NCBI RefSeq assembly: GCF_900103475.1
Contig: NZ_FNHG01000004.1
Span: forward strand, 143,105-207,104
Direction of reading: 5' to 3'
Length of the DNA stretch: 64,000 nt
DNA from: Maricaulis salignorans
GTDB lineage: Bacteria > Pseudomonadota > Alphaproteobacteria > Caulobacterales > Maricaulaceae
Shown: in pieces, positions 1 through 64,000 of the stretch
How positions within the stretch are numbered: the first letter of the stretch is position 1
Layout: every line of letters begins with the position of its first letter
Position numbers and translations under genes: made by a program
The notes under the pieces: model-generated
The model's input: only the letters and a program-made list of their open reading frames with translations
Database searches by the model: none
What the model was told of the DNA's origin: nothing

Positions 1-245
1 AGCCCGTAAGCAACCGCTGCCCGGCCACGATCCCGGAGCAATGCACACCCGACCAATCCTATCTTCTGCTGCCTGCTGCAAAGTACACGCTGACAGAGGA
101 CACCACACAGTATTACTGGGCAGTAGGCCTCCCCGTATCAAACGAAGGCATCGTCGATTTGACGGATCACCAGACAGAAGTCGAACTCACCGGCAACCTC
201 ACACCTCACATAGACGAGGTTCGCTCGTGGCTCTACGGCGACTAA
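1..245 (+). CDS. Unknown protein, C-terminal part (cut by window start)
   Basis: An open frame runs from the window edge (first full codon at base 3) to TAA at 243-245 and gives about 80 residues. The text is protein-like, for example KYTLTEDTTQYYWAVGLPV followed by a polar tail ending in VRSWLYGD, and has two early cysteines. Other frames here give Arg/His-rich nonsense. I do not recognise the family. The start lies outside the window. A repeat end (GATGGTGACAGGCACC) follows 45 bp after the stop. Confidence 0.5.
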   Translation, partial: PVSNRCPATIPEQCTPDQSYLLLPAAKYTLTEDTTQYYWAVGLPVSNEGIVDLTDHQTEVELTGNLTPHIDEVRSWLYGD

Positions 246-290
246 CCACAAGACGCCGCTTTTCACCTTCCTGACCAGCGCCCGCAGATA

Positions 291-306
291 GATGGTGACA
301 GGCACC
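291..306. repeat. Isolated copy of the GGTGACAGGCACC repeat end
   Basis: GATGGTGACAGGCACC matches the ends of the palindromic units found near 35 and 36 kb. No matching right end (GGTGCCTGTCACC) is seen in the next 300 bp, so this is a solo end. The rest of 246-589 holds the REP-like inverted repeat at 353-541 and no gene that I can support. Confidence 0.55.
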
Positions 307-352
307 ACTTCTTCCCAGGAATTAGTTGGGACAGATCTAAAAGTCTCACCCT

Positions 353-541
353 TGTCATCCCGGACGGATGCCCGGACGCGTCAGCGATCCGGGCGTAGAT
401 CCGGGACCCAGACGCCCGACGCTTGGCAAGTTTCGTGTCAGGCCGGCGAATTTTTTATCGTCCAGCCTAGATGAATTCGCGATGGTGGGTCTGGGTCCCG
501 GATCTGCGCCCCGCCTGCGCGGGGCATCCGTCCGGGATGAC
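353..541. repeat. REP-like inverted repeat pair (GTCATCCCGGACGGATGCCC type)
   Basis: The left half (353-411) starts TGTCATCCCGGACGGATGCC and ends GATCCGGGACCCAG. The right half (490-541) starts CTGGGTCCCGGATC and ends GGCATCCGTCCGGGATGAC, so the two are inverted copies around an 80-bp centre. Repeats of this GTCATCCCGGA...CCGGGACCCAG type are common between genes in Alphaproteobacteria. The element lies just downstream of the ycgN stop codon and could also act as a 3' RNA structure. Confidence 0.75.
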
Positions 542-589
542 ACGCGTTTTGATTTATTGAAGAAAATACGGCGCGGGAAAAGCGCAAAT

Positions 590-1048
590 CTACTCCTCCT
601 CATCCCCCTCGCCCGGCCACTCGACAATCCGGTCCTCCCAGTCCTCTGGATCCACCTCATCCTCGGAAATCACCTGGTTGCGGATCGACATCCCCGCTTC
701 ATGCACGCTCATCGGATCGCCCGACACCAGCGGGTGCCAGTCATAGAGGTCCTTGCCTTCGCCAATCAGGCGGTAGGCGCAGGTCTGGGGCATCCATTCC
801 AGTTCGGTGACGTTTCTCGGGGTCAGGATGACGCAGTCGGGGACGCGTTGCTTGCGGTTGGTGTAGTCGCCGCAGCGGCAGGTATCGGCGTTGAACAGGC
901 GGCAGGTGACGTCGGTGTGCAGGCGCAGGCCTGAATCCTCGTCTTCCAGCTGGATCAGGCAGCATTTGCCGCAGCCATCGCACAGGGATTCCCATTCGGG
1001 CTTGCTCAATTGCGACAATGTTTTCGTTTTCCAGAAGGGCTGTGTCAT
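590..1048 (-). CDS. ycgN: YcgN family cysteine cluster protein (UPF0260)
   Basis: A 152-residue cytosolic protein of the YcgN/UPF0260 family. The family signature is clear: Cys23, Cys26, Cys29 and Cys30 form CDGCGKCC, followed by Cys49, Cys57, Cys59, Cys72 and Cys90, a set likely to bind metal, probably Zn or Fe-S. An acidic tail ([12 protein letters not shown]...GEGDEEE) ends the protein. The length is normal for the family, whose biochemical role is not established. It diverges from the penicillin-binding protein gene at 1140, so the roughly 90-bp gap carries both promoters. A REP-like repeat lies just past the stop. Confidence 0.88.
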
Positions 1049-1139
1049 GTCTATCGCCTGAATTTGGCCCAGTTTCCCGGGCCTAGGATTGCAGCAGACC
1101 GGCGTGTTAGGGCAGGTCTGGATTTTGGGTGGCTATAGC

Positions 1140-3125
1140 ATGTTCAACGAGCCGTATCGCGCCGATCACATGATGGAACGCGAACAGAGACAGCGGCGCA
1201 CGCTGATCATTGGTGCCAGTGTCACCGGTGCCAGCCTGCTCGGCATGCTGATTGCGGCATTGCTGGTGTGGGACTGGGCCTTTCATGATTTGCCCCCCGC
1301 GCCGGCTTCGGCGGCGGAATTATGGTCGGTGCGGCTGGAGCCTTCGGTGACGGTGCTCGACACGCATGGCGATGTGCTCGCCGTGCGCGGACCGCTCTAT
1401 GCGCGCGCCATTTCGCTCGATGCCCTGCCGCCCTATCTGCCGCAGGCCTTTCTGGCGATCGAGGACCAGCGCTTTTACGAGCATGGCGGGGTGGATTATC
1501 GCGGCGTGGCGCGGGCGCTGTGGACCAATCTGCGCGCCGGGCGCTCGGTGCAGGGCGGCTCGACCATCACCATGCAGCTGGTCAAGAATCTGATCCTGAC
1601 GCCGGACCGGCTCTTGCGGCGCAAGCTGCAGGAGGTTCGTCTCGCCTGGGCGCTGGAGGAGAATCTCACCAAGACCGAAATCCTCGAGCTCTATCTCAAC
1701 CGCATCTATCTCGGTGCCCGCGCCTTTGGCGTCGAGGCGGCCGCGCATCGCTATTTCTCCAAACCCGCCAGTGAGCTGACCCTGGCCGAGGCGGCGATGC
1801 TGGCAGCCTTGCCCAAGGCGCCCTCGCGGCTGGATCCGACGGTCAATCTGGCCGCCGCCCAGGCGCGCGCCGAACAAGTGCTGGCCGCGATGCTCGAGGC
1901 CGGTTTCATCAGTGCTGAAGAGCATGGCGAGGCGATCGCCAATCCCGGCGTGCCGGTGGCCGCCAGCCTCGATCCGCAGGCCGGTCTGACTTGGGGTTAT
2001 GTGTTTGACTATGCGGTGCTGGAAGCCGCCCGGCTGGTGCCCGACGACATACCCGACCTGGTGATCCGCACGACGATTGATCCGGACCTCACCCTGGCGG
2101 CACGGGAAAGCATTGCCGGCGTGCTCGATAGCGACGGCGCCGCGGTCAATGCCAGCGAGGCGGCGATTGTCCTGCTGGCGCCGGACGGGGCGATCCGCGC
2201 CTTTGCCGGCGGCCGCGATTACGGCATCAGCCAGTTCAACCGCGCCATCCAGGCCCAGCGCCAGCCCGGCTCGGCCTTCAAGCCGATCGTGTTTACCGCG
2301 GCGCTGGAAGCCGGTTACGACCCCTCCTCGGCGGTGTGGGATGAGCCGGTCGATCTGGAAGGCTGGGAGCCGCAGAATTTCGCCGGCGGATTTCGCGGTC
2401 TGGTGACCCTGCAGGAAGCCCTGCGGCGCTCGATCAATACGGTCGCGGCCCAGGTCGCCAGTGATGTCGGGCTGGGGCGGATTGTCGAGACCGGTCACCG
2501 GATGGGCATCCGCTCGACACTGCCGGAATTGCCAGCCATTGCGCTCGGGGCCGCCGAAGTCAATCTGCTCGAGCTGACGGCGGCCTATTCGGTCTTCCCG
2601 CGCGATGGCCAGCGCTTTGATCCCTGGTTCATCGAACGCATCACCAATTCGCGTGGCGACGTGTTGTACGAACATGCCGAGACGACGCCGGTCCGCGCGC
2701 TCGCGCCCGAGATTGCCCGGCCGATGTCCACCATGTTGCAGGATGTGGTCATATCGGGCACCGGCCGGCGTGCCATCCTGGCCGGCGGCCGCGGCGTTGG
2801 CGGCAAGACCGGCACCAGCCAGTCCTTCCGCGATGCCTGGTTCATCGGCTTCACCGCCGATTACACGGCCGGCGTCTGGGTCGGCAATGATGATGACAGT
2901 CCGATGAGCAATGTCACCGGCGGCGGTCTGCCGGCGACGATCTGGCAGCGCTATATGACACGCGTCCACCAGGGCATTGCGGTCCACGCCCTCAGCGCCC
3001 CGGCGCCGCGCTCACGCTCGGAACGCGAGGAAAGGCTGGCCGCCTTTTATTCCGACCTGTCCGATGCTTTCGACGCATTGCTCGCCGATCCATCCTCCGG
3101 CGCCGGCGATCCCAGGGAGCGCTGA
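1140..3125 (+). CDS. Class A penicillin-binding protein (PBP1A/1C type)
   Basis: A bifunctional peptidoglycan synthase of about 661 residues: glycosyltransferase then transpeptidase, anchored by one N-terminal membrane helix (about residues 22-45). The GT51 part has the catalytic glutamate at residue 108 in AIEDQRFYEHGG and the QGGSTITMQLVKN motif. The transpeptidase has Ser378 in QPGSAFKP, an SIN motif about 70 residues later and Lys556 in GGKTGTSQ, so both activities look intact. I start at ATG 1140 because an upstream ATG at 1089 would add 17 residues that look non-coding. There is no long C-terminal domain, so it is shorter than E. coli PBP1a/b. Its 3' end overlaps the channel gene on the other strand by 79 bp. 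Confidence 0.93.
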   Translation: MFNEPYRADHMMEREQRQRRTLIIGASVTGASLLGMLIAALLVWDWAFHDLPPAPASAAELWSVRLEPSVTVLDTHGDVLAVRGPLYARAISLDALPPYLPQAFLAIEDQRFYEHGGVDYRGVARALWTNLRAGRSVQGGSTITMQLVKNLILTPDRLLRRKLQEVRLAWALEENLTKTEILELYLNRIYLGARAFGVEAAAHRYFSKPASELTLAEAAMLAALPKAPSRLDPTVNLAAAQARAEQVLAAMLEAGFISAEEHGEAIANPGVPVAASLDPQAGLTWGYVFDYAVLEAARLVPDDIPDLVIRTTIDPDLTLAARESIAGVLDSDGAAVNASEAAIVLLAPDGAIRAFAGGRDYGISQFNRAIQAQRQPGSAFKPIVFTAALEAGYDPSSAVWDEPVDLEGWEPQNFAGGFRGLVTLQEALRRSINTVAAQVASDVGLGRIVETGHRMGIRSTLPELPAIALGAAEVNLLELTAAYSVFPRDGQRFDPWFIERITNSRGDVLYEHAETTPVRALAPEIARPMSTMLQDVVISGTGRRAILAGGRGVGGKTGTSQSFRDAWFIGFTADYTAGVWVGNDDDSPMSNVTGGGLPATIWQRYMTRVHQGIAVHALSAPAPRSRSEREERLAAFYSDLSDAFDALLADPSSGAGDPRER

Positions 3126-3928
3126 ACCAGAGCCGCCAGCTGCGCGATCTCACCGCGCAATCCGGCGATCTCGCTCTGCAGCTCGATCACATCCTCGCCG
3201 ACCTCGGCATCGCGCTCCTCTTCCGCGTCGAAATGCTTTGACTGCAGGCTGTCGACGATGATGGCGATGAAGAGGTTGAGGATGGCGAAACTGGTCAGGA
3301 CGATGAAAACCAGGAAAAACGCCCAGGCCCAGGGATGGAATTCCATCACCGGCAGCGCCAGATCCGTCGCCCAACCCTCCAGTGTCATCACCTGGAAGAG
3401 CGAGAAGGCGCTGTCCCCCAGCGTCCCGAAGCGATCCGGATTGGTCAGCGAGAAGAGTTTGGTCGCCATCACGGCGGAGACGTAAAACATCAGGGCGAGC
3501 ACGGCGATCACCGCGCCCATGCCGGGAATCGCATTGAGCAGGGCTTCGATCACCTTGCGCATTTGCGGCATCACCGAGAAGAGGCGGAAGGCGCGCAGGA
3601 TCCGCAAGGAGCGCAGGACCGAAAAACTGCCCGCCATCGGCACGACGGAGACCAGGATCACGACCAGGTCGAACCAGTTCCAGCCGGAGGTGAAAAAGCG
3701 CAGCCGATAGGCGATCAGTTTGAGAAAAAGCTCGACCAGGAAGACCGCGACGACAATCCGGTCAATCAAGGGCAGGATCGCGGTAAACCAGGGCGGGTCG
3801 AACGGCAGGGTGACCAGACCCAGGGTGGCGGCGTTCAGCAGGATCACCGCCATGATCGAATTTCGGAAGCCGGCGCTTTCTACAAAAGCGGTCAGCCGCG
3901 CGCGAACGCCGTGAGAAGTCGATGTCAT
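3047..3928 (-). CDS. Voltage-gated cation channel, bacterial single-domain (BacNaV-like)
   Basis: A 293-residue six-helix channel subunit expected to form homotetramers in the inner membrane. S1-S3 lie within residues 23-100. S4 has the voltage-sensor pattern with Arg106, Arg109, Arg112 and Arg115, each three residues apart. S5, pore loop and S6 follow, with selectivity-filter region TLEGWA at 182-187. NaChBac and relatives usually have TLESWA/S, so Gly replaces the usual Ser. A cytosolic C-terminal helix (about 245-270) resembles the coiled coil that assembles such channels. It is likely Na+-selective, perhaps with altered Ca2+ permeation. It is convergent with the penicillin-binding protein gene, and the two coding regions overlap by 79 bp. 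Confidence 0.87.
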   Translation of the reverse strand: MTSTSHGVRARLTAFVESAGFRNSIMAVILLNAATLGLVTLPFDPPWFTAILPLIDRIVVAVFLVELFLKLIAYRLRFFTSGWNWFDLVVILVSVVPMAGSFSVLRSLRILRAFRLFSVMPQMRKVIEALLNAIPGMGAVIAVLALMFYVSAVMATKLFSLTNPDRFGTLGDSAFSLFQVMTLEGWATDLALPVMEFHPWAWAFFLVFIVLTSFAILNLFIAIIVDSLQSKHFDAEEERDAEVGEDVIELQSEIAGLRGEIAQLAALVQRSLGSPAPEDGSASNASKASDRSE

Positions 3929-4314
3929 AGCGCCACCCGATTGCTGCCTTCTGGTAACGCCCCCGGGGGCGCTGTCAACTGTGATTTGAGCCTGTTACCA
4001 CAGCCGGGATTGATCAGCTACGGGCACAGAACCGGGCCAATTCCGTCGCTGCATAAAAAATACACCACCCCTTCGGCGAACCGCCCTCGCGCATCACAAG
4101 CGCAAAAATTACGGCCAACTCCGCGCGAAAAATGATCTTAACCCGCTAATTTCGCGCAATCTTTTCTCGTCACGCCCCGCGACGAGCTTGAACCATTAAC
4201 GGGTCTGTCCGCGCCGGCACCGGGGCTGGCGACCCGGCCAGCAATCGCCATTAGGTGGCCCTTAACAACAAACTGTCCCTATTGAAGACCTCGAAGGGCA
4301 GGGGCTCATCCTTT
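3929..4314. other. Intergenic region between channel gene and GGDEF-EAL gene
   Basis: About 385 bp with no gene that I can support. It must hold the promoters of both divergent neighbours. A 14-bp perfect palindrome CGCCCCCGGGGGCG lies at 3958-3971. Two TTAAC-type half sites (ATCTTAACCC near 4136 and CCATTAACGG near 4193) could be CtrA half sites but do not form a full TTAA-N7-TTAA box. Confidence 0.4.
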
Positions 4315-6336
4315 ATGGCAGGCAGGCAAACAATTCGCGGTGACCAGGTCTCCGGCGCCCCCCGGCCCGCCTCGGGCAGGATGGACCGGGAGATGGCCAT
4401 CGCCTTCCGCCCGGTCGTACGCGGCTTCCTGATCGCGCTCTGTCTGTATTACAGCCTGCTCACACTATCCTATCTCATCTTCCCGCCGACCGATTACCCC
4501 ATGTGGGAATATGCCGGGATGCTGGTGCTGATCGGTGGCTCGGCCGCGGCGTCCGGCGTGATGCACCACACCAGCCGCAGGGCTTGCCGGCGCATCATGA
4601 TCGAGCTGTACAGCCTCGCGGCCAGCGCGATTGTGCTGGTCAATGTCATGGTCGTAATGGCGTTGCATTTCCAGGCCGAGAACCTGATCTACTTCATCCT
4701 GGCGATGCCGGTTTTCGCGACAGCCTGCGTCAGCATGCGCAGCATGATCCCCAGCGTCGTTGTCACGGTTGCCACGATGATGATTTTCATCAGTATCAAG
4801 GTTCCCGACATGCTGGTGCAGTATCTCTTCCTCGCCATGGCCGCGGGATTCGCCGCCATTGGCATGGCCACCCTGATGCGTGGCACAGTGCGCCGGGCGG
4901 TCCATGCGCGGCTCGAGGCCGATGAGAACCGGGCCCTGGCCGAAGCGCAGACATCGAAGGCCGAGACCCTCGCCCACCAGGCTCGTGAGCTGGCCGAACA
5001 CGACTCGCTGACCGGTCTGGCGAACCGTTTCAGCTTCTTCAACGCCTTCGGCACCGCGCTCGCGAGCAATCGATCAGGCAGTTCGGTGACCGTGCTGGCC
5101 TTGGTCGATCTGGACGGCTTCAAACCCATTAATGACACTTATGGTCATTCCGCCGGCGACATGCTGCTCGGTTCTGTGGCGAAGCGCATCAAGGCCGCCG
5201 TCCCGCGGCGCAGCACGGTCGCGCGCCTTGGTGGCGACGAGTTTGCCATTCTGGTGCGCCGCGACCTGCTCCGGACCAGTGTCGAGCAGTTCGGCCGCGC
5301 GCTATGCGAGGCCATCGGGCAACCATACACACTCGACTCCGTCACCGCCAATCTCACCGCTTCGATTGGCCTGGTCGAGTGTGAGCACGGCACGCTGTCG
5401 ATCCGGCAATTGATGGAGCGTGGCGATTACGCTCTGGACCAGGCGAAGAAGACCGCGCGCGGCGAAGCCATCCTGTTCACGCCGCGCCATGAACGCGAAA
5501 TGCAGAGCATGGGCCAGGTTGACCAGGCCTTGCGTGCCGCCGATCTGGAGACAGAACTTCAGGTCTTCCTGCAACCGCAATTCGACCTCGAGCTCAACCG
5601 GACCTACGGGTTCGAAGCCCTGGCCCGCTGGAATAGCGCCACCCTGGGACCGGTGAGTCCCGAACAGTTCATCCGCGTTGCCGAAACCTCGGGCCTGATC
5701 CGGAAAATCACCCAGATCCTGTTGCGCAAGACACTGCATCTGGTGACGAGTTGGCCGGAGCACCTCCACGTCTCCTTCAATCTGTCCGGTCATGACCTGA
5801 TGTCACCCGTCTCGGTCAGCGACATCCTCGACCTGGTCAAACAGAGCGGAATCGACCCGGCCCGTATCGAGTTCGAGATCACTGAAACGGCAATGATGTC
5901 GGATATCGACCAGGCCCGCCGTTCGATTGAGCGCATCGCGGCCCTCGGCTGCCGACTCGCGCTCGATGATTTCGGTTCCGGCTATTCCAGCTTCAGCTAT
6001 CTGCACCAATTGCCCGTCAGCAAGATCAAGATTGACCGCTCCTTCGTCGTCCCACTGTTGAAGGACGCATCGGCGAGCAAGATCATCCAGACCATCATCA
6101 ATCTGGGCCGGTCCCTCGATCTGGATTGCGTTGTCGAGGGGGTCGAATCCATCGCCGAGCTGGACATACTCAAGGGCATGCACGCGCGTTTTATCCAGGG
6201 CTATATCTTTGGCAAGCCAATGGAGGCCAAGGGCGTTCTTCCCTATCTCGCGGCCGAGGCCCGCGCCACCGACCGTCCCGCGCAAGCGGCGCCGGCCAAA
6301 CTCTCCATCGTCAAACGCCCAATCCGCAAGGCCTGA
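4315..6336 (+). CDS. GGDEF-EAL cyclic di-GMP enzyme with N-terminal membrane domain
   Basis: A 673-residue protein for cyclic di-GMP turnover at the inner membrane. Several hydrophobic helices (about residues 30-190) are followed by a short helical linker, a GGDEF domain with intact GGDEF at 306-310, and an EAL domain with intact EAL at 434-436 and DDFGSGYSS further on. Both catalytic signatures are present, so it could be bifunctional. The inhibitory I-site RxxD expected five residues before GGDEF is absent (PRRS instead). I prefer ATG 4315 because AGGGGC lies about 10 nt upstream. A GTG at 4255 would add 20 residues but has no ribosome binding site. The sensory input is not recognisable. 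Confidence 0.9.
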   Translation: MAGRQTIRGDQVSGAPRPASGRMDREMAIAFRPVVRGFLIALCLYYSLLTLSYLIFPPTDYPMWEYAGMLVLIGGSAAASGVMHHTSRRACRRIMIELYSLAASAIVLVNVMVVMALHFQAENLIYFILAMPVFATACVSMRSMIPSVVVTVATMMIFISIKVPDMLVQYLFLAMAAGFAAIGMATLMRGTVRRAVHARLEADENRALAEAQTSKAETLAHQARELAEHDSLTGLANRFSFFNAFGTALASNRSGSSVTVLALVDLDGFKPINDTYGHSAGDMLLGSVAKRIKAAVPRRSTVARLGGDEFAILVRRDLLRTSVEQFGRALCEAIGQPYTLDSVTANLTASIGLVECEHGTLSIRQLMERGDYALDQAKKTARGEAILFTPRHEREMQSMGQVDQALRAADLETELQVFLQPQFDLELNRTYGFEALARWNSATLGPVSPEQFIRVAETSGLIRKITQILLRKTLHLVTSWPEHLHVSFNLSGHDLMSPVSVSDILDLVKQSGIDPARIEFEITETAMMSDIDQARRSIERIAALGCRLALDDFGSGYSSFSYLHQLPVSKIKIDRSFVVPLLKDASASKIIQTIINLGRSLDLDCVVEGVESIAELDILKGMHARFIQGYIFGKPMEAKGVLPYLAAEARATDRPAQAAPAKLSIVKRPIRKA

Positions 6337-6397
6337 GCCAGAAGCGCCAGCTGGCACCGGCAAGCATTTGTTAGGGCCGCAGCAGCACACTGCCCCC

Positions 6398-6784
6398 ATG
6401 CACCTCAGTCACACCCTCATCCTGACCATACTGGCTTGCGGCCTGACCGCGGCACCCGCCCGCGCCGGTGACAGATTGACCGGCTGGACCCGGGTCGGCT
6501 CGGTTTATGAGCGTGTCAGCCTGACAGAAGGCAATCAGGCCATGTGCGCTTCCCTGTGCGATGAGCAATCACAATGCCGTTCATGGGTCTGGACCCCGCC
6601 GGGACTGGAGGGCGTCGACGGCCAGTGCACCCTGCTGGCATCGACACCGGCACCCCGGCGCGCACCACAGCGAGTTACAGGCCTTGCCAGCGATATCGCG
6701 GCACAGATCGAGGCCGCCAGCGAACGTCGCCCGAGCGCGCGCGAAATCGCCGCCTTGCAGGCGACCCTGCCCGGTCCACACTGA
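6398..6784 (+). CDS. Small secreted PAN/Apple-type protein
   Basis: A 128-residue protein with a signal peptide (hydrophobic to about residue 22, cleavage after ARA). The mature part has four cysteines in the spacing of a PAN/Apple fold (AMCASLCDEQSQCRSW, then C about 20 residues later), a small disulfide-bonded binding domain. ATG 6398 is chosen because it begins the signal peptide; longer in-frame reading runs into the upstream gene. It lies 61 bp after the GGDEF-EAL gene. The ligand is unknown. Confidence 0.7.
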   Translation: MHLSHTLILTILACGLTAAPARAGDRLTGWTRVGSVYERVSLTEGNQAMCASLCDEQSQCRSWVWTPPGLEGVDGQCTLLASTPAPRRAPQRVTGLASDIAAQIEAASERRPSAREIAALQATLPGPH

Positions 6785-6888
6785 CATGCAGCCTCCGACC
6801 TGCACAATTTGATCGGTCGCGAACAGGATTCTTTTACCTACCGCTGGCATCATCACCCTGGACCATCCGGCAACGACACCGAAAGAGT

Positions 6889-7977
6889 ATGTTCATGGCC
6901 GTCATCAGCAAGTTGAACAGCCTGCTCGAATTGGCGAAAGAGCGCTCCAGTGATCGCCGTCGCACCCTGCTGCGCGAGGTCACCGACATGTTTTTTGACG
7001 AGCCGCCGGAACGCGATACGCCGGTCTCGCAGGAGTTTGATGACGTGCTCAGCGCGCTGGCGGAACAAACCGCACAGGGCGCGCGCGCCGAACTCGCCGA
7101 GCGTTTTGCCGATACCCCGCTGGCGCCTCGCGGCATGCTGCTCAAGCTTGCGCGTGACGCGATCGAAGTCGCTGCACCGATACTGGCGCGCTCGACCGCA
7201 TTGAGCGAAGCGGAACTCCTGTCGATCGCCGAGCAGGGCGCACAGCCGCAGCTCAAAGCAATCTCCCAGCGCGAACTGGTTTCCGAACGCCTGTCCGATA
7301 CGATCGTCCGCCGCGGCGATGACGAAACCGTCGCCGTCCTGATCCGCAATGATGGTGCCCAATTATCGCGCGCCAGCTTCGAGACGGTTGCCGAACGGGC
7401 CGAGCACTCAAGAATTCTCCAGGCTCCAGTGGTCAACCGCAAGGACACCCCGGCCGATCTGCTCGGCGATTTGATGCTGACGGTGGAAAATCATCTGCGC
7501 GATCACATCCTCGAGCGCTTTGACGGCATGGAGCCGGCGCTGGTCGAACAGGCGCTTGCCGCCTCCCACGCCCGGCTCAGCGAACGCATGAGCCAGGACC
7601 AGGATGTCGAGGAAGCCGAGAAATTCGTTCGCGGGATGGCGGTGCGCAAAATGCTCAATGGCGGCCTGCTGGCCCGCTTGCTGCGCGAACGAGAAATGAC
7701 GCGCTTCCACGTCGCGTTTGCGGAAATGACCGGGGTCGACCGCGTCGCGGCCCGCCGCGCCATCGACCAGGAATGCATCGACCCGCTGGCCCTGATCTGC
7801 CGCTCGGCCGGATTCGACAAGGCCCTGTTCGTGACCCTCGCGGTCTTGCGCAGTAATGCCACTGAGGACGCCTTCCGGGACGCCAAGGAACTCGGTCTGC
7901 TCTATGACCGGATCACGGTCGAAGACGCAGCGCGCGCCATGCGCTTCTGGCGCATGCGCCGGGATGTCGCCGCCTAG
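6889..7977 (+). CDS. DUF2336 domain protein
   Basis: A 362-residue, all-helical soluble protein of the DUF2336 family, which is common in Alphaproteobacteria and has no settled function. Repeated helical units with LARD, LSEAELLSIAEQG and LISERLSDTIVRRGDD-type text resemble HEAT-like repeats. ATG 6889 follows GAAAGAG; ATG 6895 is an alternative. A second DUF2336 protein lies at 28439-29530 on the other strand. No membrane segment or catalytic motif is seen. Confidence 0.8.
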   Translation: MFMAVISKLNSLLELAKERSSDRRRTLLREVTDMFFDEPPERDTPVSQEFDDVLSALAEQTAQGARAELAERFADTPLAPRGMLLKLARDAIEVAAPILARSTALSEAELLSIAEQGAQPQLKAISQRELVSERLSDTIVRRGDDETVAVLIRNDGAQLSRASFETVAERAEHSRILQAPVVNRKDTPADLLGDLMLTVENHLRDHILERFDGMEPALVEQALAASHARLSERMSQDQDVEEAEKFVRGMAVRKMLNGGLLARLLREREMTRFHVAFAEMTGVDRVAARRAIDQECIDPLALICRSAGFDKALFVTLAVLRSNATEDAFRDAKELGLLYDRITVEDAARAMRFWRMRRDVAA

Positions 7978-8064
7978 AGGCGGGACAGGACGGTCCCAAA
8001 TCCCTGCCATACCGGGTGCCGGCGCGTGTTAGGCTGAGCCTCATCCGCAATCAGGGAAACATGC

Positions 8065-9009
8065 ATGGACACCCCGCTCGACCGCTTCACTCAACTTGCT
8101 GCCAGCCTGCGCGATACCAAGCCCCGGCCCGACCAGCAGGCCGCCGCCTTCGCGGCGGTCGCGCTTGTCCATGCCGAACACCCCGCCACAAAGCTTGTTG
8201 CAGCCACCCGGACACATCATGAAAGCTTGAAGGCGGCGCTGGGCAGCTTCCAGGCTCCCAACGGCTCGATGCGCTGGGTCTATGCGGCGATGCTGGCAGC
8301 ACACGGCGTCGACACCGGACATTTCCTCGGCGCCCGCGAAGCCTTGCGGCAGGCGTGCGCGGCCTCGAAGACAGGCCGCTTGCATGCCGGCGGCGCCCGC
8401 GCGGCGCTCATCCTCAGCCTCGGTGAAGCCGGCCCCGATGTGGTGGACGCCTTTTACGCCATGAAGCGGGCCCTCCGCCCGCCCTGGTGGCGTTCGGATG
8501 ATTCCGTCACCGATACATTCGCCGCCGCACACGTGCTCGCTGGGAGCCGACCAGAGACGGTCGTCGACGCCCGGGCCCATGCCGAGGCCGTATTCGGCGC
8601 AGACCGCGGCACCCGGGGATACCGGCGCGATGGCGCCCGTCAATGCGTTCTGCTCGGCCAGGCACCGGAGATCGTGCTGTCGCGCTTTATCGCGCTTGAG
8701 GATGCGCGGCGCGCCGACCGTTTCCTGCGCGGACGCAGTGATCGCTCAATGACAATGGAATGGGCGGTCGCCGGCCGCACACCGGCAGATCTGACCCGGA
8801 TTTCCGACATGACGCGGACGATGCCGAAACCGCTGACATCGATCGGCTTTTGCCGCACCCGGTTGGCCAGCCTGATCGCGTTTGACGACCAGGCCCGCAA
8901 TCCGGCCGGCAGCGCCAGCGCGCTCGCCGCCGTGATCGCGGCCCAGGCGGCGATGATTGCCGCAATCACCGCGAGCAGTGTTGCCGCGACGTCAGCGGCC
9001 AGCAATTAG
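8065..9009 (+). CDS. Unknown helical protein, possibly membrane-anchored at C-terminus
   Basis: A 314-residue protein that I cannot assign to a named family. It is alpha-helical with many Ala/Arg residues and ends in an Ala-rich hydrophobic stretch (about residues 280-310) that may be a C-terminal membrane anchor. The start ATG follows CAGGGA. The codon choice matches the neighbours. It is convergent with mscS, 58 bp away. Confidence 0.6.
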   Translation: MDTPLDRFTQLAASLRDTKPRPDQQAAAFAAVALVHAEHPATKLVAATRTHHESLKAALGSFQAPNGSMRWVYAAMLAAHGVDTGHFLGAREALRQACAASKTGRLHAGGARAALILSLGEAGPDVVDAFYAMKRALRPPWWRSDDSVTDTFAAAHVLAGSRPETVVDARAHAEAVFGADRGTRGYRRDGARQCVLLGQAPEIVLSRFIALEDARRADRFLRGRSDRSMTMEWAVAGRTPADLTRISDMTRTMPKPLTSIGFCRTRLASLIAFDDQARNPAGSASALAAVIAAQAAMIAAITASSVAATSAASN

Positions 9010-9067
9010 ACCAGCGGACAGGATTGGCGAGGCCGCACGCCCGGCCCGGGAAAGCAGCGGGCTTCGA

Positions 9068-10237
9068 TCAGGTTGAGCTGGCGTCGACGGCGGTTGGCGG
9101 CGAAAACAGCTCGGCGCCCTGTTCGAGATAGATCGAACTGGACGGGAAGGCGAAATCCGTTCCGGCCTCTTCGACAATGGTCTTGATCGTGAAGGCGAGT
9201 TCTTCCTTCAGTGCCAGCCACTCGCCCCAATTAGTCGTCCGGGTGAAGCAGTAGAGCATGAAATCGATCGAGGACGGGCCGAAGCTGTCCACACGCATGA
9301 AGGTCGACACCTCCGGTGCCTGGGCATAGCCGGGATGTGTGGTGACATAGTCGAGCACGCGGTCACGTATGGTCTTGAGTTGTTCAACCGTCGTGTCATA
9401 GCGCACGCTGATGATCCAATAGGTCCGGCGGTGCGACATGCGTGAGAAATTCGTCACCGCCTGATCCGACAATTTCGAGTTGGGCACATAAACCGGCCCC
9501 TTGTCGAACCGGCGGACAACGGTAGAGCGGAAATTGATCTCCTCGACTGTGCCTTCGACAACGCCATCAACCTTGATCCAGTCGCCCGGCAGGAAGCGCT
9601 TCTCCGCCAGGATGAGCAGGCCGGCGATCAGGTTCTTGAACAAGTCCTGCGCACCCAGGCCAACGGCCACACCGAACAGGCCCAGCCCGGCAATGATGCC
9701 GCCAACGGGAATATCCCAGATCTGCAGGACTGCCGCAGCGCCGACGATGATGAAAAGGATCCGCATCGCCTTGGTCAACCAGTCGAGCATCACCGGCGTG
9801 AGCGCATTCTCCAGCGCCCGCATCAGATGAATAAACGGATCGACCGCATTGTGCAGCGCCCAGAAAATGCCGATCGCCACCAGGGAGGGGATGATCCGGT
9901 CGGCCTCGGAAAGGTCCGCGCCTCCGGTTCCCGCCTCGAGAATCTTGACCGCGAAGAAGAGCGAGATGATGATCGGCAGAAGCTTCAACGGCCCGGCAAG
10001 CGCGTCAACGACAGCATCATCAACGCCATTCTCGGTCTTCTGTGCCATGCGTTTGAGCACGGTAAGCAAGGTTCTCGCGAGCACGGATCGCAAGGTAATC
10101 CCGAGCACGACAATAATGATCGCGCTCACCCCATGTCCGACACTGACCCCCAGAAACGAGGTCTGCCAGACCCCGGCCGCCTGAGCCCATAATTCGCCGG
10201 TATGGGCAAGGAAGCCGGTATCGTCCTGGACGCGCAT
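9068..10237 (-). CDS. Mechanosensitive ion channel, MscS family
   Basis: A 389-residue inner-membrane channel that relieves osmotic pressure. Several transmembrane helices lead to the conserved MscS pore helix and beta domain: GLGLFGVAVGLGAQDLFKNL, then FLPGDWIKVDGVVEGTVEEI and VPNSKLSDQAVTNFSR. The start at 10237 is supported by GGAAAGGG upstream and by a TGATG junction in which the prfC stop overlaps this ATG, so the two are likely co-transcribed and translationally coupled. A longer reading from 10309 lies inside prfC and is unlikely. Confidence 0.93.
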   Translation of the reverse strand: MRVQDDTGFLAHTGELWAQAAGVWQTSFLGVSVGHGVSAIIIVVLGITLRSVLARTLLTVLKRMAQKTENGVDDAVVDALAGPLKLLPIIISLFFAVKILEAGTGGADLSEADRIIPSLVAIGIFWALHNAVDPFIHLMRALENALTPVMLDWLTKAMRILFIIVGAAAVLQIWDIPVGGIIAGLGLFGVAVGLGAQDLFKNLIAGLLILAEKRFLPGDWIKVDGVVEGTVEEINFRSTVVRRFDKGPVYVPNSKLSDQAVTNFSRMSHRRTYWIISVRYDTTVEQLKTIRDRVLDYVTTHPGYAQAPEVSTFMRVDSFGPSSIDFMLYCFTRTTNWGEWLALKEELAFTIKTIVEEAGTDFAFPSSSIYLEQGAELFSPPTAVDASST

Positions 10238-11844
10238 CAGTTCGCCCTTTCCCTGACATGGTGGAAGATCAACTCGGGAAATTTCTCCTGCGAGTAGGAA
10301 ACTTCCCAATTGCTCTTGGCCAGAAAGACCGGGTTGCCGTCGATATCGACGGCCATGGCCGATTTGTGCCGGTCGGCAAACAGATCGATCTGCTCTTCTG
10401 TCCCGCCAAGCCAGCGCGCCGTTTCATAGGGGGCTGCCTCGAACGTCACTTCAAGGCCGTATTCGGCCGCGACGCGTTCGCGCATCACATCGATCTGCAG
10501 GGCGCCGACTGCGCCCACAATGAAGTCGCCGCCGAGCACGGGGCGGAAGAGCTGGGTGACCCCCTCCTCGGCCAGGCTTTCGAGCGCCTTCTTGAGATGT
10601 TTCGCCTTGAGCGGATCGGCCAGCCGCGCACGGCGCAGGATTTCAGGTGCGAAATTCGGGATGCCCGAGAAGCGCAGCTTGCCGCTTTCCGACAGGCTGT
10701 CGCCAACGCGCAAGGTACCGTGATTGGGCACGCCCATCACATCGCCGGCAAAGGCCTCATCAGCAATTTCGCGATCCTGGGCGAAGAAGAGGATGGGCGA
10801 GGAGACGGTCAATTGCTTGCCGCCTTCGGTTTTCAGCTTCATGCCGCGGCGGAACTTGCCCGAACACAGGCGCACGAAGGCGACGCGGTCGCGGTGATTG
10901 GCGTCCATATTCGCCTGCACCTTGAAGACAAAGCCCGAGACTTCCTTGTCACCGGGCTCGACCTGGGTGGATTGACCATTGATCTGCACCGGCATGGGCG
11001 CGGGTCCTGGAATCTTGTCCGCCAGCCCGTCGAGCAATTCGCGCACGCCGAAGCCGCGCAGCGCCGAGCCGAAGAAGACCGGCGTCATATGGCCCTCCAG
11101 GAAGCTTTGTGGATTGAAGGTCGGGCAGAGCTCCCGCGCCACCTCGGCGCCGTCGCGAGCCTCCTCGATTTCCGCATCCGACAGCAACTCACGGATTTCC
11201 GGCCCCTCGAGCGAAAGGCGTTCCGATGCCGCTTCGCGATCATGCTCGACACCCGGGCGCTGATAGAGCACCAGTTCATCGCTCACCAGGTCAACCACGC
11301 CCTTGAAGCGCTGGCCGGACCCGACCGGCCACTGCATCGGCACGGCATCAAGCGCGAGCTTGTCCTGGATATCCTGCAGCAAATCGACCGGATCGAGCGC
11401 CTCGCGGTCCATCTTGTTGATCAGGGTGACAATCGGGATGTCACGCAGGCGGCAGACCTCGACCAGTTTCAGCGTCCGTGGCTCAACGCCCTTGGCGGCA
11501 TCGAGCACCATGATGGCGCTGTCGGCAGCGGTCAGCGTTCGATACGTATCCTCGGAAAAGTCTTCGTGACCGGGCGTGTCGAGCAGGTTGAAGAGCAAGC
11601 CGCGATGTTCGAAGGTCATTACCGAGGCGGAGACGGAAATCCCGCGCTCCTGCTCGATCTTCATCCAGTCGGAACGGGTGCGGCGGTTTTCGCCGCGTGC
11701 GCGGACCTGCCCCGCCATGCGGATGGCACCGGCCGCCAAGAGCATGGTCTCGGTCAGCGTGGTCTTGCCGGCGTCAGGATGTGAGATGATGGCGAAGCTG
11801 CGGCGACGCGCCCATTCCGGCGCATCAATCGTCGGAGAAGTCAT
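10237..11844 (-). CDS. prfC: Peptide chain release factor 3
   Basis: A 535-residue GTPase that recycles RF1/RF2 from the ribosome. The G motifs are clear: SHPDAGKTTLTE (P-loop), the switch region ERGISVSAS, DTPGHEDF and NKMDRE. The C-terminal part follows the RF3 pattern, including QLFRP and GALQIDVMRERV. The length matches the family (about 530). The first gene of a two-gene unit with mscS, whose start overlaps its stop by one base. Confidence 0.97.
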   Translation of the reverse strand: MTSPTIDAPEWARRRSFAIISHPDAGKTTLTETMLLAAGAIRMAGQVRARGENRRTRSDWMKIEQERGISVSASVMTFEHRGLLFNLLDTPGHEDFSEDTYRTLTAADSAIMVLDAAKGVEPRTLKLVEVCRLRDIPIVTLINKMDREALDPVDLLQDIQDKLALDAVPMQWPVGSGQRFKGVVDLVSDELVLYQRPGVEHDREAASERLSLEGPEIRELLSDAEIEEARDGAEVARELCPTFNPQSFLEGHMTPVFFGSALRGFGVRELLDGLADKIPGPAPMPVQINGQSTQVEPGDKEVSGFVFKVQANMDANHRDRVAFVRLCSGKFRRGMKLKTEGGKQLTVSSPILFFAQDREIADEAFAGDVMGVPNHGTLRVGDSLSESGKLRFSGIPNFAPEILRRARLADPLKAKHLKKALESLAEEGVTQLFRPVLGGDFIVGAVGALQIDVMRERVAAEYGLEVTFEAAPYETARWLGGTEEQIDLFADRHKSAMAVDIDGNPVFLAKSNWEVSYSQEKFPELIFHHVRERAN

Positions 11845-11884
11845 GAACTGGCCCGCTGAGAGTGCAAGCCCCGAACTAGCCCGA

Positions 11885-12298
11885 TCAGTATGCGCTGTGC
11901 AAGTTTTCCGTCACCCGATGCCAGACTTCCTCATTGATAACCTCCGGGTCCAGCGCGCCATCCTTCTGACGCTTCCAGAGATAGGTCAGGATGATCATGG
12001 GCACGTTGGCAAAGCGCAGACCGACATCATCGGGACCGGTCGCACCGGCCGGGCGGACGCCAAGCACCGCATTGGCACCCGGTGCGCGGTAGGCGATCAG
12101 GGCTGCAAGGTGTTTGGTCCGGTCCGGCTTGTTGGTCGCCATCAGGGGGTCAACAAACAGCGCCTCGCGCAGTAGCAGCGTGAGGTGCCCGGTGGTCAGC
12201 GTCTCGAACTGGGCCGCCGGCAAGGGAATGGTGCCGTCCTGGAGGACAGAGACCAGGTCCCCCAGGTCAAAAACGGTTTCGTTGAACAAGAACAGCAT
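11885..12298 (-). CDS. Unknown conserved-type protein, 137 residues
   Basis: I do not recognise the family. The protein begins MLFLFNETVFDLGDL and contains LLREALFVDPLMATNKPDR and ANVPMIILTYLWKRQKDG; no signal peptide, no membrane segment, no cysteine cluster. The start at 12298 is chosen for GGGGATC upstream; an earlier start at 12337 adds 13 low-quality residues. It lies between DUF1491 and prfC on the same strand. Confidence 0.65.
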   Translation of the reverse strand: MLFLFNETVFDLGDLVSVLQDGTIPLPAAQFETLTTGHLTLLLREALFVDPLMATNKPDRTKHLAALIAYRAPGANAVLGVRPAGATGPDDVGLRFANVPMIILTYLWKRQKDGALDPEVINEEVWHRVTENLHSAY

Positions 12299-12352
12299 CG
12301 AAGATCCCCGCGAGCTCCCACAATTCCTCAGTCCCACTCTAGGGCCGGGTCG

Positions 12353-12694
12353 TTAAGAATCCTCCACCGGCTCGGTCAGAAAATGGCGGCCCCGCCGATC
12401 CTCGATCTCGATCACCCAGATATCCGGATCGCCATCGGCCCGGCGTTGGCAATAGGCGTCGATCTCGGCCTCCGCGAGTGGCGCCCGGGCATGGCGGGTC
12501 CAGATCCGCTCCCCGTTTTCGTCCCGCGCCGGGACAAAAAGCTCTGCCTGCCCGGTCAGGTTTGCCACTTTGACGAGTACAGCCCCCGCATCTTCGTCTC
12601 CATGGCGAATCACATAAGCGGCGGCCAACGCCGATTCAGCCCTTCGCAACAAGGCATCCACCCAGAATTTTGTCTTCAGTTGAATCATTTTCAT
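12353..12694 (-). CDS. DUF1491 family protein
   Basis: A 113-residue protein matching the alphaproteobacterial DUF1491 family: FWVDALLRRAES...AYVIRHGDEDAGAVLVKV and a tail with GDPDIWVIEIEDRRGRHFL. No known function. ATG 12694 or ATG 12688 (MIQLKTKFW) are both possible starts. It diverges from the BcsB-like gene; the CtrA box at 12713 lies about 20 bp upstream of its start and may control both genes. Confidence 0.85.
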   Translation of the reverse strand: MKMIQLKTKFWVDALLRRAESALAAAYVIRHGDEDAGAVLVKVANLTGQAELFVPARDENGERIWTRHARAPLAEAEIDAYCQRRADGDPDIWVIEIEDRRGRHFLTEPVEDS

Positions 12695-12712
12695 TGCTGG
12701 CCGCTGAATTGC

Positions 12713-12728
12713 TTAATAACGTATTAAC
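12713..12728. promoter_or_regulatory. Perfect CtrA box TTAA-N7-TTAAC
   Basis: TTAATAACGTATTAAC has two TTAA half sites separated by exactly seven bases and a trailing C, the Caulobacter CtrA consensus. It ends 18 bp before the BcsB-like start and about 20 bp from the divergent DUF1491 start. A GAATC (CcrM-type GANTC) site lies at 12682-12686. CtrA is not in the window; its presence in the organism is assumed from the lineage. Confidence 0.7.
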
Positions 12729-12746
12729 GGGGTAAGGGAGCGTTTT

Positions 12747-14441
12747 ATGTTGGTACGAGTTGCGTTGGTTGCGATGGCACTTTGTGCGTCGGCGGCAGGT
12801 CAGGTGCTGGGTCAGAGGATTCAGGACGACCCGTCTTCCGCCACAGTGAACCAGAATACCGGGGACCAGAACACCGCAGAGGGCGTCCGGATCGAAGAGC
12901 GCACGCTCGCCGATCTCGAAACCGGGATGGATGCCTTTGTTCTCTCCTCCAGCCAGGCGCGGACTCGCATCCGTTTTTACCTGCCACCCAATACCTATAG
13001 CTCGGAAGCCTGGCTTCGCCTCGCCGCCCGCCCTGCGAGCGATAGCTCGAATGGCCGAATCCAGGTCGCTATCAATGGTGGCGAGCCCATCATCATCCGG
13101 CCACAGCCGCGCTCGATTGAAGCACGCTTTGCGCTCTTCTCGGCTGACATCCAGCCTGGCGAGAATGTCCTTGAAGTCTCCTATGCCACCGATACCGCCA
13201 CAACGGGCTGGATTGTCGACGCCCGCCGGTCGCAATTGCGGCTCACCCTGGAACAGGACAGCCCGATCGCCTCGCTGCACGAGCTGGAACTGGCGCTGGC
13301 CGCCGACTTCGCCGCCCCACGCCGCATCGCCCTCGTCACCGATATCAGCCGCGAGCGGGCCACGCTCGAAAGTCTCGTCGCCCAGGGCGTCGCCCTGCGC
13401 GCTGGCAGCGTACCGCTGTTCGGCGGCGATGAAACCAATGCTGACCTGATCATCCGGATTGCCGAGAACGACCGTCTGAACGAGACAGACCGCACCATCC
13501 TGCGCACGGGCAATCGCAGCCAGGGGCCTGAAATCGCATTCAGCGCCGGCTCCGCACCACGCCTGATCATTACCGGTCGAAATATCGACGAAGCCGTCGC
13601 CGCCGCACGCCTGTTTGCCGCGCGTTCCTTCGAGGGTTATGGCCGCAGCTTCGTTGCCGCCGATGCCATTACGGCGCAACGCCTTGGCCGCCCCCAGGTT
13701 CGCGATGCCCGCCACCTGAGCGCCAATGCAGACTTGCGCACCCTGGCCGCTTCCGGCCTGCCCTTCAGTGCTGACCAGGGATCGCGCACGGCTGTCCAGT
13801 TCACCACGCGCACACGCGCCGACCGGTTTGGTGCGCTCTCTGTGCTGGCTCGCGGCGCGCTCGTGAGCGGTGAAGCCTGGCTGTATGCCTGGTATGGCGA
13901 GGCGCATGACCATGCTCCGGCCAATCACAATCTGCTCATTATCGGCCCGGGCAGCAGCAGTATCGCGGCCCTCGGGCGCAGCGCTCCCGCCGAGTTTGGC
14001 GCCGCAATGCGCGCCGCCGAACGCAGCCGTGGCCAACGCGGGCTGATGCGCCTGGCCGCCGCTGCCTATGCCGACGAAACACACACGCCTGCGACGCCGG
14101 AAGACGGGCGCAGTATCGGCGTTGCATCACTGTTCCGCGATGCCGAACAGACCGGCCGCTGGATCGGCACGCTGACATCGCCGGAACTGTCCTCCTTTGA
14201 ATCGGCCAGCCGCAGCCTGGCGCGGTCGAATCTGTGGCACGCGCTGGAAGGCCGTGCCGCCGTGTGGAGCGTTCGCGGTGTCACCCCGCTCGATTACAGC
14301 GTCTCGGCACCAGGCCTGCGCGAGCGGGTACAGGAGTTCGCACTCGACCACACACGCGATGCGGCCTTCATGCTTTTCGGGATTGCCTTCATCATGCTGA
14401 TCCGGGGCATCTGGCGCCGCCGCCGCGTTCACGCGTCGTAA
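12747..14441 (+). CDS. Orphan BcsB-like exported protein
   Basis: A 564-residue periplasmic protein with an N-terminal signal peptide (cleavage near residue 22) and a C-terminal membrane helix (about 543-558) ending in basic residues. The layout, a jelly-roll-like domain with TRIRFYLPPNTYSSEAWL and then a flavodoxin-like part with ...APRLIITGRNIDEAVAAARLF, resembles the cellulose-synthase subunit BcsB. It is shorter than typical BcsB (about 750) and has no bcsA beside it, so it may serve another polysaccharide synthase. It has a CtrA box upstream. The BcsB assignment is from fold-like resemblance and is moderate. Confidence 0.6.
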   Translation: MLVRVALVAMALCASAAGQVLGQRIQDDPSSATVNQNTGDQNTAEGVRIEERTLADLETGMDAFVLSSSQARTRIRFYLPPNTYSSEAWLRLAARPASDSSNGRIQVAINGGEPIIIRPQPRSIEARFALFSADIQPGENVLEVSYATDTATTGWIVDARRSQLRLTLEQDSPIASLHELELALAADFAAPRRIALVTDISRERATLESLVAQGVALRAGSVPLFGGDETNADLIIRIAENDRLNETDRTILRTGNRSQGPEIAFSAGSAPRLIITGRNIDEAVAAARLFAARSFEGYGRSFVAADAITAQRLGRPQVRDARHLSANADLRTLAASGLPFSADQGSRTAVQFTTRTRADRFGALSVLARGALVSGEAWLYAWYGEAHDHAPANHNLLIIGPGSSSIAALGRSAPAEFGAAMRAAERSRGQRGLMRLAAAAYADETHTPATPEDGRSIGVASLFRDAEQTGRWIGTLTSPELSSFESASRSLARSNLWHALEGRAAVWSVRGVTPLDYSVSAPGLRERVQEFALDHTRDAAFMLFGIAFIMLIRGIWRRRRVHAS

Positions 14442-14487
14442 AACTTGCCGTGTTAGCGTCATTTCTTCGAAGTTTCGGGGAAATGAG

Positions 14488-15390
14488 ATGCGCTGTGCCT
14501 TCCATGCCTTGGCCTTGGGCCTGTTCGGCCTGACCGCCGCAGCCGGCGCCCAGGATGCCGATCTGATTTTCGGCGAGCGCACCGCAGCCCTGGCCATGGA
14601 CGCCCATTGCGACCTGTTCACCGACCGCCAACGCGCCGCCCTCGACGCCGCACGGCTCCAGGCGCGAGGCGCCCTCCTGCGTAGCGGCATCGCCCCCGTT
14701 CAGATCCAGGCCTATGGCGATGAGATCGCTGCCGAGGCGCGGAGCCGGACTTGCGGATCCTCCGAGGTCCGGGCGATGCGTGACCGCGTGCTGACCGCCT
14801 TCGACGGCTATCTGCGCGTCGGCAATATGACCTTTCCGGGCATCGCATTTTCCTGGTTCGCCAATCGCCAGATTCTGACCGACGAGCCGGTCTGGGCCCT
14901 GCTCCAGGATACCGGCCGCATTCGTGTCGGGATAAGCCGGGTTGAAGGCGATATCAGCTTCACAATCGCCCTGCCCAATGGCGGCAACTACATTTCGGCC
15001 GTCCTGGTGATGCGCAACACCCAAAGCGCGCCCGACCTTTACGACCCGACAATGGGCGGCATGTTTGCCGGACCTGCCAATGCCAGCTGGGCTCAATGGA
15101 CCCCACCGGAATATGCGCGGCAGCTCGTCTGGGCCAGCGATCAGATGAATGGGCAAGCGGCGGATGCCCTGGCGGGCGCACCGCAGGGCCATGTTTTCCG
15201 CTTCCCCCCTTCGGTGGTGCAGCAACTCGGCCGGCTCGACCCGCGCGAAACAGCCCGGATCGACCTGATGGACCGCAATGGTGAGCGGGTCGCATCCGAT
15301 TATTTCGAGATTGGTGATTTCGCCGCTGCGGTCGCTTTCCTGCGCGCCGCGATCAGCGACACATCACAGATTGAGCTTCCAGAAAGCTAG
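14488..15390 (+). CDS. Unknown exported protein, 300 residues
   Basis: A signal peptide (MRCAFHALALGLFGLTAAAGA) precedes a mature region that I do not recognise. One cysteine pair (Cys41 and Cys88 region: DAHCDLF and SRTCGSS) may form a disulfide. The text VGNMTFPGIAFSWFANRQ and the later GNYISAVLVMRN look like beta structure. GGGGAAATGAG precedes the ATG. It follows the BcsB-like gene by 46 bp on the same strand, so it may share its transcript and CtrA control. Confidence 0.65.
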   Translation: MRCAFHALALGLFGLTAAAGAQDADLIFGERTAALAMDAHCDLFTDRQRAALDAARLQARGALLRSGIAPVQIQAYGDEIAAEARSRTCGSSEVRAMRDRVLTAFDGYLRVGNMTFPGIAFSWFANRQILTDEPVWALLQDTGRIRVGISRVEGDISFTIALPNGGNYISAVLVMRNTQSAPDLYDPTMGGMFAGPANASWAQWTPPEYARQLVWASDQMNGQAADALAGAPQGHVFRFPPSVVQQLGRLDPRETARIDLMDRNGERVASDYFEIGDFAAAVAFLRAAISDTSQIELPES

Positions 15391-15400
15391 GAGGCGGCGT

Positions 15401-17131
15401 TCAGCCAGCGGTCGCTACCAGGGACTGGGACGCTTCCTGGGCGCGCTCGATCTGCTGGTGCACGTCCAGCCGGCGCAGCGTATCCACCTGCCCCATCGCC
15501 TGGACCAGAACCGGCAGTGTCACCGTGATCGTCGTCCCGACGCCCTTGGCGCTGGCGATCGACATCGTGCCACCGTGCAGGCCTGCCAGCGCGCGAACCA
15601 GGGACAGACCAAGGCCGGTGCCACGGGTATCGACTTCGCGGGCACTGGACGCCTGACGATAAGGCTGGCCCAGCCGGGCTGCCTCATGCGGGTCGATCCC
15701 GACGCCGCTATCGCCCACTGCCAGCACCAGATCGGCGCCTGAAGCCCGTGCCATCACAACAACCGCGCCGCCTTCCGGCGTGAACTTCACCGCATTGGAC
15801 AGCAGGTTCAGCATGATCTGGCGCAAGGCCTTGCGATCTGCATTCACCAGAATGGGTTGATCACCCGTTTCGACCGAAAGCGACAATCCCGCCTCTTCGG
15901 CCTGCAGGCGCATCATCTTGACGCTCAGCCCGACCACTTCGGATATGTCGAAATTTTCGCGCGAAAGATCATAGCTGTCGGCCTCGATCTTCGACATGTC
16001 GAGCACATCGCCAATCAATTCCATCAAGTGCTGGCCGCTCTCATGGATCAGGTCTGCATATTCGGCATAGCGCGCCGGCATTGGCCCGAAGAGGCGCGCC
16101 TTCATGACATCGGAAAAGCCGATGATCGCATTGAGCGGCGTGCGCAATTCATGACTGACGGAGGCGAGGAATTGCGACTTGGCGCGCGCCTCTTCAAGCG
16201 CGATGGCACGCGCTTCCTCGGCTTCGCGCAAGGCGTTCTCGGTCTCGACGCTGTGATCACGGGCGATCACAGACACTGAGCCGCCCTCGATCGGGCGTGC
16301 GTCAAACTTGACGCGTTCAGGATTGCCCTGCCCGCCGCGAATACTCAAAAGATCGGACAGTGGCCGTGCGGCGGCGCGGCGGGCCGCGCGGGCCAGTTCG
16401 GAGCGATCCTCATCGTCAAAGCCGAGATCGGCGATCGGGAGATTGGTCAGTTCGCGCGGCAGACCCGGTGAAAGCTCGCGCAGCCCCCTGGAGACGGCGA
16501 GGATATTGCCGTCATTATCACAGGCAAGAATAGCCGCCGGTGCCGCATCAAAGGCCCGCCCCCGGACGCGGCCATGTTCGGCTTCGCGGTTTGCCACATC
16601 ATTGGCGCGGATCGACCGGATCGCGGCGCAGGCAAAGCCATAGGCAATCACCAGCACGACGCCGAGTATAAAGGGAAGATGATATTCGACCGCATTCGGC
16701 TGCGGGCGGATGAATTCGGTAAGTTGCAGACCGGTGATGATCACAGCGGCCAGGCCGGACATTGCGCCCGCCTTGACGATCGCATCCCGATCACCGCCCG
16801 CAGCGGCCATCGCCGGCGCCAGCAGGAAGGCGAGCACGCCAGTCCCCGTCACGCCGCCACCCGACAGCGCCACGATGGCCGCCAGCGATGTCCACAGCAT
16901 GGCGAGCAGGAAGCGTTCAAAAGAACGGTCAAGACGGGGTGCGAGCACAAGCCCGGCAATGGCGGGAAATGCCACGCCCAGGAAGCCGGCAATTTTCAGC
17001 CATAACGGCCCATCGAGGATCGGCCAGATTTGCGGCAGGGCTGCAGCGACCGTTCCAATCCAGACAAGATTGGTAACGGGACCACCGCGGCGCGCGATCC
17101 AAGCAGCTATGTCTCGTTCAGGTTTCTGCAT
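15401..17131 (-). CDS. Membrane PAS sensor histidine kinase, DivJ/PleC-like
   Basis: A 576-residue kinase. About five to six membrane helices (residues 20-175) are followed by a PAS-like domain (about 190-295) and a HisKA domain with phospho-acceptor His327 in SHELRTPLNAIIGFSD. The ATPase domain has NLLSNAVKFTPEGG, GDSGVGIDP and GTGLGLSLV. The text after the H-box, MKARLFGPMPARYAEYADLI, is typical of the DivJ/PleC group that controls DivK and, through it, CtrA. I cannot separate DivJ from PleC or a paralogue by eye. There is no receiver domain. Confidence 0.85.
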   Translation of the reverse strand: MQKPERDIAAWIARRGGPVTNLVWIGTVAAALPQIWPILDGPLWLKIAGFLGVAFPAIAGLVLAPRLDRSFERFLLAMLWTSLAAIVALSGGGVTGTGVLAFLLAPAMAAAGGDRDAIVKAGAMSGLAAVIITGLQLTEFIRPQPNAVEYHLPFILGVVLVIAYGFACAAIRSIRANDVANREAEHGRVRGRAFDAAPAAILACDNDGNILAVSRGLRELSPGLPRELTNLPIADLGFDDEDRSELARAARRAAARPLSDLLSIRGGQGNPERVKFDARPIEGGSVSVIARDHSVETENALREAEEARAIALEEARAKSQFLASVSHELRTPLNAIIGFSDVMKARLFGPMPARYAEYADLIHESGQHLMELIGDVLDMSKIEADSYDLSRENFDISEVVGLSVKMMRLQAEEAGLSLSVETGDQPILVNADRKALRQIMLNLLSNAVKFTPEGGAVVVMARASGADLVLAVGDSGVGIDPHEAARLGQPYRQASSAREVDTRGTGLGLSLVRALAGLHGGTMSIASAKGVGTTITVTLPVLVQAMGQVDTLRRLDVHQQIERAQEASQSLVATAG

Positions 17132-17325
17132 TTTTTCCCGTTGCGACTCAGCGCAAACCTCACGCCGTAATCTTTGCCTCCGACGTTAACAAATACTGAA
17201 TCTTAAACTTATCCCGTTTACCGTTTCAGGCTGGAAAGCCTGTCTCAAATCTATGCATTTCAAGGCTTGGAGAGCGGGCGCGTCCGGGGCACACTGTCGG
17301 TTCACAGGGTTACGGAGGCTACCCG

Positions 17326-18336
17326 ATGTTGATATCCATCCTTGCAGCGCTTGCTCTGACGACCGCGCTTGATGGTGACGGACAGGATGCCGTCACGGCT
17401 CAGCCCCCGGTGTTGCAGCTGGACGCGGTCGAGCCTGCACCGGCTGATCCGCTCCGCACCGCGGCCGGAGATTATGCAGCTTTCCACGGCGTCGTGGCGG
17501 ATCTGCGCTCGGCACCGATCGGATCCGGCGCGGATCTCGATTCCGCGATGGATCGCCTGACGGCCTATTATGTTCATGACCGGCTGGTGCGGGCCTGGAT
17601 TGCCTATACGGCGATGATTGCCGCCCAGCATCCCGAATATCTCGACGATGTCCGGGAGCTGGCCGATTATTACGGTGCCCAGGCCGCGATGTCGGGCCTG
17701 CTCTATGATCCGACCTATGCGATCAGCTTCACCCATGCCGATACCGCCGAGGCCTCGGTGGTTGACGCGCTCGAGCGCGACAGCGCCGGCATTCGTGAAG
17801 TCAGTGACCGTTACCGCGCGGCCGCCTACGACCTGCAGGCGACGCGCTGGGCCCAGGCGCGGGCCGGAGATCGCCGGGTGCGCCTCTCCGCGCTCGAAAA
17901 TGCCGGCTCCGCACCAAGTGTACCCCTGAGCAATGAATTCCTCCTCTCGCTCGATACCGGGCTGGACGGCGTGGTCCCAGCGTCAGCCCTTTATGACCAT
18001 CCGGAAATCGCGCGCATGGGTGCCTACGCCACGCCGCAGTTAACGCTGACCGTCGGCGATGCCGCGATTGATCCCGACCGCGACCGTATCGGGCGCATCC
18101 TCTCGGTTGCCGCCCTGCAGGCGATCTCCAATGATCCGAGCCAGTCTAGCGAGCTGGTCAACGCCCTGCTCTCCGACCCGGTCGTCGAGCGCTGCCTCAC
18201 ATGGGCCCGGCTGGATTTGCAACAATGCGTCGCGGCCGGCCATTTCAAGTATGAAGACAGCTTCTGCATTGCCGAGCACGCCCTGCTTGATGTCAGCCGC
18301 TGCCTCGGCGTTTCCGCCGCGACCGGCACCGACTGA
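17326..18336 (+). CDS. Unknown exported protein, 336 residues
   Basis: A short signal peptide (MLISILAALALTTAL) and an Ala/Asp-rich, helical mature region with no family that I recognise. Four cysteines cluster near the C-terminus (VERCLTWARLDLQQC, then FCIAEHALLDVSRC), suggesting two disulfides. ACGGAGG precedes the ATG at a good distance. It diverges from the histidine kinase across 194 bp that include a GAATC site and a small hairpin CAGGCT-GGAA-AGCCTG at 17227-17242. Confidence 0.65.
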   Translation: MLISILAALALTTALDGDGQDAVTAQPPVLQLDAVEPAPADPLRTAAGDYAAFHGVVADLRSAPIGSGADLDSAMDRLTAYYVHDRLVRAWIAYTAMIAAQHPEYLDDVRELADYYGAQAAMSGLLYDPTYAISFTHADTAEASVVDALERDSAGIREVSDRYRAAAYDLQATRWAQARAGDRRVRLSALENAGSAPSVPLSNEFLLSLDTGLDGVVPASALYDHPEIARMGAYATPQLTLTVGDAAIDPDRDRIGRILSVAALQAISNDPSQSSELVNALLSDPVVERCLTWARLDLQQCVAAGHFKYEDSFCIAEHALLDVSRCLGVSAATGTD

Positions 18337-18353
18337 GGCACCGCCCTCAGACC

Positions 18354-18366
18354 GTTAATGATTAAC
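18354..18366. promoter_or_regulatory. Palindrome GTTAAT-G-ATTAAC in AT-rich gap
   Basis: A perfect 6+6 palindrome lies just after the preceding gene, in a 206-bp gap (18337-18542) that is much more AT-rich than its surroundings. It could be an operator for the genes that follow (DUF5330 and sufE). The regulator is unknown. The TTAA half sites are three bases apart, not seven, so this is not a CtrA box. Confidence 0.35.
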
Positions 18367-18542
18367 AAAAAGTGTACCGAACAGAGACACGATCAAATTT
18401 TAGATAAAAACCTTGCTCCAGTTTCGCACGCTGTTTCCGCTAAACCCCGGAATCGCGTGCAATAGCTGAAAACCTGCCCTAGCCTCGATCCTGCAATGAA
18501 TGCCGGTACACCCCGGCAAGAAATATGGTGTGAGGTAGGTCG

Positions 18543-18812
18543 ATGATGTTTTTTATACGTGCTGCGTTCTGGCTGGCGATTGTGTCAGTCTTCGTCCCGC
18601 GAGACTTTGCGGGCGATCCCATGGACCTGTCCTTCGATACCGCCTCGACACGCATTGATGCGGGTCAGGCCGTGGATAGCTGGTGCGTCGAGCGCGAGGC
18701 GCTCTGCGAAGCCGGGTCCGAAGCGGTCGAGCTCGGAGGCTTTCTTGCGGGCTTCGCCGCGACCCGACTCGAGACTGCGATCGAAGACCGCCAGCAGACC
18801 TCCAAGTCCTGA
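18543..18812 (+). CDS. Small exported protein, DUF5330-like
   Basis: An 89-residue protein with an N-terminal hydrophobic segment (FFIRAAFWLAIVSVFVP) and a mature part holding WCVEREALCEAG. It matches the pattern of DUF5330 proteins in Caulobacterales and Rhizobiales. GTGAGGTAGG precedes the ATG. The function is unknown. It lies 86 bp upstream of sufE on the same strand. Confidence 0.65.
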   Translation: MMFFIRAAFWLAIVSVFVPRDFAGDPMDLSFDTASTRIDAGQAVDSWCVEREALCEAGSEAVELGGFLAGFAATRLETAIEDRQQTSKS

Positions 18813-18898
18813 TATCCCTGCCATGTCCGATCGCGGTGCGGCGCTGACCGCATCTACGGCTTGATCCTGTCCGCCGCGCGCCTTAACTCGTCGCTGTG

Positions 18899-19318
18899 AT
18901 GACACAAACACCCATCCAGATTGAAATCGAGGAGCTGGTCGAGGAATTCGATCTGCTGGACGATTGGGAACAGCGCTATCGCTATCTCATCGATATGGGC
19001 AAGGCACTGCCGCCCCTGCCCGATGACCAGCGCACCGAAGCGAGCCGGGTTCAGGGCTGCGTCAGCCAGGTCTGGCTGATTGTCGAGCCCGCTGACGATG
19101 GCAGCCTGATCTTTCACGCTGACAGTGACGCCCATATCGTGCGCGGCCTTGCCGCACTCCTGCTGCGCCTCTACTCCGGACGCAGCCGGCAGGACATTCT
19201 CTCGGTCGATGCGCGAGAAGTCCTGGCGCGGATCGGCCTGTCCGAACACCTCTCCCCACAACGCTCCAATGGTCTGGCCTCGATGATCGGCCGGATCCGG
19301 GCCGCGGCAGAAGCCTAG
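18899..19318 (+). CDS. sufE: Cysteine desulfuration protein SufE
   Basis: A 139-residue sulfur acceptor for Fe-S cluster assembly: it takes sulfur from the SufS desulfurase. The acceptor Cys54 lies in RVQGCVSQVWL, the family signature, and the N-terminal EELVEEFDLLDDWEQRYRYLI and C-terminal RSNGLASMIGRI are typical. I start at ATG 18899; a GTG immediately before it gives one extra residue. No other suf genes are in the window. The 3' end overlaps the convergent DUF6456 gene by 4 bp. Confidence 0.93.
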   Translation: MTQTPIQIEIEELVEEFDLLDDWEQRYRYLIDMGKALPPLPDDQRTEASRVQGCVSQVWLIVEPADDGSLIFHADSDAHIVRGLAALLLRLYSGRSRQDILSVDAREVLARIGLSEHLSPQRSNGLASMIGRIRAAAEA

Positions 19319-20037
19319 ACATTCAGGCCATAGTGCCGGGCCAATTGCTGGAGCGCCAGCTTCAGCACGGTCTTGCCGGAGCGCTGCGCCCAGCCGAAAC
19401 GGCGTTCGACGGCCGCGAGGCTTTCCTCACGTATACACACCGCCACGACCAGCTGGTCCATGCCACTGCCCAGGGCATCGAGAGCATCCATCACGCGGTC
19501 CTTCGCGGCGATGGCCGCCAGCGAGGCCGACTCCGGCCCGCCGTGCCAGCCGGTCTGGCGGATTTCTGCCGCCAACGACCAGTTGCGCGTGGTGTGCTGG
19601 CGCAGGCTTGAGCGCGCATAGTCGGTGCAGAAACGCTCTGCGGCGGCGCGCTCTTGCGGTTCCAGTTGCACGGCCCAGCGCCCCGGCACATCCTCGCGAA
19701 TATTGGTCCGGACCCGCTCCAGCCGGCCGCTCACCCCGAGGATTTCGCGATCATCCATGATGCGGTGCTGGGCCGCAAAACTGCCAGCCACGCCCCGTTT
19801 GATGGCCGCCCGTCCCGACTGGCCCAGTTCGATCCCATCGCGTGTCTGCTCGAGCATGCCGCTGGCCAGGGCCTGGCGCAGCTGGCCGGCATCGAGCCGC
19901 GCCAGGGGCCGGCGGCGTCGATCCCCGCCTGCGAACACGCCATAGCCACCGCCAGTGATACAGGGCCCCAGGGCCGCCCCCTGGCGTGACAGGCAGAGCA
20001 ACCAGCGCGGAAGCGACCGGTCCTGCGCGGCGGGCAT
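19315..20037 (-). CDS. DUF6456 domain protein
   Basis: A 240-residue protein of the DUF6456 type, a family found in Alphaproteobacteria. The C-terminal region FGWAQRSGKTVLKLALQQLARHYGL reads like a helix-turn-helix. The start at 20037 is set by the TGATG junction with the stop of the upstream HdaB-like gene, so the two are translationally coupled. The pairing with a DnaA-domain-IV protein suggests a role in replication or cell-cycle control, which is an inference from context. Confidence 0.8.
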   Translation of the reverse strand: MPAAQDRSLPRWLLCLSRQGAALGPCITGGGYGVFAGGDRRRRPLARLDAGQLRQALASGMLEQTRDGIELGQSGRAAIKRGVAGSFAAQHRIMDDREILGVSGRLERVRTNIREDVPGRWAVQLEPQERAAAERFCTDYARSSLRQHTTRNWSLAAEIRQTGWHGGPESASLAAIAAKDRVMDALDALGSGMDQLVVAVCIREESLAAVERRFGWAQRSGKTVLKLALQQLARHYGLNV

Positions 20038-20378
20038 CAGTCCGGCTCCCCGGGACATGGCGCGGCCCGCAGGCAGGCTTCCAGCGCGTCCATATACTGA
20101 TCGAAGCCACGGTCATCGCGCTGATCCTCGATACGGTGACAGGCATGCGCCGCGGTCGAGCGATCACGGCCGAAGGCCTGGGCGACCCGGGTCAGGGATA
20201 ATTCAAAGGCGACATGGGCGAGATACATCGCGGCCTGACGGGCAAAGGCGGCCTCGCGCGAACGCCGGGTCGGCGCCTCGAGGTCGTCCTGCGTCACGCC
20301 AAAGGCATAGGCGACAGCACTCTGGGCCAGGCGGGCCCGGGCGGCATCGCTGCCGGTTCTGGTCATTGCTTGCGTCAT
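20037..20378 (-). CDS. hdaB: DnaA domain IV-like protein, HdaB type
   Basis: A 113-residue protein made almost only of a DnaA DNA-binding domain: ARQAAMYLAHVAFELSLTRVAQAFGRDRSTAAHACHRIED matches the DnaA domain IV signature (GRDHTTVLHAC in DnaA). No AAA+ part is present. In Caulobacter a small protein of this kind, HdaB, is reported to act on the Hda/RIDA control of DnaA. The start at 20378 follows CGGGAGCG. The gene precedes the DUF6456 gene with a one-base overlap. Family fit is clear; orthology to HdaB is likely but not proven. Confidence 0.8.
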   Translation of the reverse strand: MTQAMTRTGSDAARARLAQSAVAYAFGVTQDDLEAPTRRSREAAFARQAAMYLAHVAFELSLTRVAQAFGRDRSTAAHACHRIEDQRDDRGFDQYMDALEACLRAAPCPGEPD

Positions 20379-20488
20379 CTTGCGCTCCCGGTGTTCACGA
20401 ACCGGGACGCCATCCATCACGTCCCGGCCCGCCCATGCTAGGAGGGCTACACCCAGGCGGGGATAATATTCCTATTTGTGGCGCAATG

Positions 20489-20526
20489 GAAGAGCGCGCA
20501 ACCCTTGCGTGTCGCGCGCTCTCTTC
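20489..20526. terminator. Possible terminator hairpin after the antiporter operon
   Basis: AGAGCGCGC (20491-20499) pairs with GCGCGCTCT (20514-20522) around a 14-base loop, just beyond the stop of the last antiporter gene on the minus strand. There is no good run of T, so a Rho-independent role is uncertain. Confidence 0.4.
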
Positions 20527-20547
20527 GACTAGTACTCGATTGAAATA

Positions 20548-22260
20548 TCAGGTCGAAAAATACGCAATGATCAAGACGACTGCGAGCAATGCACTGGTCC
20601 AGATCGCGAGGACGCCACTGGGGATATCTCGGCTCAGGGCCCCAATAGGACTGAATACCTGATACAGCCGACCGCCAATTCCGCTCATCAAACGGCCCCA
20701 GGCATTACCCGCAGAGGCCGAAAGCCGATCGAGCATCAACCAGGTCCAGCGGGCCAGCCCGTCGCCCAGGCGGCGATAGACCCAGTCGGTATCGAGATTG
20801 ACCGAACGCTTCTCTTCGGGATAGGCGCCGATCCGCAGCAAGACCGCGAAGGCGAAAATCGCCCCCATCAAGAGCTGCATCTGGCCGACAACATGGTCGA
20901 ATGTATAGGGCTCATAGATCGAGTTCTGATACGGCAGAAGATCGTAGAGCTTGCCGTAATTGATACCGAGATAGACGCAGAGCAGCGCCCCCAGCCCCAT
21001 CGCCATCAACATGTTGACCGGCGCTTCACGGACGCGATGGCCCCGGTCATGGCTGAAGAAGGCGAAGAACGGGATCTTGATCCCCGAATGTTCGAGCACC
21101 CCGGCAGAGGCAAAGACAAGGACAAGCCAGATCAGCCAGTTTCCGTCCTGGGCGACGGCCGCCAGGATCATGGATTTGGCGACAAAGCCCGAGAAGAGCG
21201 GGAAGGCCGAGATCGAGGCCGAGCCCACCAGGCAGAACACGGTCGTTGCCGGCATGGACTTGAACAGACCGCCCAGTTCCGACGCCTTGGCCGTACCGAC
21301 CCGGTGCAGGACCGCGCCCATGCTCATGAACAGGAGGCCCTTGTAGAGGATGTGCACGAAGGCGTGCGCCGCAGCCCCGTTGATCGCCAGTTCCGTACCG
21401 ATCCCGATACCGACCACCATGAAACCGAGCTGGTTGTTGAGCGAATAGGCCAACACCTTGCGCAGATCATTCTCCACTACGGCGAAGAAGACCGGGAAGA
21501 TCGTCATGATGGCGCCGATATAGATCAGGCTGTCTTCGCCCGCGAAACCACGCGCCAGGGCGTAAACCGCCATCTTGGTGGTAAAGGCAGAAAGAATGAC
21601 CGTGCCCACCACCGTCGCCTTGGGATAGGCGTCCTGCAGCCAGTTGTGCAGGAAGGGGAAGGCGCACTTGATGCCAAAGGCGATGAAGATCAGGAAACCG
21701 CCCGGCGTGTCCAGGCCAATATTATCGAAGGCCCAGCTTCCGGTCTCGCCGGCATGGATCACTGCACCGGTCAGCAGCAGGACGCCGGACAGGACATGGA
21801 TCGCCAGATAGCGCAGCCCCGCCTTGGTGGCAGCCCGGTTGCGGGCGCTCCAGATCAGGAAGACCGAGGAGATTGCCGTCACTTCCCAGAACAGGAAGAG
21901 CGTCATCAGATCGCCGGCAAACACCGCGCCGAGTGCGCCACCGGCATAGATCAGCCCGGCGGCATCGGTCACACGGTCCTTCTCATGCAGGCCGTAGAGC
22001 CCGTTGAGAAAGGCGGCGATGATGAAGATCAGGCTCCAGATGCGGCTGATCTCGTCATAGCGCAGGGTTTCAAGGGTGAAACCACCGAACTCGATGACAC
22101 CATAGGTTCCGATTTCCAGATTGAACCAGCACAGCCCGGCCAAGACCGGCGCGAACAGGGCCAGGCCCTTGCGCACAGTATTATTCGGGACAACCGCTGC
22201 AATCAGCCCGGCGATAATGATCGGCAGGGCTGGCGAGATATTGGCGAACAACTCACTCAT
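20548..22260 (-). CDS. MrpD/NuoN-type antiporter subunit (third copy in operon)
   Basis: A 570-residue polytopic membrane protein of the proton-conducting NuoL/M/N-MrpD family. Key polar residues are present: Glu in LFLFWEVTAISS and Lys in FGIKCAFPFLHNWLQDAYP, with HxxYKGLLFMSMGAVLHR later. It is longer than the other two copies because of a C-terminal tail with a further membrane helix at the end. It is the last gene of the operon, starting inside the end of the 101-residue gene. It may replace the missing NuoL-like half of MrpA. Confidence 0.87.
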   Translation of the reverse strand: MSELFANISPALPIIIAGLIAAVVPNNTVRKGLALFAPVLAGLCWFNLEIGTYGVIEFGGFTLETLRYDEISRIWSLIFIIAAFLNGLYGLHEKDRVTDAAGLIYAGGALGAVFAGDLMTLFLFWEVTAISSVFLIWSARNRAATKAGLRYLAIHVLSGVLLLTGAVIHAGETGSWAFDNIGLDTPGGFLIFIAFGIKCAFPFLHNWLQDAYPKATVVGTVILSAFTTKMAVYALARGFAGEDSLIYIGAIMTIFPVFFAVVENDLRKVLAYSLNNQLGFMVVGIGIGTELAINGAAAHAFVHILYKGLLFMSMGAVLHRVGTAKASELGGLFKSMPATTVFCLVGSASISAFPLFSGFVAKSMILAAVAQDGNWLIWLVLVFASAGVLEHSGIKIPFFAFFSHDRGHRVREAPVNMLMAMGLGALLCVYLGINYGKLYDLLPYQNSIYEPYTFDHVVGQMQLLMGAIFAFAVLLRIGAYPEEKRSVNLDTDWVYRRLGDGLARWTWLMLDRLSASAGNAWGRLMSGIGGRLYQVFSPIGALSRDIPSGVLAIWTSALLAVVLIIAYFST

Positions 22261-22558
22261 CGCCAGCCTCCCCGTCCCAGTAGTTTTCGGCGCGGCCCAG
22301 GAATTGGCGGATCACGAACCAGCCTCCCATGACCGCGGCCACAAAGCTGATAAAGCCAGCCAGCACGTAGAAGCCGGGGGTCTGGGCGAAGTCGAGATAT
22401 TCATGGCGCGGGTGGAAGAAATCCACCGCGCCCAGCGCGACCACCACAAGACCCAGCACCCAGACAACGCTGGACGCGAGCCATTTGGACTCAAGCCAGA
22501 GGAAAGGCCGTGCGATCGGATGGACCAGATCATCTTTTTTGGCGGGCTTCTGGCTCAT
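22253..22558 (-). CDS. Small membrane protein inside Mrp-type operon
   Basis: A 101-residue protein with two predicted membrane helices (about residues 27-45 and 61-82) and charged ends. It overlaps both neighbours by a few bases, so it is translationally coupled to two MrpD-like genes. I know no standard Mrp subunit of this kind; it may be an accessory subunit of this operon class. Confidence 0.75.
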   Translation of the reverse strand: MSQKPAKKDDLVHPIARPFLWLESKWLASSVVWVLGLVVVALGAVDFFHPRHEYLDFAQTPGFYVLAGFISFVAAVMGGWFVIRQFLGRAENYWDGEAGDE

Positions 22559-24033
22559 AGCACTGTCTCGACAATCGCGACCGGCTCAAACACGGGCAGG
22601 AGGTAATCCCGCAGCGGGCCGATCAGGAAGAACAGGATGATGACGCCGGCAGCCGTGATCACTGGCGGCAGGATCACCAGCATGGGTGCCGGTTTCTTCA
22701 GCTTGGCCTCTTCAGGCGGCTCGAAATAAGCCCGCGCCGAAAGCGGCAGGAGATAGGCGATATTGAGCAGGGAGGAGGCGATCAGCGCCGTTGCGAGAAC
22801 GACCTGGCCCGCCTCGAAAGTGCCCTGCATCAGGAAGAGTTTGGGCCACATCCCGGCCAGTGGCGGCAGGCCGATAATCGACAGGGCCCCCACGGTATAG
22901 GCACCGAACAACCACGGCATATGCCGGCCAAGGCCGCGCATTTGCGAGATATTGGTCTTCTTGGTCGCCGTATAGATCGCACCGGCGCTCATGAAGAGCG
23001 TGATCTTGGCCCAGGCATGCATGACGATCTGCAAGGCACCGCCCAGCATGGCCAGGGGAGAGCCCAGCATCACCGCCAGGGTGACATAGGAGAGCTGGCT
23101 GATGGTCGAATAGGCCAGCCGTGCCTTGAGATTATCCTTGGTCAGGGCAATCAGCGAGGCAAGAACGATCGAGCCGGCCGCGATCCAGGCCAGCGGCTGG
23201 GAGGTCGGGGTGGCCGCGATCAGTGCAGGGCCGAAGATATAGGTGCCCACCTTGAGCATCGCGAAGACGCCGGCCTTCACGACGGCAACCGCGTGCAGGA
23301 AAGCGGAAACCGGCGTCGGCGCCACCATGGCATTGGGCAACCAGGCATGGACCGGCATCAGCGCCGCCTTGCCGATCCCGAAGGCAAACATGACCAGCAG
23401 GATGCCGGCAATCATCGGCGTGACATCGTTCAGCGCGAGCAGGCCACCGGCAACGAAATTGGTCGAACCGGCCAGGAATTGCGTCGCGATGATGGCAGGC
23501 AGGAGCAGGCCGATCGAGGTGCCGAGCAGAATGGTCAGATAGATGCGGCCGCCGCGCCGCGCTGCGGCATCGCCCTTATGGGTCACCAGCGGATAGGTCG
23601 ACAGGGTGAGCACTTCGTAGAAGACGAACATCGTCAACAGATTGCCCGACAATGCGACGCCCATCGCGCCAGCGATGGCGATACAGAAACAGACATAGAA
23701 ACGCGTCTGGTTCTTCTCGTTATTGCCGCGCATATAGCCGATTGAATACAGCGAATTGACCAGCCACAGCCCGCTCGCCACCGCGGCGAACAGGGCACCG
23801 AGCGGCTCGAGCTTGAAGGCCAGCTCCAGCCCGGGCGCTATCGATGCCAGGATCAGAGTCGGCTGGCTGGGCGCAATCTCGACGAGATAGGCGATATTGA
23901 GGGCCAGCAGGACGCCGGAGACCAGGGTCGCACCCTCGCGCCAATTGGGGCGATTGCCCAGCAGCGCCACCATGACGCCGCCAAGGGCGGGAATGGCCAG
24001 GGCCAGGGCCAGGGCGAGTTCGGGAGTCCACAT
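22555..24033 (-). CDS. MrpD/NuoN-type antiporter subunit (second copy)
   Basis: A 492-residue membrane protein with about 14 helices of the proton-conducting family. Conserved residues include Glu in FVFYEVLTLSTYPL and Lys in GIGKAALMPVHAWLPNAM, then VSAFLHAVAVVKAG and LAYSTISQLSY. It is expected to carry one ion pathway in a multisubunit Na+(or K+)/H+ antiporter. It lies 3 bp after the upstream MrpD gene and overlaps the 101-residue gene. Confidence 0.9.
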   Translation of the reverse strand: MWTPELALALALAIPALGGVMVALLGNRPNWREGATLVSGVLLALNIAYLVEIAPSQPTLILASIAPGLELAFKLEPLGALFAAVASGLWLVNSLYSIGYMRGNNEKNQTRFYVCFCIAIAGAMGVALSGNLLTMFVFYEVLTLSTYPLVTHKGDAAARRGGRIYLTILLGTSIGLLLPAIIATQFLAGSTNFVAGGLLALNDVTPMIAGILLVMFAFGIGKAALMPVHAWLPNAMVAPTPVSAFLHAVAVVKAGVFAMLKVGTYIFGPALIAATPTSQPLAWIAAGSIVLASLIALTKDNLKARLAYSTISQLSYVTLAVMLGSPLAMLGGALQIVMHAWAKITLFMSAGAIYTATKKTNISQMRGLGRHMPWLFGAYTVGALSIIGLPPLAGMWPKLFLMQGTFEAGQVVLATALIASSLLNIAYLLPLSARAYFEPPEEAKLKKPAPMLVILPPVITAAGVIILFFLIGPLRDYLLPVFEPVAIVETVL

Positions 24034-24036
24034 GAT

Positions 24037-25560
24037 CTAGCGCCCTCCCATTACGGCTTCGGCTGCGGCATTCGCCAGATGGACCAGCGGATCCGCATTG
24101 AAGAAGAAATACACATTGGCCAGGGCCAGGATCGACATTGGAACCACAACCGCCCAGGGCGCGGTGCTGGCCGCAATAGCCTTGCCCTGGTGGCTTGGCG
24201 GCTCTTCCATCCAGATCGCCATCAACATCCGGCCGACATAGACCAGTGCCAGCAGCGATGAGGCGATCAACGCCGCAACCGCCCACCACCAGTCGCGGTC
24301 GAGCGCGGCGAGGATGAGATACCATTTCGAGGTGAAGCCGACCGTCAACGGCACGCCGACCAGCGACAGACCGGAAATCGTGAAGGCACTGGCGGAAACC
24401 GGCATCGTGCGCCCAAGCCCGTTGAGGCTGGCGATGCTGCGAACGCCGAATTTGAGGGCGAAGGCGCCAAGCGCCATGAAGAGCGCGCCCTTCATCATTG
24501 CATGGTTCATCAGATGCAGCATACCGGCCGACAGGCCCGCCTTCGTGCCCATGCCGAGGCCGAGCATCATATAGCCGACCTGGGCGACCGAGGAATAAGC
24601 CAGCACGCGCCGCGGATCGGTCTGGAAGATCGCCTGTGCCGAGGCCACGATCATGCCGACCGTGCCAAGCACCGCGAATATCCAGGTGAAGGAGGCCGCC
24701 ACGAAGGTGACTTCCGGATGGAAAATCGAGAACAGGAAGCGGATCAGAACGTAAAAGGCCACTTTCGTCGCGGTCGAGGCGAGGAAGGCGGTGACGAAGT
24801 TCGGCGCGAAGGCATAGGCATTCGGCAGCCAGACATGCAGCGGGAACATCGCCGCTTTCAGCCCGAGGCCGACGACAATGAAGGCAAAGGCCGCTTCGGT
24901 GACGCGGCTATGGCCATCCTCCGCCAGCACGCGCGCGATATCGACCATGTTGAGCGTGCCGGTCGCCATGTAGAGGAAACCGACGCCGATCACGAAGAAG
25001 GTCGCGCCGATCGTGCCGAGGATGAGGTAATTATACGAAGCCGTCAGCGCCCGGCGATCCTTGCCGCCGCCCATCGCGACAAGCGCATAGGTCGAGAGCG
25101 ACGAGACTTCCAGGAACACGAAGACATTGAAGGCATCGCCGGTGATCGTGACGCCCAACAGACCCGTAAAACAAACCAGGAAGGCGGAATAGAACATCGG
25201 CTGTTTGCCGGGCTCGATCTCGTCGGCCACGCTGGGCAGGGCGTAGATCGTGCAGAGCAGGCCGACAAAGCCGACCAGAAGCAGGATGGGAACATTGAGG
25301 GCATCGACGCGGTATTCAATGCCGAGCGGCGGAGCCCAGCCACCGAGATGATAGCTGACGCTGCCAGCCTGAGAGACTTCGCCAAGCAGGACCAGCGCGA
25401 GAATCGCGACCAGGAAGGCGGCGAGAAGGGAAATCGCCCAGGCTATCCGCCCGCTCGGCATCAGCGCGGCAATCGGCGCCAAAATCAGCGGTATGACAAC
25501 CAGCAGAACTGGTGCATGCGCGGCAATTCCCGCAGGCAGGAGATGAGCCAGAATATCCAT
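24037..25560 (-). CDS. mrpD: Na+/H+ antiporter subunit D (MrpD)
   Basis: A 507-residue member of the proton-conducting family and the copy placed next to MrpC, as in standard Mrp operons. It has Glu in FVFLEVSSLSTYALV, Lys in GLGLKAAMFPLHVWLPNAY, and LAYSSVAQVGYMMLG. Its ATG overlaps the MrpC stop by one base. It acts with MrpC and the other subunits in the inner membrane. Confidence 0.92.
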   Translation of the reverse strand: MDILAHLLPAGIAAHAPVLLVVIPLILAPIAALMPSGRIAWAISLLAAFLVAILALVLLGEVSQAGSVSYHLGGWAPPLGIEYRVDALNVPILLLVGFVGLLCTIYALPSVADEIEPGKQPMFYSAFLVCFTGLLGVTITGDAFNVFVFLEVSSLSTYALVAMGGGKDRRALTASYNYLILGTIGATFFVIGVGFLYMATGTLNMVDIARVLAEDGHSRVTEAAFAFIVVGLGLKAAMFPLHVWLPNAYAFAPNFVTAFLASTATKVAFYVLIRFLFSIFHPEVTFVAASFTWIFAVLGTVGMIVASAQAIFQTDPRRVLAYSSVAQVGYMMLGLGMGTKAGLSAGMLHLMNHAMMKGALFMALGAFALKFGVRSIASLNGLGRTMPVSASAFTISGLSLVGVPLTVGFTSKWYLILAALDRDWWWAVAALIASSLLALVYVGRMLMAIWMEEPPSHQGKAIAASTAPWAVVVPMSILALANVYFFFNADPLVHLANAAAEAVMGGR

Positions 25561-25985
25561 TACCCAGCCGCTCCCGTATCACGCGAATAGTCCGCCGCGT
25601 TCAGCGCTTCGTCCTCGATGGAGCCATAGGCCTCGCGAATTCGCACCACCAGGGCGAGCCCGACGGCGAGGGTTGCGACGCCGACGACGATCGCGGTGAG
25701 GATCAGCACATGTGGCAGCGGGTTGGAATAAAGCACCGCCTCGGCCGCACCATGACCGGCGGCCGCAGCGCCATGATCGTCGCCATGCGCGTCAGCGATG
25801 ATCGGCGGCTGGCCACCAAACACTTTCGCAAGCGTGATGTAGAGCAGGAAGACCGAGGTCTGGAACAGGGAAAGCCCGACCAGACGTTTGACCAGATTGC
25901 CGGTTGCGAACACGACATAAAGCCCCGTCATCATCAGGATGATGATCGGGATATAGTTGAAACGTTCCAGGAGGATATCAAGCAT
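25560..25985 (-). CDS. mrpC: Na+/H+ antiporter subunit C (MrpC, NuoK-like)
   Basis: A 141-residue protein with three membrane helices as in NuoK/MrpC (MTGLYVVFATGNLVKRLVGLSLFQTSVFLLYI and PLPHVLILTAIVVGVATLAVGLAL). An insert between helices 2 and 3 is His- and Asp-rich (DAHGDDHGAAAAGHGAAEA), longer than in many MrpC proteins, and could bind metal or sense pH. It lies one base downstream of mrpB. Confidence 0.92.
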   Translation of the reverse strand: MLDILLERFNYIPIIILMMTGLYVVFATGNLVKRLVGLSLFQTSVFLLYITLAKVFGGQPPIIADAHGDDHGAAAAGHGAAEAVLYSNPLPHVLILTAIVVGVATLAVGLALVVRIREAYGSIEDEALNAADYSRDTGAAG

Positions 25986-25986
25986 T

Positions 25987-26445
25987 TTACCAGTCCTCGT
26001 CCGGCAGGTCCGGGATCCGTCCGGCGAAGGCGTAGAAAATCGCCAGCATCACCGATGAGACCGTGAACAGGACGCCAAGCTCGATCAGCAGAATGCCGTA
26101 ATGCTGTCCGGTATGATGGCTCTGATCAGGGTGCAAGGCGTCGTAATCGAGAAAATTGACCGGCTCGCCGGCACCATTCATCAGCAGGGTCGCAACCCCG
26201 ACGCCGGCGAACAGCAGAACGCCGGCGGCCATCAGATAACGCACGGCCGCCGGGGGGACGGCGCGGCGCGCCTCTTCCATCCCGAAGATCAACGCGTAGA
26301 GGATGACACCAACGGCAACGATCACGCCAGCCTGGAAGCCGCCACCCGGACCGAAATCACCGTGGAATTGCACGTAAAAACCAAACACCACGATGATCGG
26401 AATCAGGAGTTTGGAAACAACGCGGAGGATCAGGTGCGGGCTCAT
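25987..26445 (-). CDS. mrpB: Na+/H+ antiporter subunit B (MrpB)
   Basis: A 152-residue MnhB/MrpB protein with four membrane helices. The family motif GDFGPGGGFQAGVIVAVGVILYAL is present near the N-terminus, and HYGILLIELGVLFTVSSVMLAIFY near the end. It overlaps the upstream DUF4040 gene by 4 bp and so is coupled to it. Confidence 0.94.
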   Translation of the reverse strand: MSPHLILRVVSKLLIPIIVVFGFYVQFHGDFGPGGGFQAGVIVAVGVILYALIFGMEEARRAVPPAAVRYLMAAGVLLFAGVGVATLLMNGAGEPVNFLDYDALHPDQSHHTGQHYGILLIELGVLFTVSSVMLAIFYAFAGRIPDLPDEDW

Positions 26446-27080
26446 GATGCGCCCTCCTCTTTGACCGGCTTGGCCGGCTTGCCAGCCTTGGGTGCCCGGG
26501 CAGCGGGAGCCGCCTTGGCCGCAGGCTTGCCCTTCGGTTCACGCTTGCGGCCACCAAAGCCGAGCAGAAGGATCACACCGAGTCCGGCCGTGAAGATCAC
26601 GACAGTCTCGCCGAGCGTATCGAAGCCGCGATAGCTGGACAGCACCGCCGTCACGATATTCGGGACTGCGATGTCATGGGGTGTCTGCTCGAGATAGTCG
26701 CGGCCGACATAGGCATTGGCAACTGACTCCGCGTCGCCATAGACCGGCATATCGGGCACGGCGTAGAGCAGCGCGGCCCCTGCTGCGACGACCACAGCCA
26801 GTGCGGCCCAATGGCGCTGCGGCTTGCTGGGTTCGGCTTCACGCGCCGTCAGCAGCATCGCCGCCAGCAGCAATACGGTAGAAATCCCGGCGCCAACGGC
26901 GGCCTCTGTGAAGGCGACATCAACCGCATCGAGCGAGACAAACCAGGCCGCGCAAAGCAGGCTGTAGACGCCCATCAGCATCACGACCGCGAACAGATTG
27001 CGCAGGCGGACAATGGCGAAGGCAACCGCCAGGAGCATGCCGATCAGGGCATAGTCGAGATATTGGGTCAGATCGGTCAT
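26442..27080 (-). CDS. MrpA C-terminal-like subunit (DUF4040/MbhD-MbhE type)
   Basis: A 212-residue membrane protein matching the C-terminal region of MrpA, here as a separate gene. The DUF4040/MbhD part is AVVMLMGVYSLLCAAWFVSLDAVDVAFTEAAVGAG, and the second part has VTAVLSSYRGFDTLGETVVIFTAGLGVILLL. A Lys/Ala/Pro-rich cytosolic tail of about 40 residues follows. No NuoL-like N-terminal half of MrpA is seen in the operon. It overlaps mrpG and mrpB by 4 bp each. Confidence 0.88.
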   Translation of the reverse strand: MTDLTQYLDYALIGMLLAVAFAIVRLRNLFAVVMLMGVYSLLCAAWFVSLDAVDVAFTEAAVGAGISTVLLLAAMLLTAREAEPSKPQRHWAALAVVVAAGAALLYAVPDMPVYGDAESVANAYVGRDYLEQTPHDIAVPNIVTAVLSSYRGFDTLGETVVIFTAGLGVILLLGFGGRKREPKGKPAAKAAPAARAPKAGKPAKPVKEEGAS

Positions 27081-27448
27081 GCCTTGCCCTCCTCATCGGC
27101 CAGATCGCGCGGATGCGACGGCTTGAAGTGCGCCAGGTCCGGCTTGTGGCCGGCCCGATGGGCGGCATTGGCGACGGCATGGGTCGCGGTCGGACTGGTC
27201 AGGAAGAGCAGAAGGCCGACGAGGGCGAGCTTGGCCATGGTCTGCCAGTCTCCCGCCTGCAGGATCAGACCGAGGATGACCAGTTCGGCACCGAGCGTGT
27301 CGGTGACACCCGCTGCATGCATGCGCGTATAGAAATCGGGCAGACGGATAACGCCGATCGCGCCGGCCAGAACGAAAACCAGGCCTGCCGACATCGACGC
27401 GACACTGATAGCAAATAACAGATGATGCCAGATCTCGGCGCCGCTCAT
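27077..27448 (-). CDS. mrpG: Na+/H+ antiporter subunit G (MrpG)
   Basis: A 123-residue protein with three membrane helices and the MnhG signature: GAIGVIRLPDFYTRMHAAGVTDTLGAELVILG. A hydrophilic His/Lys-rich tail follows. It overlaps mrpF and the DUF4040 gene by 4 bp each. Confidence 0.94.
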   Translation of the reverse strand: MSGAEIWHHLLFAISVASMSAGLVFVLAGAIGVIRLPDFYTRMHAAGVTDTLGAELVILGLILQAGDWQTMAKLALVGLLLFLTSPTATHAVANAAHRAGHKPDLAHFKPSHPRDLADEEGKA

Positions 27449-27762
27449 GCCTCGTCCTCCCCGTCGACGGCCCGTCTCAGGGACATCTGGGCCAGGGAGA
27501 TCTCCAGCGAGCGATAGCGGAAGAATTTGAGGATCGCGATGGTCGCGACGAAATTGATCAGGGCATAGAGCATGGCGATGTCGATCGCATCCTGGCGCCC
27601 GGACAAGGCACTGAACACAAGCAGGAAAAGGATGGTTTTGGTGCCGAAGGAATTGGCCGCCAGGACGCGGTCATACAGCGTCGGCCCGGCAAACAGGCGC
27701 GCCAGCATAATCGCCATGGCGCAGGCCATGCCCAGCGCCATGATGAAATTGAACATGTCCAT
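27445..27762 (-). CDS. mrpF: Na+/H+ antiporter subunit F (MrpF)
   Basis: A 105-residue protein with three membrane helices and the MrpF pattern ARLFAGPTLYDRVLAANSFGTKTIL...DIAMLYALINFVATIAILKF. The start codon overlaps the last base of the mrpE stop, and the 3' end overlaps mrpG. Confidence 0.94.
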   Translation of the reverse strand: MDMFNFIMALGMACAMAIMLARLFAGPTLYDRVLAANSFGTKTILFLLVFSALSGRQDAIDIAMLYALINFVATIAILKFFRYRSLEISLAQMSLRRAVDGEDEA

Positions 27763-28265
27763 CAGAGCACCTTCCGTTTGCCATCGGATGCCAGATCCGA
27801 ACGCGCGCCCATCTCGGCGAAACCGGCCGGATCGGTGAAGCTGGTATCGAGGGCGTGAATCAGGAACCCGTCTTCCTCGACATCAATCGTCACGGTGCCG
27901 GGGGTCAGGGTGATGGAATTGGCGAAAACGGCGTGACCCAGCCCGGAGCGTTGCTCGGCTGGAACGCGGACCAGTCGCGGCTCGACGTCGATTTCCGGCT
28001 TCATCACCAGCTTCACAACCGCCAGATTGGCCGCCAGGATTTCGCGGCCCAGCCAGATCCAGTACATCGCAAGCGGCAAGGCCGGCAGGATCGGAACGGT
28101 CTCGCGATCAAGGATCCGCATCCGCGCAGTCAACGCGACCGTTGCCACCACGCTCAACACGCCAAAACCGATGACCAGAGGATAATCGCCCGACAGCGTG
28201 TACTGACCCGAAAGCGTCAGCCAGAGCAGGACAAGTACGGCCGTCAAACCGACGCTATAGGTCAT
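27762..28265 (-). CDS. mrpE: Na+/H+ antiporter subunit E (MrpE)
   Basis: A 167-residue MnhE/MrpE protein: an N-terminal pair of membrane helices, then LGREILAANLAVVKLVMKPEIDVEP and the conserved NSITLTPGTVTIDVEEDGFLIHAL. I start at 28265 because GGGGAG lies just upstream; a start at 28280 adds five residues. It is the first gene of the operon, in the order E, F, G, A C-terminal, B, C, D, D, small protein, D. Confidence 0.94.
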   Translation of the reverse strand: MTYSVGLTAVLVLLWLTLSGQYTLSGDYPLVIGFGVLSVVATVALTARMRILDRETVPILPALPLAMYWIWLGREILAANLAVVKLVMKPEIDVEPRLVRVPAEQRSGLGHAVFANSITLTPGTVTIDVEEDGFLIHALDTSFTDPAGFAEMGARSDLASDGKRKVL

Positions 28266-28296
28266 GAAAACTCCCCGCACGCATTTGCCTTAGCCC

Positions 28297-28310
28297 CGGG
28301 TTTTAACCCG
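28297..28310. promoter_or_regulatory. Palindrome CGGGTT-TT-AACCCG upstream of mrpE
   Basis: A 6+6 inverted repeat with a two-base centre lies 32 bp upstream of the mrpE start, in the 173-bp gap that must carry the operon promoter. It may be an operator, or part of a terminator of the DUF2336 gene upstream. No regulator is suggested by the sequence. Confidence 0.3.
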
Positions 28311-28438
28311 AGATTCCGGCCTTGGCCAGACAAGCCGGGCGGCAATCGCAGATCATCGCCCATGCGCGAAGACGACGGCGGGATTTCGCCTGTGACGCGA
28401 AATATCGGGTGGGACTTGCAAGGCTTGCGCAACGCGCC

Positions 28439-29530
28439 TCAGCGCTTGTCGCCATCCTCGACCGAGAGGTTCCAGTAGCGCAGGACAGTCTGGGCCTTCT
28501 CCACCGACAGGCTGTCATGAACCTTGCGCGCCAGCTCGACCGATTCATCCTGGACATGGCGGCCAAGGCCAGTCCACAAACCGTGAAAACTGGGCCATTT
28601 CAGCCCCGTCGCCTTACACAGGATGGCCAGCGGTTCGCCCGCCATATCATCCATCATCCGCAAGAGCAGCCGCTTGTGAATGGCCGCGAGGGTGGCGATT
28701 TCCTCGACGATCACCGCTTGCCCGCCCTCGGCGGCAAACGCATCGATCGCCCCTTCGAGCGAACCATAGGGGCTCAGCTCGGCGGCCTCGCGATTGCGTT
28801 GACGCCGGTCAATATAGCGCAGGACGCGCGTGACCAGCGGGTCATCCCCGTCTTCCGCAGAGACCATCGGAAAGATGTCTTCGGTTGAATCGATCAGGAT
28901 GGTGCGGTCGACCGCAAAACGTTCGAGAATCTGGACGCGCTCTGGATGCTCGCAATCCCAGAACAGGCGGAAAGCCTGGGACGGCCGCAATTCGGGACGC
29001 CGGATCAACAGGCGCGCATAGCGCATCTCGTCCTGCGCCGCCCCGACCAGGCGATCCAGGGTCGGCGCGGCCAGGGCGGTAGTCTGGTTCTTCAGCACAC
29101 ATTCGACCACCGGAGCCTCGCCGGCAGCGACCAGGGCTGCTGAAATGATCTCGCTGATATTCTCGCGCCGTGCGATCGCCATGCGATGCTGCAGACTTCC
29201 GGACTGGACGATCTCGAGCAGATCGAAATCGGTCAGCGCCCGGGATTCCTCGAGGATTGGCTGGGCAATTTCATACCGGTCGCAGGCGAGAACGCGCAGG
29301 AGTCGGCCCGGCGCCTCGAGCAAACCGGCCAGTCGGCGTGCGCAACGCTGCCGTACGGGCACATCGCTGGCTCGGAGGATATCATACAGGAGATCAGCCA
29401 CGATCCAGCGTTCGCGGGGCGTCAGGCGGCTCGATGGCAGACCGACAATATCGGTCAGCCGGCGCGCCAGCACATTGCGCGCGCGCCGCGGCGCTTCATC
29501 GATCAGCTCAAAGGGTTCGGCATTTGCCAT
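28439..29530 (-). CDS. DUF2336 domain protein (second copy)
   Basis: A 363-residue helical, soluble protein of the DUF2336 family, distantly like the one at 6889-7977. Units such as ALTDFDLLEIVQSGSLQHRMAIARRENISEIISAALVAAGE fit the family repeat. ATG 29530 has GGTCGGG upstream; ATG 29569 would add 13 residues and is possible. It lies upstream of the antiporter operon on the same strand but 173 bp away. The function is unknown. Confidence 0.78.
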   Translation of the reverse strand: MANAEPFELIDEAPRRARNVLARRLTDIVGLPSSRLTPRERWIVADLLYDILRASDVPVRQRCARRLAGLLEAPGRLLRVLACDRYEIAQPILEESRALTDFDLLEIVQSGSLQHRMAIARRENISEIISAALVAAGEAPVVECVLKNQTTALAAPTLDRLVGAAQDEMRYARLLIRRPELRPSQAFRLFWDCEHPERVQILERFAVDRTILIDSTEDIFPMVSAEDGDDPLVTRVLRYIDRRQRNREAAELSPYGSLEGAIDAFAAEGGQAVIVEEIATLAAIHKRLLLRMMDDMAGEPLAILCKATGLKWPSFHGLWTGLGRHVQDESVELARKVHDSLSVEKAQTVLRYWNLSVEDGDKR

Positions 29531-29893
29531 CCCGACCGGTCCATTCCATCTCGTGTCCGGCTCCACCATGGCCCGGTCGTGTTAATGAATAGTGCTCTGG
29601 CAGGCGCTGGCCAGCTTGACATTGCAGGTGCGAAGGCAGACCTTCACAACCATGAACATGACCAAACACCGGCTTCCAACTTCTTACAGGGCGTGTCCGA
29701 TCGCGGGCATCTGACCCTCGGCCCGGTCGCGTCGCGCCCCGGTCGAGGGGTATAGGCTGGCGTTTCGCAATGCGCTTCAAGCATTGCCGATGACCCGGCC
29801 CGATACGCGGCACATCTTCCACAAAACAATTATCCGACCGTAGCGACGCCCAAGGCGCGCGTGCGGCCCTGATGCTCAAGAGGAGGTCAGCCA
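29531..29893. other. Intergenic region between DUF2336 gene and rnk
   Basis: About 360 bp between divergent genes, carrying the promoters for both. I see no gene, no strong hairpin and no repeat copy in it. An AGGAGGTC ribosome binding site lies at its right edge before rnk. Its 5' half is less GC-rich than its 3' half. Confidence 0.4.
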
Positions 29894-30346
29894 ATGGCTC
29901 CCGCCACAAAACGTAAACTCAAGCCTGCCATCACCTTGACCCGTTCCGATCATGAACGCTTGTGGAGACTGGCCGAATCCCTGCCCGACACCGCCGCCAA
30001 TGTTGCCGAGCCGCTGCTCGTCGAGCTCGATCGGGCTCGCGTCGTCGCCGACAACAAGCTCGCCGCGAAAACCGTGCGCATGGGCTCGACCCTGTGCTTC
30101 ACCAGCGAGCTGGGCGAGGACAAGACCGTCACCCTGGTCTTCCCGGGCGAAGCGGATATTGCCGCCAACAAGATCTCGATCCTCACCCCGATCGGGGCCG
30201 CCCTGATCGGCCTGTCCGCAGGGCAGACGATTGACTGGACCGCACGGGACGGGCGCGTACGCCGCCTCACCGTGAAGAGCGTCACCCAGCCCGGCGAGGC
30301 CGTCAGCGCCCCGGATGCGGCCGTCGCGGCGGCGCAGGCATCGTGA
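29894..30346 (+). CDS. rnk: Nucleoside diphosphate kinase regulator, Rnk/GreA-C type
   Basis: A 150-residue protein with a short N-terminal helical part and a C-terminal GreA/GreB-type domain (ADIAANKISILTPIGAALIGLSAGQTIDWT...RRLTVKSV), the Rnk pattern. Rnk proteins bind RNA polymerase near the secondary channel but lack the long GreA coiled coil. AGAGGAGGTC precedes the ATG. A likely terminator follows at 30359. Confidence 0.88.
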   Translation: MAPATKRKLKPAITLTRSDHERLWRLAESLPDTAANVAEPLLVELDRARVVADNKLAAKTVRMGSTLCFTSELGEDKTVTLVFPGEADIAANKISILTPIGAALIGLSAGQTIDWTARDGRVRRLTVKSVTQPGEAVSAPDAAVAAAQAS

Positions 30347-30358
30347 ACGCGCCCGGAC

Positions 30359-30417
30359 GGGCGGGGTATCCAGCGGCGCGCCCGCCCTCGCTGATGGATA
30401 CCCCGCCCGCCATTTTA
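30359..30417 (+). terminator. Intrinsic terminator after rnk
   Basis: GGGCGGGGTATCCA (30359-30372) pairs with TGGATACCCCGCCC (30395-30408), 14 bp, followed by a T-rich stretch (ATTTTATT). It lies 13 bp after the rnk stop. Confidence 0.75.
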
Positions 30418-30493
30418 TTCGCGCTTTCAACGCGCAACCGCCTGCACTAACCTCCCCGCTTCGCCATCCGGCGACTTGTCTGGGGAGACACTC

Positions 30494-31168
30494 ATGAAAA
30501 AATTGATTGCCGAATTCATCGGCACATTCGCACTCGTGCTGTTCGGTTGCGGTGCCGCCGTGCTGGCCGGTGCAGAAATTGGCCAGTTGGGCATCGCCCT
30601 CGCCTTCGGCCTCGCCATCGTCGCCATGGCCTATGGCATCGGCCCGATTTCCGGTTGCCACGTCAATCCGGCCGTCAGTTTCGGTGTCTTTCTCGCCGGG
30701 CGGATGGAGATGAAGGACATGCTCGGCTATTGGGTCGCGCAAACATTTGGTGCCATTGCGGCTGCGGCCCTGCTGATGTTCCTGCTGTCCAATAGCGCGG
30801 GCGGTTTTGCCGGCAATCTCGGGCAGAATGGCTGGGGACCGGGTTATCTCGGGGAATATTCCATGGTCGCCGCCCTCGTGTTCGAGATCGTGATGACCTT
30901 CCTCTTCGTCGTCGTCATTCTCGGCGTTACCGGACCGGGTGGCGATGCCGCCCTCGCCGGGCTCGCGATCGGCCTGACCCTGGCCGTGATCCACATCACC
31001 GGCATCCAGGTGACCGGTGTTTCGGTTAATCCGGCCCGCTCGATCGGACCGGCCCTGCTCGCCGGCGGCGCCGCCATAGGCCAGCTCTGGCTCTTCATCG
31101 TCGCGCCCCTGATCGGTGCGGCCCTGGCTGGCTTCGCCGTCAAGATGAAGCTGATCGCCGCAGACTGA
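30494..31168 (+). CDS. aqpZ: Aquaporin Z
   Basis: A 224-residue water channel of the inner membrane with six helices and two half-helices. The two NPA motifs are intact: Asn58-Pro-Ala in GCHVNPAVS and Asn179-Pro-Ala in SVNPARS. Arg182 after the second NPA and His167 in VIHITG are the selectivity-filter residues of water-specific AqpZ. ATG 30494 is chosen; a GTG at 30476 would add six residues ahead of the first membrane helix. It is a single gene between two terminators. Confidence 0.95.
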   Translation: MKKLIAEFIGTFALVLFGCGAAVLAGAEIGQLGIALAFGLAIVAMAYGIGPISGCHVNPAVSFGVFLAGRMEMKDMLGYWVAQTFGAIAAAALLMFLLSNSAGGFAGNLGQNGWGPGYLGEYSMVAALVFEIVMTFLFVVVILGVTGPGGDAALAGLAIGLTLAVIHITGIQVTGVSVNPARSIGPALLAGGAAIGQLWLFIVAPLIGAALAGFAVKMKLIAAD

Positions 31169-31186
31169 TCGCGGCAAACATGACCC

Positions 31187-31217
31187 GCCAGCCGGCGCTA
31201 AAAAGGCGCCGGCTGGC
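31187..31217. terminator. Hairpin terminator between aqpZ and the convergent oxidoreductase gene
   Basis: GCCAGCCGGCGC (31187-31198) pairs perfectly with GCGCCGGCTGGC (31206-31217), with a TAAAAAG loop. It is centred between two convergent genes and can serve both. Confidence 0.7.
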
Positions 31218-31247
31218 TGTGGTCAGCGAAGTTTCCAGCCCCCGCCT

Positions 31248-32294
31248 CTAAAACCCTTCAAGCACCAGCTTGCCCTTGGCCTTGCCGCTTTCCAGGATTG
31301 CATGGGCGCGCTTGAGATTTTCGGCATTGACCAGGCCGAGCGTCTGCGTGGCGGTGGATTTGATCTTGCCGGCATCGAGCAGGGCCGCGACCTCGGTCAG
31401 GATCTCGCCCTGGCGCGCGATATCGGGCGTGGTGAAAAGGGAGCGGGTGAACATCAACTCCCAATGGATCGAGATTGCCTTGGCCTTGAAGGGTCTGATG
31501 TCGAAATGCTCGGGATCATCGATCAGGCCGAAACGGCCCTGCGGCGCGATAAATTCGGAGATTTGCGAGACATAGCTGTCGGAATAATTGGTCGAGAAGA
31601 CGAAGGACGGCGCACCAATCCCGAGGGCCTCGATCTGGGCGGCCAAAGGCTGGGAATGGTCGATGGCGTGATGGGCGCCCAGCGATTTGACCCAGGCTTG
31701 CGTCTCCGCCCGTGAGGCGGTGGCGATGACGGTGAGGTCCGTCAGGGCGCGCAAGAGCTGGATCGCGATCGAGCCGACACCGCCGGCGCCGCCAATGATG
31801 ACAATCGCCTTTGCCGCGCCGGGCACCGCATCATTGACGCGCAAGCGGTCGAACAGCATTTCATGCGCCGTCAGCGCGGTCAGTGGCAGGGCCGCCGCTT
31901 CGGCATGGCTCGCCGAGACCGGGGCGCGGCCGACAATGCGGGCATCAACGAGATGATATTCGGCATTGGTGCCGGGCCGGTTGATCGCACCGGCATACCA
32001 GACCTGGTCGCCCGGCTTGAAACCGCTGACCTGGTCACCCGCCTCGACGACTTCGCCGACGGCGTCCCAGCCAAGGATTTCCGGCGCATCACCGGCAGGC
32101 GCCCGGGCGGCGCGAATTTTGACGTCAACAGGATTGACGGAGACGGCAGCAACCTTGACCAGAAGGTCATGGCCGCTCGCTGCCGGGCGTTCGATCTGCA
32201 GGTCGATCAGGGATTGCGCATCTTCGATCGGGAGGGATTTCTTGTAGCCGACGGCTTTCATGGCGTGTGTCCTTGGGTCCGGGGGGCGGGTCAT
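31248..32294 (-). CDS. Zinc-type alcohol dehydrogenase-like quinone oxidoreductase
   Basis: A 348-residue cytosolic medium-chain dehydrogenase/reductase of the ZADH/quinone reductase branch. GroES-like N-terminal domain (VAAVSVNPVDVKIR) and Rossmann domain with the NAD(P)H motif VIIGGAGGVGSIAIQLLRAL. The catalytic and structural Zn cysteines of true alcohol dehydrogenases are absent, so it is probably Zn-free. AAAGGAGCG lies 9 nt upstream of ATG 32294, which sets the start. It is divergent from a LysR gene 97 bp away, its probable regulator. Confidence 0.9.
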   Translation of the reverse strand: MTRPPDPRTHAMKAVGYKKSLPIEDAQSLIDLQIERPAASGHDLLVKVAAVSVNPVDVKIRAARAPAGDAPEILGWDAVGEVVEAGDQVSGFKPGDQVWYAGAINRPGTNAEYHLVDARIVGRAPVSASHAEAAALPLTALTAHEMLFDRLRVNDAVPGAAKAIVIIGGAGGVGSIAIQLLRALTDLTVIATASRAETQAWVKSLGAHHAIDHSQPLAAQIEALGIGAPSFVFSTNYSDSYVSQISEFIAPQGRFGLIDDPEHFDIRPFKAKAISIHWELMFTRSLFTTPDIARQGEILTEVAALLDAGKIKSTATQTLGLVNAENLKRAHAILESGKAKGKLVLEGF

Positions 32295-32376
32295 GGCGCT
32301 CGCTCCTTTTGGTTTGTGAGGATGAGATAACCCCTCGCAAACTTCGGATAAACGACCTAAAACGGAAATAACAATC

Positions 32377-32387
32377 CGGATAATCCG
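32377..32387. promoter_or_regulatory. Palindromic operator candidate CGGAT-A-ATCCG
   Basis: CGGATAATCCG is a perfect 5+5 palindrome, 4 bp before the LysR start, and a related TTCGGATAAAC lies at 32343-32353. Paired sites of this sort in the gap between a LysR gene and a divergent target are typical LysR binding sites. This is inference from position and symmetry. Confidence 0.45.
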
Positions 32388-32391
32388 TATA

Positions 32392-33276
32392 ATGCTCGAC
32401 AATATCGCCCTATTCCTGCTCATCGTCGAAAAGGGCAGCCTGACCGCCGCCGGCCGCGAGGCCGGGCTGTCGCCGACCACCGTGTCGGAACGGCTCGCGG
32501 CGCTCGAAGCGCATTACGGCGTCGTCCTGCTCAACCGCACGACCCGGGCGATCAGCCTGACCGAAGAAGGCCGCACCCTGATCGAGGGCGCCAAGCGGGT
32601 GCTGGGCGAGGTCGAGGATCTCGACAGCCGGATCCGCTTTGGGGCGCAAAACCTCTCGGGCCCGATCCGCCTCAGCGCGCCCAGTGATCTGGGCCGCAAT
32701 CTCGTCTCGGACGCGGTCTCGAGCTTCCTGGCCAAACATCCCGGCATCACGGTCGAGCTCCTGCTGAGCGACAGCTATATCGACATTGTCGGCCAGGGCA
32801 TTGATATCGCCGTACGCTTCGGCGAGATCATCGACAGCACGCTGCGCAGCCGGCAGCTCAAGGCCCGGCGACGGGTGATCTGCGCCGCGCCAGCCTATAT
32901 CCAGGCCCATGGCGCGCCGAAGAAACCGGTCGATCTGAAGAGCCATAATTGTCTGCTGATGCGCTTCGGCGGCAATCTCGACAATCTCTGGCGGCTCAGC
33001 GCCAACGGGGTGAAGCAGATCGTCACCGTGCGCGGCGATCGGGTCGCCAATGACGGCGCCCTGGTGCATCAATGGGCCCTCGAGGGCCATGGCATCGCGC
33101 TGAAATCCGAACTCGATATCGCCCCCGACCTCCAGGCCGGCCGCCTCGTCGAACTCCTCCCCGACTACGCCCCGCCCCCCAGCCCGGTCCAGCTCCTCCT
33201 CCCCCCCGGCCGCACCCAGCCCCGCCGCGTCCGCGCGCTGACGGATCATCTGGCGCAGGCGATTGATGGCGCTTGA
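32392..33276 (+). CDS. LysR family transcriptional regulator
   Basis: A 294-residue regulator: N-terminal winged helix-turn-helix (FLLIVEKGSLTAAGREAGLSPTTVSERLAALEAHYGVVLLNRTTR) and a C-terminal periplasmic-binding-like effector domain. It belongs to the group with RSRQLKARRRVICAAPAYI-type text. It probably controls the divergent oxidoreductase. The last 19 bp of its reading frame lie inside the 21-bp direct repeat that reappears at 37173, at the edge of the accessory island. Confidence 0.93.
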   Translation: MLDNIALFLLIVEKGSLTAAGREAGLSPTTVSERLAALEAHYGVVLLNRTTRAISLTEEGRTLIEGAKRVLGEVEDLDSRIRFGAQNLSGPIRLSAPSDLGRNLVSDAVSSFLAKHPGITVELLLSDSYIDIVGQGIDIAVRFGEIIDSTLRSRQLKARRRVICAAPAYIQAHGAPKKPVDLKSHNCLLMRFGGNLDNLWRLSANGVKQIVTVRGDRVANDGALVHQWALEGHGIALKSELDIAPDLQAGRLVELLPDYAPPPSPVQLLLPPGRTQPRRVRALTDHLAQAIDGA

Positions 33277-33278
33277 GG
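33258..33278. repeat. Left copy of 21-bp direct repeat bounding the island
   Basis: The 21 bases beginning GGCGATTGATGG cover the last codons and stop of the LysR gene plus two bases. The identical 21 bases recur at 37173-37193. Weaker likeness (GGGGCGGC..ACATGC) continues for about 25 bp after both copies, with small gaps. Confidence 0.8.
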
Positions 33279-33488
33279 AGGGTGGGAGTGGGGGCGGCAA
33301 CATGCCCGTCATCGGTTGAAAGGAAAGACTTGCTCAGAAAGTCCGCCCGAGCGCTCAAGGCCCCGCCAGGAATCAACAATGGAAGCCTCGCGCCCGGTTA
33401 GTCAGGCACCCAAGCCCAGGATGAGGAGCATCCAACCATATTGACGTTTGGAATCCATACCTCGCTCCTTACCTATTCTTCGTCCGCG

Positions 33489-33782
33489 AAAAAACGGGGA
33501 CACTCACCACTTCGTGCCGCGAGAATCCCGTCCAGCAAACCGGCCCGAGCGGCCAGGCCCCGCCTTGAAAACCATGCCTGCATCCGGCCAGACTGGACTT
33601 GTCTCGTCAAGGGTCCTGACCGCGCAGCGGCGCTCCCGCGCCCTTGACGAGACACGTCCAGTCTGGCGCCCTGCTTGGCAAGGGTTTCAGGGATGGCTCT
33701 ACCCGGCGCGGACGCGTTTTGAAGGAGATCGCGGCTCTCAAGAATTTCGGTGCTGGAAAATGGCGTGTGTCCCCGTTTTTTT
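33489..33782. repeat. Palindromic unit A (ends AAAAAACGGGGACAC)
   Basis: About 294 bp. Inverted ends: AAAAAACGGGGACAC at the left, and the reverse complement with seven A at the right (33757-33782). The core hairpin has arms at 33588-33613 and 33641-33666, 26 bp with one mismatch, around a GC-rich loop. Outside the arms, weaker pairing continues (CCTTGAAAACCATGCC against AGGGTTTCAGGG). It is nearly the same as unit B and shares its core with unit C. No gene is seen in it. The gap 33783-33937 holds nothing recognisable except the ribosome binding site of the next gene. Confidence 0.8.
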
Positions 33783-33937
33783 GCGGGAGCGGTAAGGGGG
33801 CGTGGCGTTTGGCGCGGCTGGTTTTTTTGGGGAAACCGGATGCGATTTCAGCGGGTTGAAAAAATGTGTGCAACTGGAGATTTTTGGTTGTGCGGGCGGG
33901 AAGTGCGTTTAGGGTGGGGTGGAGATTGGGGGATGGA

Positions 33938-34810
33938 ATGCGGTATTGGGAAAGTCTCATTTTTTTGAACATCGTTATGCTGGGTCTGACCGCCTGTTCG
34001 GGCAGTGACAGCAGCGCGCTTGCGTGCACCGATTGCCCCTCGTTTGTCGAGATTCCCGCTGGCGAGATGATGTTGGGTTCCGAGCCCGGTCCCGACGACT
34101 CTGATGGCTCGATACTCTCCAGACAGAGCTACTCTATCTCAGCACCGTTCTATGCCTCACGCTATGAAATTACGCACTCAGATTGGCGTGCGTGTCGGGA
34201 CGCGGGTGTTTGTCCGGAGTCACGAGTTGGCCTGCGTATCAGATTTTGGGACCGCTTCTTCACACCCGATGAACGTGTGCCAATCACAATGCTCACGATG
34301 GGTGAGATCCAGCTCTATATCGGGTGGTTGTCTGCCCGGACCGGATTGAATTGCCGCCTGCCGACTGAATTCGAGTGGGAATACATGGCTAGAGCCGGTT
34401 CGACCGACGAATTCCATTTCGGGCCAGCCTCGACCTATCGTGACGCCAACTTTGACGATTTGGCAACTTGCTATCCTGAAGTCCCCGGCGAGCGTTGCCG
34501 ACCCGATCCTGCTGCCGACGCGAGGGATTACCGCAATTGGCTCCGGTCCGTCGGGTCATATTCTCCGAATGCGTGGGGCTTGTACGATATTCACGGGAAC
34601 GCAAGTGAGCTCACAAGTTCTTGCTCGACCGGGCCAGGTTCGGAGGCGCGCTCTGTAGCGTCAACCGATTGCGAGTATTTTGTCGTACGTGGTGGTAGTT
34701 TTGTCTCACCCGCTAGACTTTCGCGCCTTTCATCGAGGGGCGCACTCGCAAAAGGCACCTTGGATCATGTCTGGTTGGGGTTTCGACTTATCTGTGACGC
34801 AAAAATTTGA
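33938..34810 (+). CDS. FGE-sulfatase-fold lipoprotein (SUMF1-like, catalytic Cys absent)
   Basis: A 290-residue lipoprotein: signal peptide with lipobox LTAC, then a formylglycine-generating-enzyme-type domain: FVEIPAGEMMLGSEPG, YEITHSDW, RLPTEFEWEYMARAG, NAWGLYDIHGNASEL and VRGGSF, ending LGFRLICD. The C-terminal RGGSW..CR region, which in true FGE carries catalytic cysteines, reads RGGSFVSPARLSRLSSRG here, so it is unlikely to modify sulfatases. Six other cysteines may form disulfides. ATG 33938 follows GGAGATTGGGGGA. The stop codon touches a repeat end. It is inside the island and probably acquired. Confidence 0.82.
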   Translation: MRYWESLIFLNIVMLGLTACSGSDSSALACTDCPSFVEIPAGEMMLGSEPGPDDSDGSILSRQSYSISAPFYASRYEITHSDWRACRDAGVCPESRVGLRIRFWDRFFTPDERVPITMLTMGEIQLYIGWLSARTGLNCRLPTEFEWEYMARAGSTDEFHFGPASTYRDANFDDLATCYPEVPGERCRPDPAADARDYRNWLRSVGSYSPNAWGLYDIHGNASELTSSCSTGPGSEARSVASTDCEYFVVRGGSFVSPARLSRLSSRGALAKGTLDHVWLGFRLICDAKI

Positions 34811-34833
34811 AAAACTGGGGACACACGCAATTT
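34809..34833. repeat. Single repeat end (CTGGGGACACACGC)
   Basis: AAAAACTGGGGACACACGC begins at the stop codon of the FGE-fold lipoprotein gene. It is inverted relative to the right end of unit A, so the gene lies between two repeat ends that face each other. The gap 34834-34930 shows nothing else. Confidence 0.6.
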
Positions 34834-34930
34834 ATCCCTAATAATACCCGCAAGGGTTGTAATTTGAGGGGCGCATGCTAGTCTGACGGCTATGGCTCGC
34901 CAGGCGCGCATCGTACTTCCCGGCTATCCG

Positions 34931-35255
34931 AATAAATGGTGACAGGCACCAATTCTGACCGCCCGGCCATCCTCGTCGGGATGGATGGGGGCAGAGCGGC
35001 GTGCGGATCAGGCCAGCGCGGGGCCAGAGCCCGCCCTGAAAACCATGCCGGGATCCGGCCAGGCTGGACTTATCGAGTCAAGGGTCCTGACCGCGCAGCG
35101 GCGCTTCGCGCCCTTGACTCGATAAGTCCAGCCTGGCGCCCTGCTTGGCAAGGGTTTCAGGGATCGCTCTGCCGGTGCGGGCCGGGCGGGATGGGGAATT
35201 CGATTGATATTATTGATGCTTGGCCCTCCACAATGGGTGCCTGTCACCATTTATT
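34931..35255. repeat. Palindromic unit C (ends AATAAATGGTGACAGGCACC)
   Basis: About 325 bp with 20-bp perfect inverted ends (34931-34950 and 35236-35255). The core arms (35059-35084 and 35111-35136) match perfectly over 26 bp. The arms differ from units A and B at several places, and in each the opposite arm carries the matching change. The loop and the outer segment GCCCTGCTTGGCAAGGGTTT are conserved with A and B. Its ends belong to a different class from those of A and B. Confidence 0.82.
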
Positions 35256-35302
35256 TGTGGACGATGACGGGATATTGCACCAGGTATACGGAGATGCCTG
35301 TA

Positions 35303-35686
35303 ATGAATAGGATTTCATTTGTTTTGATTGGCTGTGTCGTTACATTCTTGTCTGGGATATTTTTATTGTCTTTCAAAAATAACGACCCTTACCCTGTAAG
35401 TCTTGAGCAACTGCAGAATTACCGCCGTTTTCACGACTTTGCGGGTCGATCTGTATTGGCGGCAGGTGTGTTGACGTACGATGGCGGCGCATTTTTCTTG
35501 TCAGACGAGATAGATGGACATCACTGGGTTATTGAAATCGACTTGGAAGATGCGGATATGCGCCAGTGCATGTTACAAATGGTTGGAATGAATTTCGTAA
35601 TCGTGACTGGAGACTTTTTGGCCAATGCTCGGTTGGAAAATATAGAACAGGTGACTGGCGGAGGGATTGCGTGTTTCGCGAACTGA
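35303..35686 (+). CDS. Small unknown membrane-anchored or exported protein
   Basis: A 127-residue protein: N-terminal hydrophobic helix (FVLIGCVVTFLSGIFLL, residues 5-21) and a small mature domain with beta-rich text (GRSVLAAGVLTYDGGAFFLSD...WVIEIDLEDADM...MNFVIVTGDFLAN) that could be an OB-like fold. I do not recognise a family. ATG 35303 follows GGAG at a good distance; ATG 35294 is possible. The codon choice is AT-richer than in the chromosomal genes, as expected for acquired DNA. Confidence 0.6.
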   Translation: MNRISFVLIGCVVTFLSGIFLLSFKNNDPYPVSLEQLQNYRRFHDFAGRSVLAAGVLTYDGGAFFLSDEIDGHHWVIEIDLEDADMRQCMLQMVGMNFVIVTGDFLANARLENIEQVTGGGIACFAN

Positions 35687-35774
35687 GAATTCGGAAAAAT
35701 TTGGGACAGGCGGCAAATATTAGTGGTGACAGCTTGGATTCAACCGGGCGGCGCAACGGTCCTGACAGAAATGG

Positions 35775-36230
35775 ATGGTGACAGGCACCCATTAATCCGG
35801 CCGGTCAGATCGCCACGCGTGCGACCTCCAATGACGCCAATGCCTGGGACAGGCATGTCAATCTGGACCTGCTCTACGGAAAAAAAGCGGGGACACTCAT
35901 CATTTCGTGCCGCGAGAATCCAGTCCAGCAAACCGGCCCGAGCGGCCAGGCCCCGCCGTGAAAACCATGCCTGCATCCGGCCAGACTGGACTTGTCTCGT
36001 CAAGGGTCCTGACCGCGCAGCGGCGCTTCGCGCCCTTGACGAGACAAGTCCAGTCTGGCGCCCTGCTTGGCAAGGGTTTCAGGGCTCGCTCTGCCCGGCG
36101 CGGACGCGTTTTGAAGGAGATCGCGCCTTTCAAGAATTTGGGTGCTGGAAAATGGCGTGTGTCCCCGTTTATTCTTGTAAGTCGGTATTATTGATACTTG
36201 GCTTGAAGAAATGGGTGCCTGTCACCATTT
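35775..36230. repeat. Outer unit D (GGTGACAGGCACC ends) enclosing unit B
   Basis: ATGGTGACAGGCACCCATT (35775-35793) is matched by its reverse complement at 36210-36228, 19 bp, the same end class as unit C. The right flank TATTATTGATACTTGGC also recurs just inside the right end of unit C (TATTATTGATGCTTGGC). Unit B with the other end class lies inside, giving a nested arrangement. Confidence 0.75.
35880..36171. repeat. Palindromic unit B (ends AAAAGCGGGGACAC)
   Basis: About 292 bp, close to unit A over its whole length. Core arms 35981-36006 and 36033-36058 pair perfectly over 26 bp. Left end AAAAAAGCGGGGACACTC, right end ATGGCGTGTGTCCCCGTTTA. It sits inside outer unit D. Confidence 0.8.
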
Positions 36231-36235
36231 ATTCA

Positions 36236-36466
36236 TCAACGCAAACAATGCGGCCATTCTTCGAGCACCCATTGCGATTTCTCGATGCCGAAATCCTCTT
36301 CGCCAACAAGCATTGCTATATCTAGGGTGTCTTGCAATTCATCGCGGTAGGAGACGGTCTCGTCACCCCGAAGGAAGAACACATAGAATCCCTCGGGCCA
36401 CTCTTCGATTCGTAAGGTCGTCTTCGTCCCGTTTTTGTAGACTGATGCAGTGTAACCAAGTTTCAT
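36236..36466 (-). CDS. Unknown 76-residue protein
   Basis: A small soluble protein (MKLGYTASVYKNGTKTTLRI...) rich in aromatic and acidic residues, ending in EEWPHCLR. I do not recognise it. GTGAGGA lies upstream of the ATG at the right distance. The stop codon is only a few bases from the end of outer unit D. It is inside the island, in the opposite direction to the genes at its left. Confidence 0.55.
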   Translation of the reverse strand: MKLGYTASVYKNGTKTTLRIEEWPEGFYVFFLRGDETVSYRDELQDTLDIAMLVGEEDFGIEKSQWVLEEWPHCLR

Positions 36467-36508
36467 TAATCGTCCTCACGGAATTCATAGCGATGTTGAT
36501 CGCCCGGG

Positions 36509-36599
36509 AAAAAACTGGGACACTCACCGTTAAATTTGATGATATGCCCGTTAATTCAGCTGTTTAGAAGCACCAAAATGGTGTGTATCCCCGCTTTTT
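36509..36599. repeat. Mini unit E without core hairpin
   Basis: A 91-bp element: AAAAAACTGGGACACTCACC at the left and AAAATGGTGTGTATCCCCGC followed by T-run at the right, inverted and imperfect. It has the A/B class of ends but lacks the core palindrome. Confidence 0.6.
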
Positions 36600-36633
36600 C
36601 CCGCCCATTTTTTCCAACGACTGCAACCCACCG

Positions 36634-37077
36634 CTAATGGCTTTTTCCTAGTCGCAGAATGGACACCGCAGGAACGCTTGCCTGCGCGTCGCCCGAACAT
36701 AACCCCGGCACAACGGCTTGCCCGGAAACCTCAACCAGGACATCGAGTGCATCCTCATTCACGGACCAACGTGCCTGACGAACGTCCTGAACCTGTTGAT
36801 CGGTCAACGGGACATTGAGGCAACGCCCGTAGCTCGACCCAGACCCCTGGAATACCAACAAATACTCGCCCGGCCACAACCGAACCGTCACATTTGACAG
36901 CCAAACCTGAGCACCATTCTCTACGTCGACGCCCCATTCCACAAAATCTTGGTAAGTCTCGATCACCTCATTGTTTTGGCCCATCCTCTGCGCATCATTC
37001 GAACCCACGCACGCTGTGAGAACCATGGCCAATACGAAAGCGCCTGTTAGTCGAATAACGAGTCCAGTCATCGACAT
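36634..37077 (-). CDS. Small lipoprotein of unknown function
   Basis: A 147-residue lipoprotein: signal peptide MSMTGLVIRLTGAFVLAMVLTAC with lipobox LTAC and then a polar mature domain (VWLSNVTVRLWPGEYLLVFQGSGSSYGRCLNVPLTDQQ) with two further cysteines. No family is recognised. ATG 37077 follows CAGAGGGC; the in-frame ATG 37071 is the alternative. Two lipoproteins in the same island point to an envelope role for its cargo. Confidence 0.65.
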   Translation of the reverse strand: MSMTGLVIRLTGAFVLAMVLTACVGSNDAQRMGQNNEVIETYQDFVEWGVDVENGAQVWLSNVTVRLWPGEYLLVFQGSGSSYGRCLNVPLTDQQVQDVRQARWSVNEDALDVLVEVSGQAVVPGLCSGDAQASVPAVSILRLGKSH

Positions 37078-37140
37078 GCCCTCTGCTGACCATCGGTCCC
37101 ATCTAGAGCCGGATTCGCATTCATAGCATCGGAGGAGATG

Positions 37141-37158
37141 AGTGCCTGTCACCATTTA
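37141..37158. repeat. Single repeat end (GTGCCTGTCACCATTTA)
   Basis: AGTGCCTGTCACCATTTA is the C/D class of end, as a solo copy. A second, shorter GGTCACCATTT follows at 37161-37171, directly before the right direct repeat. Confidence 0.6.
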
Positions 37159-37172
37159 GGGGTCACCATTTG

Positions 37173-37193
37173 GGCGATTGATGGCGCTTGAGG
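37173..37193. repeat. Right copy of 21-bp direct repeat
   Basis: Identical over 21 bases to 33258-33278, the LysR 3' end, but here not in any gene. It marks the right edge of the island. Confidence 0.8.
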
Positions 37194-37198
37194 GGCGG

Positions 37199-37320
37199 CG
37201 GGACATGCTCCGGCGTCCAGCCGGTGCGTGTCCCGACTTGCTGCGAGCGCGAGTGCCGGTGTTGGTGCATCACCCAAGTCGGGACACGCACCCGTTTCAG
37301 AGAAACGGGATCATGTCCCG
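37199..37320. repeat. Nested hairpins downstream of the island
   Basis: CGGGACATG (37199-37207) pairs with CATGTCCCG (37312-37320). Inside, GGTGCGTGTCCCGACTT (37223-37239) pairs perfectly with 37276-37292, and CCCGTTT-CAGAG-AAACGGG forms a small hairpin at 37290-37308. The block lies just after the right direct repeat and before the stop of the DoxX-like gene. It may be another palindromic repeat family or a terminator region. Confidence 0.6.
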
Positions 37321-37346
37321 TGTGCCACGCTAATCGCAGCCGCCCC

Positions 37347-37778
37347 TCACCGCCCCACCATCTTCAGCAACGCGTCCCGGTCCAGCCAGGCCAGCACCAG
37401 CGACAGTGCGAAGAAGGGCACCGCCATCATGAACAGCATCGGGCTGAACTCATAGCCGCCGCCGGGCGCGAAGGCGACGGGGGCGTTGATGCCGAGCCAG
37501 GGGGAGAGGTGGAAGACGAGGGCGCCGCCGGTGGCCCCGGCGGAGATCAGGGCACCGAGGCCGCGCAGGCGGCCGGTGAAGGTGGCGAGCAGGATGAGTG
37601 CGGCGGCGGCGATTTCGCTGACACCGACGACGAGGCGGATCACCGGCTCGAATAATTCAATGCCCGAATTCGCCGCGATATAGGCGAAGACCGGGTTGGC
37701 GGCGCCGAATTTCTGCACCCCCATGAAAAGCAGGAAGGCGGCGACAAGGATACCGAGGATGGCGGGAAGATATTTCAT
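37347..37778 (-). CDS. DoxX-like small membrane protein
   Basis: A 143-residue protein with four predicted membrane helices, starting MKYLPAILGILVAAFLLFMGVQKFG, with FEPVIRLVVGVSEIAAAALILLATF and FHLSPWLGI. The layout fits the DoxX/DoxX-like group. The substrate is unknown. CTGGAGCG precedes the ATG. It would have been convergent with the LysR gene before the island was inserted. Confidence 0.75.
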   Translation of the reverse strand: MKYLPAILGILVAAFLLFMGVQKFGAANPVFAYIAANSGIELFEPVIRLVVGVSEIAAAALILLATFTGRLRGLGALISAGATGGALVFHLSPWLGINAPVAFAPGGGYEFSPMLFMMAVPFFALSLVLAWLDRDALLKMVGR

Positions 37779-37932
37779 GTCATTCGCTCCAGACAGTGCG
37801 GAAGAGTTGGGTCATATCGCCCGGGAGTGGTTCGAGAAAACTTGCTTCAAGCCAGCATGTTGCTAGACAGTCCATGATGCCAGTCACATTCACGCACCAT
37901 AACAGTGATATAATCGTGATCGCCGTTGCAAC

Positions 37933-39261
37933 TTGATTGAAGCTGTACCCTTGCCCCTGTTCGACACCCTCGCCCGCAACCGGAAGCTCCGGCTTCCGCC
38001 CTTCGGAGCCTATCTGGCATTGGTGGCCTGCTGGTTCTTCAGCTTCGGACTGCAAACCACCCTGTTTCCCGGCGTCATCACCTTCACCCTCGGCGAAAGC
38101 CCGGAAAGGCTGGGCATTGCCCAGGCGGCCCTGACGGCACCGATGATGTTGCTGCTGCCACTGGCCGGCGTCCTGGCCGAACGCCGCGACCGGCGCGGCA
38201 TCCTGTTCTACTTCTATATCTTTGCCGGACTGAGCGCGCTGGCCCTGGCCGGCCTGCTCTTCACCGACCGGCTGTCCTATTGGGCGATGGTGGGCTTTGC
38301 CCTGCTGATCGGCGTCGCCGGCGGTTTCGTGATGCCGGCCCGCGACAGCGCCATCAATCCGGTCGTGCGCATCACCGGCCAGACGCGCCATGGCAGCGTC
38401 GACCTGCAACGCGCCGTCGTCCTGACCTCGACGGTGCAATTCGCCTCGCAGATCGCCGGCATGGGGGTTGGCTATTTCGCGGCCTGGACCGGGCCGGCGG
38501 CCTTGTTTGCGCTGCAGGGTTTCGGCCTGATCATGGGCGGTGTCGCCGCCGCCTTCATGCCGCGCCTGGCGTCCAATCGCGGCCGCTCCACCGCCCACCC
38601 GCTGGCCGATCTGGTCGATGGCTGGCGCGCCGTGGTGCATTCGCCGGTGCTGATGCCGATGACGGCGATCATGGTCGCGATCGGCTTTCTCGTCGTCGGC
38701 GGCGGTTTCCTGGTGCTGATCCCGCTGCTGATCCGCGAGACCTATGGCGGCGGTTTCCAGGAAATTGCCAGCCTGATGGTGTGTTTCTGGCTCGGCGCCC
38801 TGGCGGCCAATATCGCCCTGGTCAAGTTTCGCCAGATCGAGCGGCCGGGCCGCGCCGTGGTGCTGGCACAATGCGTCACCGTGCTGGCGCTCGGGGCCTT
38901 TGCCCTGCCGATGCCTTTGTGGACGCTGTATCTGCTGGTCTTCTTCTGGGGCCTTGGCGCCGGTGTCGCCATTTCGCTGAGCCGTTCGGTGGTACAGGAA
39001 CAGGCGCCCCCGGCCAAGCTGGCGCGGGTGATGTCGGTCTATCAGCTTGGCCTGTTCGGCGGCATGCCGGCCGGCGCTGTCATCATGGGTTTTGTTGTCG
39101 GCGCCACCGGGCCACACATTGCCGCGCTGATCCCGATGGGCGGGCTGGCGCTGGTCTTGCTGGTCATAAGCCTCACAACCCCCATATTATCAGTCAGACG
39201 CGGTGGTCATACCATCGTGACCGCAACTGGCGAGGAAATCGACAATGCCCCGGCTGAATGA
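37933..39261 (+). CDS. MFS transporter
   Basis: A 442-residue major-facilitator permease with twelve predicted helices. The loop 2-3 motif region is AERRDRRGILF, and the central loop lies near residues 200-230. No ATG is near the expected start: I use TTG 37933, with TTG 37951 possible. The substrate is not evident; it resembles the general MFS group of EntS-like exporters. The 3' end overlaps msrB by 17 bp. Confidence 0.85.
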   Translation: MIEAVPLPLFDTLARNRKLRLPPFGAYLALVACWFFSFGLQTTLFPGVITFTLGESPERLGIAQAALTAPMMLLLPLAGVLAERRDRRGILFYFYIFAGLSALALAGLLFTDRLSYWAMVGFALLIGVAGGFVMPARDSAINPVVRITGQTRHGSVDLQRAVVLTSTVQFASQIAGMGVGYFAAWTGPAALFALQGFGLIMGGVAAAFMPRLASNRGRSTAHPLADLVDGWRAVVHSPVLMPMTAIMVAIGFLVVGGGFLVLIPLLIRETYGGGFQEIASLMVCFWLGALAANIALVKFRQIERPGRAVVLAQCVTVLALGAFALPMPLWTLYLLVFFWGLGAGVAISLSRSVVQEQAPPAKLARVMSVYQLGLFGGMPAGAVIMGFVVGATGPHIAALIPMGGLALVLLVISLTTPILSVRRGGHTIVTATGEEIDNAPAE

Positions 39262-39643
39262 AGCAGAGATTGCGCGCCTGCGCGACGCGCTCGACGCCAC
39301 CACCGAGGCCATCGCCTTCGCCGAAGGCACCGAGCCGCCCTTCTCCCACCCGCTCAATGACGAAAAACGGCCCGGGACCTATCATTGCGCCGTCTGCGGC
39401 GAGGCCGCCTTTGCTGCGGCGCATAAATACGAGTCCGGTTCCGGCTGGCCGTCCTTCTGGCAACCGGCCACTCCGGACGCGGTCGAGACCAAGACAGACT
39501 ACAAGCTGCGCTATCCGCGCATCGAGATTCACTGCGCCAATTGCGGCGCCCATATGGGCCATGTCTTTTCTGACGGCCCGCCACCGACCGGCCAGCGCTA
39601 TTGTACCAATGGCGGCGTGCTGGATTTCAAGCCGGATGCGTAG
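39245..39643 (+). CDS. msrB: Peptide methionine-R-sulfoxide reductase MsrB
   Basis: A 132-residue enzyme that reduces methionine-R-sulfoxide. Zn is held by Cys48, Cys51, Cys97 and Cys100 (CAVC and CANC). The catalytic Cys120 lies in RYCTNGGVLDF. SGWPSFW and GHVFSDGP are the expected substrate-pocket motifs. The ATG follows GAGGAA and overlaps the end of the MFS gene, so the two are coupled. Confidence 0.95.
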   Translation: MPRLNEAEIARLRDALDATTEAIAFAEGTEPPFSHPLNDEKRPGTYHCAVCGEAAFAAAHKYESGSGWPSFWQPATPDAVETKTDYKLRYPRIEIHCANCGAHMGHVFSDGPPPTGQRYCTNGGVLDFKPDA

Positions 39644-39690
39644 CAGAACCGGTGGCTAACGCTAAACCAACGGGTAACCAGGGGGGAATA

Positions 39691-41964
39691 ATGACATCAC
39701 ATACAACAAGCCAACGGGTGATTCGGATCGGTGCGGGGCTCGTCGCCCTGCTCGCCGCCGCCTGCAGCCCGGAGACTACCATGACCGCCGATAATACCAC
39801 CGCGACGCCGTCCTCTGCCCTGATTGACCGCGCCCGCGGGATCGAGGCGCCAATGGCCGAGCAACGTCCTGTCGAGATTGAACAACTCGGCTTCACCCGG
39901 ATCGATGAATATCAGTGGATCAAGGATGAGAACTGGCAGCAGGTGATGCGCGAGCCCGAAGTGCTCGACGCCGATATCCGCGCCCTGCTCGATGCCGAAA
40001 ACGCCTATATCGACACTGTGATGGAGCCGACCGCTGCGCTACAGGAGCAGATTTTCCAGGAGATCCGCGGCCGCATCAAGGAAGACGACAGCTCGGTGCC
40101 CGAGCGTGACGGCAATTACGAATATTTCAGCCGCTACCGCGAAGGTGGCCAATACCCGATCTATTCACGCCGCCCGGTGGATCCGGTCACCGGTGAAGCC
40201 AATGGCGACGAGGAAATCCTGATCGATGGCGATGCCGAAGCGGCCGATTTCGATTATCTCGATTTCGGCGAAGTCGAGCACAGCCCCGACCATCGCTATC
40301 TCGCCTATGCCGTCGATATCCGCGGCTCCGAATATTACGAGGTCCGGATCAAGGACATCGCCACCGGCGCGATCATCTCGACCCTGACGGACGAATCCAC
40401 CGGCGACTTCGTGTGGACGAATGACAGCGAGACCCTCTACTGGATCTGGCGCGACGATAATGGCCGCTCGAGCCGCGTCTACCGTCAGCCGCGCGAGGGC
40501 GGGGTCAGCGAGCTGGTCTATGAAGAACCCGATGCCGGCTTCTTCATCTCGATCGGCCTGTCGGACGGCGAGAATTATGTCGTCATCAATGCCGGCGGCC
40601 ACACCTCCAACGAGATCCGCCTGATCGACGCCAATGACTCAAGTGCCGAGCCGGTACTGATCGCCCCGCGTGAGACGAATGTCGAATATTATCTGACCGA
40701 AGCGCCAGACCGCTTCTACTTCCGCACCAATCTGGACGGTGCTGTCGATTTCAAGATCATGGCGGCGCCGCTGGACAATCCGGGCCGCGAGAACTGGGTC
40801 GATGTGATCGAACACCGCCCCGGCGTGCTCGTCCTCGACCTGATCGGTTTCCAGGACTGGCAAGTGCGCATGGAACGCGAGAACGCCCTGCCGCGTATCG
40901 TCGTGCGCGAATATGCAACGGGCGCCGAACACCAGATCGATTTCGCCGAGGAAGCCTATTCGCTCGGCGTCTCGGCCGGTTATGAATACGCCGTCGATCT
41001 GATCCGCTTCTCCTATGAAAGCCCGTCGACGCCGGAAGAGACTTATGATTACAACATGCGCACCCATGAGCGTGTGCTGCGCAAGCGTCAGGAAGTGCCT
41101 TCCGGGCATGATCCGGCCGATTATGTCGTCCGCCGCATCATGGCGCCGGCGTCGGACGGGGCCCAGATCCCGGTCACCGTCCTCTACCATGCCGACACGC
41201 CCATCGACGGTTCTGCGCCACTGATGCTGTATGGCTATGGCTCCTACGGCATCACCATCCCGTCCGGGTTCCGCGTCACACCGCTCTCATTGGTCGATCG
41301 CGGCATGGTCTACGCCGTCGCCCATATCCGCGGCGGCATGGCGGGTGGCTATCAATGGTATCTCGACGGCAAGCTGGAGAATAAGGAGAACACCTTCTCC
41401 GACTTCATCGCAGCCGGCGAGGCCCTGGCCAGCCAGGGCTACACCTCACGCGGCAATATCGTCGCCTATGGCGGATCTGCGGGTGGCCTTCTGGTGGGCG
41501 CAGCGATCAATCTTCAGCCCGACCTGTTTGCCGGCGCCATCGCGGCGGTGCCCTTCGTCGACGTCGTCAACACCATGTCAGACGCCGAATTACCGCTGAC
41601 CCCGCCGGAATGGCCTGAATGGGGCAATCCGATCGAGAGCGCCGAAGATTATCAGACGATGATCGCCTACAGCCCCTATGACCAGGTTCGCGAAATGGCC
41701 TATCCGCATGTCCTCGCGACCGGTGGCCTGACCGATCCGCGCGTTACCTATTGGGAGCCGACCAAATGGGTCGCGCGCCTGCGGGACCGTCGGACCGATG
41801 ACGGGCTGACCCTGCTGCGCATGAATATGGGAGCCGGCCATGGCGGCGCCTCGGGCCGGTTTGACAGCCTGCGCGAGACCGCGATGAACTGGGCCTTCGC
41901 CCTGATGACGGTCGGTCTCGCCGACGGTGAAGTCGAGGAAATCGCCGCGGAAGCCCGGCAATAG
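39691..41964 (+). CDS. Lipoprotein S9A oligopeptidase (oligopeptidase B / prolyl oligopeptidase type)
   Basis: A 757-residue serine peptidase. The lipobox (LLAAAC) after a signal peptide indicates an envelope lipoprotein. The N-terminal propeller domain covers about residues 60-470, and the alpha/beta-hydrolase domain follows with Ser596 in YGGSAGG, Asp682 in GLTDPRVTYWEP and His717 in GAGHGG. The sequence is closest in pattern to oligopeptidase B (PAM-type PLMLYGYGSYG and AHIRGG). ATG 39691 follows a run of G. A strong terminator follows at 41988. Confidence 0.93.
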   Translation: MTSHTTSQRVIRIGAGLVALLAAACSPETTMTADNTTATPSSALIDRARGIEAPMAEQRPVEIEQLGFTRIDEYQWIKDENWQQVMREPEVLDADIRALLDAENAYIDTVMEPTAALQEQIFQEIRGRIKEDDSSVPERDGNYEYFSRYREGGQYPIYSRRPVDPVTGEANGDEEILIDGDAEAADFDYLDFGEVEHSPDHRYLAYAVDIRGSEYYEVRIKDIATGAIISTLTDESTGDFVWTNDSETLYWIWRDDNGRSSRVYRQPREGGVSELVYEEPDAGFFISIGLSDGENYVVINAGGHTSNEIRLIDANDSSAEPVLIAPRETNVEYYLTEAPDRFYFRTNLDGAVDFKIMAAPLDNPGRENWVDVIEHRPGVLVLDLIGFQDWQVRMERENALPRIVVREYATGAEHQIDFAEEAYSLGVSAGYEYAVDLIRFSYESPSTPEETYDYNMRTHERVLRKRQEVPSGHDPADYVVRRIMAPASDGAQIPVTVLYHADTPIDGSAPLMLYGYGSYGITIPSGFRVTPLSLVDRGMVYAVAHIRGGMAGGYQWYLDGKLENKENTFSDFIAAGEALASQGYTSRGNIVAYGGSAGGLLVGAAINLQPDLFAGAIAAVPFVDVVNTMSDAELPLTPPEWPEWGNPIESAEDYQTMIAYSPYDQVREMAYPHVLATGGLTDPRVTYWEPTKWVARLRDRRTDDGLTLLRMNMGAGHGGASGRFDSLRETAMNWAFALMTVGLADGEVEEIAAEARQ

Positions 41965-41987
41965 GGGCTTTCGACACTGAACAGAAG

Positions 41988-42020
41988 AGGCCCGGATCGA
42001 TCGATCCGGGCCTTTTTTTT
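41988..42020 (+). terminator. Strong intrinsic terminator
   Basis: AGGCCCGGATCGA (41988-42000) pairs with TCGATCCGGGCCT (42001-42013) followed by eight T. It ends the oligopeptidase transcript. Confidence 0.92.
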
Positions 42021-42099
42021 GCGCCTGCCGCGTTGGATCAGGCCCTAGAGATGGCGAGCGGGCAGACGTCGGGCTTGCGGCCCTGCCAGGCACCAGAAT

Positions 42100-42129
42100 G
42101 GCCCGCTGCAAGCAAGCTCGCAGCGGGCC
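42100..42129 (-). terminator. Hairpin after the distal tonB gene
   Basis: GGCCCGCTGC (42100-42109) pairs perfectly with GCAGCGGGCC (42120-42129) with a 10-base loop, about 40 bp after the tonB stop on the minus strand. The T-run is weak. Confidence 0.5.
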
Positions 42130-42171
42130 GGTTCCGGCCGGACGGGGCCATCCGCGACGGCCGGAAAGCGC

Positions 42172-42789
42172 TTATTCGTCGAGGCGGAAGACCAGCTGCG
42201 TGGTCGCACCGCGATACATGACCGGCTGGCCGGCCTCGACCTGTGGATTATACCGCCAGTTCGCCACCGCATTCACCGACGCCCGCTCAAACAGCGAGCT
42301 GGTGCAATCGAGCGAACGGACGTTCGCTGTCCGGCCCTGGGGGGTAATGTCGAACAGGACAGTGCACTGCCCTTCCAGCCGGCGCTCGGCGGCGCGCGCG
42401 GGATAGGATGGCTCCACGCGGACGATGGGAGCCGGGTCGCGCTCGGTCACCACGATGCTTCCGGGTCCGCTAATCTCGGCCCGGGCGATGGTCGGCATGA
42501 CGTATTCCCCCATGGTCACCACCGAGTCGACCGCGCTGGATGCAGTCTCCAGGGCCGGCGGGGCCGGTGGCGGCGCGACGGGGTCGACGATGATCAGGTC
42601 GCGCCCCCGGTCTGGCGGTGTTTCGACGGGCTCGAACTTGATGACGAGGTCGGGTGTATCGGCTTCGACTACCGGATGAACCGGCCCGATATCGATCAAT
42701 TGGCGCATCAACAGGAAAAGCGCGACCGTGATGACGGCCGCGACCGGCATGATCAGTGGCATTCTGAGAGACTGAAAACTGGCTGTCAT
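42172..42789 (-). CDS. TonB-like energy transducer (distal copy)
   Basis: A 205-residue TonB: an N-terminal membrane helix (MPVAAVITVALFLLM), a Pro-rich periplasmic spacer (VDPVAPPPAPPALET) and a C-terminal TonB domain: VEPSYPARAAERRLEGQCTVLFDITPQGRTANVRSLDC...ASVNAVANWRYNP. It transmits proton-motive energy to outer-membrane receptors. GGGGAGGT precedes ATG 42789. It is separated from the exbBD-tonB operon by a strong terminator and has its own upstream region. Confidence 0.9.
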   Translation of the reverse strand: MTASFQSLRMPLIMPVAAVITVALFLLMRQLIDIGPVHPVVEADTPDLVIKFEPVETPPDRGRDLIIVDPVAPPPAPPALETASSAVDSVVTMGEYVMPTIARAEISGPGSIVVTERDPAPIVRVEPSYPARAAERRLEGQCTVLFDITPQGRTANVRSLDCTSSLFERASVNAVANWRYNPQVEAGQPVMYRGATTQLVFRLDE

Positions 42790-43121
42790 CGGACAGACCT
42801 CCCCTTGGACAGCGTTCTGGATGGCCCCGACAGACACTGCCTCTCGACCCGCCCTTCGCCCGATGGCGGGAACCGCCGACCAGGGTGAGCGCGTGCGACG
42901 CAGAGCCACAACACAGCCCCGCGCCACGATGAAATCATGATCGGCAGAGAGGGCGAAACAACGGCGGAAGCAGGAAAGATTGTGACCATTGCGGGGTCAT
43001 TTGCCGGGTGACGGAGCTGACGTTTGACTGGGCCAGACCGCGAACGCCCCCCGGACGAGCAGGCCCGGCCCGCGCGATGGGCCGGCAAATGCGGCGGCGG
43101 AAGCTTCGAACTGCCGATCAG
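42790..43121. other. Upstream region of the distal tonB
   Basis: About 330 bp with no supported gene. It should carry the promoter of the distal tonB on the minus strand. I see no clear Fur- or TonB-type operator and no repeat copy. Confidence 0.35.
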
Positions 43122-43152
43122 AAAAAACGCCCCGGCCAGAAGCCGGGGCGTT
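43122..43152 (-). terminator. Strong intrinsic terminator of the TonB operon
   Basis: On the minus strand AACGCCCCGGC pairs with GCCGGGGCGTT around a short loop and is followed by six T (AAAAAA at 43122-43127 on the plus strand). It lies 46 bp after the TPR gene stop. Confidence 0.9.
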
Positions 43153-43197
43153 GATCAATTCACACTGATGCCAGAACGATCTGACAGTCAGGTCGGC

Positions 43198-44730
43198 TTA
43201 ACCCGCTTCATCGCCCTCGCCAGCCTCTTCGGCTGGTGCTGCGGCGGCAGCAAGCTGGGCAATCGACTCGCCGAACTCATTATAGAGATCGGTACAGCGT
43301 GGCGGGACGGTGATGATGATGCGTCCATTCTCGTCCATCGTGCCGAGCAGACGGGCGGTGTTGAGCAAATCATCAACGCCGAACTGACACTCATCGCGGC
43401 GCACCCGTTCACGGATGCGGACACGATCCGCCTCAGCGCGGATCACGCTGTTGATATAGGTGATGTAACCACTCGCGGTGGAGCGCGAGTAAGGATAGCG
43501 CGTGCCTTCCTGGAAAGCTGCGAGCGCCGACTGCCGGCGATCCAGCTCCAGGCGGACATTGCCCAGAAGCGTCCAGGCCGTACCCGGACGGTCAAGACCA
43601 CCCCGGTTGAGGGCGTCCTCAAAGGCGGTTTCGGCTTCAGAGAGCTGGCGCTCCTGGAACAGGGCCTCCGCCAGTTTCAGATAGTCATTGCCGTCACCAG
43701 AGAGCTGGGCGACCTGACGGAGCACTGGAATGGCGCGTTCCCATTCGCGGGCCTGACGCCACATATTCGCCAGCAGATTGAGATTGCGCTGGCTGCGCTC
43801 GACCACGCCGGCATTCATCTCACGCTCGAGAATGATGGCACCGCGATAAGGGTATCCGAAATAGCTGTAATACTGGGCGAGCGCCTCGATTTCGCGCCCC
43901 TCAGTGAACATGCCATTGATATACATGATCTTGTTGGCTTCGAACGCGTCTTCTTCGCGATCGACCTGCGCCAGCAGCGAGGCGTAGGACCGCCAATTGC
44001 TCTTTTCGGCAGGCCAGCGCTGAACCATCTCCTGGACGATTTCCATCTGCTGGGGAACCATCTCGAGTTGCTGGTAATAGAACAGCATCAGGCTGTAATC
44101 GCCGCGTTGGCGGTCGCCGGCCGGGATCATCGCCCAGAAGCGATTGGCCCAGGTCAGACCTTCGCGATAGCGCTCGGCCTGGCCATAGGCCTGGGCCAGC
44201 ATGCGAGCGAGCGGCGCATTGACGATTTCGGTACCACCATCGGCCACCGCACGCTCAAGCGAAGCGATGCCGCGGGCATAGTCCTCAATCGTGATGTAGA
44301 GCTGGCCGATATTGATCCGGTAGCTGTTGATCTCGCTGGGGAGCATGGCGCCGGTCGCGATGGCGCCTTCCCAGTCCTGGATCGCCTGGGAGACCCGATC
44401 GGTGTCGTAATAGGCACGGCCGCGCAATTGCAGCGAAACCGCACGCTCATATGGATTGATGCTGGAGTTCGCCAGAGCCCGGTTCAGGGTCGTGATCGAC
44501 GCGGCATATTGTTCCGCCTCCTGTTGCGCCAAAGCTTCCTGGACGATCTCCCCGATCGCCGCCGAGAAGACCCGGTCCGCAGCATTCTGATCGGATTGTT
44601 CATCCGAACGGCGCTCGCGTCTTTGCGCATCCGCTGGCGCGAACACACCGCCGGTCAGCGACACGGCGATCGCGAGCATGGCAAGCTTGCGGGTTACCCC
44701 AGTCAGATCGAAACCGCTAAAACGGATCAT
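43198..44730 (-). CDS. Exported TPR protein of the TonB operon
   Basis: A 510-residue periplasmic protein with a signal peptide (cleavage near ADA) followed by at least eight TPR-like units (AVSLQLRGRAYYDTDRVSQAIQDWEGAIA; AWTLLGNVRLELDRRQSALAAFQEG). TPR proteins of this kind close TonB2-type operons with DUF3450 and are thought to help couple TonB to partners. AAGGAG stands 7 nt before ATG 44730, which I prefer to ATG 44745. It has an acidic, Ala-rich tail. It is the last gene before the strong terminator. Confidence 0.85.
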   Translation of the reverse strand: MIRFSGFDLTGVTRKLAMLAIAVSLTGGVFAPADAQRRERRSDEQSDQNAADRVFSAAIGEIVQEALAQQEAEQYAASITTLNRALANSSINPYERAVSLQLRGRAYYDTDRVSQAIQDWEGAIATGAMLPSEINSYRINIGQLYITIEDYARGIASLERAVADGGTEIVNAPLARMLAQAYGQAERYREGLTWANRFWAMIPAGDRQRGDYSLMLFYYQQLEMVPQQMEIVQEMVQRWPAEKSNWRSYASLLAQVDREEDAFEANKIMYINGMFTEGREIEALAQYYSYFGYPYRGAIILEREMNAGVVERSQRNLNLLANMWRQAREWERAIPVLRQVAQLSGDGNDYLKLAEALFQERQLSEAETAFEDALNRGGLDRPGTAWTLLGNVRLELDRRQSALAAFQEGTRYPYSRSTASGYITYINSVIRAEADRVRIRERVRRDECQFGVDDLLNTARLLGTMDENGRIIITVPPRCTDLYNEFGESIAQLAAAAAPAEEAGEGDEAG

Positions 44731-44828
44731 CGATGGCTCCTTCATACCAGTCCCGCTCCCCTGGACAGGCTTTCACAAACTGTCTGGGTGGCCCCGTTCC
44801 GGCGCACACCCGCTCCCGCAGTCGTCAA

Positions 44829-44858
44829 TGGATGAGCGTGGTGGGCCACGCTCATCCA
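44829..44858. other. Intercistronic hairpin between tonB and TPR gene
   Basis: TGGATGAGCGTGG (44829-44841) and CCACGCTCATCCA (44846-44858) form a perfect 13-bp stem with a four-base loop between the tonB stop and the TPR start. There is no T-run, so it may be an RNA-processing or stability element that sets different levels for the last gene. Confidence 0.55.
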
Positions 44859-44869
44859 TCGCCGTATTC

Positions 44870-45487
44870 CTATTGCGAAATGCGGAATTCGAATTGGGTT
44901 TCCACATTCACACGTGCCACAGGCACGCCATCCTGCACTTTCGGGCTGTAACGCCAGCGTTCGACTGCACGCTCGGCGGCACGCTCGAACAATGAACTGT
45001 CGCAGGCGATAATCCGGATATTCGTCGGCGTGCCATTCGCGGTCACGTCGAAACGAACATTACAGGTCCCCTCTGTTCCGCGCTCCAGCGCTCGCATCGG
45101 GTATTGTGGTTCGATCCGGACCAGTGGCTGGGCATCCCGGTCAGAGACCGAAAAGCTGACACTGTCACTATTCAATTGTGGTGCGGCAAAGTCGGGGATT
45201 TCCCCCATCACCGTCGCCAGACCTTCAGTCGGCTGTTCAGCCCGCTGACGGTCAATCTGTGGAGGCGGTGGCGGTGGTTCGACCTGCTGCACGTCTTCGA
45301 TCGTCGTGTCCCGGCGGCGAGCCGCAATGTCCTGGACCTCGTCATTGATCGAGAAGGACAGCTCGTCGTCATTCGTCTCCGGCGGAGCGCCTTCGGTGAA
45401 GATCAGGCGGGTCATCAACAGAAAGAGTCCGACCGTCACAATGGCGGCAATCGGGATCCCGCCGATGAGGCGAATTATGCTACCCAT
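44870..45487 (-). CDS. TonB-like energy transducer (operon copy)
   Basis: A 205-residue TonB with an N-terminal membrane helix (IPIAAIVTVGLFLLMTRL), a Pro-rich spacer (QVEPPPPPPQIDRQ) and a C-terminal domain (IEPQYPMRALERGTEGTCNVRFDVTANGTPTNIRIIAC...AVERWRYSP). It is about as long as the distal TonB at 42172 and alike in the last 90 residues. It follows exbD by 12 bp. Confidence 0.92.
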   Translation of the reverse strand: MGSIIRLIGGIPIAAIVTVGLFLLMTRLIFTEGAPPETNDDELSFSINDEVQDIAARRRDTTIEDVQQVEPPPPPPQIDRQRAEQPTEGLATVMGEIPDFAAPQLNSDSVSFSVSDRDAQPLVRIEPQYPMRALERGTEGTCNVRFDVTANGTPTNIRIIACDSSLFERAAERAVERWRYSPKVQDGVPVARVNVETQFEFRISQ

Positions 45488-45499
45488 AATCAGTCCTCC

Positions 45500-45904
45500 C
45501 TAGTCTTGTAACGTCGAGATCTTGACGTCGACACCCATTTCCGTGAGCAGATCCTGAACGTCGAGAATGATGCCGATATCGGCCGTCTCATCGCCCTGGA
45601 TCATGGCCCTGCCCTTCGGGTTCTCTTGCAATAATTGCTCGATCACCCCACGCAGCTCGACCATTTCATAGGCCCGGCGATTGACCCAGACCTCGTTGGT
45701 GGCCGTGACGGCAACCAGCATGGACGGGTTTTCACGCTCTTCGGTCATGGCATCTGGCCGGATCACCGACACGCCCGGCTCCTTGATGAAGACGGAGGTG
45801 ACGATGAAGAAGATCAGCAGAATGAAGACAACGTCGAGCATCGGCGTCATGTTCAGTTCGACTTCTTCTCCCCCGGTACTTACGCGGCTAACACGGCGCG
45901 CCAT
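45500..45904 (-). CDS. ExbD/TolR-type protein (second)
   Basis: A 134-residue biopolymer-transport protein with a single membrane helix holding the essential Asp in NMTPMLDVVFILLIFFIVTSVFI. The periplasmic domain follows. It works with ExbB to use the proton gradient for TonB. It lies 17 bp after the first ExbD gene. Confidence 0.93.
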   Translation of the reverse strand: MARRVSRVSTGGEEVELNMTPMLDVVFILLIFFIVTSVFIKEPGVSVIRPDAMTEERENPSMLVAVTATNEVWVNRRAYEMVELRGVIEQLLQENPKGRAMIQGDETADIGIILDVQDLLTEMGVDVKISTLQD

Positions 45905-45921
45905 ATTATACCTCCCCGGAC

Positions 45922-46332
45922 CTAACCGTTTTCTTCGTTGCGCTGGAGCGAGACCGGAATGCCATTGGCACCCATCTCATCCCAGATCTGGACAATGATC
46001 CCGTGATCGGCTTCGTCCTCGACATCGACGAGAACCGCGCTGCCCGGCTCTTCCGAGCGGAAACGGTTCACGGCCGACAGCACCCGGTCCACATCGGTCC
46101 GGACCTGGTTGACGAAGATATTATTATCCCCATCAACCTGCACCAGAATGGGTGGTGCCGCTGGCTCATTGGTCTCCGGCGGGGTGTCCGCTGGCGGCCG
46201 CATATCGATCCCCTCTTCCGAGAGGAAGGTCGCAGTGACGATGAAGAAGATCAGCAGGATAAAGACGATATCCAGCATCGGGGTCATGTTGACCTCGGCC
46301 TGGTCGTCCGTGTGCTTGGCTCGACGTCTCAT
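45922..46332 (-). CDS. ExbD/TolR-type protein (first)
   Basis: A 136-residue ExbD with the same membrane motif NMTPMLDIVFILLIFFIVTATFL including the key Asp. The periplasmic part contains VQVDGDNNIFVNQ. It overlaps the end of the exbB gene (ATGA-type junction). Confidence 0.93.
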   Translation of the reverse strand: MRRRAKHTDDQAEVNMTPMLDIVFILLIFFIVTATFLSEEGIDMRPPADTPPETNEPAAPPILVQVDGDNNIFVNQVRTDVDRVLSAVNRFRSEEPGSAVLVDVEDEADHGIIVQIWDEMGANGIPVSLQRNEENG

Positions 46333-46865
46333 GACTGAGCTCCTTCACCAATTTCGAGCTTGTCGGCCAGGCGCGCAACACGGCGCTTGGCGAGAATCTC
46401 GATCTGGGTCGCGAAAATCAGCCCGGACAGGGATGCAACCATCCCTGCCATGGTCGGGATCGTGGCCCGGGATACACCGGCCGACATGGCCTGTGCGTCC
46501 GACGAACCCGAAATCGCCATGACGTCGAAAACCGAGACCATACCGGTCACTGTCCCCAACAATCCGAATAACGGGGCGACCGCGACGAGGGTTTTCACCA
46601 ACTCGACATTCTGGTCGCAACGCTGCTTTACCTCCGAGATGAGCTGGTCGCGGATCGCATGGGCATACCAAGACTTTCGGTCTGTCCGTGCTGACCACTC
46701 CCGCAACGCCGCGTTCTCTTGTCCGCCAAAGGCGAAGTAGAAGTAGGCGAAGCGCTCGAGGATGAAGGCCCACATTACAAAGGTCGTTATCATGATAACA
46801 ACCAGAACGGGGCCTCCGCGCTCGAGGAACTCCTGAAGGCCGGTAGTTACGGCCTGGAAATCCAT
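46329..46865 (-). CDS. MotA/TolQ/ExbB proton channel protein (short)
   Basis: A 178-residue ExbB with three membrane helices: VLVVIMITTFVMWAFILERF, then VAVAPLFGLLGTVTGMVSVFD and TIPTMAGMVASLSGLIFATQIE. It forms the proton channel with ExbD. GGAGGAAG lies before ATG 46865. It follows the larger ExbB gene by 14 bp. Confidence 0.94.
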   Translation of the reverse strand: MDFQAVTTGLQEFLERGGPVLVVIMITTFVMWAFILERFAYFYFAFGGQENAALREWSARTDRKSWYAHAIRDQLISEVKQRCDQNVELVKTLVAVAPLFGLLGTVTGMVSVFDVMAISGSSDAQAMSAGVSRATIPTMAGMVASLSGLIFATQIEILAKRRVARLADKLEIGEGAQS

Positions 46866-46879
46866 AACGCTTCCTCCGA

Positions 46880-48268
46880 TTAGCCTTGGCCGCGCTCTTC
46901 AGCGTGCCGTGCAACCATGCCAGCAGCCTGTTCTTCAAGCACCTGCTGCACGCCGCGAGCGAAGCTCTGCGCGAAGCTGTGAATGAACAACAGCGGAATG
47001 GCGGCAATAAGGCCCAACACCGTGGTCATGAGCGCTTCGGAAATACCGCCGGCCATGATTCTCGGGTCGCCCGTACCGAACAGGGTGATCTGGGTGAAGG
47101 TCTTGATCATCCCGGTCACGGTGCCCAGCAGACCCAGCAGCGGCGCAATACCGGCTGCCAGTTTCAGGAAGTTGAGGCCGAATTCGAGCTTCGGCGATTC
47201 CTGAAGAATGGCCTCGTCGAGCTTCAATTCCATCGTCTCGACGTCTTTGTCCTTGGCAGCTTCATAAGCCATCATGACACGGCCGAGCGGATTGCCCTTG
47301 CCAGCCTTCGACTTGCGCTTCTGACCATTGACGGCAGCCTGCGTGCTCAACAGAGCGAACATGCGGAACAGACCGAAAGTCGCGGAGATCGCCAGAAGAC
47401 CGATGATCACCAGGCCAACCATGCCGGACTGATTGATACGCTCTTTCAGATCCGGAACGTCCTTGTAGATGTCCAGAAGGGCACCACGCGACGGATCGAC
47501 AACACCCATGACGATCTCGTTTGGATCGGCATTGAACAGGGTCGAAGCGGCGGCAACCAGATTGCCTGGCGGCTGGGTTGGCAGATCGGTCAACGCCCAT
47601 GCACCCGTGGTTTCAGCTTCCTTCCAACGTGCGAAACGCTGGTTGTTGTTGAAATTGGTGAAGGCGAGGAAAGGTCCAACGCGGGTCACAGGAACCGGCT
47701 GGCCATTGCCAATACCCGTCACCATCGAATCGAAGGTCACGACGCCTTGCTGGCCGATCATTTCGTCGATTGCACGACGCCAGATGAAATCCAGCTCCGA
47801 ACGGGTTGGCAGTGTGCGGTTGGTTGCCAGGGCTTCAAGCGCATCGGCACGGCCCGGGAATTGGGCAGACACCACAGACGCATTGATGATGGCAGCGAAT
47901 TCGCCCGCAGCCTGACGCGCCGCACCGAACAGCTCACCAAACGCACCCTGGCGCTGGCGAAGCTCGGTCGCGAGAACGTCGATCTCAACCTGGTTGTTTT
48001 CGAACTCAACGGTAAGCGCTGCGGCTTGCCGTTCCAGCGCGGCCATTTCGCCACGAGCCTGGCTCAACAGCGCCTGCTGCTGATTCGTGCTGCTCTGGAA
48101 CTCACGCAGACGAGCCTGGTTTTCCTGGCTGGCCTCGCGGGCATCACTGCGCACGCGATTGAGAAGTTCGCTGATTGATCCGGCCGGCTGCGTCTGTCCG
48201 ACAGCTCCGGCAGTGAGCGCCACACCCATCGAAACGGCGGCGGCGAGTATCTTAAAGGTGGTCTTCAT
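46880..48268 (-). CDS. ExbB-like protein with periplasmic coiled-coil domain (TtpC-like)
   Basis: A 462-residue protein: signal peptide, a coiled-coil periplasmic domain (about residues 30-120: LREFQSSTNQQQALLSQARGE..), a central domain, and a C-terminal ExbB-type membrane part with GIAPLLGLLGTVTGMIKTF and ISEALMTTVLGLIAAIPLLFIH. This long form accompanies the TonB2 systems, where it couples ExbB2/D2 to TonB. CGGAGAG precedes the ATG. Confidence 0.9.
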   Translation of the reverse strand: MKTTFKILAAAVSMGVALTAGAVGQTQPAGSISELLNRVRSDAREASQENQARLREFQSSTNQQQALLSQARGEMAALERQAAALTVEFENNQVEIDVLATELRQRQGAFGELFGAARQAAGEFAAIINASVVSAQFPGRADALEALATNRTLPTRSELDFIWRRAIDEMIGQQGVVTFDSMVTGIGNGQPVPVTRVGPFLAFTNFNNNQRFARWKEAETTGAWALTDLPTQPPGNLVAAASTLFNADPNEIVMGVVDPSRGALLDIYKDVPDLKERINQSGMVGLVIIGLLAISATFGLFRMFALLSTQAAVNGQKRKSKAGKGNPLGRVMMAYEAAKDKDVETMELKLDEAILQESPKLEFGLNFLKLAAGIAPLLGLLGTVTGMIKTFTQITLFGTGDPRIMAGGISEALMTTVLGLIAAIPLLFIHSFAQSFARGVQQVLEEQAAGMVARHAEERGQG

Positions 48269-48292
48269 CGCTTAACTCTCCGTTCCAATCCG

Positions 48293-49075
48293 TTACTGCG
48301 CTACCGTCGGCCCTGGAAGAGGCGCGAGGAAGACAGACGGGGTGGTGACTTCTTGAGCGATCCGGATTGCGCGGGTCACATTGGTTTCGTAGCTGCCCGG
48401 AAGTGCAACCCAGTCGCTGCCCTGGACATGGCGCATGGTCATGCGGCCATCAGGGTACTGGCGGATCATGGCGATCCGGCCGATCTGCAACACAGTCACA
48501 TTGACCGGGATGCCGTCCTCGAGAATGACTTCATCGTAGGAATTCAGCGAGCGGCCATAGGACGCTTCGATGTCATAGGCGTTCAGGATGACGCGATAAC
48601 GTTCAGCCGGGGAAATCTCCGGATCGTCGATCAGCTCATAGAGACGCTCGATCCGGCGAAGCCGGCCATTTTCGCCTTCGAGGCGGAATGGAAGATCAAG
48701 ATTTACGAACTGTTCCAGGTTCTGGACCATTTCGCGCATCATTGGCGCCAGGTCGCGCTGAATATTCTCGACGCGGTCGATCTGCTGCTGCAGCGACCCC
48801 ATCTCGGCCTGTTGCGACCGGATAAAGACCTGCTGCTGCTCAACGAAGAGCCGCTGCGATTCAATCTGATCGAGCAAAGCACGATATTCGAGTTCGATAT
48901 CCGTGCGCTGATCGTCCAGTTGATCGATGCGCACCTGCGTTTGCGCACCTGCGTTCGTTCCCTCACGTGCGGTCTGCAGCACGGGTGCGAGCTGCGCAGT
49001 GGCAACTCCCCCGACGGCGGTCGCCGCAACCGCCGCCATGAGCGACGCGCGAACCATTTTCTTCAAGTCCACCAT
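48293..49075 (-). CDS. DUF3450 exported protein of the TonB operon
   Basis: A 260-residue periplasmic protein with a signal peptide (cleavage near VATAQ) and a long coiled coil (about residues 45-115, DDQRTDIELEYRALLDQIESQ...) followed by FVNLDLPFRLEGENGRLRRIERL and DGIPVNVTVLQIGRIAMIRQ, the DUF3450 pattern. ATG 49075 follows GTGAGGCG. It is the first gene of the TonB operon, with a long upstream region. Confidence 0.9.
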   Translation of the reverse strand: MVDLKKMVRASLMAAVAATAVGGVATAQLAPVLQTAREGTNAGAQTQVRIDQLDDQRTDIELEYRALLDQIESQRLFVEQQQVFIRSQQAEMGSLQQQIDRVENIQRDLAPMMREMVQNLEQFVNLDLPFRLEGENGRLRRIERLYELIDDPEISPAERYRVILNAYDIEASYGRSLNSYDEVILEDGIPVNVTVLQIGRIAMIRQYPDGRMTMRHVQGSDWVALPGSYETNVTRAIRIAQEVTTPSVFLAPLPGPTVAQ

Positions 49076-49659
49076 TTCTCGCCTCACAATGGTAATCGCA
49101 GGGGGCCAATACGGCTCCCCGCCCACATTAATTCGATGCTAAACCGACAAAGTCCCTGCCGGAATGGCCCCCTACCCTACATTCAAGCGACGCGCTGGCC
49201 GCCCTCGGATAACCCGATTAGCGTTCAAGTCTGCACGGATGGTTACCGTAGCTGTTTGTTACAGCCCACCCAGAAACCGCGATGGTGGTTCCATCGTCTC
49301 ATTGACGCGTGCACGCCGTTGAAATCCGGTTGAACGCTAACACTAGCCAAGCGTTACGATCAATACATCATTGTGGCTGGAATGCGACCAATCGCGGCCC
49401 TAATGCAGCGTTTTTCCCCTCACGCGCTTAAATCGGCAGGGATGCTCGCCTGCTGAAGGCAGTAAGTCCCTAGCCTGGCTTTGGATTGCGGCAGGGAGTG
49501 GGAATTCGCTGTCACAGCCACTTCACAGCTGTGTGAAGCGGTCATGCATCCAGGGAGTTTGCGAGCGCGCCCAATCTTACGGAAATGTCACGAAAACAGC
49601 ACCCGGCGCCGCCCGGCCCCGGGATGATTCGCTTCATGATGGATTGAATTGAAGACGGT
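49076..49659. other. Long intergenic region upstream of the TonB operon
   Basis: About 580 bp with no supported gene. It must hold the TonB operon promoter. Two symmetrical features stand out: TTAGCGTTCAA (49218-49228) and its reverse complement TTGAACGCTAA (49330-49340), 101 bp apart, and the palindrome CTTCACA-GCTG-TGTGAAG at 49521-49538. Either could bind a regulator. The second also lies downstream of the tRNA-Gln gene. Confidence 0.4.
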
Positions 49660-49734
49660 TGGCTGGGGCGCCAGGATTCGAACCTGGGAATGCCGATACC
49701 AAAAACCGGTGCCTTACCACTTGGCGACGCCCCA
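49660..49734 (-). tRNA. tRNA-Gln (TTG)
   Basis: On the minus strand: acceptor TGGGGCG/CGCCCCA, discriminator G and an encoded CCA end, D arm GTCGCCAAGTGGTAAGGCA, anticodon stem CCGGT/ATCGG with loop TTTTGGT (anticodon TTG), and T arm CCAGGTTCGAATCCTGG. All arms pair. Confidence 0.95.
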
Positions 49735-49990
49735 ACCGGATCCGCCAGCTGCGACGGAGCGGGCTAGATACCGAGTCGGAGGAGCGGATGCAACGGCTCT
49801 ATGCGGTGACAGACGAGCAGATTTGCAGCTCGCCGCCGCAGGACCGGGTGAAAGCGGCCGGACAGGCGCCGGTCCAGGCGCTCCAACTGGCTGGCGCACC
49901 GGGACGTGCAGGCCTTGCACACCGGGGCTACAGGATATTTTTGGGAGATTGCACCGGCCGCGGGAGCTGGCTATAAGGCCCGCCTCGGTT

Positions 49991-50067
49991 CGGAGTATAG
50001 CTCAGCCTGGTAGAGCACCGTCTTCGGGAGGCGGGGGTCGCAAGTTCAAATCTTGCTACTCCGACCA
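49991..50067 (+). tRNA. tRNA-Pro (CGG)
   Basis: 77 nt on the plus strand with an encoded CCA: acceptor CGGAGTA/TACTCCG, D arm TAGCTCAGCCTGGTAGAGCA, anticodon loop TTCGGGA (anticodon CGG), and T arm GCAAGTTCAAATCTTGC. It lies 257 bp from tRNA-Gln, on the other strand. The gap holds a promoter-like stretch but no gene that I can support. Confidence 0.95.
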
Positions 50068-50228
50068 TCATGCCCCGCCCCGCCACACGCATGAAAGCGC
50101 GGCCGGGATCATGGCACCGCCAATCCCTCCTACCTGTCCCGTCCCGGTACTTTATCAAAGCTCTGGACAGGACCGCTTCTTGCACGGATGGTCCGGTCAA
50201 CCGTGTACCCGCTTTGGAAGGCCCCCCG

Positions 50229-52013
50229 ATGAAACAGTTCTGGATTACATTCTTTGGTTCGATATTCGGCGTTGTCGTCGGTTCGGTCCTGACCGTCGTG
50301 CTCGCCGCCTTCCTGATCGCAGGCATGCTCTTCTCGGCCGCGGCCGGCTCGCGCCCCGAGGCAAGCACGCCAGGACATGGTGCCGTGCTTGAGCTTGACC
50401 TGCGCGCCCAGCGGCTTGATTCGCCCTCGCGCTCGCCTTTCGCCTTTGCCGAACCGCTCTCGGTCGTGGACATGGTCCGCACGCTGGAGCGCGCCGAAAC
50501 CGACCCGGGCGTTGCGGGCATATTCATTCGGGCCAATGAGTTCGGCCTGTCCCCGGGCATGGCCGAAGAGGTTCGCAATGCCATTGCCGATTTCCGCGCC
50601 TCCGGAAAATTCGTCATCACCCATGCGCAGGGTTTTGAAGGCACCTCCGTGACCGCCTATTTCGCGGTTGCCGGCTCCGACGAGATCTGGCTGCAGGACA
50701 CCGCCAACTTCACGCCGGCCGGACTGGCATCGGAAGTCCTTTTCCTCGGCGGCATGTTTGAGCAATTCAATGCCGACCCCCAGTTCGAGCAATTCCACGA
50801 ATTCAAGAATGCGGCGAATGTCTACACCCAGACCGGTTTCACCGACGAACATCGCGAAGCCACGCTCTCCTACATGAATTCCATTTTCGACACGGCGATC
50901 GTCGAGATCTCCAGAGACCGTGACATCCTTCCCGATGCCCTGCGCGGCCTGTTCGAAACGGCACCGCATTCTGCCGAAGAAGCCCTTGATCTCGGCCTCG
51001 TCGATCGCCTCGGCCATGTCATTGAGGCCCGCGAGGCGGCCCTCGCCCGCGCCGGTTCGGGCGGACATTTCCTGCCCATCCCGGAATATCGTGCGATGCT
51101 CAGCCCTCGCAGCAACGGTCCGGCCATTGCCCTGATCGAAGGCCAGGGTGCCATCGTCACCGGCAGTGGTGATCAAGGCCCGTTCAGCAATGGGGCCGGC
51201 ATCGGCAGCGACATCATGTCGGACGCGATTCTCGAAGCGGCCAATGATGCCAGTGTTCGCGCCATTCTCGTCCGCGTCGATTCGCCCGGCGGCTCGGCCA
51301 TCGCCTCTGACCAGGTCTGGAATGCCATTGAACGGGCCCAGGAAGCGGGCAAGCCGGTGATTATTTCCATGGCCTCAATGGCGGCTTCGGGCGGCTATTA
51401 CCTGGCGGCACCAGCCGACTATATCCTCGCTCACGCCACCACTTTGACCGGGTCTATCGGTGTGCTGGGCGGCAAGGTCGCGCTTGAAGGCACGTTCGAA
51501 ATGGTCGGCCTGCAATCTGAGTCGGTCTATGTCGGCGGCGAGTATGCCACTGCCTATTCCGGTCAGCAGAGCTGGACGGAGACGCAGCGCGACGCCTTCC
51601 GCGCCCAGATGGCCGACACCTATGAGGACTTCACCCAGCGCGTTGCCGATGGCCGTGACCTGCCGCTCGAGCGCGTGCTCGAAATCGCCCGCGGTCGGGT
51701 CTGGACCGGGGCCCAGGCCCTCGATCTTGGTCTGGTGGACGAGATTGGCGGCTTCCGCGATGCCGTCGATGTCGCCCGCGAACTGGCTGGCCTCGCGCCG
51801 GAAACCAATGTCCGTCTCGTCCGCTTCCCGCGCGAGCAGACACCGTTTGAAGCCTTCTCGGCCCTGTTCGGCATGTCGGCGGAAACAGCGGAGACTGCGG
51901 CGCGGATGAATGCGCTGCTAGAACTGCCCGAAGTCCGGGCGGCGATCGAGGCCCGGTCCCAGATGGGGTCCGGTCAGGCGCAATTGCGCAGCACGGCACA
52001 ACCGCCGAACTGA
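50229..52013 (+). CDS. sppA: Signal peptide peptidase SppA, 67K type
   Basis: A 594-residue inner-membrane serine protease with an N-terminal membrane helix (residues 5-40) and a periplasmic tandem of two S49 domains. The Ser/Lys dyad is expected from Lys193 (FHEFKNAANVYTQTGFTDEH) and Ser387 (MAASGGYYLAAPA). It cleaves leftover signal peptides. ATG 50229 starts the membrane helix and has GGAAGG nearby. It follows tRNA-Pro by 160 bp. Confidence 0.94.
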   Translation: MKQFWITFFGSIFGVVVGSVLTVVLAAFLIAGMLFSAAAGSRPEASTPGHGAVLELDLRAQRLDSPSRSPFAFAEPLSVVDMVRTLERAETDPGVAGIFIRANEFGLSPGMAEEVRNAIADFRASGKFVITHAQGFEGTSVTAYFAVAGSDEIWLQDTANFTPAGLASEVLFLGGMFEQFNADPQFEQFHEFKNAANVYTQTGFTDEHREATLSYMNSIFDTAIVEISRDRDILPDALRGLFETAPHSAEEALDLGLVDRLGHVIEAREAALARAGSGGHFLPIPEYRAMLSPRSNGPAIALIEGQGAIVTGSGDQGPFSNGAGIGSDIMSDAILEAANDASVRAILVRVDSPGGSAIASDQVWNAIERAQEAGKPVIISMASMAASGGYYLAAPADYILAHATTLTGSIGVLGGKVALEGTFEMVGLQSESVYVGGEYATAYSGQQSWTETQRDAFRAQMADTYEDFTQRVADGRDLPLERVLEIARGRVWTGAQALDLGLVDEIGGFRDAVDVARELAGLAPETNVRLVRFPREQTPFEAFSALFGMSAETAETAARMNALLELPEVRAAIEARSQMGSGQAQLRSTAQPPN

Positions 52014-52042
52014 TTCAGGATCCTGGATTGAAAACTGACCCG

Positions 52043-52070
52043 GGGGCCCGCAGCACACGCTGCGGGCCCC
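52043..52070. terminator. Hairpin between sppA and convergent DUF3667 gene
   Basis: GGGGCCCGCAGC (52043-52054) pairs with GCTGCGGGCCCC (52059-52070), 12 bp, loop ACAC. Only a weak T stretch follows. It can serve both convergent genes. Confidence 0.6.
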
Positions 52071-52083
52071 GTCTTCATGGGCC

Positions 52084-53337
52084 TCAGACCGAGAGAATGC
52101 CGATGATCAACAGGATGAGCATGCCGATGGAGAGGATAATCCCGTAGGCTAAGTCCATGAAAATCGTCCGCAACAAGGAGGAGAACCGACCATGCCGGTA
52201 CACAACGCGATGAAGCCGGTAGAGGTAATAATTCGACCAGACCAAAAAGCCCGCTCCGGCCGGTGCCGGTCCGATCACCGAACCCAGGGCCAGAACCAGG
52301 ATAAAGCCGAAGAAGAGCACGGAATGGAAGTGCAGCGAGACGACCAGATGGTCGTAGAAGAAATAGCCGCGCTTGTAGAAATGGGTAATCGCCAGCAAGA
52401 GCGCATAGATCGGCAACAGGCCGAACATTAGCCTGGGCGCCCACACCTGCATCGACGCCGCGACTGATGCGCCGCCATCATCGATGATGCGATCGGCCTG
52501 GTCGGCCAAGCGCTCGCGGGCCTCGATCGGCAGTTCGTCCAGGCCGCTGATCTGCACCTCGTCCGCTTGGGACGAACCGGCGGCATCGGGCTCACCGGCG
52601 CTGTTTTCAGCCCCGTCCTCGGCGGCATCGGCGGCTGGCGGCGGCAACAGAGCCTCCCGGATCACCCGTTTGAGATCATCGGCCCCGACGGCTTCTCGCG
52701 CAGCCCGTTCCTCGGGAGTCTCGTTCGGATCGACGGGCGGGGCGAGCGCCCCCGATCCGCGCGCGATCTGCTCGGCGATCGCGGCGCGTTGCTCTTCCGA
52801 TATACCCTGCCGCTCGAGCTGATCATTGAGTTCGTCCAGCGGAATTTCCCCGACCGCCGTGTCCATTGCCTCGCGGGCATCGATGGACAGAAGCGGAGCA
52901 TCGGGATTGCGCTCAAAACTGTTGAAGGCGAAAACGACCAGGAAGAAGAGAACGCTCGCTGTCAGATACAGCCTGAAGGGCATCACATAGCGGGCGCGGG
53001 CGCCGGAAAGATATCGCCGGGTCAGCTTGCCGGGCTGAAACATCAGCGGCGGCAGGGTGCGCCACAGACGCCCTTCGAGCCCGAACAGCCCGTCGAGGAC
53101 ATCGAGCAATAAATCCCAGATCGGTCGGTGGAAGGTTTCGGCGGTCTGGCCGCAACTATGGCAAACCGGACCAATCAGCTTGGTGCCGCAATTGCTGCAC
53201 AGGCCGGCGGCATGAGCCGGCTCGAATGCCGATGGGCGGGCGCGCTTCTTGCGCCGGGATGCGTGTATCGCATCGCCCAGCTCACCGCCCGCTGAATCGG
53301 CAATAATAGCGTCTGAAATACTGTCGCCGCCTGACAT
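52084..53337 (-). CDS. DUF3667 membrane protein with zinc-ribbon-like N-terminus
   Basis: A 417-residue protein. Near the N-terminus, CSNCGTKLIGPVCHSCGQ holds two CxxC pairs (a small zinc ribbon), followed by the DUF3667 text GLEGRLWRTLPPLMFQPGKLTRRYLSGARARYVMPFRLYL. Membrane helices lie near residue 125-145 and in the C-terminal third (about 300-415), and a long acidic, Ala-rich region between them may be disordered. The function is unknown. ATG 53337 is preferred; a TTG at 53349 is possible. Confidence 0.82.
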   Translation of the reverse strand: MSGGDSISDAIIADSAGGELGDAIHASRRKKRARPSAFEPAHAAGLCSNCGTKLIGPVCHSCGQTAETFHRPIWDLLLDVLDGLFGLEGRLWRTLPPLMFQPGKLTRRYLSGARARYVMPFRLYLTASVLFFLVVFAFNSFERNPDAPLLSIDAREAMDTAVGEIPLDELNDQLERQGISEEQRAAIAEQIARGSGALAPPVDPNETPEERAAREAVGADDLKRVIREALLPPPAADAAEDGAENSAGEPDAAGSSQADEVQISGLDELPIEARERLADQADRIIDDGGASVAASMQVWAPRLMFGLLPIYALLLAITHFYKRGYFFYDHLVVSLHFHSVLFFGFILVLALGSVIGPAPAGAGFLVWSNYYLYRLHRVVYRHGRFSSLLRTIFMDLAYGIILSIGMLILLIIGILSV

Positions 53338-53406
53338 GAGAGCCCCCAACCTTGCCCGAATTTAGCTCAAGCTAGGTCGGGAAGCCCTCATCTGACAAGC
53401 GTGCGT

Positions 53407-55041
53407 TTATTCGGTCGCAGTCTCGGTGCGATCGATATCGGCAAAGCACAGGTAACGCGTCCGGTGGATATCGGTCAGATTGTCGACCCATCCGGTAACG
53501 CGTGGGTTCACCAGGTTCTTGTTGACGTAATACACCAGCGGGATGATCGGCATGTCGTCGATCAGCATCTGCTCGGCCTGTGCCAGCATGCCGCCGCGTA
53601 CATCCAGATCCTGTTCCCGATTGGCTTGCTCCACGAGCGCGTCATACTCCGGATTATTATACCGGGAGTAGTTCATCGGCACCGAGCGATACTCGCCAAG
53701 AAAGAGGAAATTATACGGGTCATTATAGTCGGCAATCCAGCCGCCATCGGCGATCTGGAAGTCCGACGCCCGCAGATTGTCGTAGTGGATCTGCGTGTCA
53801 TTGACGATCAGTTCTGGCTGAACCCAGTCGGCGATGGCCGACCAGTCATTCTGAACCACCGGCGCGACGCGCGGATTATCCGCAGTGGCCCGGTAGGTAT
53901 ATTCAAAACGGAATGGATTATCCGGACCATAGCCCGCCTCGATCAGGAGATCGCGCGCCGTGACACGGCGTTGCTCGACCGGGATATCGGCCCAGCTGGC
54001 TTCCACACCGCCCGCGTAATTGTCGATACCCGGTGGCACGAGCGAATAGGCCGGCAATTGCCCGGCACGCAGGATCTCATTGGCGATGAATTCCCGATCG
54101 ATCGCCATGCCCAGAGCATTGCGCACGGCCGGGTCGGAGAATTGCTCCAGCGTCGTGTTGATGGAGAAATACACCGTGCCCATATAGGGGTGGACCCGCA
54201 CATAGTCAGGGATTTCCCGGCGCAGGAATTCCATCTGCTGACCCGGGAATTCCATATTCAGGTCGAGCTCGCCATTGCGAACCCGCCGTCCGGCCGCACT
54301 ATTGTCGACCGTCGGGTAATAATAGACCTCGTCAATGCACGAATTCGCATCATCAAAGAAATACGGGTTGCGGCTGAGGTGGACGAAATTATTCGTGCGC
54401 CAGTCGATCAGCTTGTAGGGGCCGTTGACCTCGATATTCTCGGGGCGAACCCACTCATCACCAAACTGCTCCACGACGTGCTGCGGCAGCGGGAAAGTGG
54501 TGTAGTGAGTCAGCAGGCCAGGCAGGTAGGGTGCCGGGTTTTCCAGGTGGATTTCCAGCGTCCGGTCATCGACCGCAACGACGCCGATCGCCTCTGGCGG
54601 AGCCTCGCCGCGGCTGACTTCAGCCATGCCGACAATCGGGTAGAGCAGCGACACATATTGCGCGCCGGTTTCCGGGTTGGCGATCCGGCGCCAGGCGTAG
54701 ACGAAATCGCCCGCCGTCACCGGGGCACCGTCGGACCAGTATGATTCCCGCAGGCGGAAAGTCCAGGTCAGGCTGTCTTCGCTGACTTCCCAGCTCTCGG
54801 CCATGCCCGGAACCGGGTGGGCCTCGGGATCTTCGGTGAAGAGACCGACGAACATGTCGCCGATAATATTGTTTTCCCAGGTGCCGCTGGCCTTGTGCGG
54901 ATCAAGCGACAGGGGTTCGGCATTATTGCCGCGGTGGATGACCACCTCATCGGATGGCGGAGGCCCTTCGCCACCACAACTGGCCAGAGCCAGAGCTGAT
55001 GCGGATGCGAGCATGGCGAACAGTATTTTATTGCGGGTCAC
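53407..55041 (-). CDS. oppA: Peptide ABC transporter substrate-binding lipoprotein (OppA-like)
   Basis: A 544-residue solute-binding lipoprotein (lipobox LASC, cleavage before CGGEG) of the SBP_bac_5 type: HRGNNAEPLSLDPHKASGTWENNIIGDMFVGLF, VTAGDFVYAWRRI, NGPYKLIDWR and GGWIADYNDPYNFLFL are the family pattern for oligopeptide binding. It starts at GTG 55041, supported by GGGAGGGGAG upstream. The oppB and oppC genes are nearby but separated by a gene on the other strand. Confidence 0.9.
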   Translation of the reverse strand: MTRNKILFAMLASASALALASCGGEGPPPSDEVVIHRGNNAEPLSLDPHKASGTWENNIIGDMFVGLFTEDPEAHPVPGMAESWEVSEDSLTWTFRLRESYWSDGAPVTAGDFVYAWRRIANPETGAQYVSLLYPIVGMAEVSRGEAPPEAIGVVAVDDRTLEIHLENPAPYLPGLLTHYTTFPLPQHVVEQFGDEWVRPENIEVNGPYKLIDWRTNNFVHLSRNPYFFDDANSCIDEVYYYPTVDNSAAGRRVRNGELDLNMEFPGQQMEFLRREIPDYVRVHPYMGTVYFSINTTLEQFSDPAVRNALGMAIDREFIANEILRAGQLPAYSLVPPGIDNYAGGVEASWADIPVEQRRVTARDLLIEAGYGPDNPFRFEYTYRATADNPRVAPVVQNDWSAIADWVQPELIVNDTQIHYDNLRASDFQIADGGWIADYNDPYNFLFLGEYRSVPMNYSRYNNPEYDALVEQANREQDLDVRGGMLAQAEQMLIDDMPIIPLVYYVNKNLVNPRVTGWVDNLTDIHRTRYLCFADIDRTETATE

Positions 55042-55172
55042 GATTTCGGTCTCCCCTCCCAAGGTATCCAAGCGATTCGCTGATGGTCTATCTAGCGCAA
55101 CATCATCTGCCGGTCGACACTTGCCGGCGCGTCGCGCATAGTCAGGTTCAGCCTCTAGATAAGCGTGTGAAC

Positions 55173-55781
55173 ATGAACACTCGATTACTGCTTCTCACCG
55201 TCGCCATCACCCTGCCAGCGCCGGCGCTGGCACAGGCACCGTCCGCGCCGCTCGATGATCTCTTCGCCTGCGAGGCGATCACCGAGGATCTCGGTCGCCT
55301 TGCCTGCCTGGATGCGGCTGTCGCAGCCCTGCACAGCGATACGGAGTCCGGCAGCATCATCGCCCTCAACCGGGGGGATGTCGAGGCCGCAGAAGAAGCC
55401 ACCTTTGGCTTGCGCATTCCGGGGCTCAGCCTGCCCTCCCTGCCTCGACTGGGCCTGCCCCGAGGCAGCGCCAGTGACCTGGCAGCGGCTGATGCGAGCA
55501 CGACATCCTCGAGCGATCGTGCCGTATCACGCGACGCCAATGGCCAGATCGACCGGATCGACAATCTGGCGGTGGCCAGTATCGGCTTCAATCGCTCGCG
55601 CCGCGCCGTCGTCACGCTCGTCAATGGCCAGATCTGGCAACAGCTGGATTCGGATTCGACCCATGTCGCCCGCAGCACCGACATCAGCGAAGGCGCCAGC
55701 ATTCGCAGTGCAGCACTCGATTCCTACATGATGCGCGTCGGCGATAATGGCCGCTGGTTCAGAGCCCGCCGCACGCAGTAG
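55173..55781 (+). CDS. Unknown exported protein, 202 residues
   Basis: A signal peptide (MNTRLLLLTVAITLPAPALA) precedes a mature protein with LFACEAITEDLGRLACLDAAVAAL, two cysteines that may pair, then a proline-rich hinge and a C-terminal half with NGQIWQQLDSDSTHVARS...MMRVGDNGRWFRARR, which could be a beta domain. It resembles proteins seen widely in Alphaproteobacteria but I know no function. It lies between oppA and oppC in the opposite direction to both. Confidence 0.65.
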   Translation: MNTRLLLLTVAITLPAPALAQAPSAPLDDLFACEAITEDLGRLACLDAAVAALHSDTESGSIIALNRGDVEAAEEATFGLRIPGLSLPSLPRLGLPRGSASDLAAADASTTSSSDRAVSRDANGQIDRIDNLAVASIGFNRSRRAVVTLVNGQIWQQLDSDSTHVARSTDISEGASIRSAALDSYMMRVGDNGRWFRARRTQ

Positions 55782-55820
55782 CGCGGCTCAACCAGACCTG
55801 CCCAGGACAATTCAGCCAGG

Positions 55821-55853
55821 AAAAAGGGCCACCCGACCGGGCGGCCCTTTTCC
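55821..55853. terminator. Bidirectional terminator
   Basis: AAAAAGGGCC...GGCCCTTTT with the central ACCCGACCGGGC forms a stem of about 12 bp with A-run on one side and T-run on the other, so it can stop both the exported-protein gene and the oppBC transcript. Confidence 0.75.
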
Positions 55854-55897
55854 GTATTCGACTGGCTTCGGCCTGCCGGACGAGCCGCGCTGGCCGA

Positions 55898-56806
55898 TCA
55901 ACGATCCTTGGGATCAATCGCGTCACGCAAGCCGTCGCCGATGAAGTTGAGGCAGAACAGGGTCACCATCATGGTCACCGCCGGCACAATCAACGTCCAG
56001 GGCGCCACTTCCATGTCCTGGGCACCCGCAGAGATCAGCCGTCCCAGCGAGGTCAGGGGCTCCTGGACGCCGAGCCCGAGAAAGCTCAAAAAGCTCTCCG
56101 CCAGGATCACGACCGGGATCATCAAGGTCACATAGACGACGACCGGGCCCAGCACATTCGGGATGATGTGACGCTGGATGATCATCCATTGCGACACGCC
56201 CGCGGCCTCGGCCGCCTCAACGAATTCCATCCGCTTGAGGGCAATGGTCTGGCCGCGCACGATCCGCGCCATGGTCAGCCATTCAACGGCGCCGATGGCG
56301 ACGAAAATAAGGATGATATTGCGCCCGAAAACCACCATCAGAATGATGACGAAGAAGATGAAGGGCAACGAATAGAGGATGTCCACGAAGCGCATCATCG
56401 CCTGATCGACGCGGCCGCCAATAAAGCCAGCCGTCGCGCCCCAGGTCACACCGATCACCAGCGAGACAATGGTGGCGACTATGCCGACCATGAGCGATAC
56501 GCCAAGCCCCACCAGGGTCCGCGCAACCATGTCACGCCCCTGCGCATCGGTGCCGAACAAGTGCCAGTTCTCGAAGGTCGGCGGCACCCAGACTTCTTCG
56601 CGATAGATGGTGTCATAGTCATGGACCCAGACGCCAAGCTGACCGAGAATGGCCAGCACGACCAGCGTCCCGAGAACAATAATACTGACGACGGCAGCCT
56701 TGTTGCGCATCAAACGCGCGCGGGCATCTTCCCACAGCGAACGGCCTTTGACCGCTGCCGTTTCCATCAGTTCAGCCTTTTCGCCGGGTGTTGCAAGCGT
56801 GCTCAT
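55898..56806 (-). CDS. oppC: Peptide ABC transporter permease OppC
   Basis: A 302-residue inner-membrane permease with an N-terminal helix, a periplasmic loop (GTDAQGRDMVARTLVGLGVSLMVG) and the BPD_transp family EAA motif (EAAEAAGVSQWMIIQRHIIPNVLGPV). It pairs with OppB. Its start overlaps the oppB stop by one base (TAATG). Confidence 0.93.
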   Translation of the reverse strand: MSTLATPGEKAELMETAAVKGRSLWEDARARLMRNKAAVVSIIVLGTLVVLAILGQLGVWVHDYDTIYREEVWVPPTFENWHLFGTDAQGRDMVARTLVGLGVSLMVGIVATIVSLVIGVTWGATAGFIGGRVDQAMMRFVDILYSLPFIFFVIILMVVFGRNIILIFVAIGAVEWLTMARIVRGQTIALKRMEFVEAAEAAGVSQWMIIQRHIIPNVLGPVVVYVTLMIPVVILAESFLSFLGLGVQEPLTSLGRLISAGAQDMEVAPWTLIVPAVTMMVTLFCLNFIGDGLRDAIDPKDR

Positions 56807-57738
56807 TATTCGTACTTCACCTTCGGATTGAGGACGCCATAAAGCAGGTCCGCGATCAGATTGAGGACGATGATGAGGCTGGCGTAAATGATCACGACAC
56901 CCATCACCAATGTGTAGTCACGCTGCAGGGCCGCATCAATGAAATGCTTGCCGATGCCGGGCAGTTGGAACACGACTTCGATCACCAGTGAACCGGAAAT
57001 CAGCGCGGCTGATGCCGGCCCGAGATAACTGACCAGCGGCAGGATTGCCGACCGCAGGGCGTGACGGACGATCACGGTGGAGGGCGAAAGCCCCTTGGCG
57101 CGTGCCGTCCGGATATAGTTGGAACGCAAGACCTCGATCATGCTCGCCCGCATCAGCCGGGCGATGATCGCAATCTGCGGCAGGGCGAGCGTCACAACCG
57201 GCAGGATCAACCGGTCCGGCGTCATACCGAGCCGCGGATCCAGCCCGCCGGTCGGCAGCCAGCCGAGATAGAGGCCGAAGAACAGCGCCAGGATCGGGCC
57301 CATCACGAAAGGTGGAATGCTGATCCCGACCATGGCGAAGGTCATGACCGCAAAATCACCGCTGGTGTTCTGACGCAGGGCGGCGACCGAGCCGAGGAAT
57401 GACCCGCAGATGACCGCGAGGATCATCGAGCAAATGCCGATTGTCGCGCTGACCGGAAAGCCTTCTGCGACGATTTCGGCGACATCCTTGTCGCGGACTT
57501 TCAGGGATGGTCCCAGATCGCCCTGGAACAGATTCACCATGTAGTCGAGATATTGCTTCCAGACCGGCTGGTCCATGCCATAACGGGCCATGAGGAGTTG
57601 CCGCGTCTCATCAGGCATCGGACGCTCGAGATCGAACGGCCCGCCGGGCGCGGCATGCATCATGAAAAACGCGACCGCAATGATCACGAGAATCGTGGGG
57701 ATGGCGATCAGAACTCGCCTAAAGATAAAACCAAACAT
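56806..57738 (-). CDS. oppB: Peptide ABC transporter permease OppB
   Basis: A 310-residue permease: FIFRRVLIAIPTILVIIAVAFF at the N-terminus, MHAAPGGPFD, and the EAA loop (TARAKGLSPSTVIVRHALRSAILPLVSYLG). It forms the transport channel with OppC. No OppD or OppF ATPase gene is in the window, so the energy-supplying ATPases must be encoded elsewhere or the gene set is split. Confidence 0.93.
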   Translation of the reverse strand: MFGFIFRRVLIAIPTILVIIAVAFFMMHAAPGGPFDLERPMPDETRQLLMARYGMDQPVWKQYLDYMVNLFQGDLGPSLKVRDKDVAEIVAEGFPVSATIGICSMILAVICGSFLGSVAALRQNTSGDFAVMTFAMVGISIPPFVMGPILALFFGLYLGWLPTGGLDPRLGMTPDRLILPVVTLALPQIAIIARLMRASMIEVLRSNYIRTARAKGLSPSTVIVRHALRSAILPLVSYLGPASAALISGSLVIEVVFQLPGIGKHFIDAALQRDYTLVMGVVIIYASLIIVLNLIADLLYGVLNPKVKYE

Positions 57739-57794
57739 TCTGATATAGTGCTCAATCTGAGTTTTGCCGCAGTTTCAGGCTGGCAGGCGCGATG

Positions 57795-57968
57795 TCAATG
57801 AAGGCTATGTCGCTGCATCGCAGCATCCTCGACGGAGAAGGGCGGAACAGCTGCAGTTCGCGATGTCTGCGGCTTGGTCGCCATCAATGCACCAGCAAGC
57901 TGGGCCGCTGCAAGCAGAAGCAACATCCATCCGATGCGCACAAGGCGCTTGCCTAGAAACCGGGCCAC
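57795..57968 (-). CDS. Possible small membrane protein upstream of oppB
   Basis: A 57-residue frame starting at GTG 57968 (MARFLGKRLVRIGWMLLLLAAAQLAGALMATK...) with one hydrophobic helix flanked by basic residues and GAGGGA upstream. It lies 56 bp before oppB on the same strand. It could be a real short protein or a leader; I cannot name it. Confidence 0.4.
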   Translation of the reverse strand: MARFLGKRLVRIGWMLLLLAAAQLAGALMATKPQTSRTAAVPPFSVEDAAMQRHSLH

Positions 57969-58103
57969 GTCCAAATTCCCTCTCACGAACTCAAACCAAG
58001 TTCCCGGTCACGCAATTTTCGCGCCGTCCGTGAACGAGCGTGATTTGCGTGTGTTCCCGGCATCACTAGAATGCGCCGCATGAGAACCGGAAGGGCCATA
58101 GCT

Positions 58104-59048
58104 ATGCACCGCGCGCTTTGGTGGAGGGATTTCGAGTTCCAGGACGGCGTGGTCACAGTCAAGAAAACCGGTGCGCGCCTGCGCCTCGAACCGGGTTTGA
58201 TCGGCGAAGTCCTGTCCTGGTTCCCCTTCTATCTTGTGGTCGAGGGCTGGCGTCTGCGCCGCTCGTCCCGTTCTGGGCCAAAAATCTGGTTCGCGCCGGA
58301 TCGGCCGCGGCCCTGGTATCTCATCTGGTCCGTCCTGCACGTGGCCGGTGCACGAATTGCGAAAACCCCCTGCGAAGCTGACGCTGTCTTCTATTTTGAC
58401 GACTCCACAACCTGCGGCGCGCTGGACTGGCCCTCCGGCCCCCGCGCCATCAATCGCCATTGCCAGAGCATTGCCAAAAGCCATGTCGGCGCAGTGTTCG
58501 AGCAGTGTTTCGGTTATGCACTCAATGTGAACCCGGCCCGGTTTACCGGCAGCCTGGTGCGCAAGTCCGAGGCGAATGGTGCCCATGACGGCCGGATCGT
58601 CCAGGGACCGTGTGCGGCGGAACCGGGCTATGTCTATCAAAGGGTGATCGATAATTCGATTGCCGGTGAGCGCGTCGAAGACCTGCGCTGCCCCACTGTC
58701 GGCGGCAGGATCCCGCTCGTCATTCTCAAGCGCCGGCGCCTGAGCGAGCGATTCGCAAACTCGAATGAGAGCGTGGAGGTCGTTGAAACCCACACCGTGC
58801 TGAGCGCTGCGGAGCAGGCCAGTCTGGCCGAGTTTGCGCGCGCCATGCAGCTCGACTGGGGTGGGCTGGATGTATTGCGCGACAAGGCGGATGGCCGACT
58901 CTACGTGGTCGACGTCAACAAGACAGATATGGGTCCGCCGATTGCCATGAAGATGGATGACAAGATACGGGTCACCCGACGGCTGGCCGCTGCCTTTCTG
59001 GAATTCCTGCGCCCGGCCCCCGCCCTGGAGCAACAAAACCAGCCATGA
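58104..59048 (+). CDS. ATP-grasp-like protein of unknown function
   Basis: A 314-residue cytosolic protein. The C-terminal half reads like an ATP-grasp ligase: WGGLDVLRDKADGRLYVVDVNKTDMGPP has the Asp..Asn metal-binding spacing, and an earlier IVQGPCAAEPGYVYQRVID could be part of the nucleotide fold. A true assignment needs a profile search. GGAAGGG lies 9-10 nt before ATG 58104. Its stop overlaps the start of the MBL gene (ATGA). Confidence 0.6.
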   Translation: MHRALWWRDFEFQDGVVTVKKTGARLRLEPGLIGEVLSWFPFYLVVEGWRLRRSSRSGPKIWFAPDRPRPWYLIWSVLHVAGARIAKTPCEADAVFYFDDSTTCGALDWPSGPRAINRHCQSIAKSHVGAVFEQCFGYALNVNPARFTGSLVRKSEANGAHDGRIVQGPCAAEPGYVYQRVIDNSIAGERVEDLRCPTVGGRIPLVILKRRRLSERFANSNESVEVVETHTVLSAAEQASLAEFARAMQLDWGGLDVLRDKADGRLYVVDVNKTDMGPPIAMKMDDKIRVTRRLAAAFLEFLRPAPALEQQNQP

Positions 59049-59953
59049 CGAACATACCGTTTCTCCAAGAACCTGATGTCGAATACGGCGTCTGCGAGAC
59101 GCTCTCCCCCATGATCCGGCGCATCACGGCGCCCAATCCCGGCCCCTTCACCTATACCGGCACCGGCGTCTACATCATCGGGCATGGCGAGGTCGCGGTC
59201 ATCGATCCCGGTCCATTTGACCCGGTCCATGAGGCATCCCTCGACCAGGCCCTGGCCGGCGAACATGTCAGCCATGTCTTCGTGACCCACCATCATCTCG
59301 ACCACTCTCCGCTCGCACACCCGCTGGCGGCCAAGCATGGCAGCCAGGTTTACGGATTCGGTGCCCAGAACGCGCTGCCCGCCGGCGGCGAGGTTCGTCT
59401 GGAGGCCGGCGATGATGTCGGCTTCACACCGGATATCGAAATCTCGGATGGCGAGGAATTCACCGGACCGGGCTGGACGATTGAGGCCCTGCACACGCCC
59501 GGCCACACCTCCAACCATGTCTGCTACGCCCTGAAGGAAGAGAATGTCCTGTTCAGCGGCGACCATGTCATGGCCTGGTCGACCAGCGTCATCAGCCCGC
59601 CCGATGGCCATATGGGTGATTATCTCAGAGAGCTCGCGCGCGTGCGCGACCGCCATTTCACGCGCCTCTGGCCAACACACGGACCGGCCGTCGAACGCCC
59701 GGCCGAATTCGTCCAGGCCTATATCGATCATCGGATGAAGCGGGAGCAGCAAATCGTCGATGCGCTGGCATCAAAGCCGCAATCCGTGCCGGAACTCGTC
59801 GCCACAATTTACCAGCATGTCGACAAGCGGCTGCACCCGGCAGCGGCGCACTCCGTTCTCGCCCACATGATCCACCTGATCGAGACCGGACATATCGAGA
59901 GCGAGGGCGAACCCAGCCTGACCAATCTGTACCGGTTAAGCGCTCAGGACTGA
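59045..59953 (+). CDS. MBL fold metallo-hydrolase (LACTB2-like)
   Basis: A 302-residue metallo-beta-lactamase-fold hydrolase. The metal site is THHHLDH near residue 78, with HTPGHT, SGDHV and a later PTHGP. The C-terminal helical part fits LACTB2-type proteins. The substrate is unknown. It is translationally coupled to the ATP-grasp-like gene, so the two may act on the same metabolite. It overlaps the convergent DUF1499 gene by 10 bp. Confidence 0.9.
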   Translation: MTNIPFLQEPDVEYGVCETLSPMIRRITAPNPGPFTYTGTGVYIIGHGEVAVIDPGPFDPVHEASLDQALAGEHVSHVFVTHHHLDHSPLAHPLAAKHGSQVYGFGAQNALPAGGEVRLEAGDDVGFTPDIEISDGEEFTGPGWTIEALHTPGHTSNHVCYALKEENVLFSGDHVMAWSTSVISPPDGHMGDYLRELARVRDRHFTRLWPTHGPAVERPAEFVQAYIDHRMKREQQIVDALASKPQSVPELVATIYQHVDKRLHPAAAHSVLAHMIHLIETGHIESEGEPSLTNLYRLSAQD

Positions 59954-60750
59954 GCCCCGCCCAGCGCCTCCAGAAAGGCCTCCACCCGGTCCGCATTGCG
60001 GCCCAGATCATGGACCGGCTGGCGGGCGACAGAGCGGATATCGACCAGGCTGCCACCGGTCTCGCCGGGCCGGACCCGGACGACAATATCGTCCCGAAAC
60101 CCGAACCACAGGCTTTCCGCGCCCGCTTCGAACATCCCGGCCTCTGCGGAGGCAGTGCTGACCCGCCACCCCAATTCCCGCGCCAGCTCAAGGGCCCGGG
60201 CAAAGGCGTTCTGTGTCGGTTCATCAAGGTAAAGCGTGCCGATCGCCGGATAGCGCTCGGCCTGCAGCGCCGGCAGGGCTTGCCCGTCAGCGGCGATCTT
60301 GCCGTCATAGTTCAGACTGGAATCCAGGCCGGAGCGGCGCGCGGTGAAGCCCGCCGAAAAATGCGGCGGATCCAGAACATCAGTCGTGACATCAAGCACA
60401 GCCGGTCCGGCGGCTTTGCCCGCCTCGATCTGCGTCGCCCAGGCCAGCCCCGCCGCAGCGATCAGCGATACAGCGATCGCACTGAGCCAATTGCCATGCC
60501 CCTGACTGGCCAGGAGCCGGTAAAGGATGAGAACGACCAGTGTGAGCACCCCGGCGACGAGCCCTGCCAGCAAGAGGCGCAATCCCCAGACATGGGTCAT
60601 GGCGTTCAAGCCGGTCTGCCAGCCCCAGAATTCCCACTTGGTCCCGAACGCCGCGAGGCCGAACCAGAGCGGGATCACCAGAATAAGCAGCGCGCACAGA
60701 GCGACCGCTATATCGATCGTCGCCCGCAGAATTTCGATGAACCGTGTCAT
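59944..60750 (-). CDS. DUF1499 membrane protein
   Basis: A 268-residue protein with three N-terminal membrane helices (about residues 12-95) and a cytosolic or periplasmic DUF1499 domain: DVTTDVLDPPHFSAGF..., YPAIGTLYLDEPTQNAFARALELARELGW and DDIVVRVRPGETGGSLVDIRSVARQPVHDLGRNADRV. The function is unknown. ATG 60750 follows GAGGGGC. It lies 26 bp after pdxH on the same strand. Confidence 0.88.
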   Translation of the reverse strand: MTRFIEILRATIDIAVALCALLILVIPLWFGLAAFGTKWEFWGWQTGLNAMTHVWGLRLLLAGLVAGVLTLVVLILYRLLASQGHGNWLSAIAVSLIAAAGLAWATQIEAGKAAGPAVLDVTTDVLDPPHFSAGFTARRSGLDSSLNYDGKIAADGQALPALQAERYPAIGTLYLDEPTQNAFARALELARELGWRVSTASAEAGMFEAGAESLWFGFRDDIVVRVRPGETGGSLVDIRSVARQPVHDLGRNADRVEAFLEALGGAQS

Positions 60751-60776
60751 GCCAGCCCCTCCATTGCCGTCAATTC

Positions 60777-61445
60777 TCAAGGATATAACCGTGCGCTTGT
60801 CCAGGGCGAGGTCAAATCGCTCCGGGTAAAAACCAGACGGTCATGGAGCCGAAACGGACGATCGCGCCAGAATTCAATCGCCGTCGGGCGCAGGCGGAAA
60901 CCGGACCAGTGGTCCGGCCTGGGCACTTCGCCGAGACCGAAACGGGCGGCCTCGCGCGCGACGGCCTTTTCCAGCGCGAAGCGGCTTTCAAGCGGCCGCG
61001 ACTGGGTCGAGGCCCAGGCGCCAATCCGGCTGTCGCGGGCCCGCGAGGCGAAATAGGCATCGGCCTCGGCCGCATCGACCGGTTCGACCGCACCGCGCAC
61101 GCGTACCTGCCGACGCAATGACTTCCAGTGAAAACACAATGCGGCGCCGGAATGAGCCGCCAATTGCTGCCCCTTTGCGCTGCCCAGATTGGTGTAGAAG
61201 ACAAACCCGCCCTGGTCGACATCCTTCAAAAGCACCATCCGGACATCCGGGAAGCCCTCCGCATCGACCGTCGCCAGGGCCATGGCATTGGGGTCATTCA
61301 ACTCTTTTTTCCGGGCATCGGCGAGCCATTCGGAGAACAGATCGAGCGGCTCATCGCGATCGAATATCTCGACGGCGTTGGCCTCATTGGTGCGGGCATA
61401 GGCTGCCGCATCCGGACTGGGCGGGATCAAATTCTTGTCGCTCAT
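60777..61445 (-). CDS. pdxH: Pyridoxamine 5'-phosphate oxidase
   Basis: A 222-residue FMN enzyme that makes pyridoxal 5'-phosphate. Typical motifs: [61 protein letters not shown] and the C-terminal [22 protein letters not shown]...[11 protein letters not shown] 61445 is the start that fits the family length. It is divergent from the J-domain gene. Confidence 0.96.
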
Positions 61446-61533
61446 CGCACGATCTCCAACGGGAAGATGCTTTCCTACGCCCGTCGCGGGCGGCGTCAAC
61501 CTTTCAGGAATCTTCTTGCGCTATCGAAGCAGG

Positions 61534-62040
61534 ATGACATCGCGCGTTCTGACACTTGCTGCAGCCTATGCTGCGTTCGGCCTCGAGCCGGGCGCCGGGC
61601 TGATCGCAGCCAAACGCAAGTTCCGCGAGGAAGTCAAAACGCTCCACCCCGACACCACCGAACCCAGCCCGGCTGCCCTGTCCAGGCTGGCGGCCATCGT
61701 GGAGGCAATCCGCCATCTCGAAAAGCATCTGCCCTCCTGCATGGAGGTGGAAATCAATAGCGAGCAGGCCCGGCGCGGTCTGACGCGCTCCATGCGCTCC
61801 GGCGAGCGGACGATTATCGTGCGCATTCCCGCCGGCATAACCGACGGCAGCTTCCTGCAGGCGGTCGGTGAACCGGATACCAGCGTCCAGGTCCGCGTCA
61901 TTGCCCTGGCACCCGATGCAGCGAGAACAGCTGAGCCGGCGGATTTCGAGCCCCTCGATGACTTCATCGAGGCCTTTTCGCGCCCCTCGGCCAATGCCCG
62001 TTTTGCGCGCTGGATCCGCAAGGCACAGTCGGCCGCGTGA
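61534..62040 (+). CDS. J-domain (DnaJ-like) protein
   Basis: A 168-residue protein with an N-terminal J-like domain: AAYAAFGLEPGAGLIAAKRKFREEVKTLHPDTT carries the HPD motif needed to stimulate Hsp70. No Gly/Phe or zinc-finger region follows, so it is a type III J protein. The C-terminal half (TIIVRIPAGITDGSFLQAVGE) is beta-rich, like the C-terminal part of DnaJ-type proteins. It sits between pdxH and aroC. Confidence 0.82.
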   Translation: MTSRVLTLAAAYAAFGLEPGAGLIAAKRKFREEVKTLHPDTTEPSPAALSRLAAIVEAIRHLEKHLPSCMEVEINSEQARRGLTRSMRSGERTIIVRIPAGITDGSFLQAVGEPDTSVQVRVIALAPDAARTAEPADFEPLDDFIEAFSRPSANARFARWIRKAQSAA

Positions 62041-62087
62041 CGCCGGGCCTTTCGCCGACTATGCTCTGAAAAAAGCGCGGATCGGCT

Positions 62088-63179
62088 ATGTCACACAACA
62101 CTTTCGGACATTTATTCAGGGTCACCACCTGGGGCGAGAGCCACGGACCGGCGATCGGAGCCGTCATCGATGGCTGCCCGGCCGGGATACCGCTGAGCGA
62201 AGCCGATCTCCAGCCCTGGCTCGACCTGCGCCGGCCGGGAACATCGCGGCATGTCACACCGCGCCAGGAACCCGACCAGGTACGCATCCTGTCAGGCACA
62301 TTCAGCGATGACCGGACCGGCGGCCCCGTCACCACCGGCACGCCGATCAGCCTGATGATCGAAAACCAGGATGCGCGCTCGAAGGATTATGGCGATATCC
62401 GCGACAAATGGCGGCCAGGCCACGCCGACTATACCTATGACATGAAATATGGCGTGCGCGATTACCGCGGCGGCGGCCGATCCTCGGCCCGCGAAACCGC
62501 CTCGCGCGTCGCGGCTGGCGGCGTCGCTCGCAAGGTGCTCGGCGACGGGATCTCCATCCGCGCCGCCCTGGTCCAGGTCGGTGCGCGACAGATCGACCGC
62601 GCGCGCTGGGATTGGGACGAAGTCTCCAATAACCCCTTCTTCTGCCCCGACGCCGCCACGGCCGAGCTCTGGGCGGCGGACATGGATGCCCTGCGCACTG
62701 AGGGTTCGTCCACCGGCGCCATTGTCGAAGTCGTGGTGTCCGGCCTGCCCGCCGGATGGGGCGCGCCGGTCTATGCGAAGCTGGACAGCGAAATGGCCGC
62801 CGCCATGATGACAATCAATGCCGTCAAGGGTGTCGAAATCGGCGCCGGCTTCGCCTCGGCCGCGATGCGCGGCGAGCAGGCCGCCGACGAAATGCGAATG
62901 GGCGAGGATGGCCCGGTCTTCCTGTCCAACCATAATGGCGGCGTGCTCGGCGGCATTTCGACCGGCCAGGACCTGGTGGTCCGCTTTGCCGTCAAGCCGA
63001 CCTCCTCGATCCGCATCGAGCGGCGCACGCTCGACCGCGATTTCGACGAGACCGTGATCGAGACCCGCGGGCGCCATGACCCCTGTGTCGGCATCCGTGC
63101 CGTTCCCGTCGGTGAAGCCATGGCGGCGATCGTTCTGGCCGACCAGAAATTGCGCCATGCCGGTCAATCCGCCTTCTGA
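62088..63179 (+). CDS. aroC: Chorismate synthase
   Basis: A 363-residue shikimate-pathway enzyme that makes chorismate from EPSP with reduced FMN. Family motifs: [66 protein letters not shown] and [19 protein letters not shown]. The length is normal. It lies 47 bp after the J-domain gene. Confidence 0.97.
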
Positions 63180-63287
63180 CCCACGAAGATGAAGGGCGCG
63201 TTCATCCCCGGCTCATCAAGATTTGGTTAAGCTTCTTCAAACTGGGGCGAGGATTCCCGGAACGCCGTCATGAAGGAGCCTCCGACG

Positions 63288-64000
63288 ATGACCAAATTCA
63301 GCCTGCTCACTGCCACAGCGGTCGCGCTGATCTTTCTGCCTGGCCTCGCATTTACGGATGCCGCCGAAGCGCAAAGTCGCCATGAACGCAATGGGTCGGG
63401 CCGATCTGTTTCGTCGGAAGAACAAAACCCGCGACGGACGCGTTCCGAAAATCGCAATCGCGGCAATCAACAGGCCGATCGGCGCTCGAACTCATCGCGA
63501 TCGTCTGGGCAGCCCGCGCGAAACCGCGGCGGCCAGCCGGCCACGACGTCAAGCCCGCAGGATAATAGTCGCGGCGAGGCCCGCCCGCCCGCAAGCCGCT
63601 CCGACCGCAGTTCACCACGCGGTGACCGGGTCCAGGATCGCCGCTCGGATCGCACGGCTCCGCGCAGCAATCGTGGCGATCGCGCGCCCGGCCGCGGCGG
63701 CCCGGTGATGGACCGGACCGATCCTCGTATTCAGCCCGCGCCGGTTCAGGGCAGCGGCAGACGTGGCACAGGCACCCGCCGCTCCGATTCCCACCCCGGT
63801 AGTAGTGGTAGTAGTCCACGCACCGGAACATACCGTCCCGGCGCGCAGCCGGGCCGCGACGGCGCGCATAACCCGCGCGGACCAAGATCAGGATCCACCA
63901 GCCCAGGCTCACGCCCGGGTCGCGATGGAGCCTATAACCCGCGGGGTCCGAGATCCGGAACCACCCGTCCCGGCTCACGCCCGGGTCGCGACGGAGCCTA
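63288..64000 (+). CDS. Arg/Gly/Pro-rich exported protein with 22-residue tandem repeats (cut by window end)
   Basis: Open at the window end, so longer than the 237 residues seen. AAGGAG stands about 9 nt before ATG 63288. A signal peptide (to about DAAEA) is followed by a low-complexity Arg/Ser/Pro/Gly/Asn region. Near the end a 22-residue unit repeats: RPGAQPGRDGAHNPRGPRSG at 63834, SPGSRPGRDGAYNPRGPRSG at 63900 and a third beginning at 63966. Such a basic, repetitive envelope protein may bind polysaccharide or nucleic acid. No family is recognised. The gap 63180-63287 has only the promoter region. Confidence 0.7.
   Translation, partial: MTKFSLLTATAVALIFLPGLAFTDAAEAQSRHERNGSGRSVSSEEQNPRRTRSENRNRGNQQADRRSNSSRSSGQPARNRGGQPATTSSPQDNSRGEARPPASRSDRSSPRGDRVQDRRSDRTAPRSNRGDRAPGRGGPVMDRTDPRIQPAPVQGSGRRGTGTRRSDSHPGSSGSSPRTGTYRPGAQPGRDGAHNPRGPRSGSTSPGSRPGRDGAYNPRGPRSGTTRPGSRPGRDGA

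Follow-up and report, generated by a model that had tools for sequence, protein, structure and literature searches.

The closest described process is template switching at replication forks. According to the available part of one account, it homogenizes the arms of inverted repeats, inverts their spacers, and depends on fork direction (PMC8604942), and the available part of another states that it can create and maintain stems, compensatory change with loop inversion being very rare in rRNA stems (PMC8794818). The Maricaulis hairpins described here share with those cases the matched arms and the inverted spacer, and would share the dependence on fork direction stated there, but the known cases are single sites, whereas the Maricaulis hairpins are multicopy and carry a conserved tip whose orientation follows GC skew genome-wide. 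KOPS, the 8-mers that guide FtsK (PMC2680272), and AIMS (PMC5993296) are, in the available parts of both sources, oriented by chromosome arm from origin to terminus, as the Maricaulis tips are, but they are 8-bp duplex words, whereas the Maricaulis element is a hairpin of ~110 bp with its polarity in the tip. MITEs and ERIC/RUP-type repeats, as far as the available text of the sources describes them (PMC2229807, PMC5896051), are likewise short, noncoding, dispersed, and intergenic; the Maricaulis core may differ from them in its lack of common terminal repeats and target duplications and of a parent transposase. REP/REPIN sequences, which are associated with RAYT (TnpA_REP), are also dispersed intergenic palindromes, and the outer ends of the three units described below resemble, by eye, short repeats that adjoin the two Y1_Tnp genes in the source genome, but the Maricaulis core is longer and has a two-hairpin tip. 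The inverted terminal repeat of AAV has a long stem with two small palindromes at its tip and exists in flip and flop forms. This likeness would be one of form only, and the Maricaulis element is internal in bacterial chromosomes. In the literature on palindromic and intergenic repeats of Maricaulis, Caulobacter, and Hyphomonas, titles and the opening lines of abstracts gave no description of this hairpin family, which does not prove that none exists.

The window is the whole 64,000-nucleotide stretch of the Maricaulis salignorans genome that was analyzed (contig NZ_FNHG01000004.1, positions 143,105 to 207,104). The initial annotation had reported three hairpin repeats with co-varied arms, and these were confirmed: the inverted arms are present, but they measure 27 nt instead of the 26 bp given there, pairing perfectly in B and C and with one mismatch in A. 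The features, in window coordinates, are as follows.

33489..33781, + strand: unit A, a core hairpin within GGGGACAC-type REP-like ends (33489-33512, 33758-33781), tip on the + strand
33587..33667, + strand: hairpin A, arms 33587-33613 and 33641-33667 (96%, one mismatch), tip 33614-33640
34931..35255, + strand: unit C, a core hairpin within GGTGACAGGCACC-type ends (34931-34954, 35232-35255)
35058..35137, + strand: hairpin C, arms 35058-35084 and 35111-35137 (100%), tip 35085-35110
35770-35793 and 36210-36233: outer pair of C-type ends, with unit B lying between them
35882..36173, + strand: unit B, a core hairpin within GGGGACAC-type ends (35882-35905, 36150-36173)
35980..36059, + strand: hairpin B, arms 35980-36006 and 36033-36059 (100%), tip 36007-36032
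36007..36032, + strand: tip of B, with linker TCCTGA, mini-hairpin CCGC-GCA-GCGG, and mini-hairpin CGC-TTC-GCG
34931-34954, 35232-35255, 35770-35793, 36210-36233, and 37137-37160: GGTGCCTGTCACCATTTA ends

Four positions, read from the sequence, distinguish the arms of A and B from those of C, and each is mirrored in the opposite arm. Single-stranded DNA folding of A, B, and C places either strand 8.6 to 10.5 SD below shuffles, and in each of the six folds none of 200 shuffles was as stable. Units A and B are 95% identical over 293 bp, whereas C and B have only the ~157-bp core in common (90%), and the ends of C differ. The outer flanks, annotated as nearly constant, are therefore not so: A and B carry GGGGACAC-type ends and C carries GGTGACAGGCACC-type ends, the core alone being common to C. 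The GGTGCCTGTCACCATTTA ends, found at C and around B, have nine matches genome-wide at two or fewer mismatches (0 for a reversed control pattern). Seven of the nine are on a single contig (C25), so the C-type ends constitute a small local family, unlike the core.

Hairpins and small genes alternate in the window, for which reason an integron attC site was considered. The ORF between hairpins A and C (33866-34810) is lipoprotein-like with an FGE-sulfatase domain (E 6.8e-32), and falls under the cut-offs of all six NCBIfam models listed. A mini-unit at 36505-36603 has GGGGACAC-like ends and 27-nt arms that are 81% complementary and 45 nt apart, the core hairpin being absent. A perfect 21-bp direct repeat (33258-33278 and 37173-37193) encloses the three-hairpin block together with its small genes; the first copy is the end of a LysR-type gene, and the second is located 3.9 kb farther. 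It is possible that the enclosed block is an old insertion or duplication.

From the outside inward, the element consists of a variable outer stem, an asymmetric internal loop that is TTGTCAGCCAGC-like on one side and TCTCGGCAAG-like on the other, a stem of 19-20 bp that is variable yet matched, often a C.C mismatch, and a TCAAGGG/CCCTTGA stem whose constancy is partly imposed by the search seed. The tip is made up of a linker of ~4-7 nt, a CCGC-NNN-GCGG mini-hairpin with mostly GNA loops, and a second mini-hairpin. GNA loops give rise to very stable DNA mini-hairpins. Among 117 distinct copies, 113 have a complementary second mini-hairpin, and its stem is CGC, CGG, CCG, or CCC in 112. Because the best predicted DNA fold of B and C merges both mini-hairpins, the branched tip is supported by covariation and not by energy. 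The pair beside TCAAGGG is C.C in 91 and G-C in 27 of the 118 copies from three genomes of the genus (G015, G009, and G018), with no other combination, and is G-C in all 14 source-genome copies viewed.

The core is present in many copies across the source genome, where 17 sites among the matches listed were used, compared to 37 two-strand matches; a partial match (C14:16119) was omitted, its flank being that of C10:116356 in reverse complement. As a sequence query the core matched 9 of 61 genomes, the source genome counted, and a match in G054 looks like a chance one within coding sequence. A covariance model built from 59 copies detected the element in 16 of the 19 genomes of the genus, within which copy number ranges from 0 (G003, G012, and G017) to more than 100 two-strand matches; 55, 41, and 24 sites were found in G018, G015, and G009, respectively. 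Among 249 genomes of the order, 42 match at E 1e-4, 11 of which belong to the genus, and several of those outside the genus arrange the stem differently around the same tip. Two of 384 other sampled genomes of the class match at E 1e-6. Flanked by unrelated arms, the tip motif was also observed in an alphaproteobacterial MAG, where the arms measure 19 bp and the outer repeat 28 bp. Records of Acidobacteria (two), Lachnospiraceae, Oribacterium, and Crickella contain it, again with unrelated arms, in less perfect form. Most matches to the tip pattern in Hydrogenophaga, Rhizobium, Pseudomonas, and elsewhere have no closing stem. No match was found in plasmids (query L156:1-155) or in phages (query window 35962-36080).

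The initial annotation held that the fold itself is kept, either because the hairpin is used or because the arms are copied from each other. In support of this, 97.5% of cells in a 59-row alignment are paired, compared to 80.2% after shuffling and 33-41% after sliding, and 317 cells show a double change (shuffle mean 79), beside five one-sided changes with pairing kept (G-U). Among the 118 copies of the three genomes, 2201 of 2242 arm pairs are Watson-Crick, 10 are G.T, 7 are A.C, and 24 are other (2 of 120 sites without an exact-seed hairpin were omitted from the arm and flank counts). A set of 78 copies, overlapping the 118, contains 7 G.T and 11 A.C. This set had been selected for pairing at 13 or more of 20 positions, and for that reason a pattern blind to the arms was also counted, which put to the test the refuting condition named in the initial annotation, namely copies with arm differences left unmatched on the other side. 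It gave 57 Maricaulis matches, 54 of them with all 19 positions: 53 of the 54 pair at 15 or more positions, 34 at all 19, and one (L080) at 10. Two of the remaining three matches are cut by the locus end and one has no closing 7-mer.

Selection on RNA should tolerate G-U on its strand. The occurrence of only five one-sided changes beside 317 double changes, together with no consistent excess of G.T over A.C, speaks for DNA-level pairing, not RNA selection, among the options that had been proposed. The tolerated wobble expected of a structured RNA on its transcribed strand was not observed, and the arms are homogenized without wobble bias, as is expected for template-switched repeats. At orthologous sites (94 pairs, not independent since species recur among them), 113 arm changes are double and 79 are single-sided. 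The latter indicate that arms do change on one side only, such changes then awaiting correction.

Relative to its internal loop and flanks, the tip points either way, even among copies of one genome. Comparison of orthologous sites across the three genomes showed it inverted in 4 of 51 pairs, consistent with the same-site spacer inversion expected of template-switched repeats, and the flank call is inverted in 3 rows. One of the four inverted pairs (G018 C7:194576 with G009 1771265) has 12 arm pairs that differ, and its orthology is doubtful.

In G015, the sampled GC skew switches sign at about 1.6 and 3.25 Mb, and in G009 it does so at about 1.47 and 3.05 Mb; dnaA lies near coordinate 0 in both. 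Origin and terminus in these two genomes were taken from the sampled skew, the origin being picked after a first look, and tip orientation agrees with skew at 31 of 41 sites in G015 and 19 of 24 in G009; with dnaA taken as the origin, agreement is 30/41 (P = 0.012) and 18/24 (P = 0.023), respectively. G018 was tested next, some of its sites having already been visible when G015 and G009 suggested the idea, and 46 of its 55 sites agree (P = 6e-7). When the three genomes are pooled, the tip agrees with skew at 96 of 120 sites (P = 5.6e-11), whereas flank orientation does not follow skew (P = 0.85). An average of 59 of 77 clusters of orthologous or duplicated sites agree (P = 3e-6), as do 32 of 45 sites without an ortholog (P = 0.007). 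In the source genome, agreement is found at 16 of 17 among the sites listed (P = 0.0003), including A, B, and C; GC skew of the window is -0.026. Calling direction by the linker alone gives P = 6e-11. In G015, G009, and G018, C.C copies agree more often than G-C copies (78/91 vs. 17/27, P = 0.013 for the difference). GC skew probably reports fork direction at each site, and the tip, by following skew, would follow fork direction. Orientation by chromosome arm is also what would be expected of a system such as KOPS or AIMS. The initial annotation, whose conclusion on the fold stands, could not see this relationship between the tip and the inferred direction of replication.

Few elements are located near the origin. 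Counts in successive quartiles from origin to terminus are 2, 8, 18, and 13 in G015 (KS P = 0.00035) and 1, 3, 10, and 10 in G009 (P = 0.005), and agreement with skew is no higher in the terminus half (23/31 and 15/20 vs. 8/10 and 4/4). In gaps of at least 150 nt, 38 sites are between convergent genes (24.1 expected by length), 52 between tandem genes (55.4 expected), and 11 between divergent genes (21.5 expected), a bias with P = 2.4e-5 by numbers; gene calls are crude, being based on third-position GC, and 17 of 118 sites have no usable gene pair. Tip direction is unrelated to that of tandem genes (29 vs. 23; 23/45 in the first set). Across the 51 orthologous pairs, identity is 0.893 in the arms and 0.872 in the core, and drops to 0.657 in the next 50 nt and 0.543 in the next 100, the arms being more conserved than neighboring DNA in 51/51 pairs. 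Three discordant tips of G015, near 0.73-0.75 Mb, have G018 orthologs that are also discordant, one of them agreeing again in G009. The discordance common to G015 and G018 suggests that any correction is slow.

We put at about one half the probability that these are DNA hairpins in which template switching at forks copies arm to arm and likewise inverts the tips, which are held facing the fork. Under such circumstances, template switching would copy one arm from the other and the same process may invert the tip, which would preferentially be held in one direction facing the fork, where a putative replication-linked protein might read it as single-stranded or cruciform DNA; the polarity could be selected, or could be just the equilibrium of biased flipping. 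That the copying machinery shapes the hairpins is likely. Inverted tips, the other known footprint of template switching, favor copying, and template switching accounts for both matched arms and flips and could yield a polar equilibrium. The conserved tip, conservation in place, and scarcity near the origin do not follow from template switching alone and fit a signal read by a protein. Several observations count against template switching: C.C persists in 91/118 copies though copying should erase the mismatch, polarity in G015, G009, and G018 is carried mainly by C.C copies (yet the 14 source-genome G-C copies viewed agree), in-place tip inversions are few, the comparable events in rRNA stems were very rare (PMC8794818), and discordant tips can stay so between species. 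The single-sided changes that are common between orthologs (79 vs. 113 double) argue against pure copying. A tentative extension of the reading is that Maricaulis and its relatives in the order carry branched hairpins whose tips are turned in place until aligned with the fork, as self-correcting polar signals for a putative replication or segregation protein.

The main rival concerns what the polarity is for and is compatible with template switching: the hairpins would be polar signals under selection, either a guide from origin to terminus, KOPS-like or of another kind, or a fork-pausing site, with a putative host protein that needs the polarity and with copying as upkeep. We regard it as possible but doubtful, given that polarity in four genomes, site counts that are low near the origin, and arms and core far better conserved than the next 50 nt are set against a range from 0 to more than 100 matches within one genus, which leaves no essential role, about one tip in five pointing the wrong way, and the lack of higher agreement in the terminus half. 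It is rather unlikely that the family is a mobile single-stranded-DNA element (IS200/IS605- or REP-like) whose polarity records insertion into the lagging-strand template. Such an element could explain a dispersed multicopy family that is expanded in some species, the near-identical longer copies A and B in the window, and discordant tips that remain discordant between species, and lagging-strand targeting by IS608/ISDra2 is described in the available part of one source (PMC6006769). However, the flanks are random with respect to skew and the tip is not, and insertion of the whole element thus fails unless the tip was inverted beforehand. Neither does the transposase follow the element as a RAYT would be expected to: PF01797 (Y1_Tnp) is present in 5 of the 19 genus genomes, including G009 and the source genome, and G018, G015, G005, G016, and G014, which have none, are the first, second, third, fourth, and seventh richest in copies. 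A RAYT as mover of the core was set aside on this distribution. Of the two tags that would mark the foot of a REP hairpin, GTAG occurs somewhere on either strand in 27, and CGTC in 79, among 118 stretches ~200 nt in length, as counts at any position and uncorrected for chance. No common neighboring gene was seen by eye in the ORF lists of other genera (L191-L212).

A transcribed structure (i.e., a terminator, an element of mRNA 3′ ends, or a small RNA) with its stem selected in RNA is highly improbable. Strong covariation and the excess of convergent over divergent gaps would be in its favor, but there is no consistent G.U excess, and tip direction tracks skew and is unrelated to tandem genes. 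The T-run expected beside the stem of an intrinsic terminator (five T in six positions, no more than 60 nt beyond the hairpin on either side) occurs at just 16 of 118 sites, and Rfam gave only three matches, all below gathering score and to microRNA models, in window 33000-37500. The reading as an RNA element was discarded on the basis of the wobble counts, the orientation of genes, and the T-runs.

Compensatory changes in stems are generally regarded as proving a functional RNA, and here they are abundant without an RNA signature. The elements could thus serve as a natural test bed for template switching, in which the tip, tracking inferred replication as neither flanks nor genes do, distinguishes processes coupled to the fork from transcription and from the history of insertion. 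If the reading of self-correcting polar signals is true, the chromosome would be marked by such signals in single-stranded form. Selected and mutational polarity can be directly distinguished by experiment in a cultivable marine bacterium.

In Oribacterium (L105, L141, and L150), the same tip motif was observed close to the end of an ISL3-type transposase. A link to ISL3 was rejected for the family, there being no ISL3 match (PF01610) in 8 of the 9 genomes searched. A pattern scan of viral contigs gave three stretches on two contigs. Two of the hairpins (L158 8737-8762 and 10938-10963) are in a contig that also carries genes for terminase, portal, capsid, and DUF2460 proteins, which we take to be perhaps a gene transfer agent cluster, and their flanks match M. 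maris sites.
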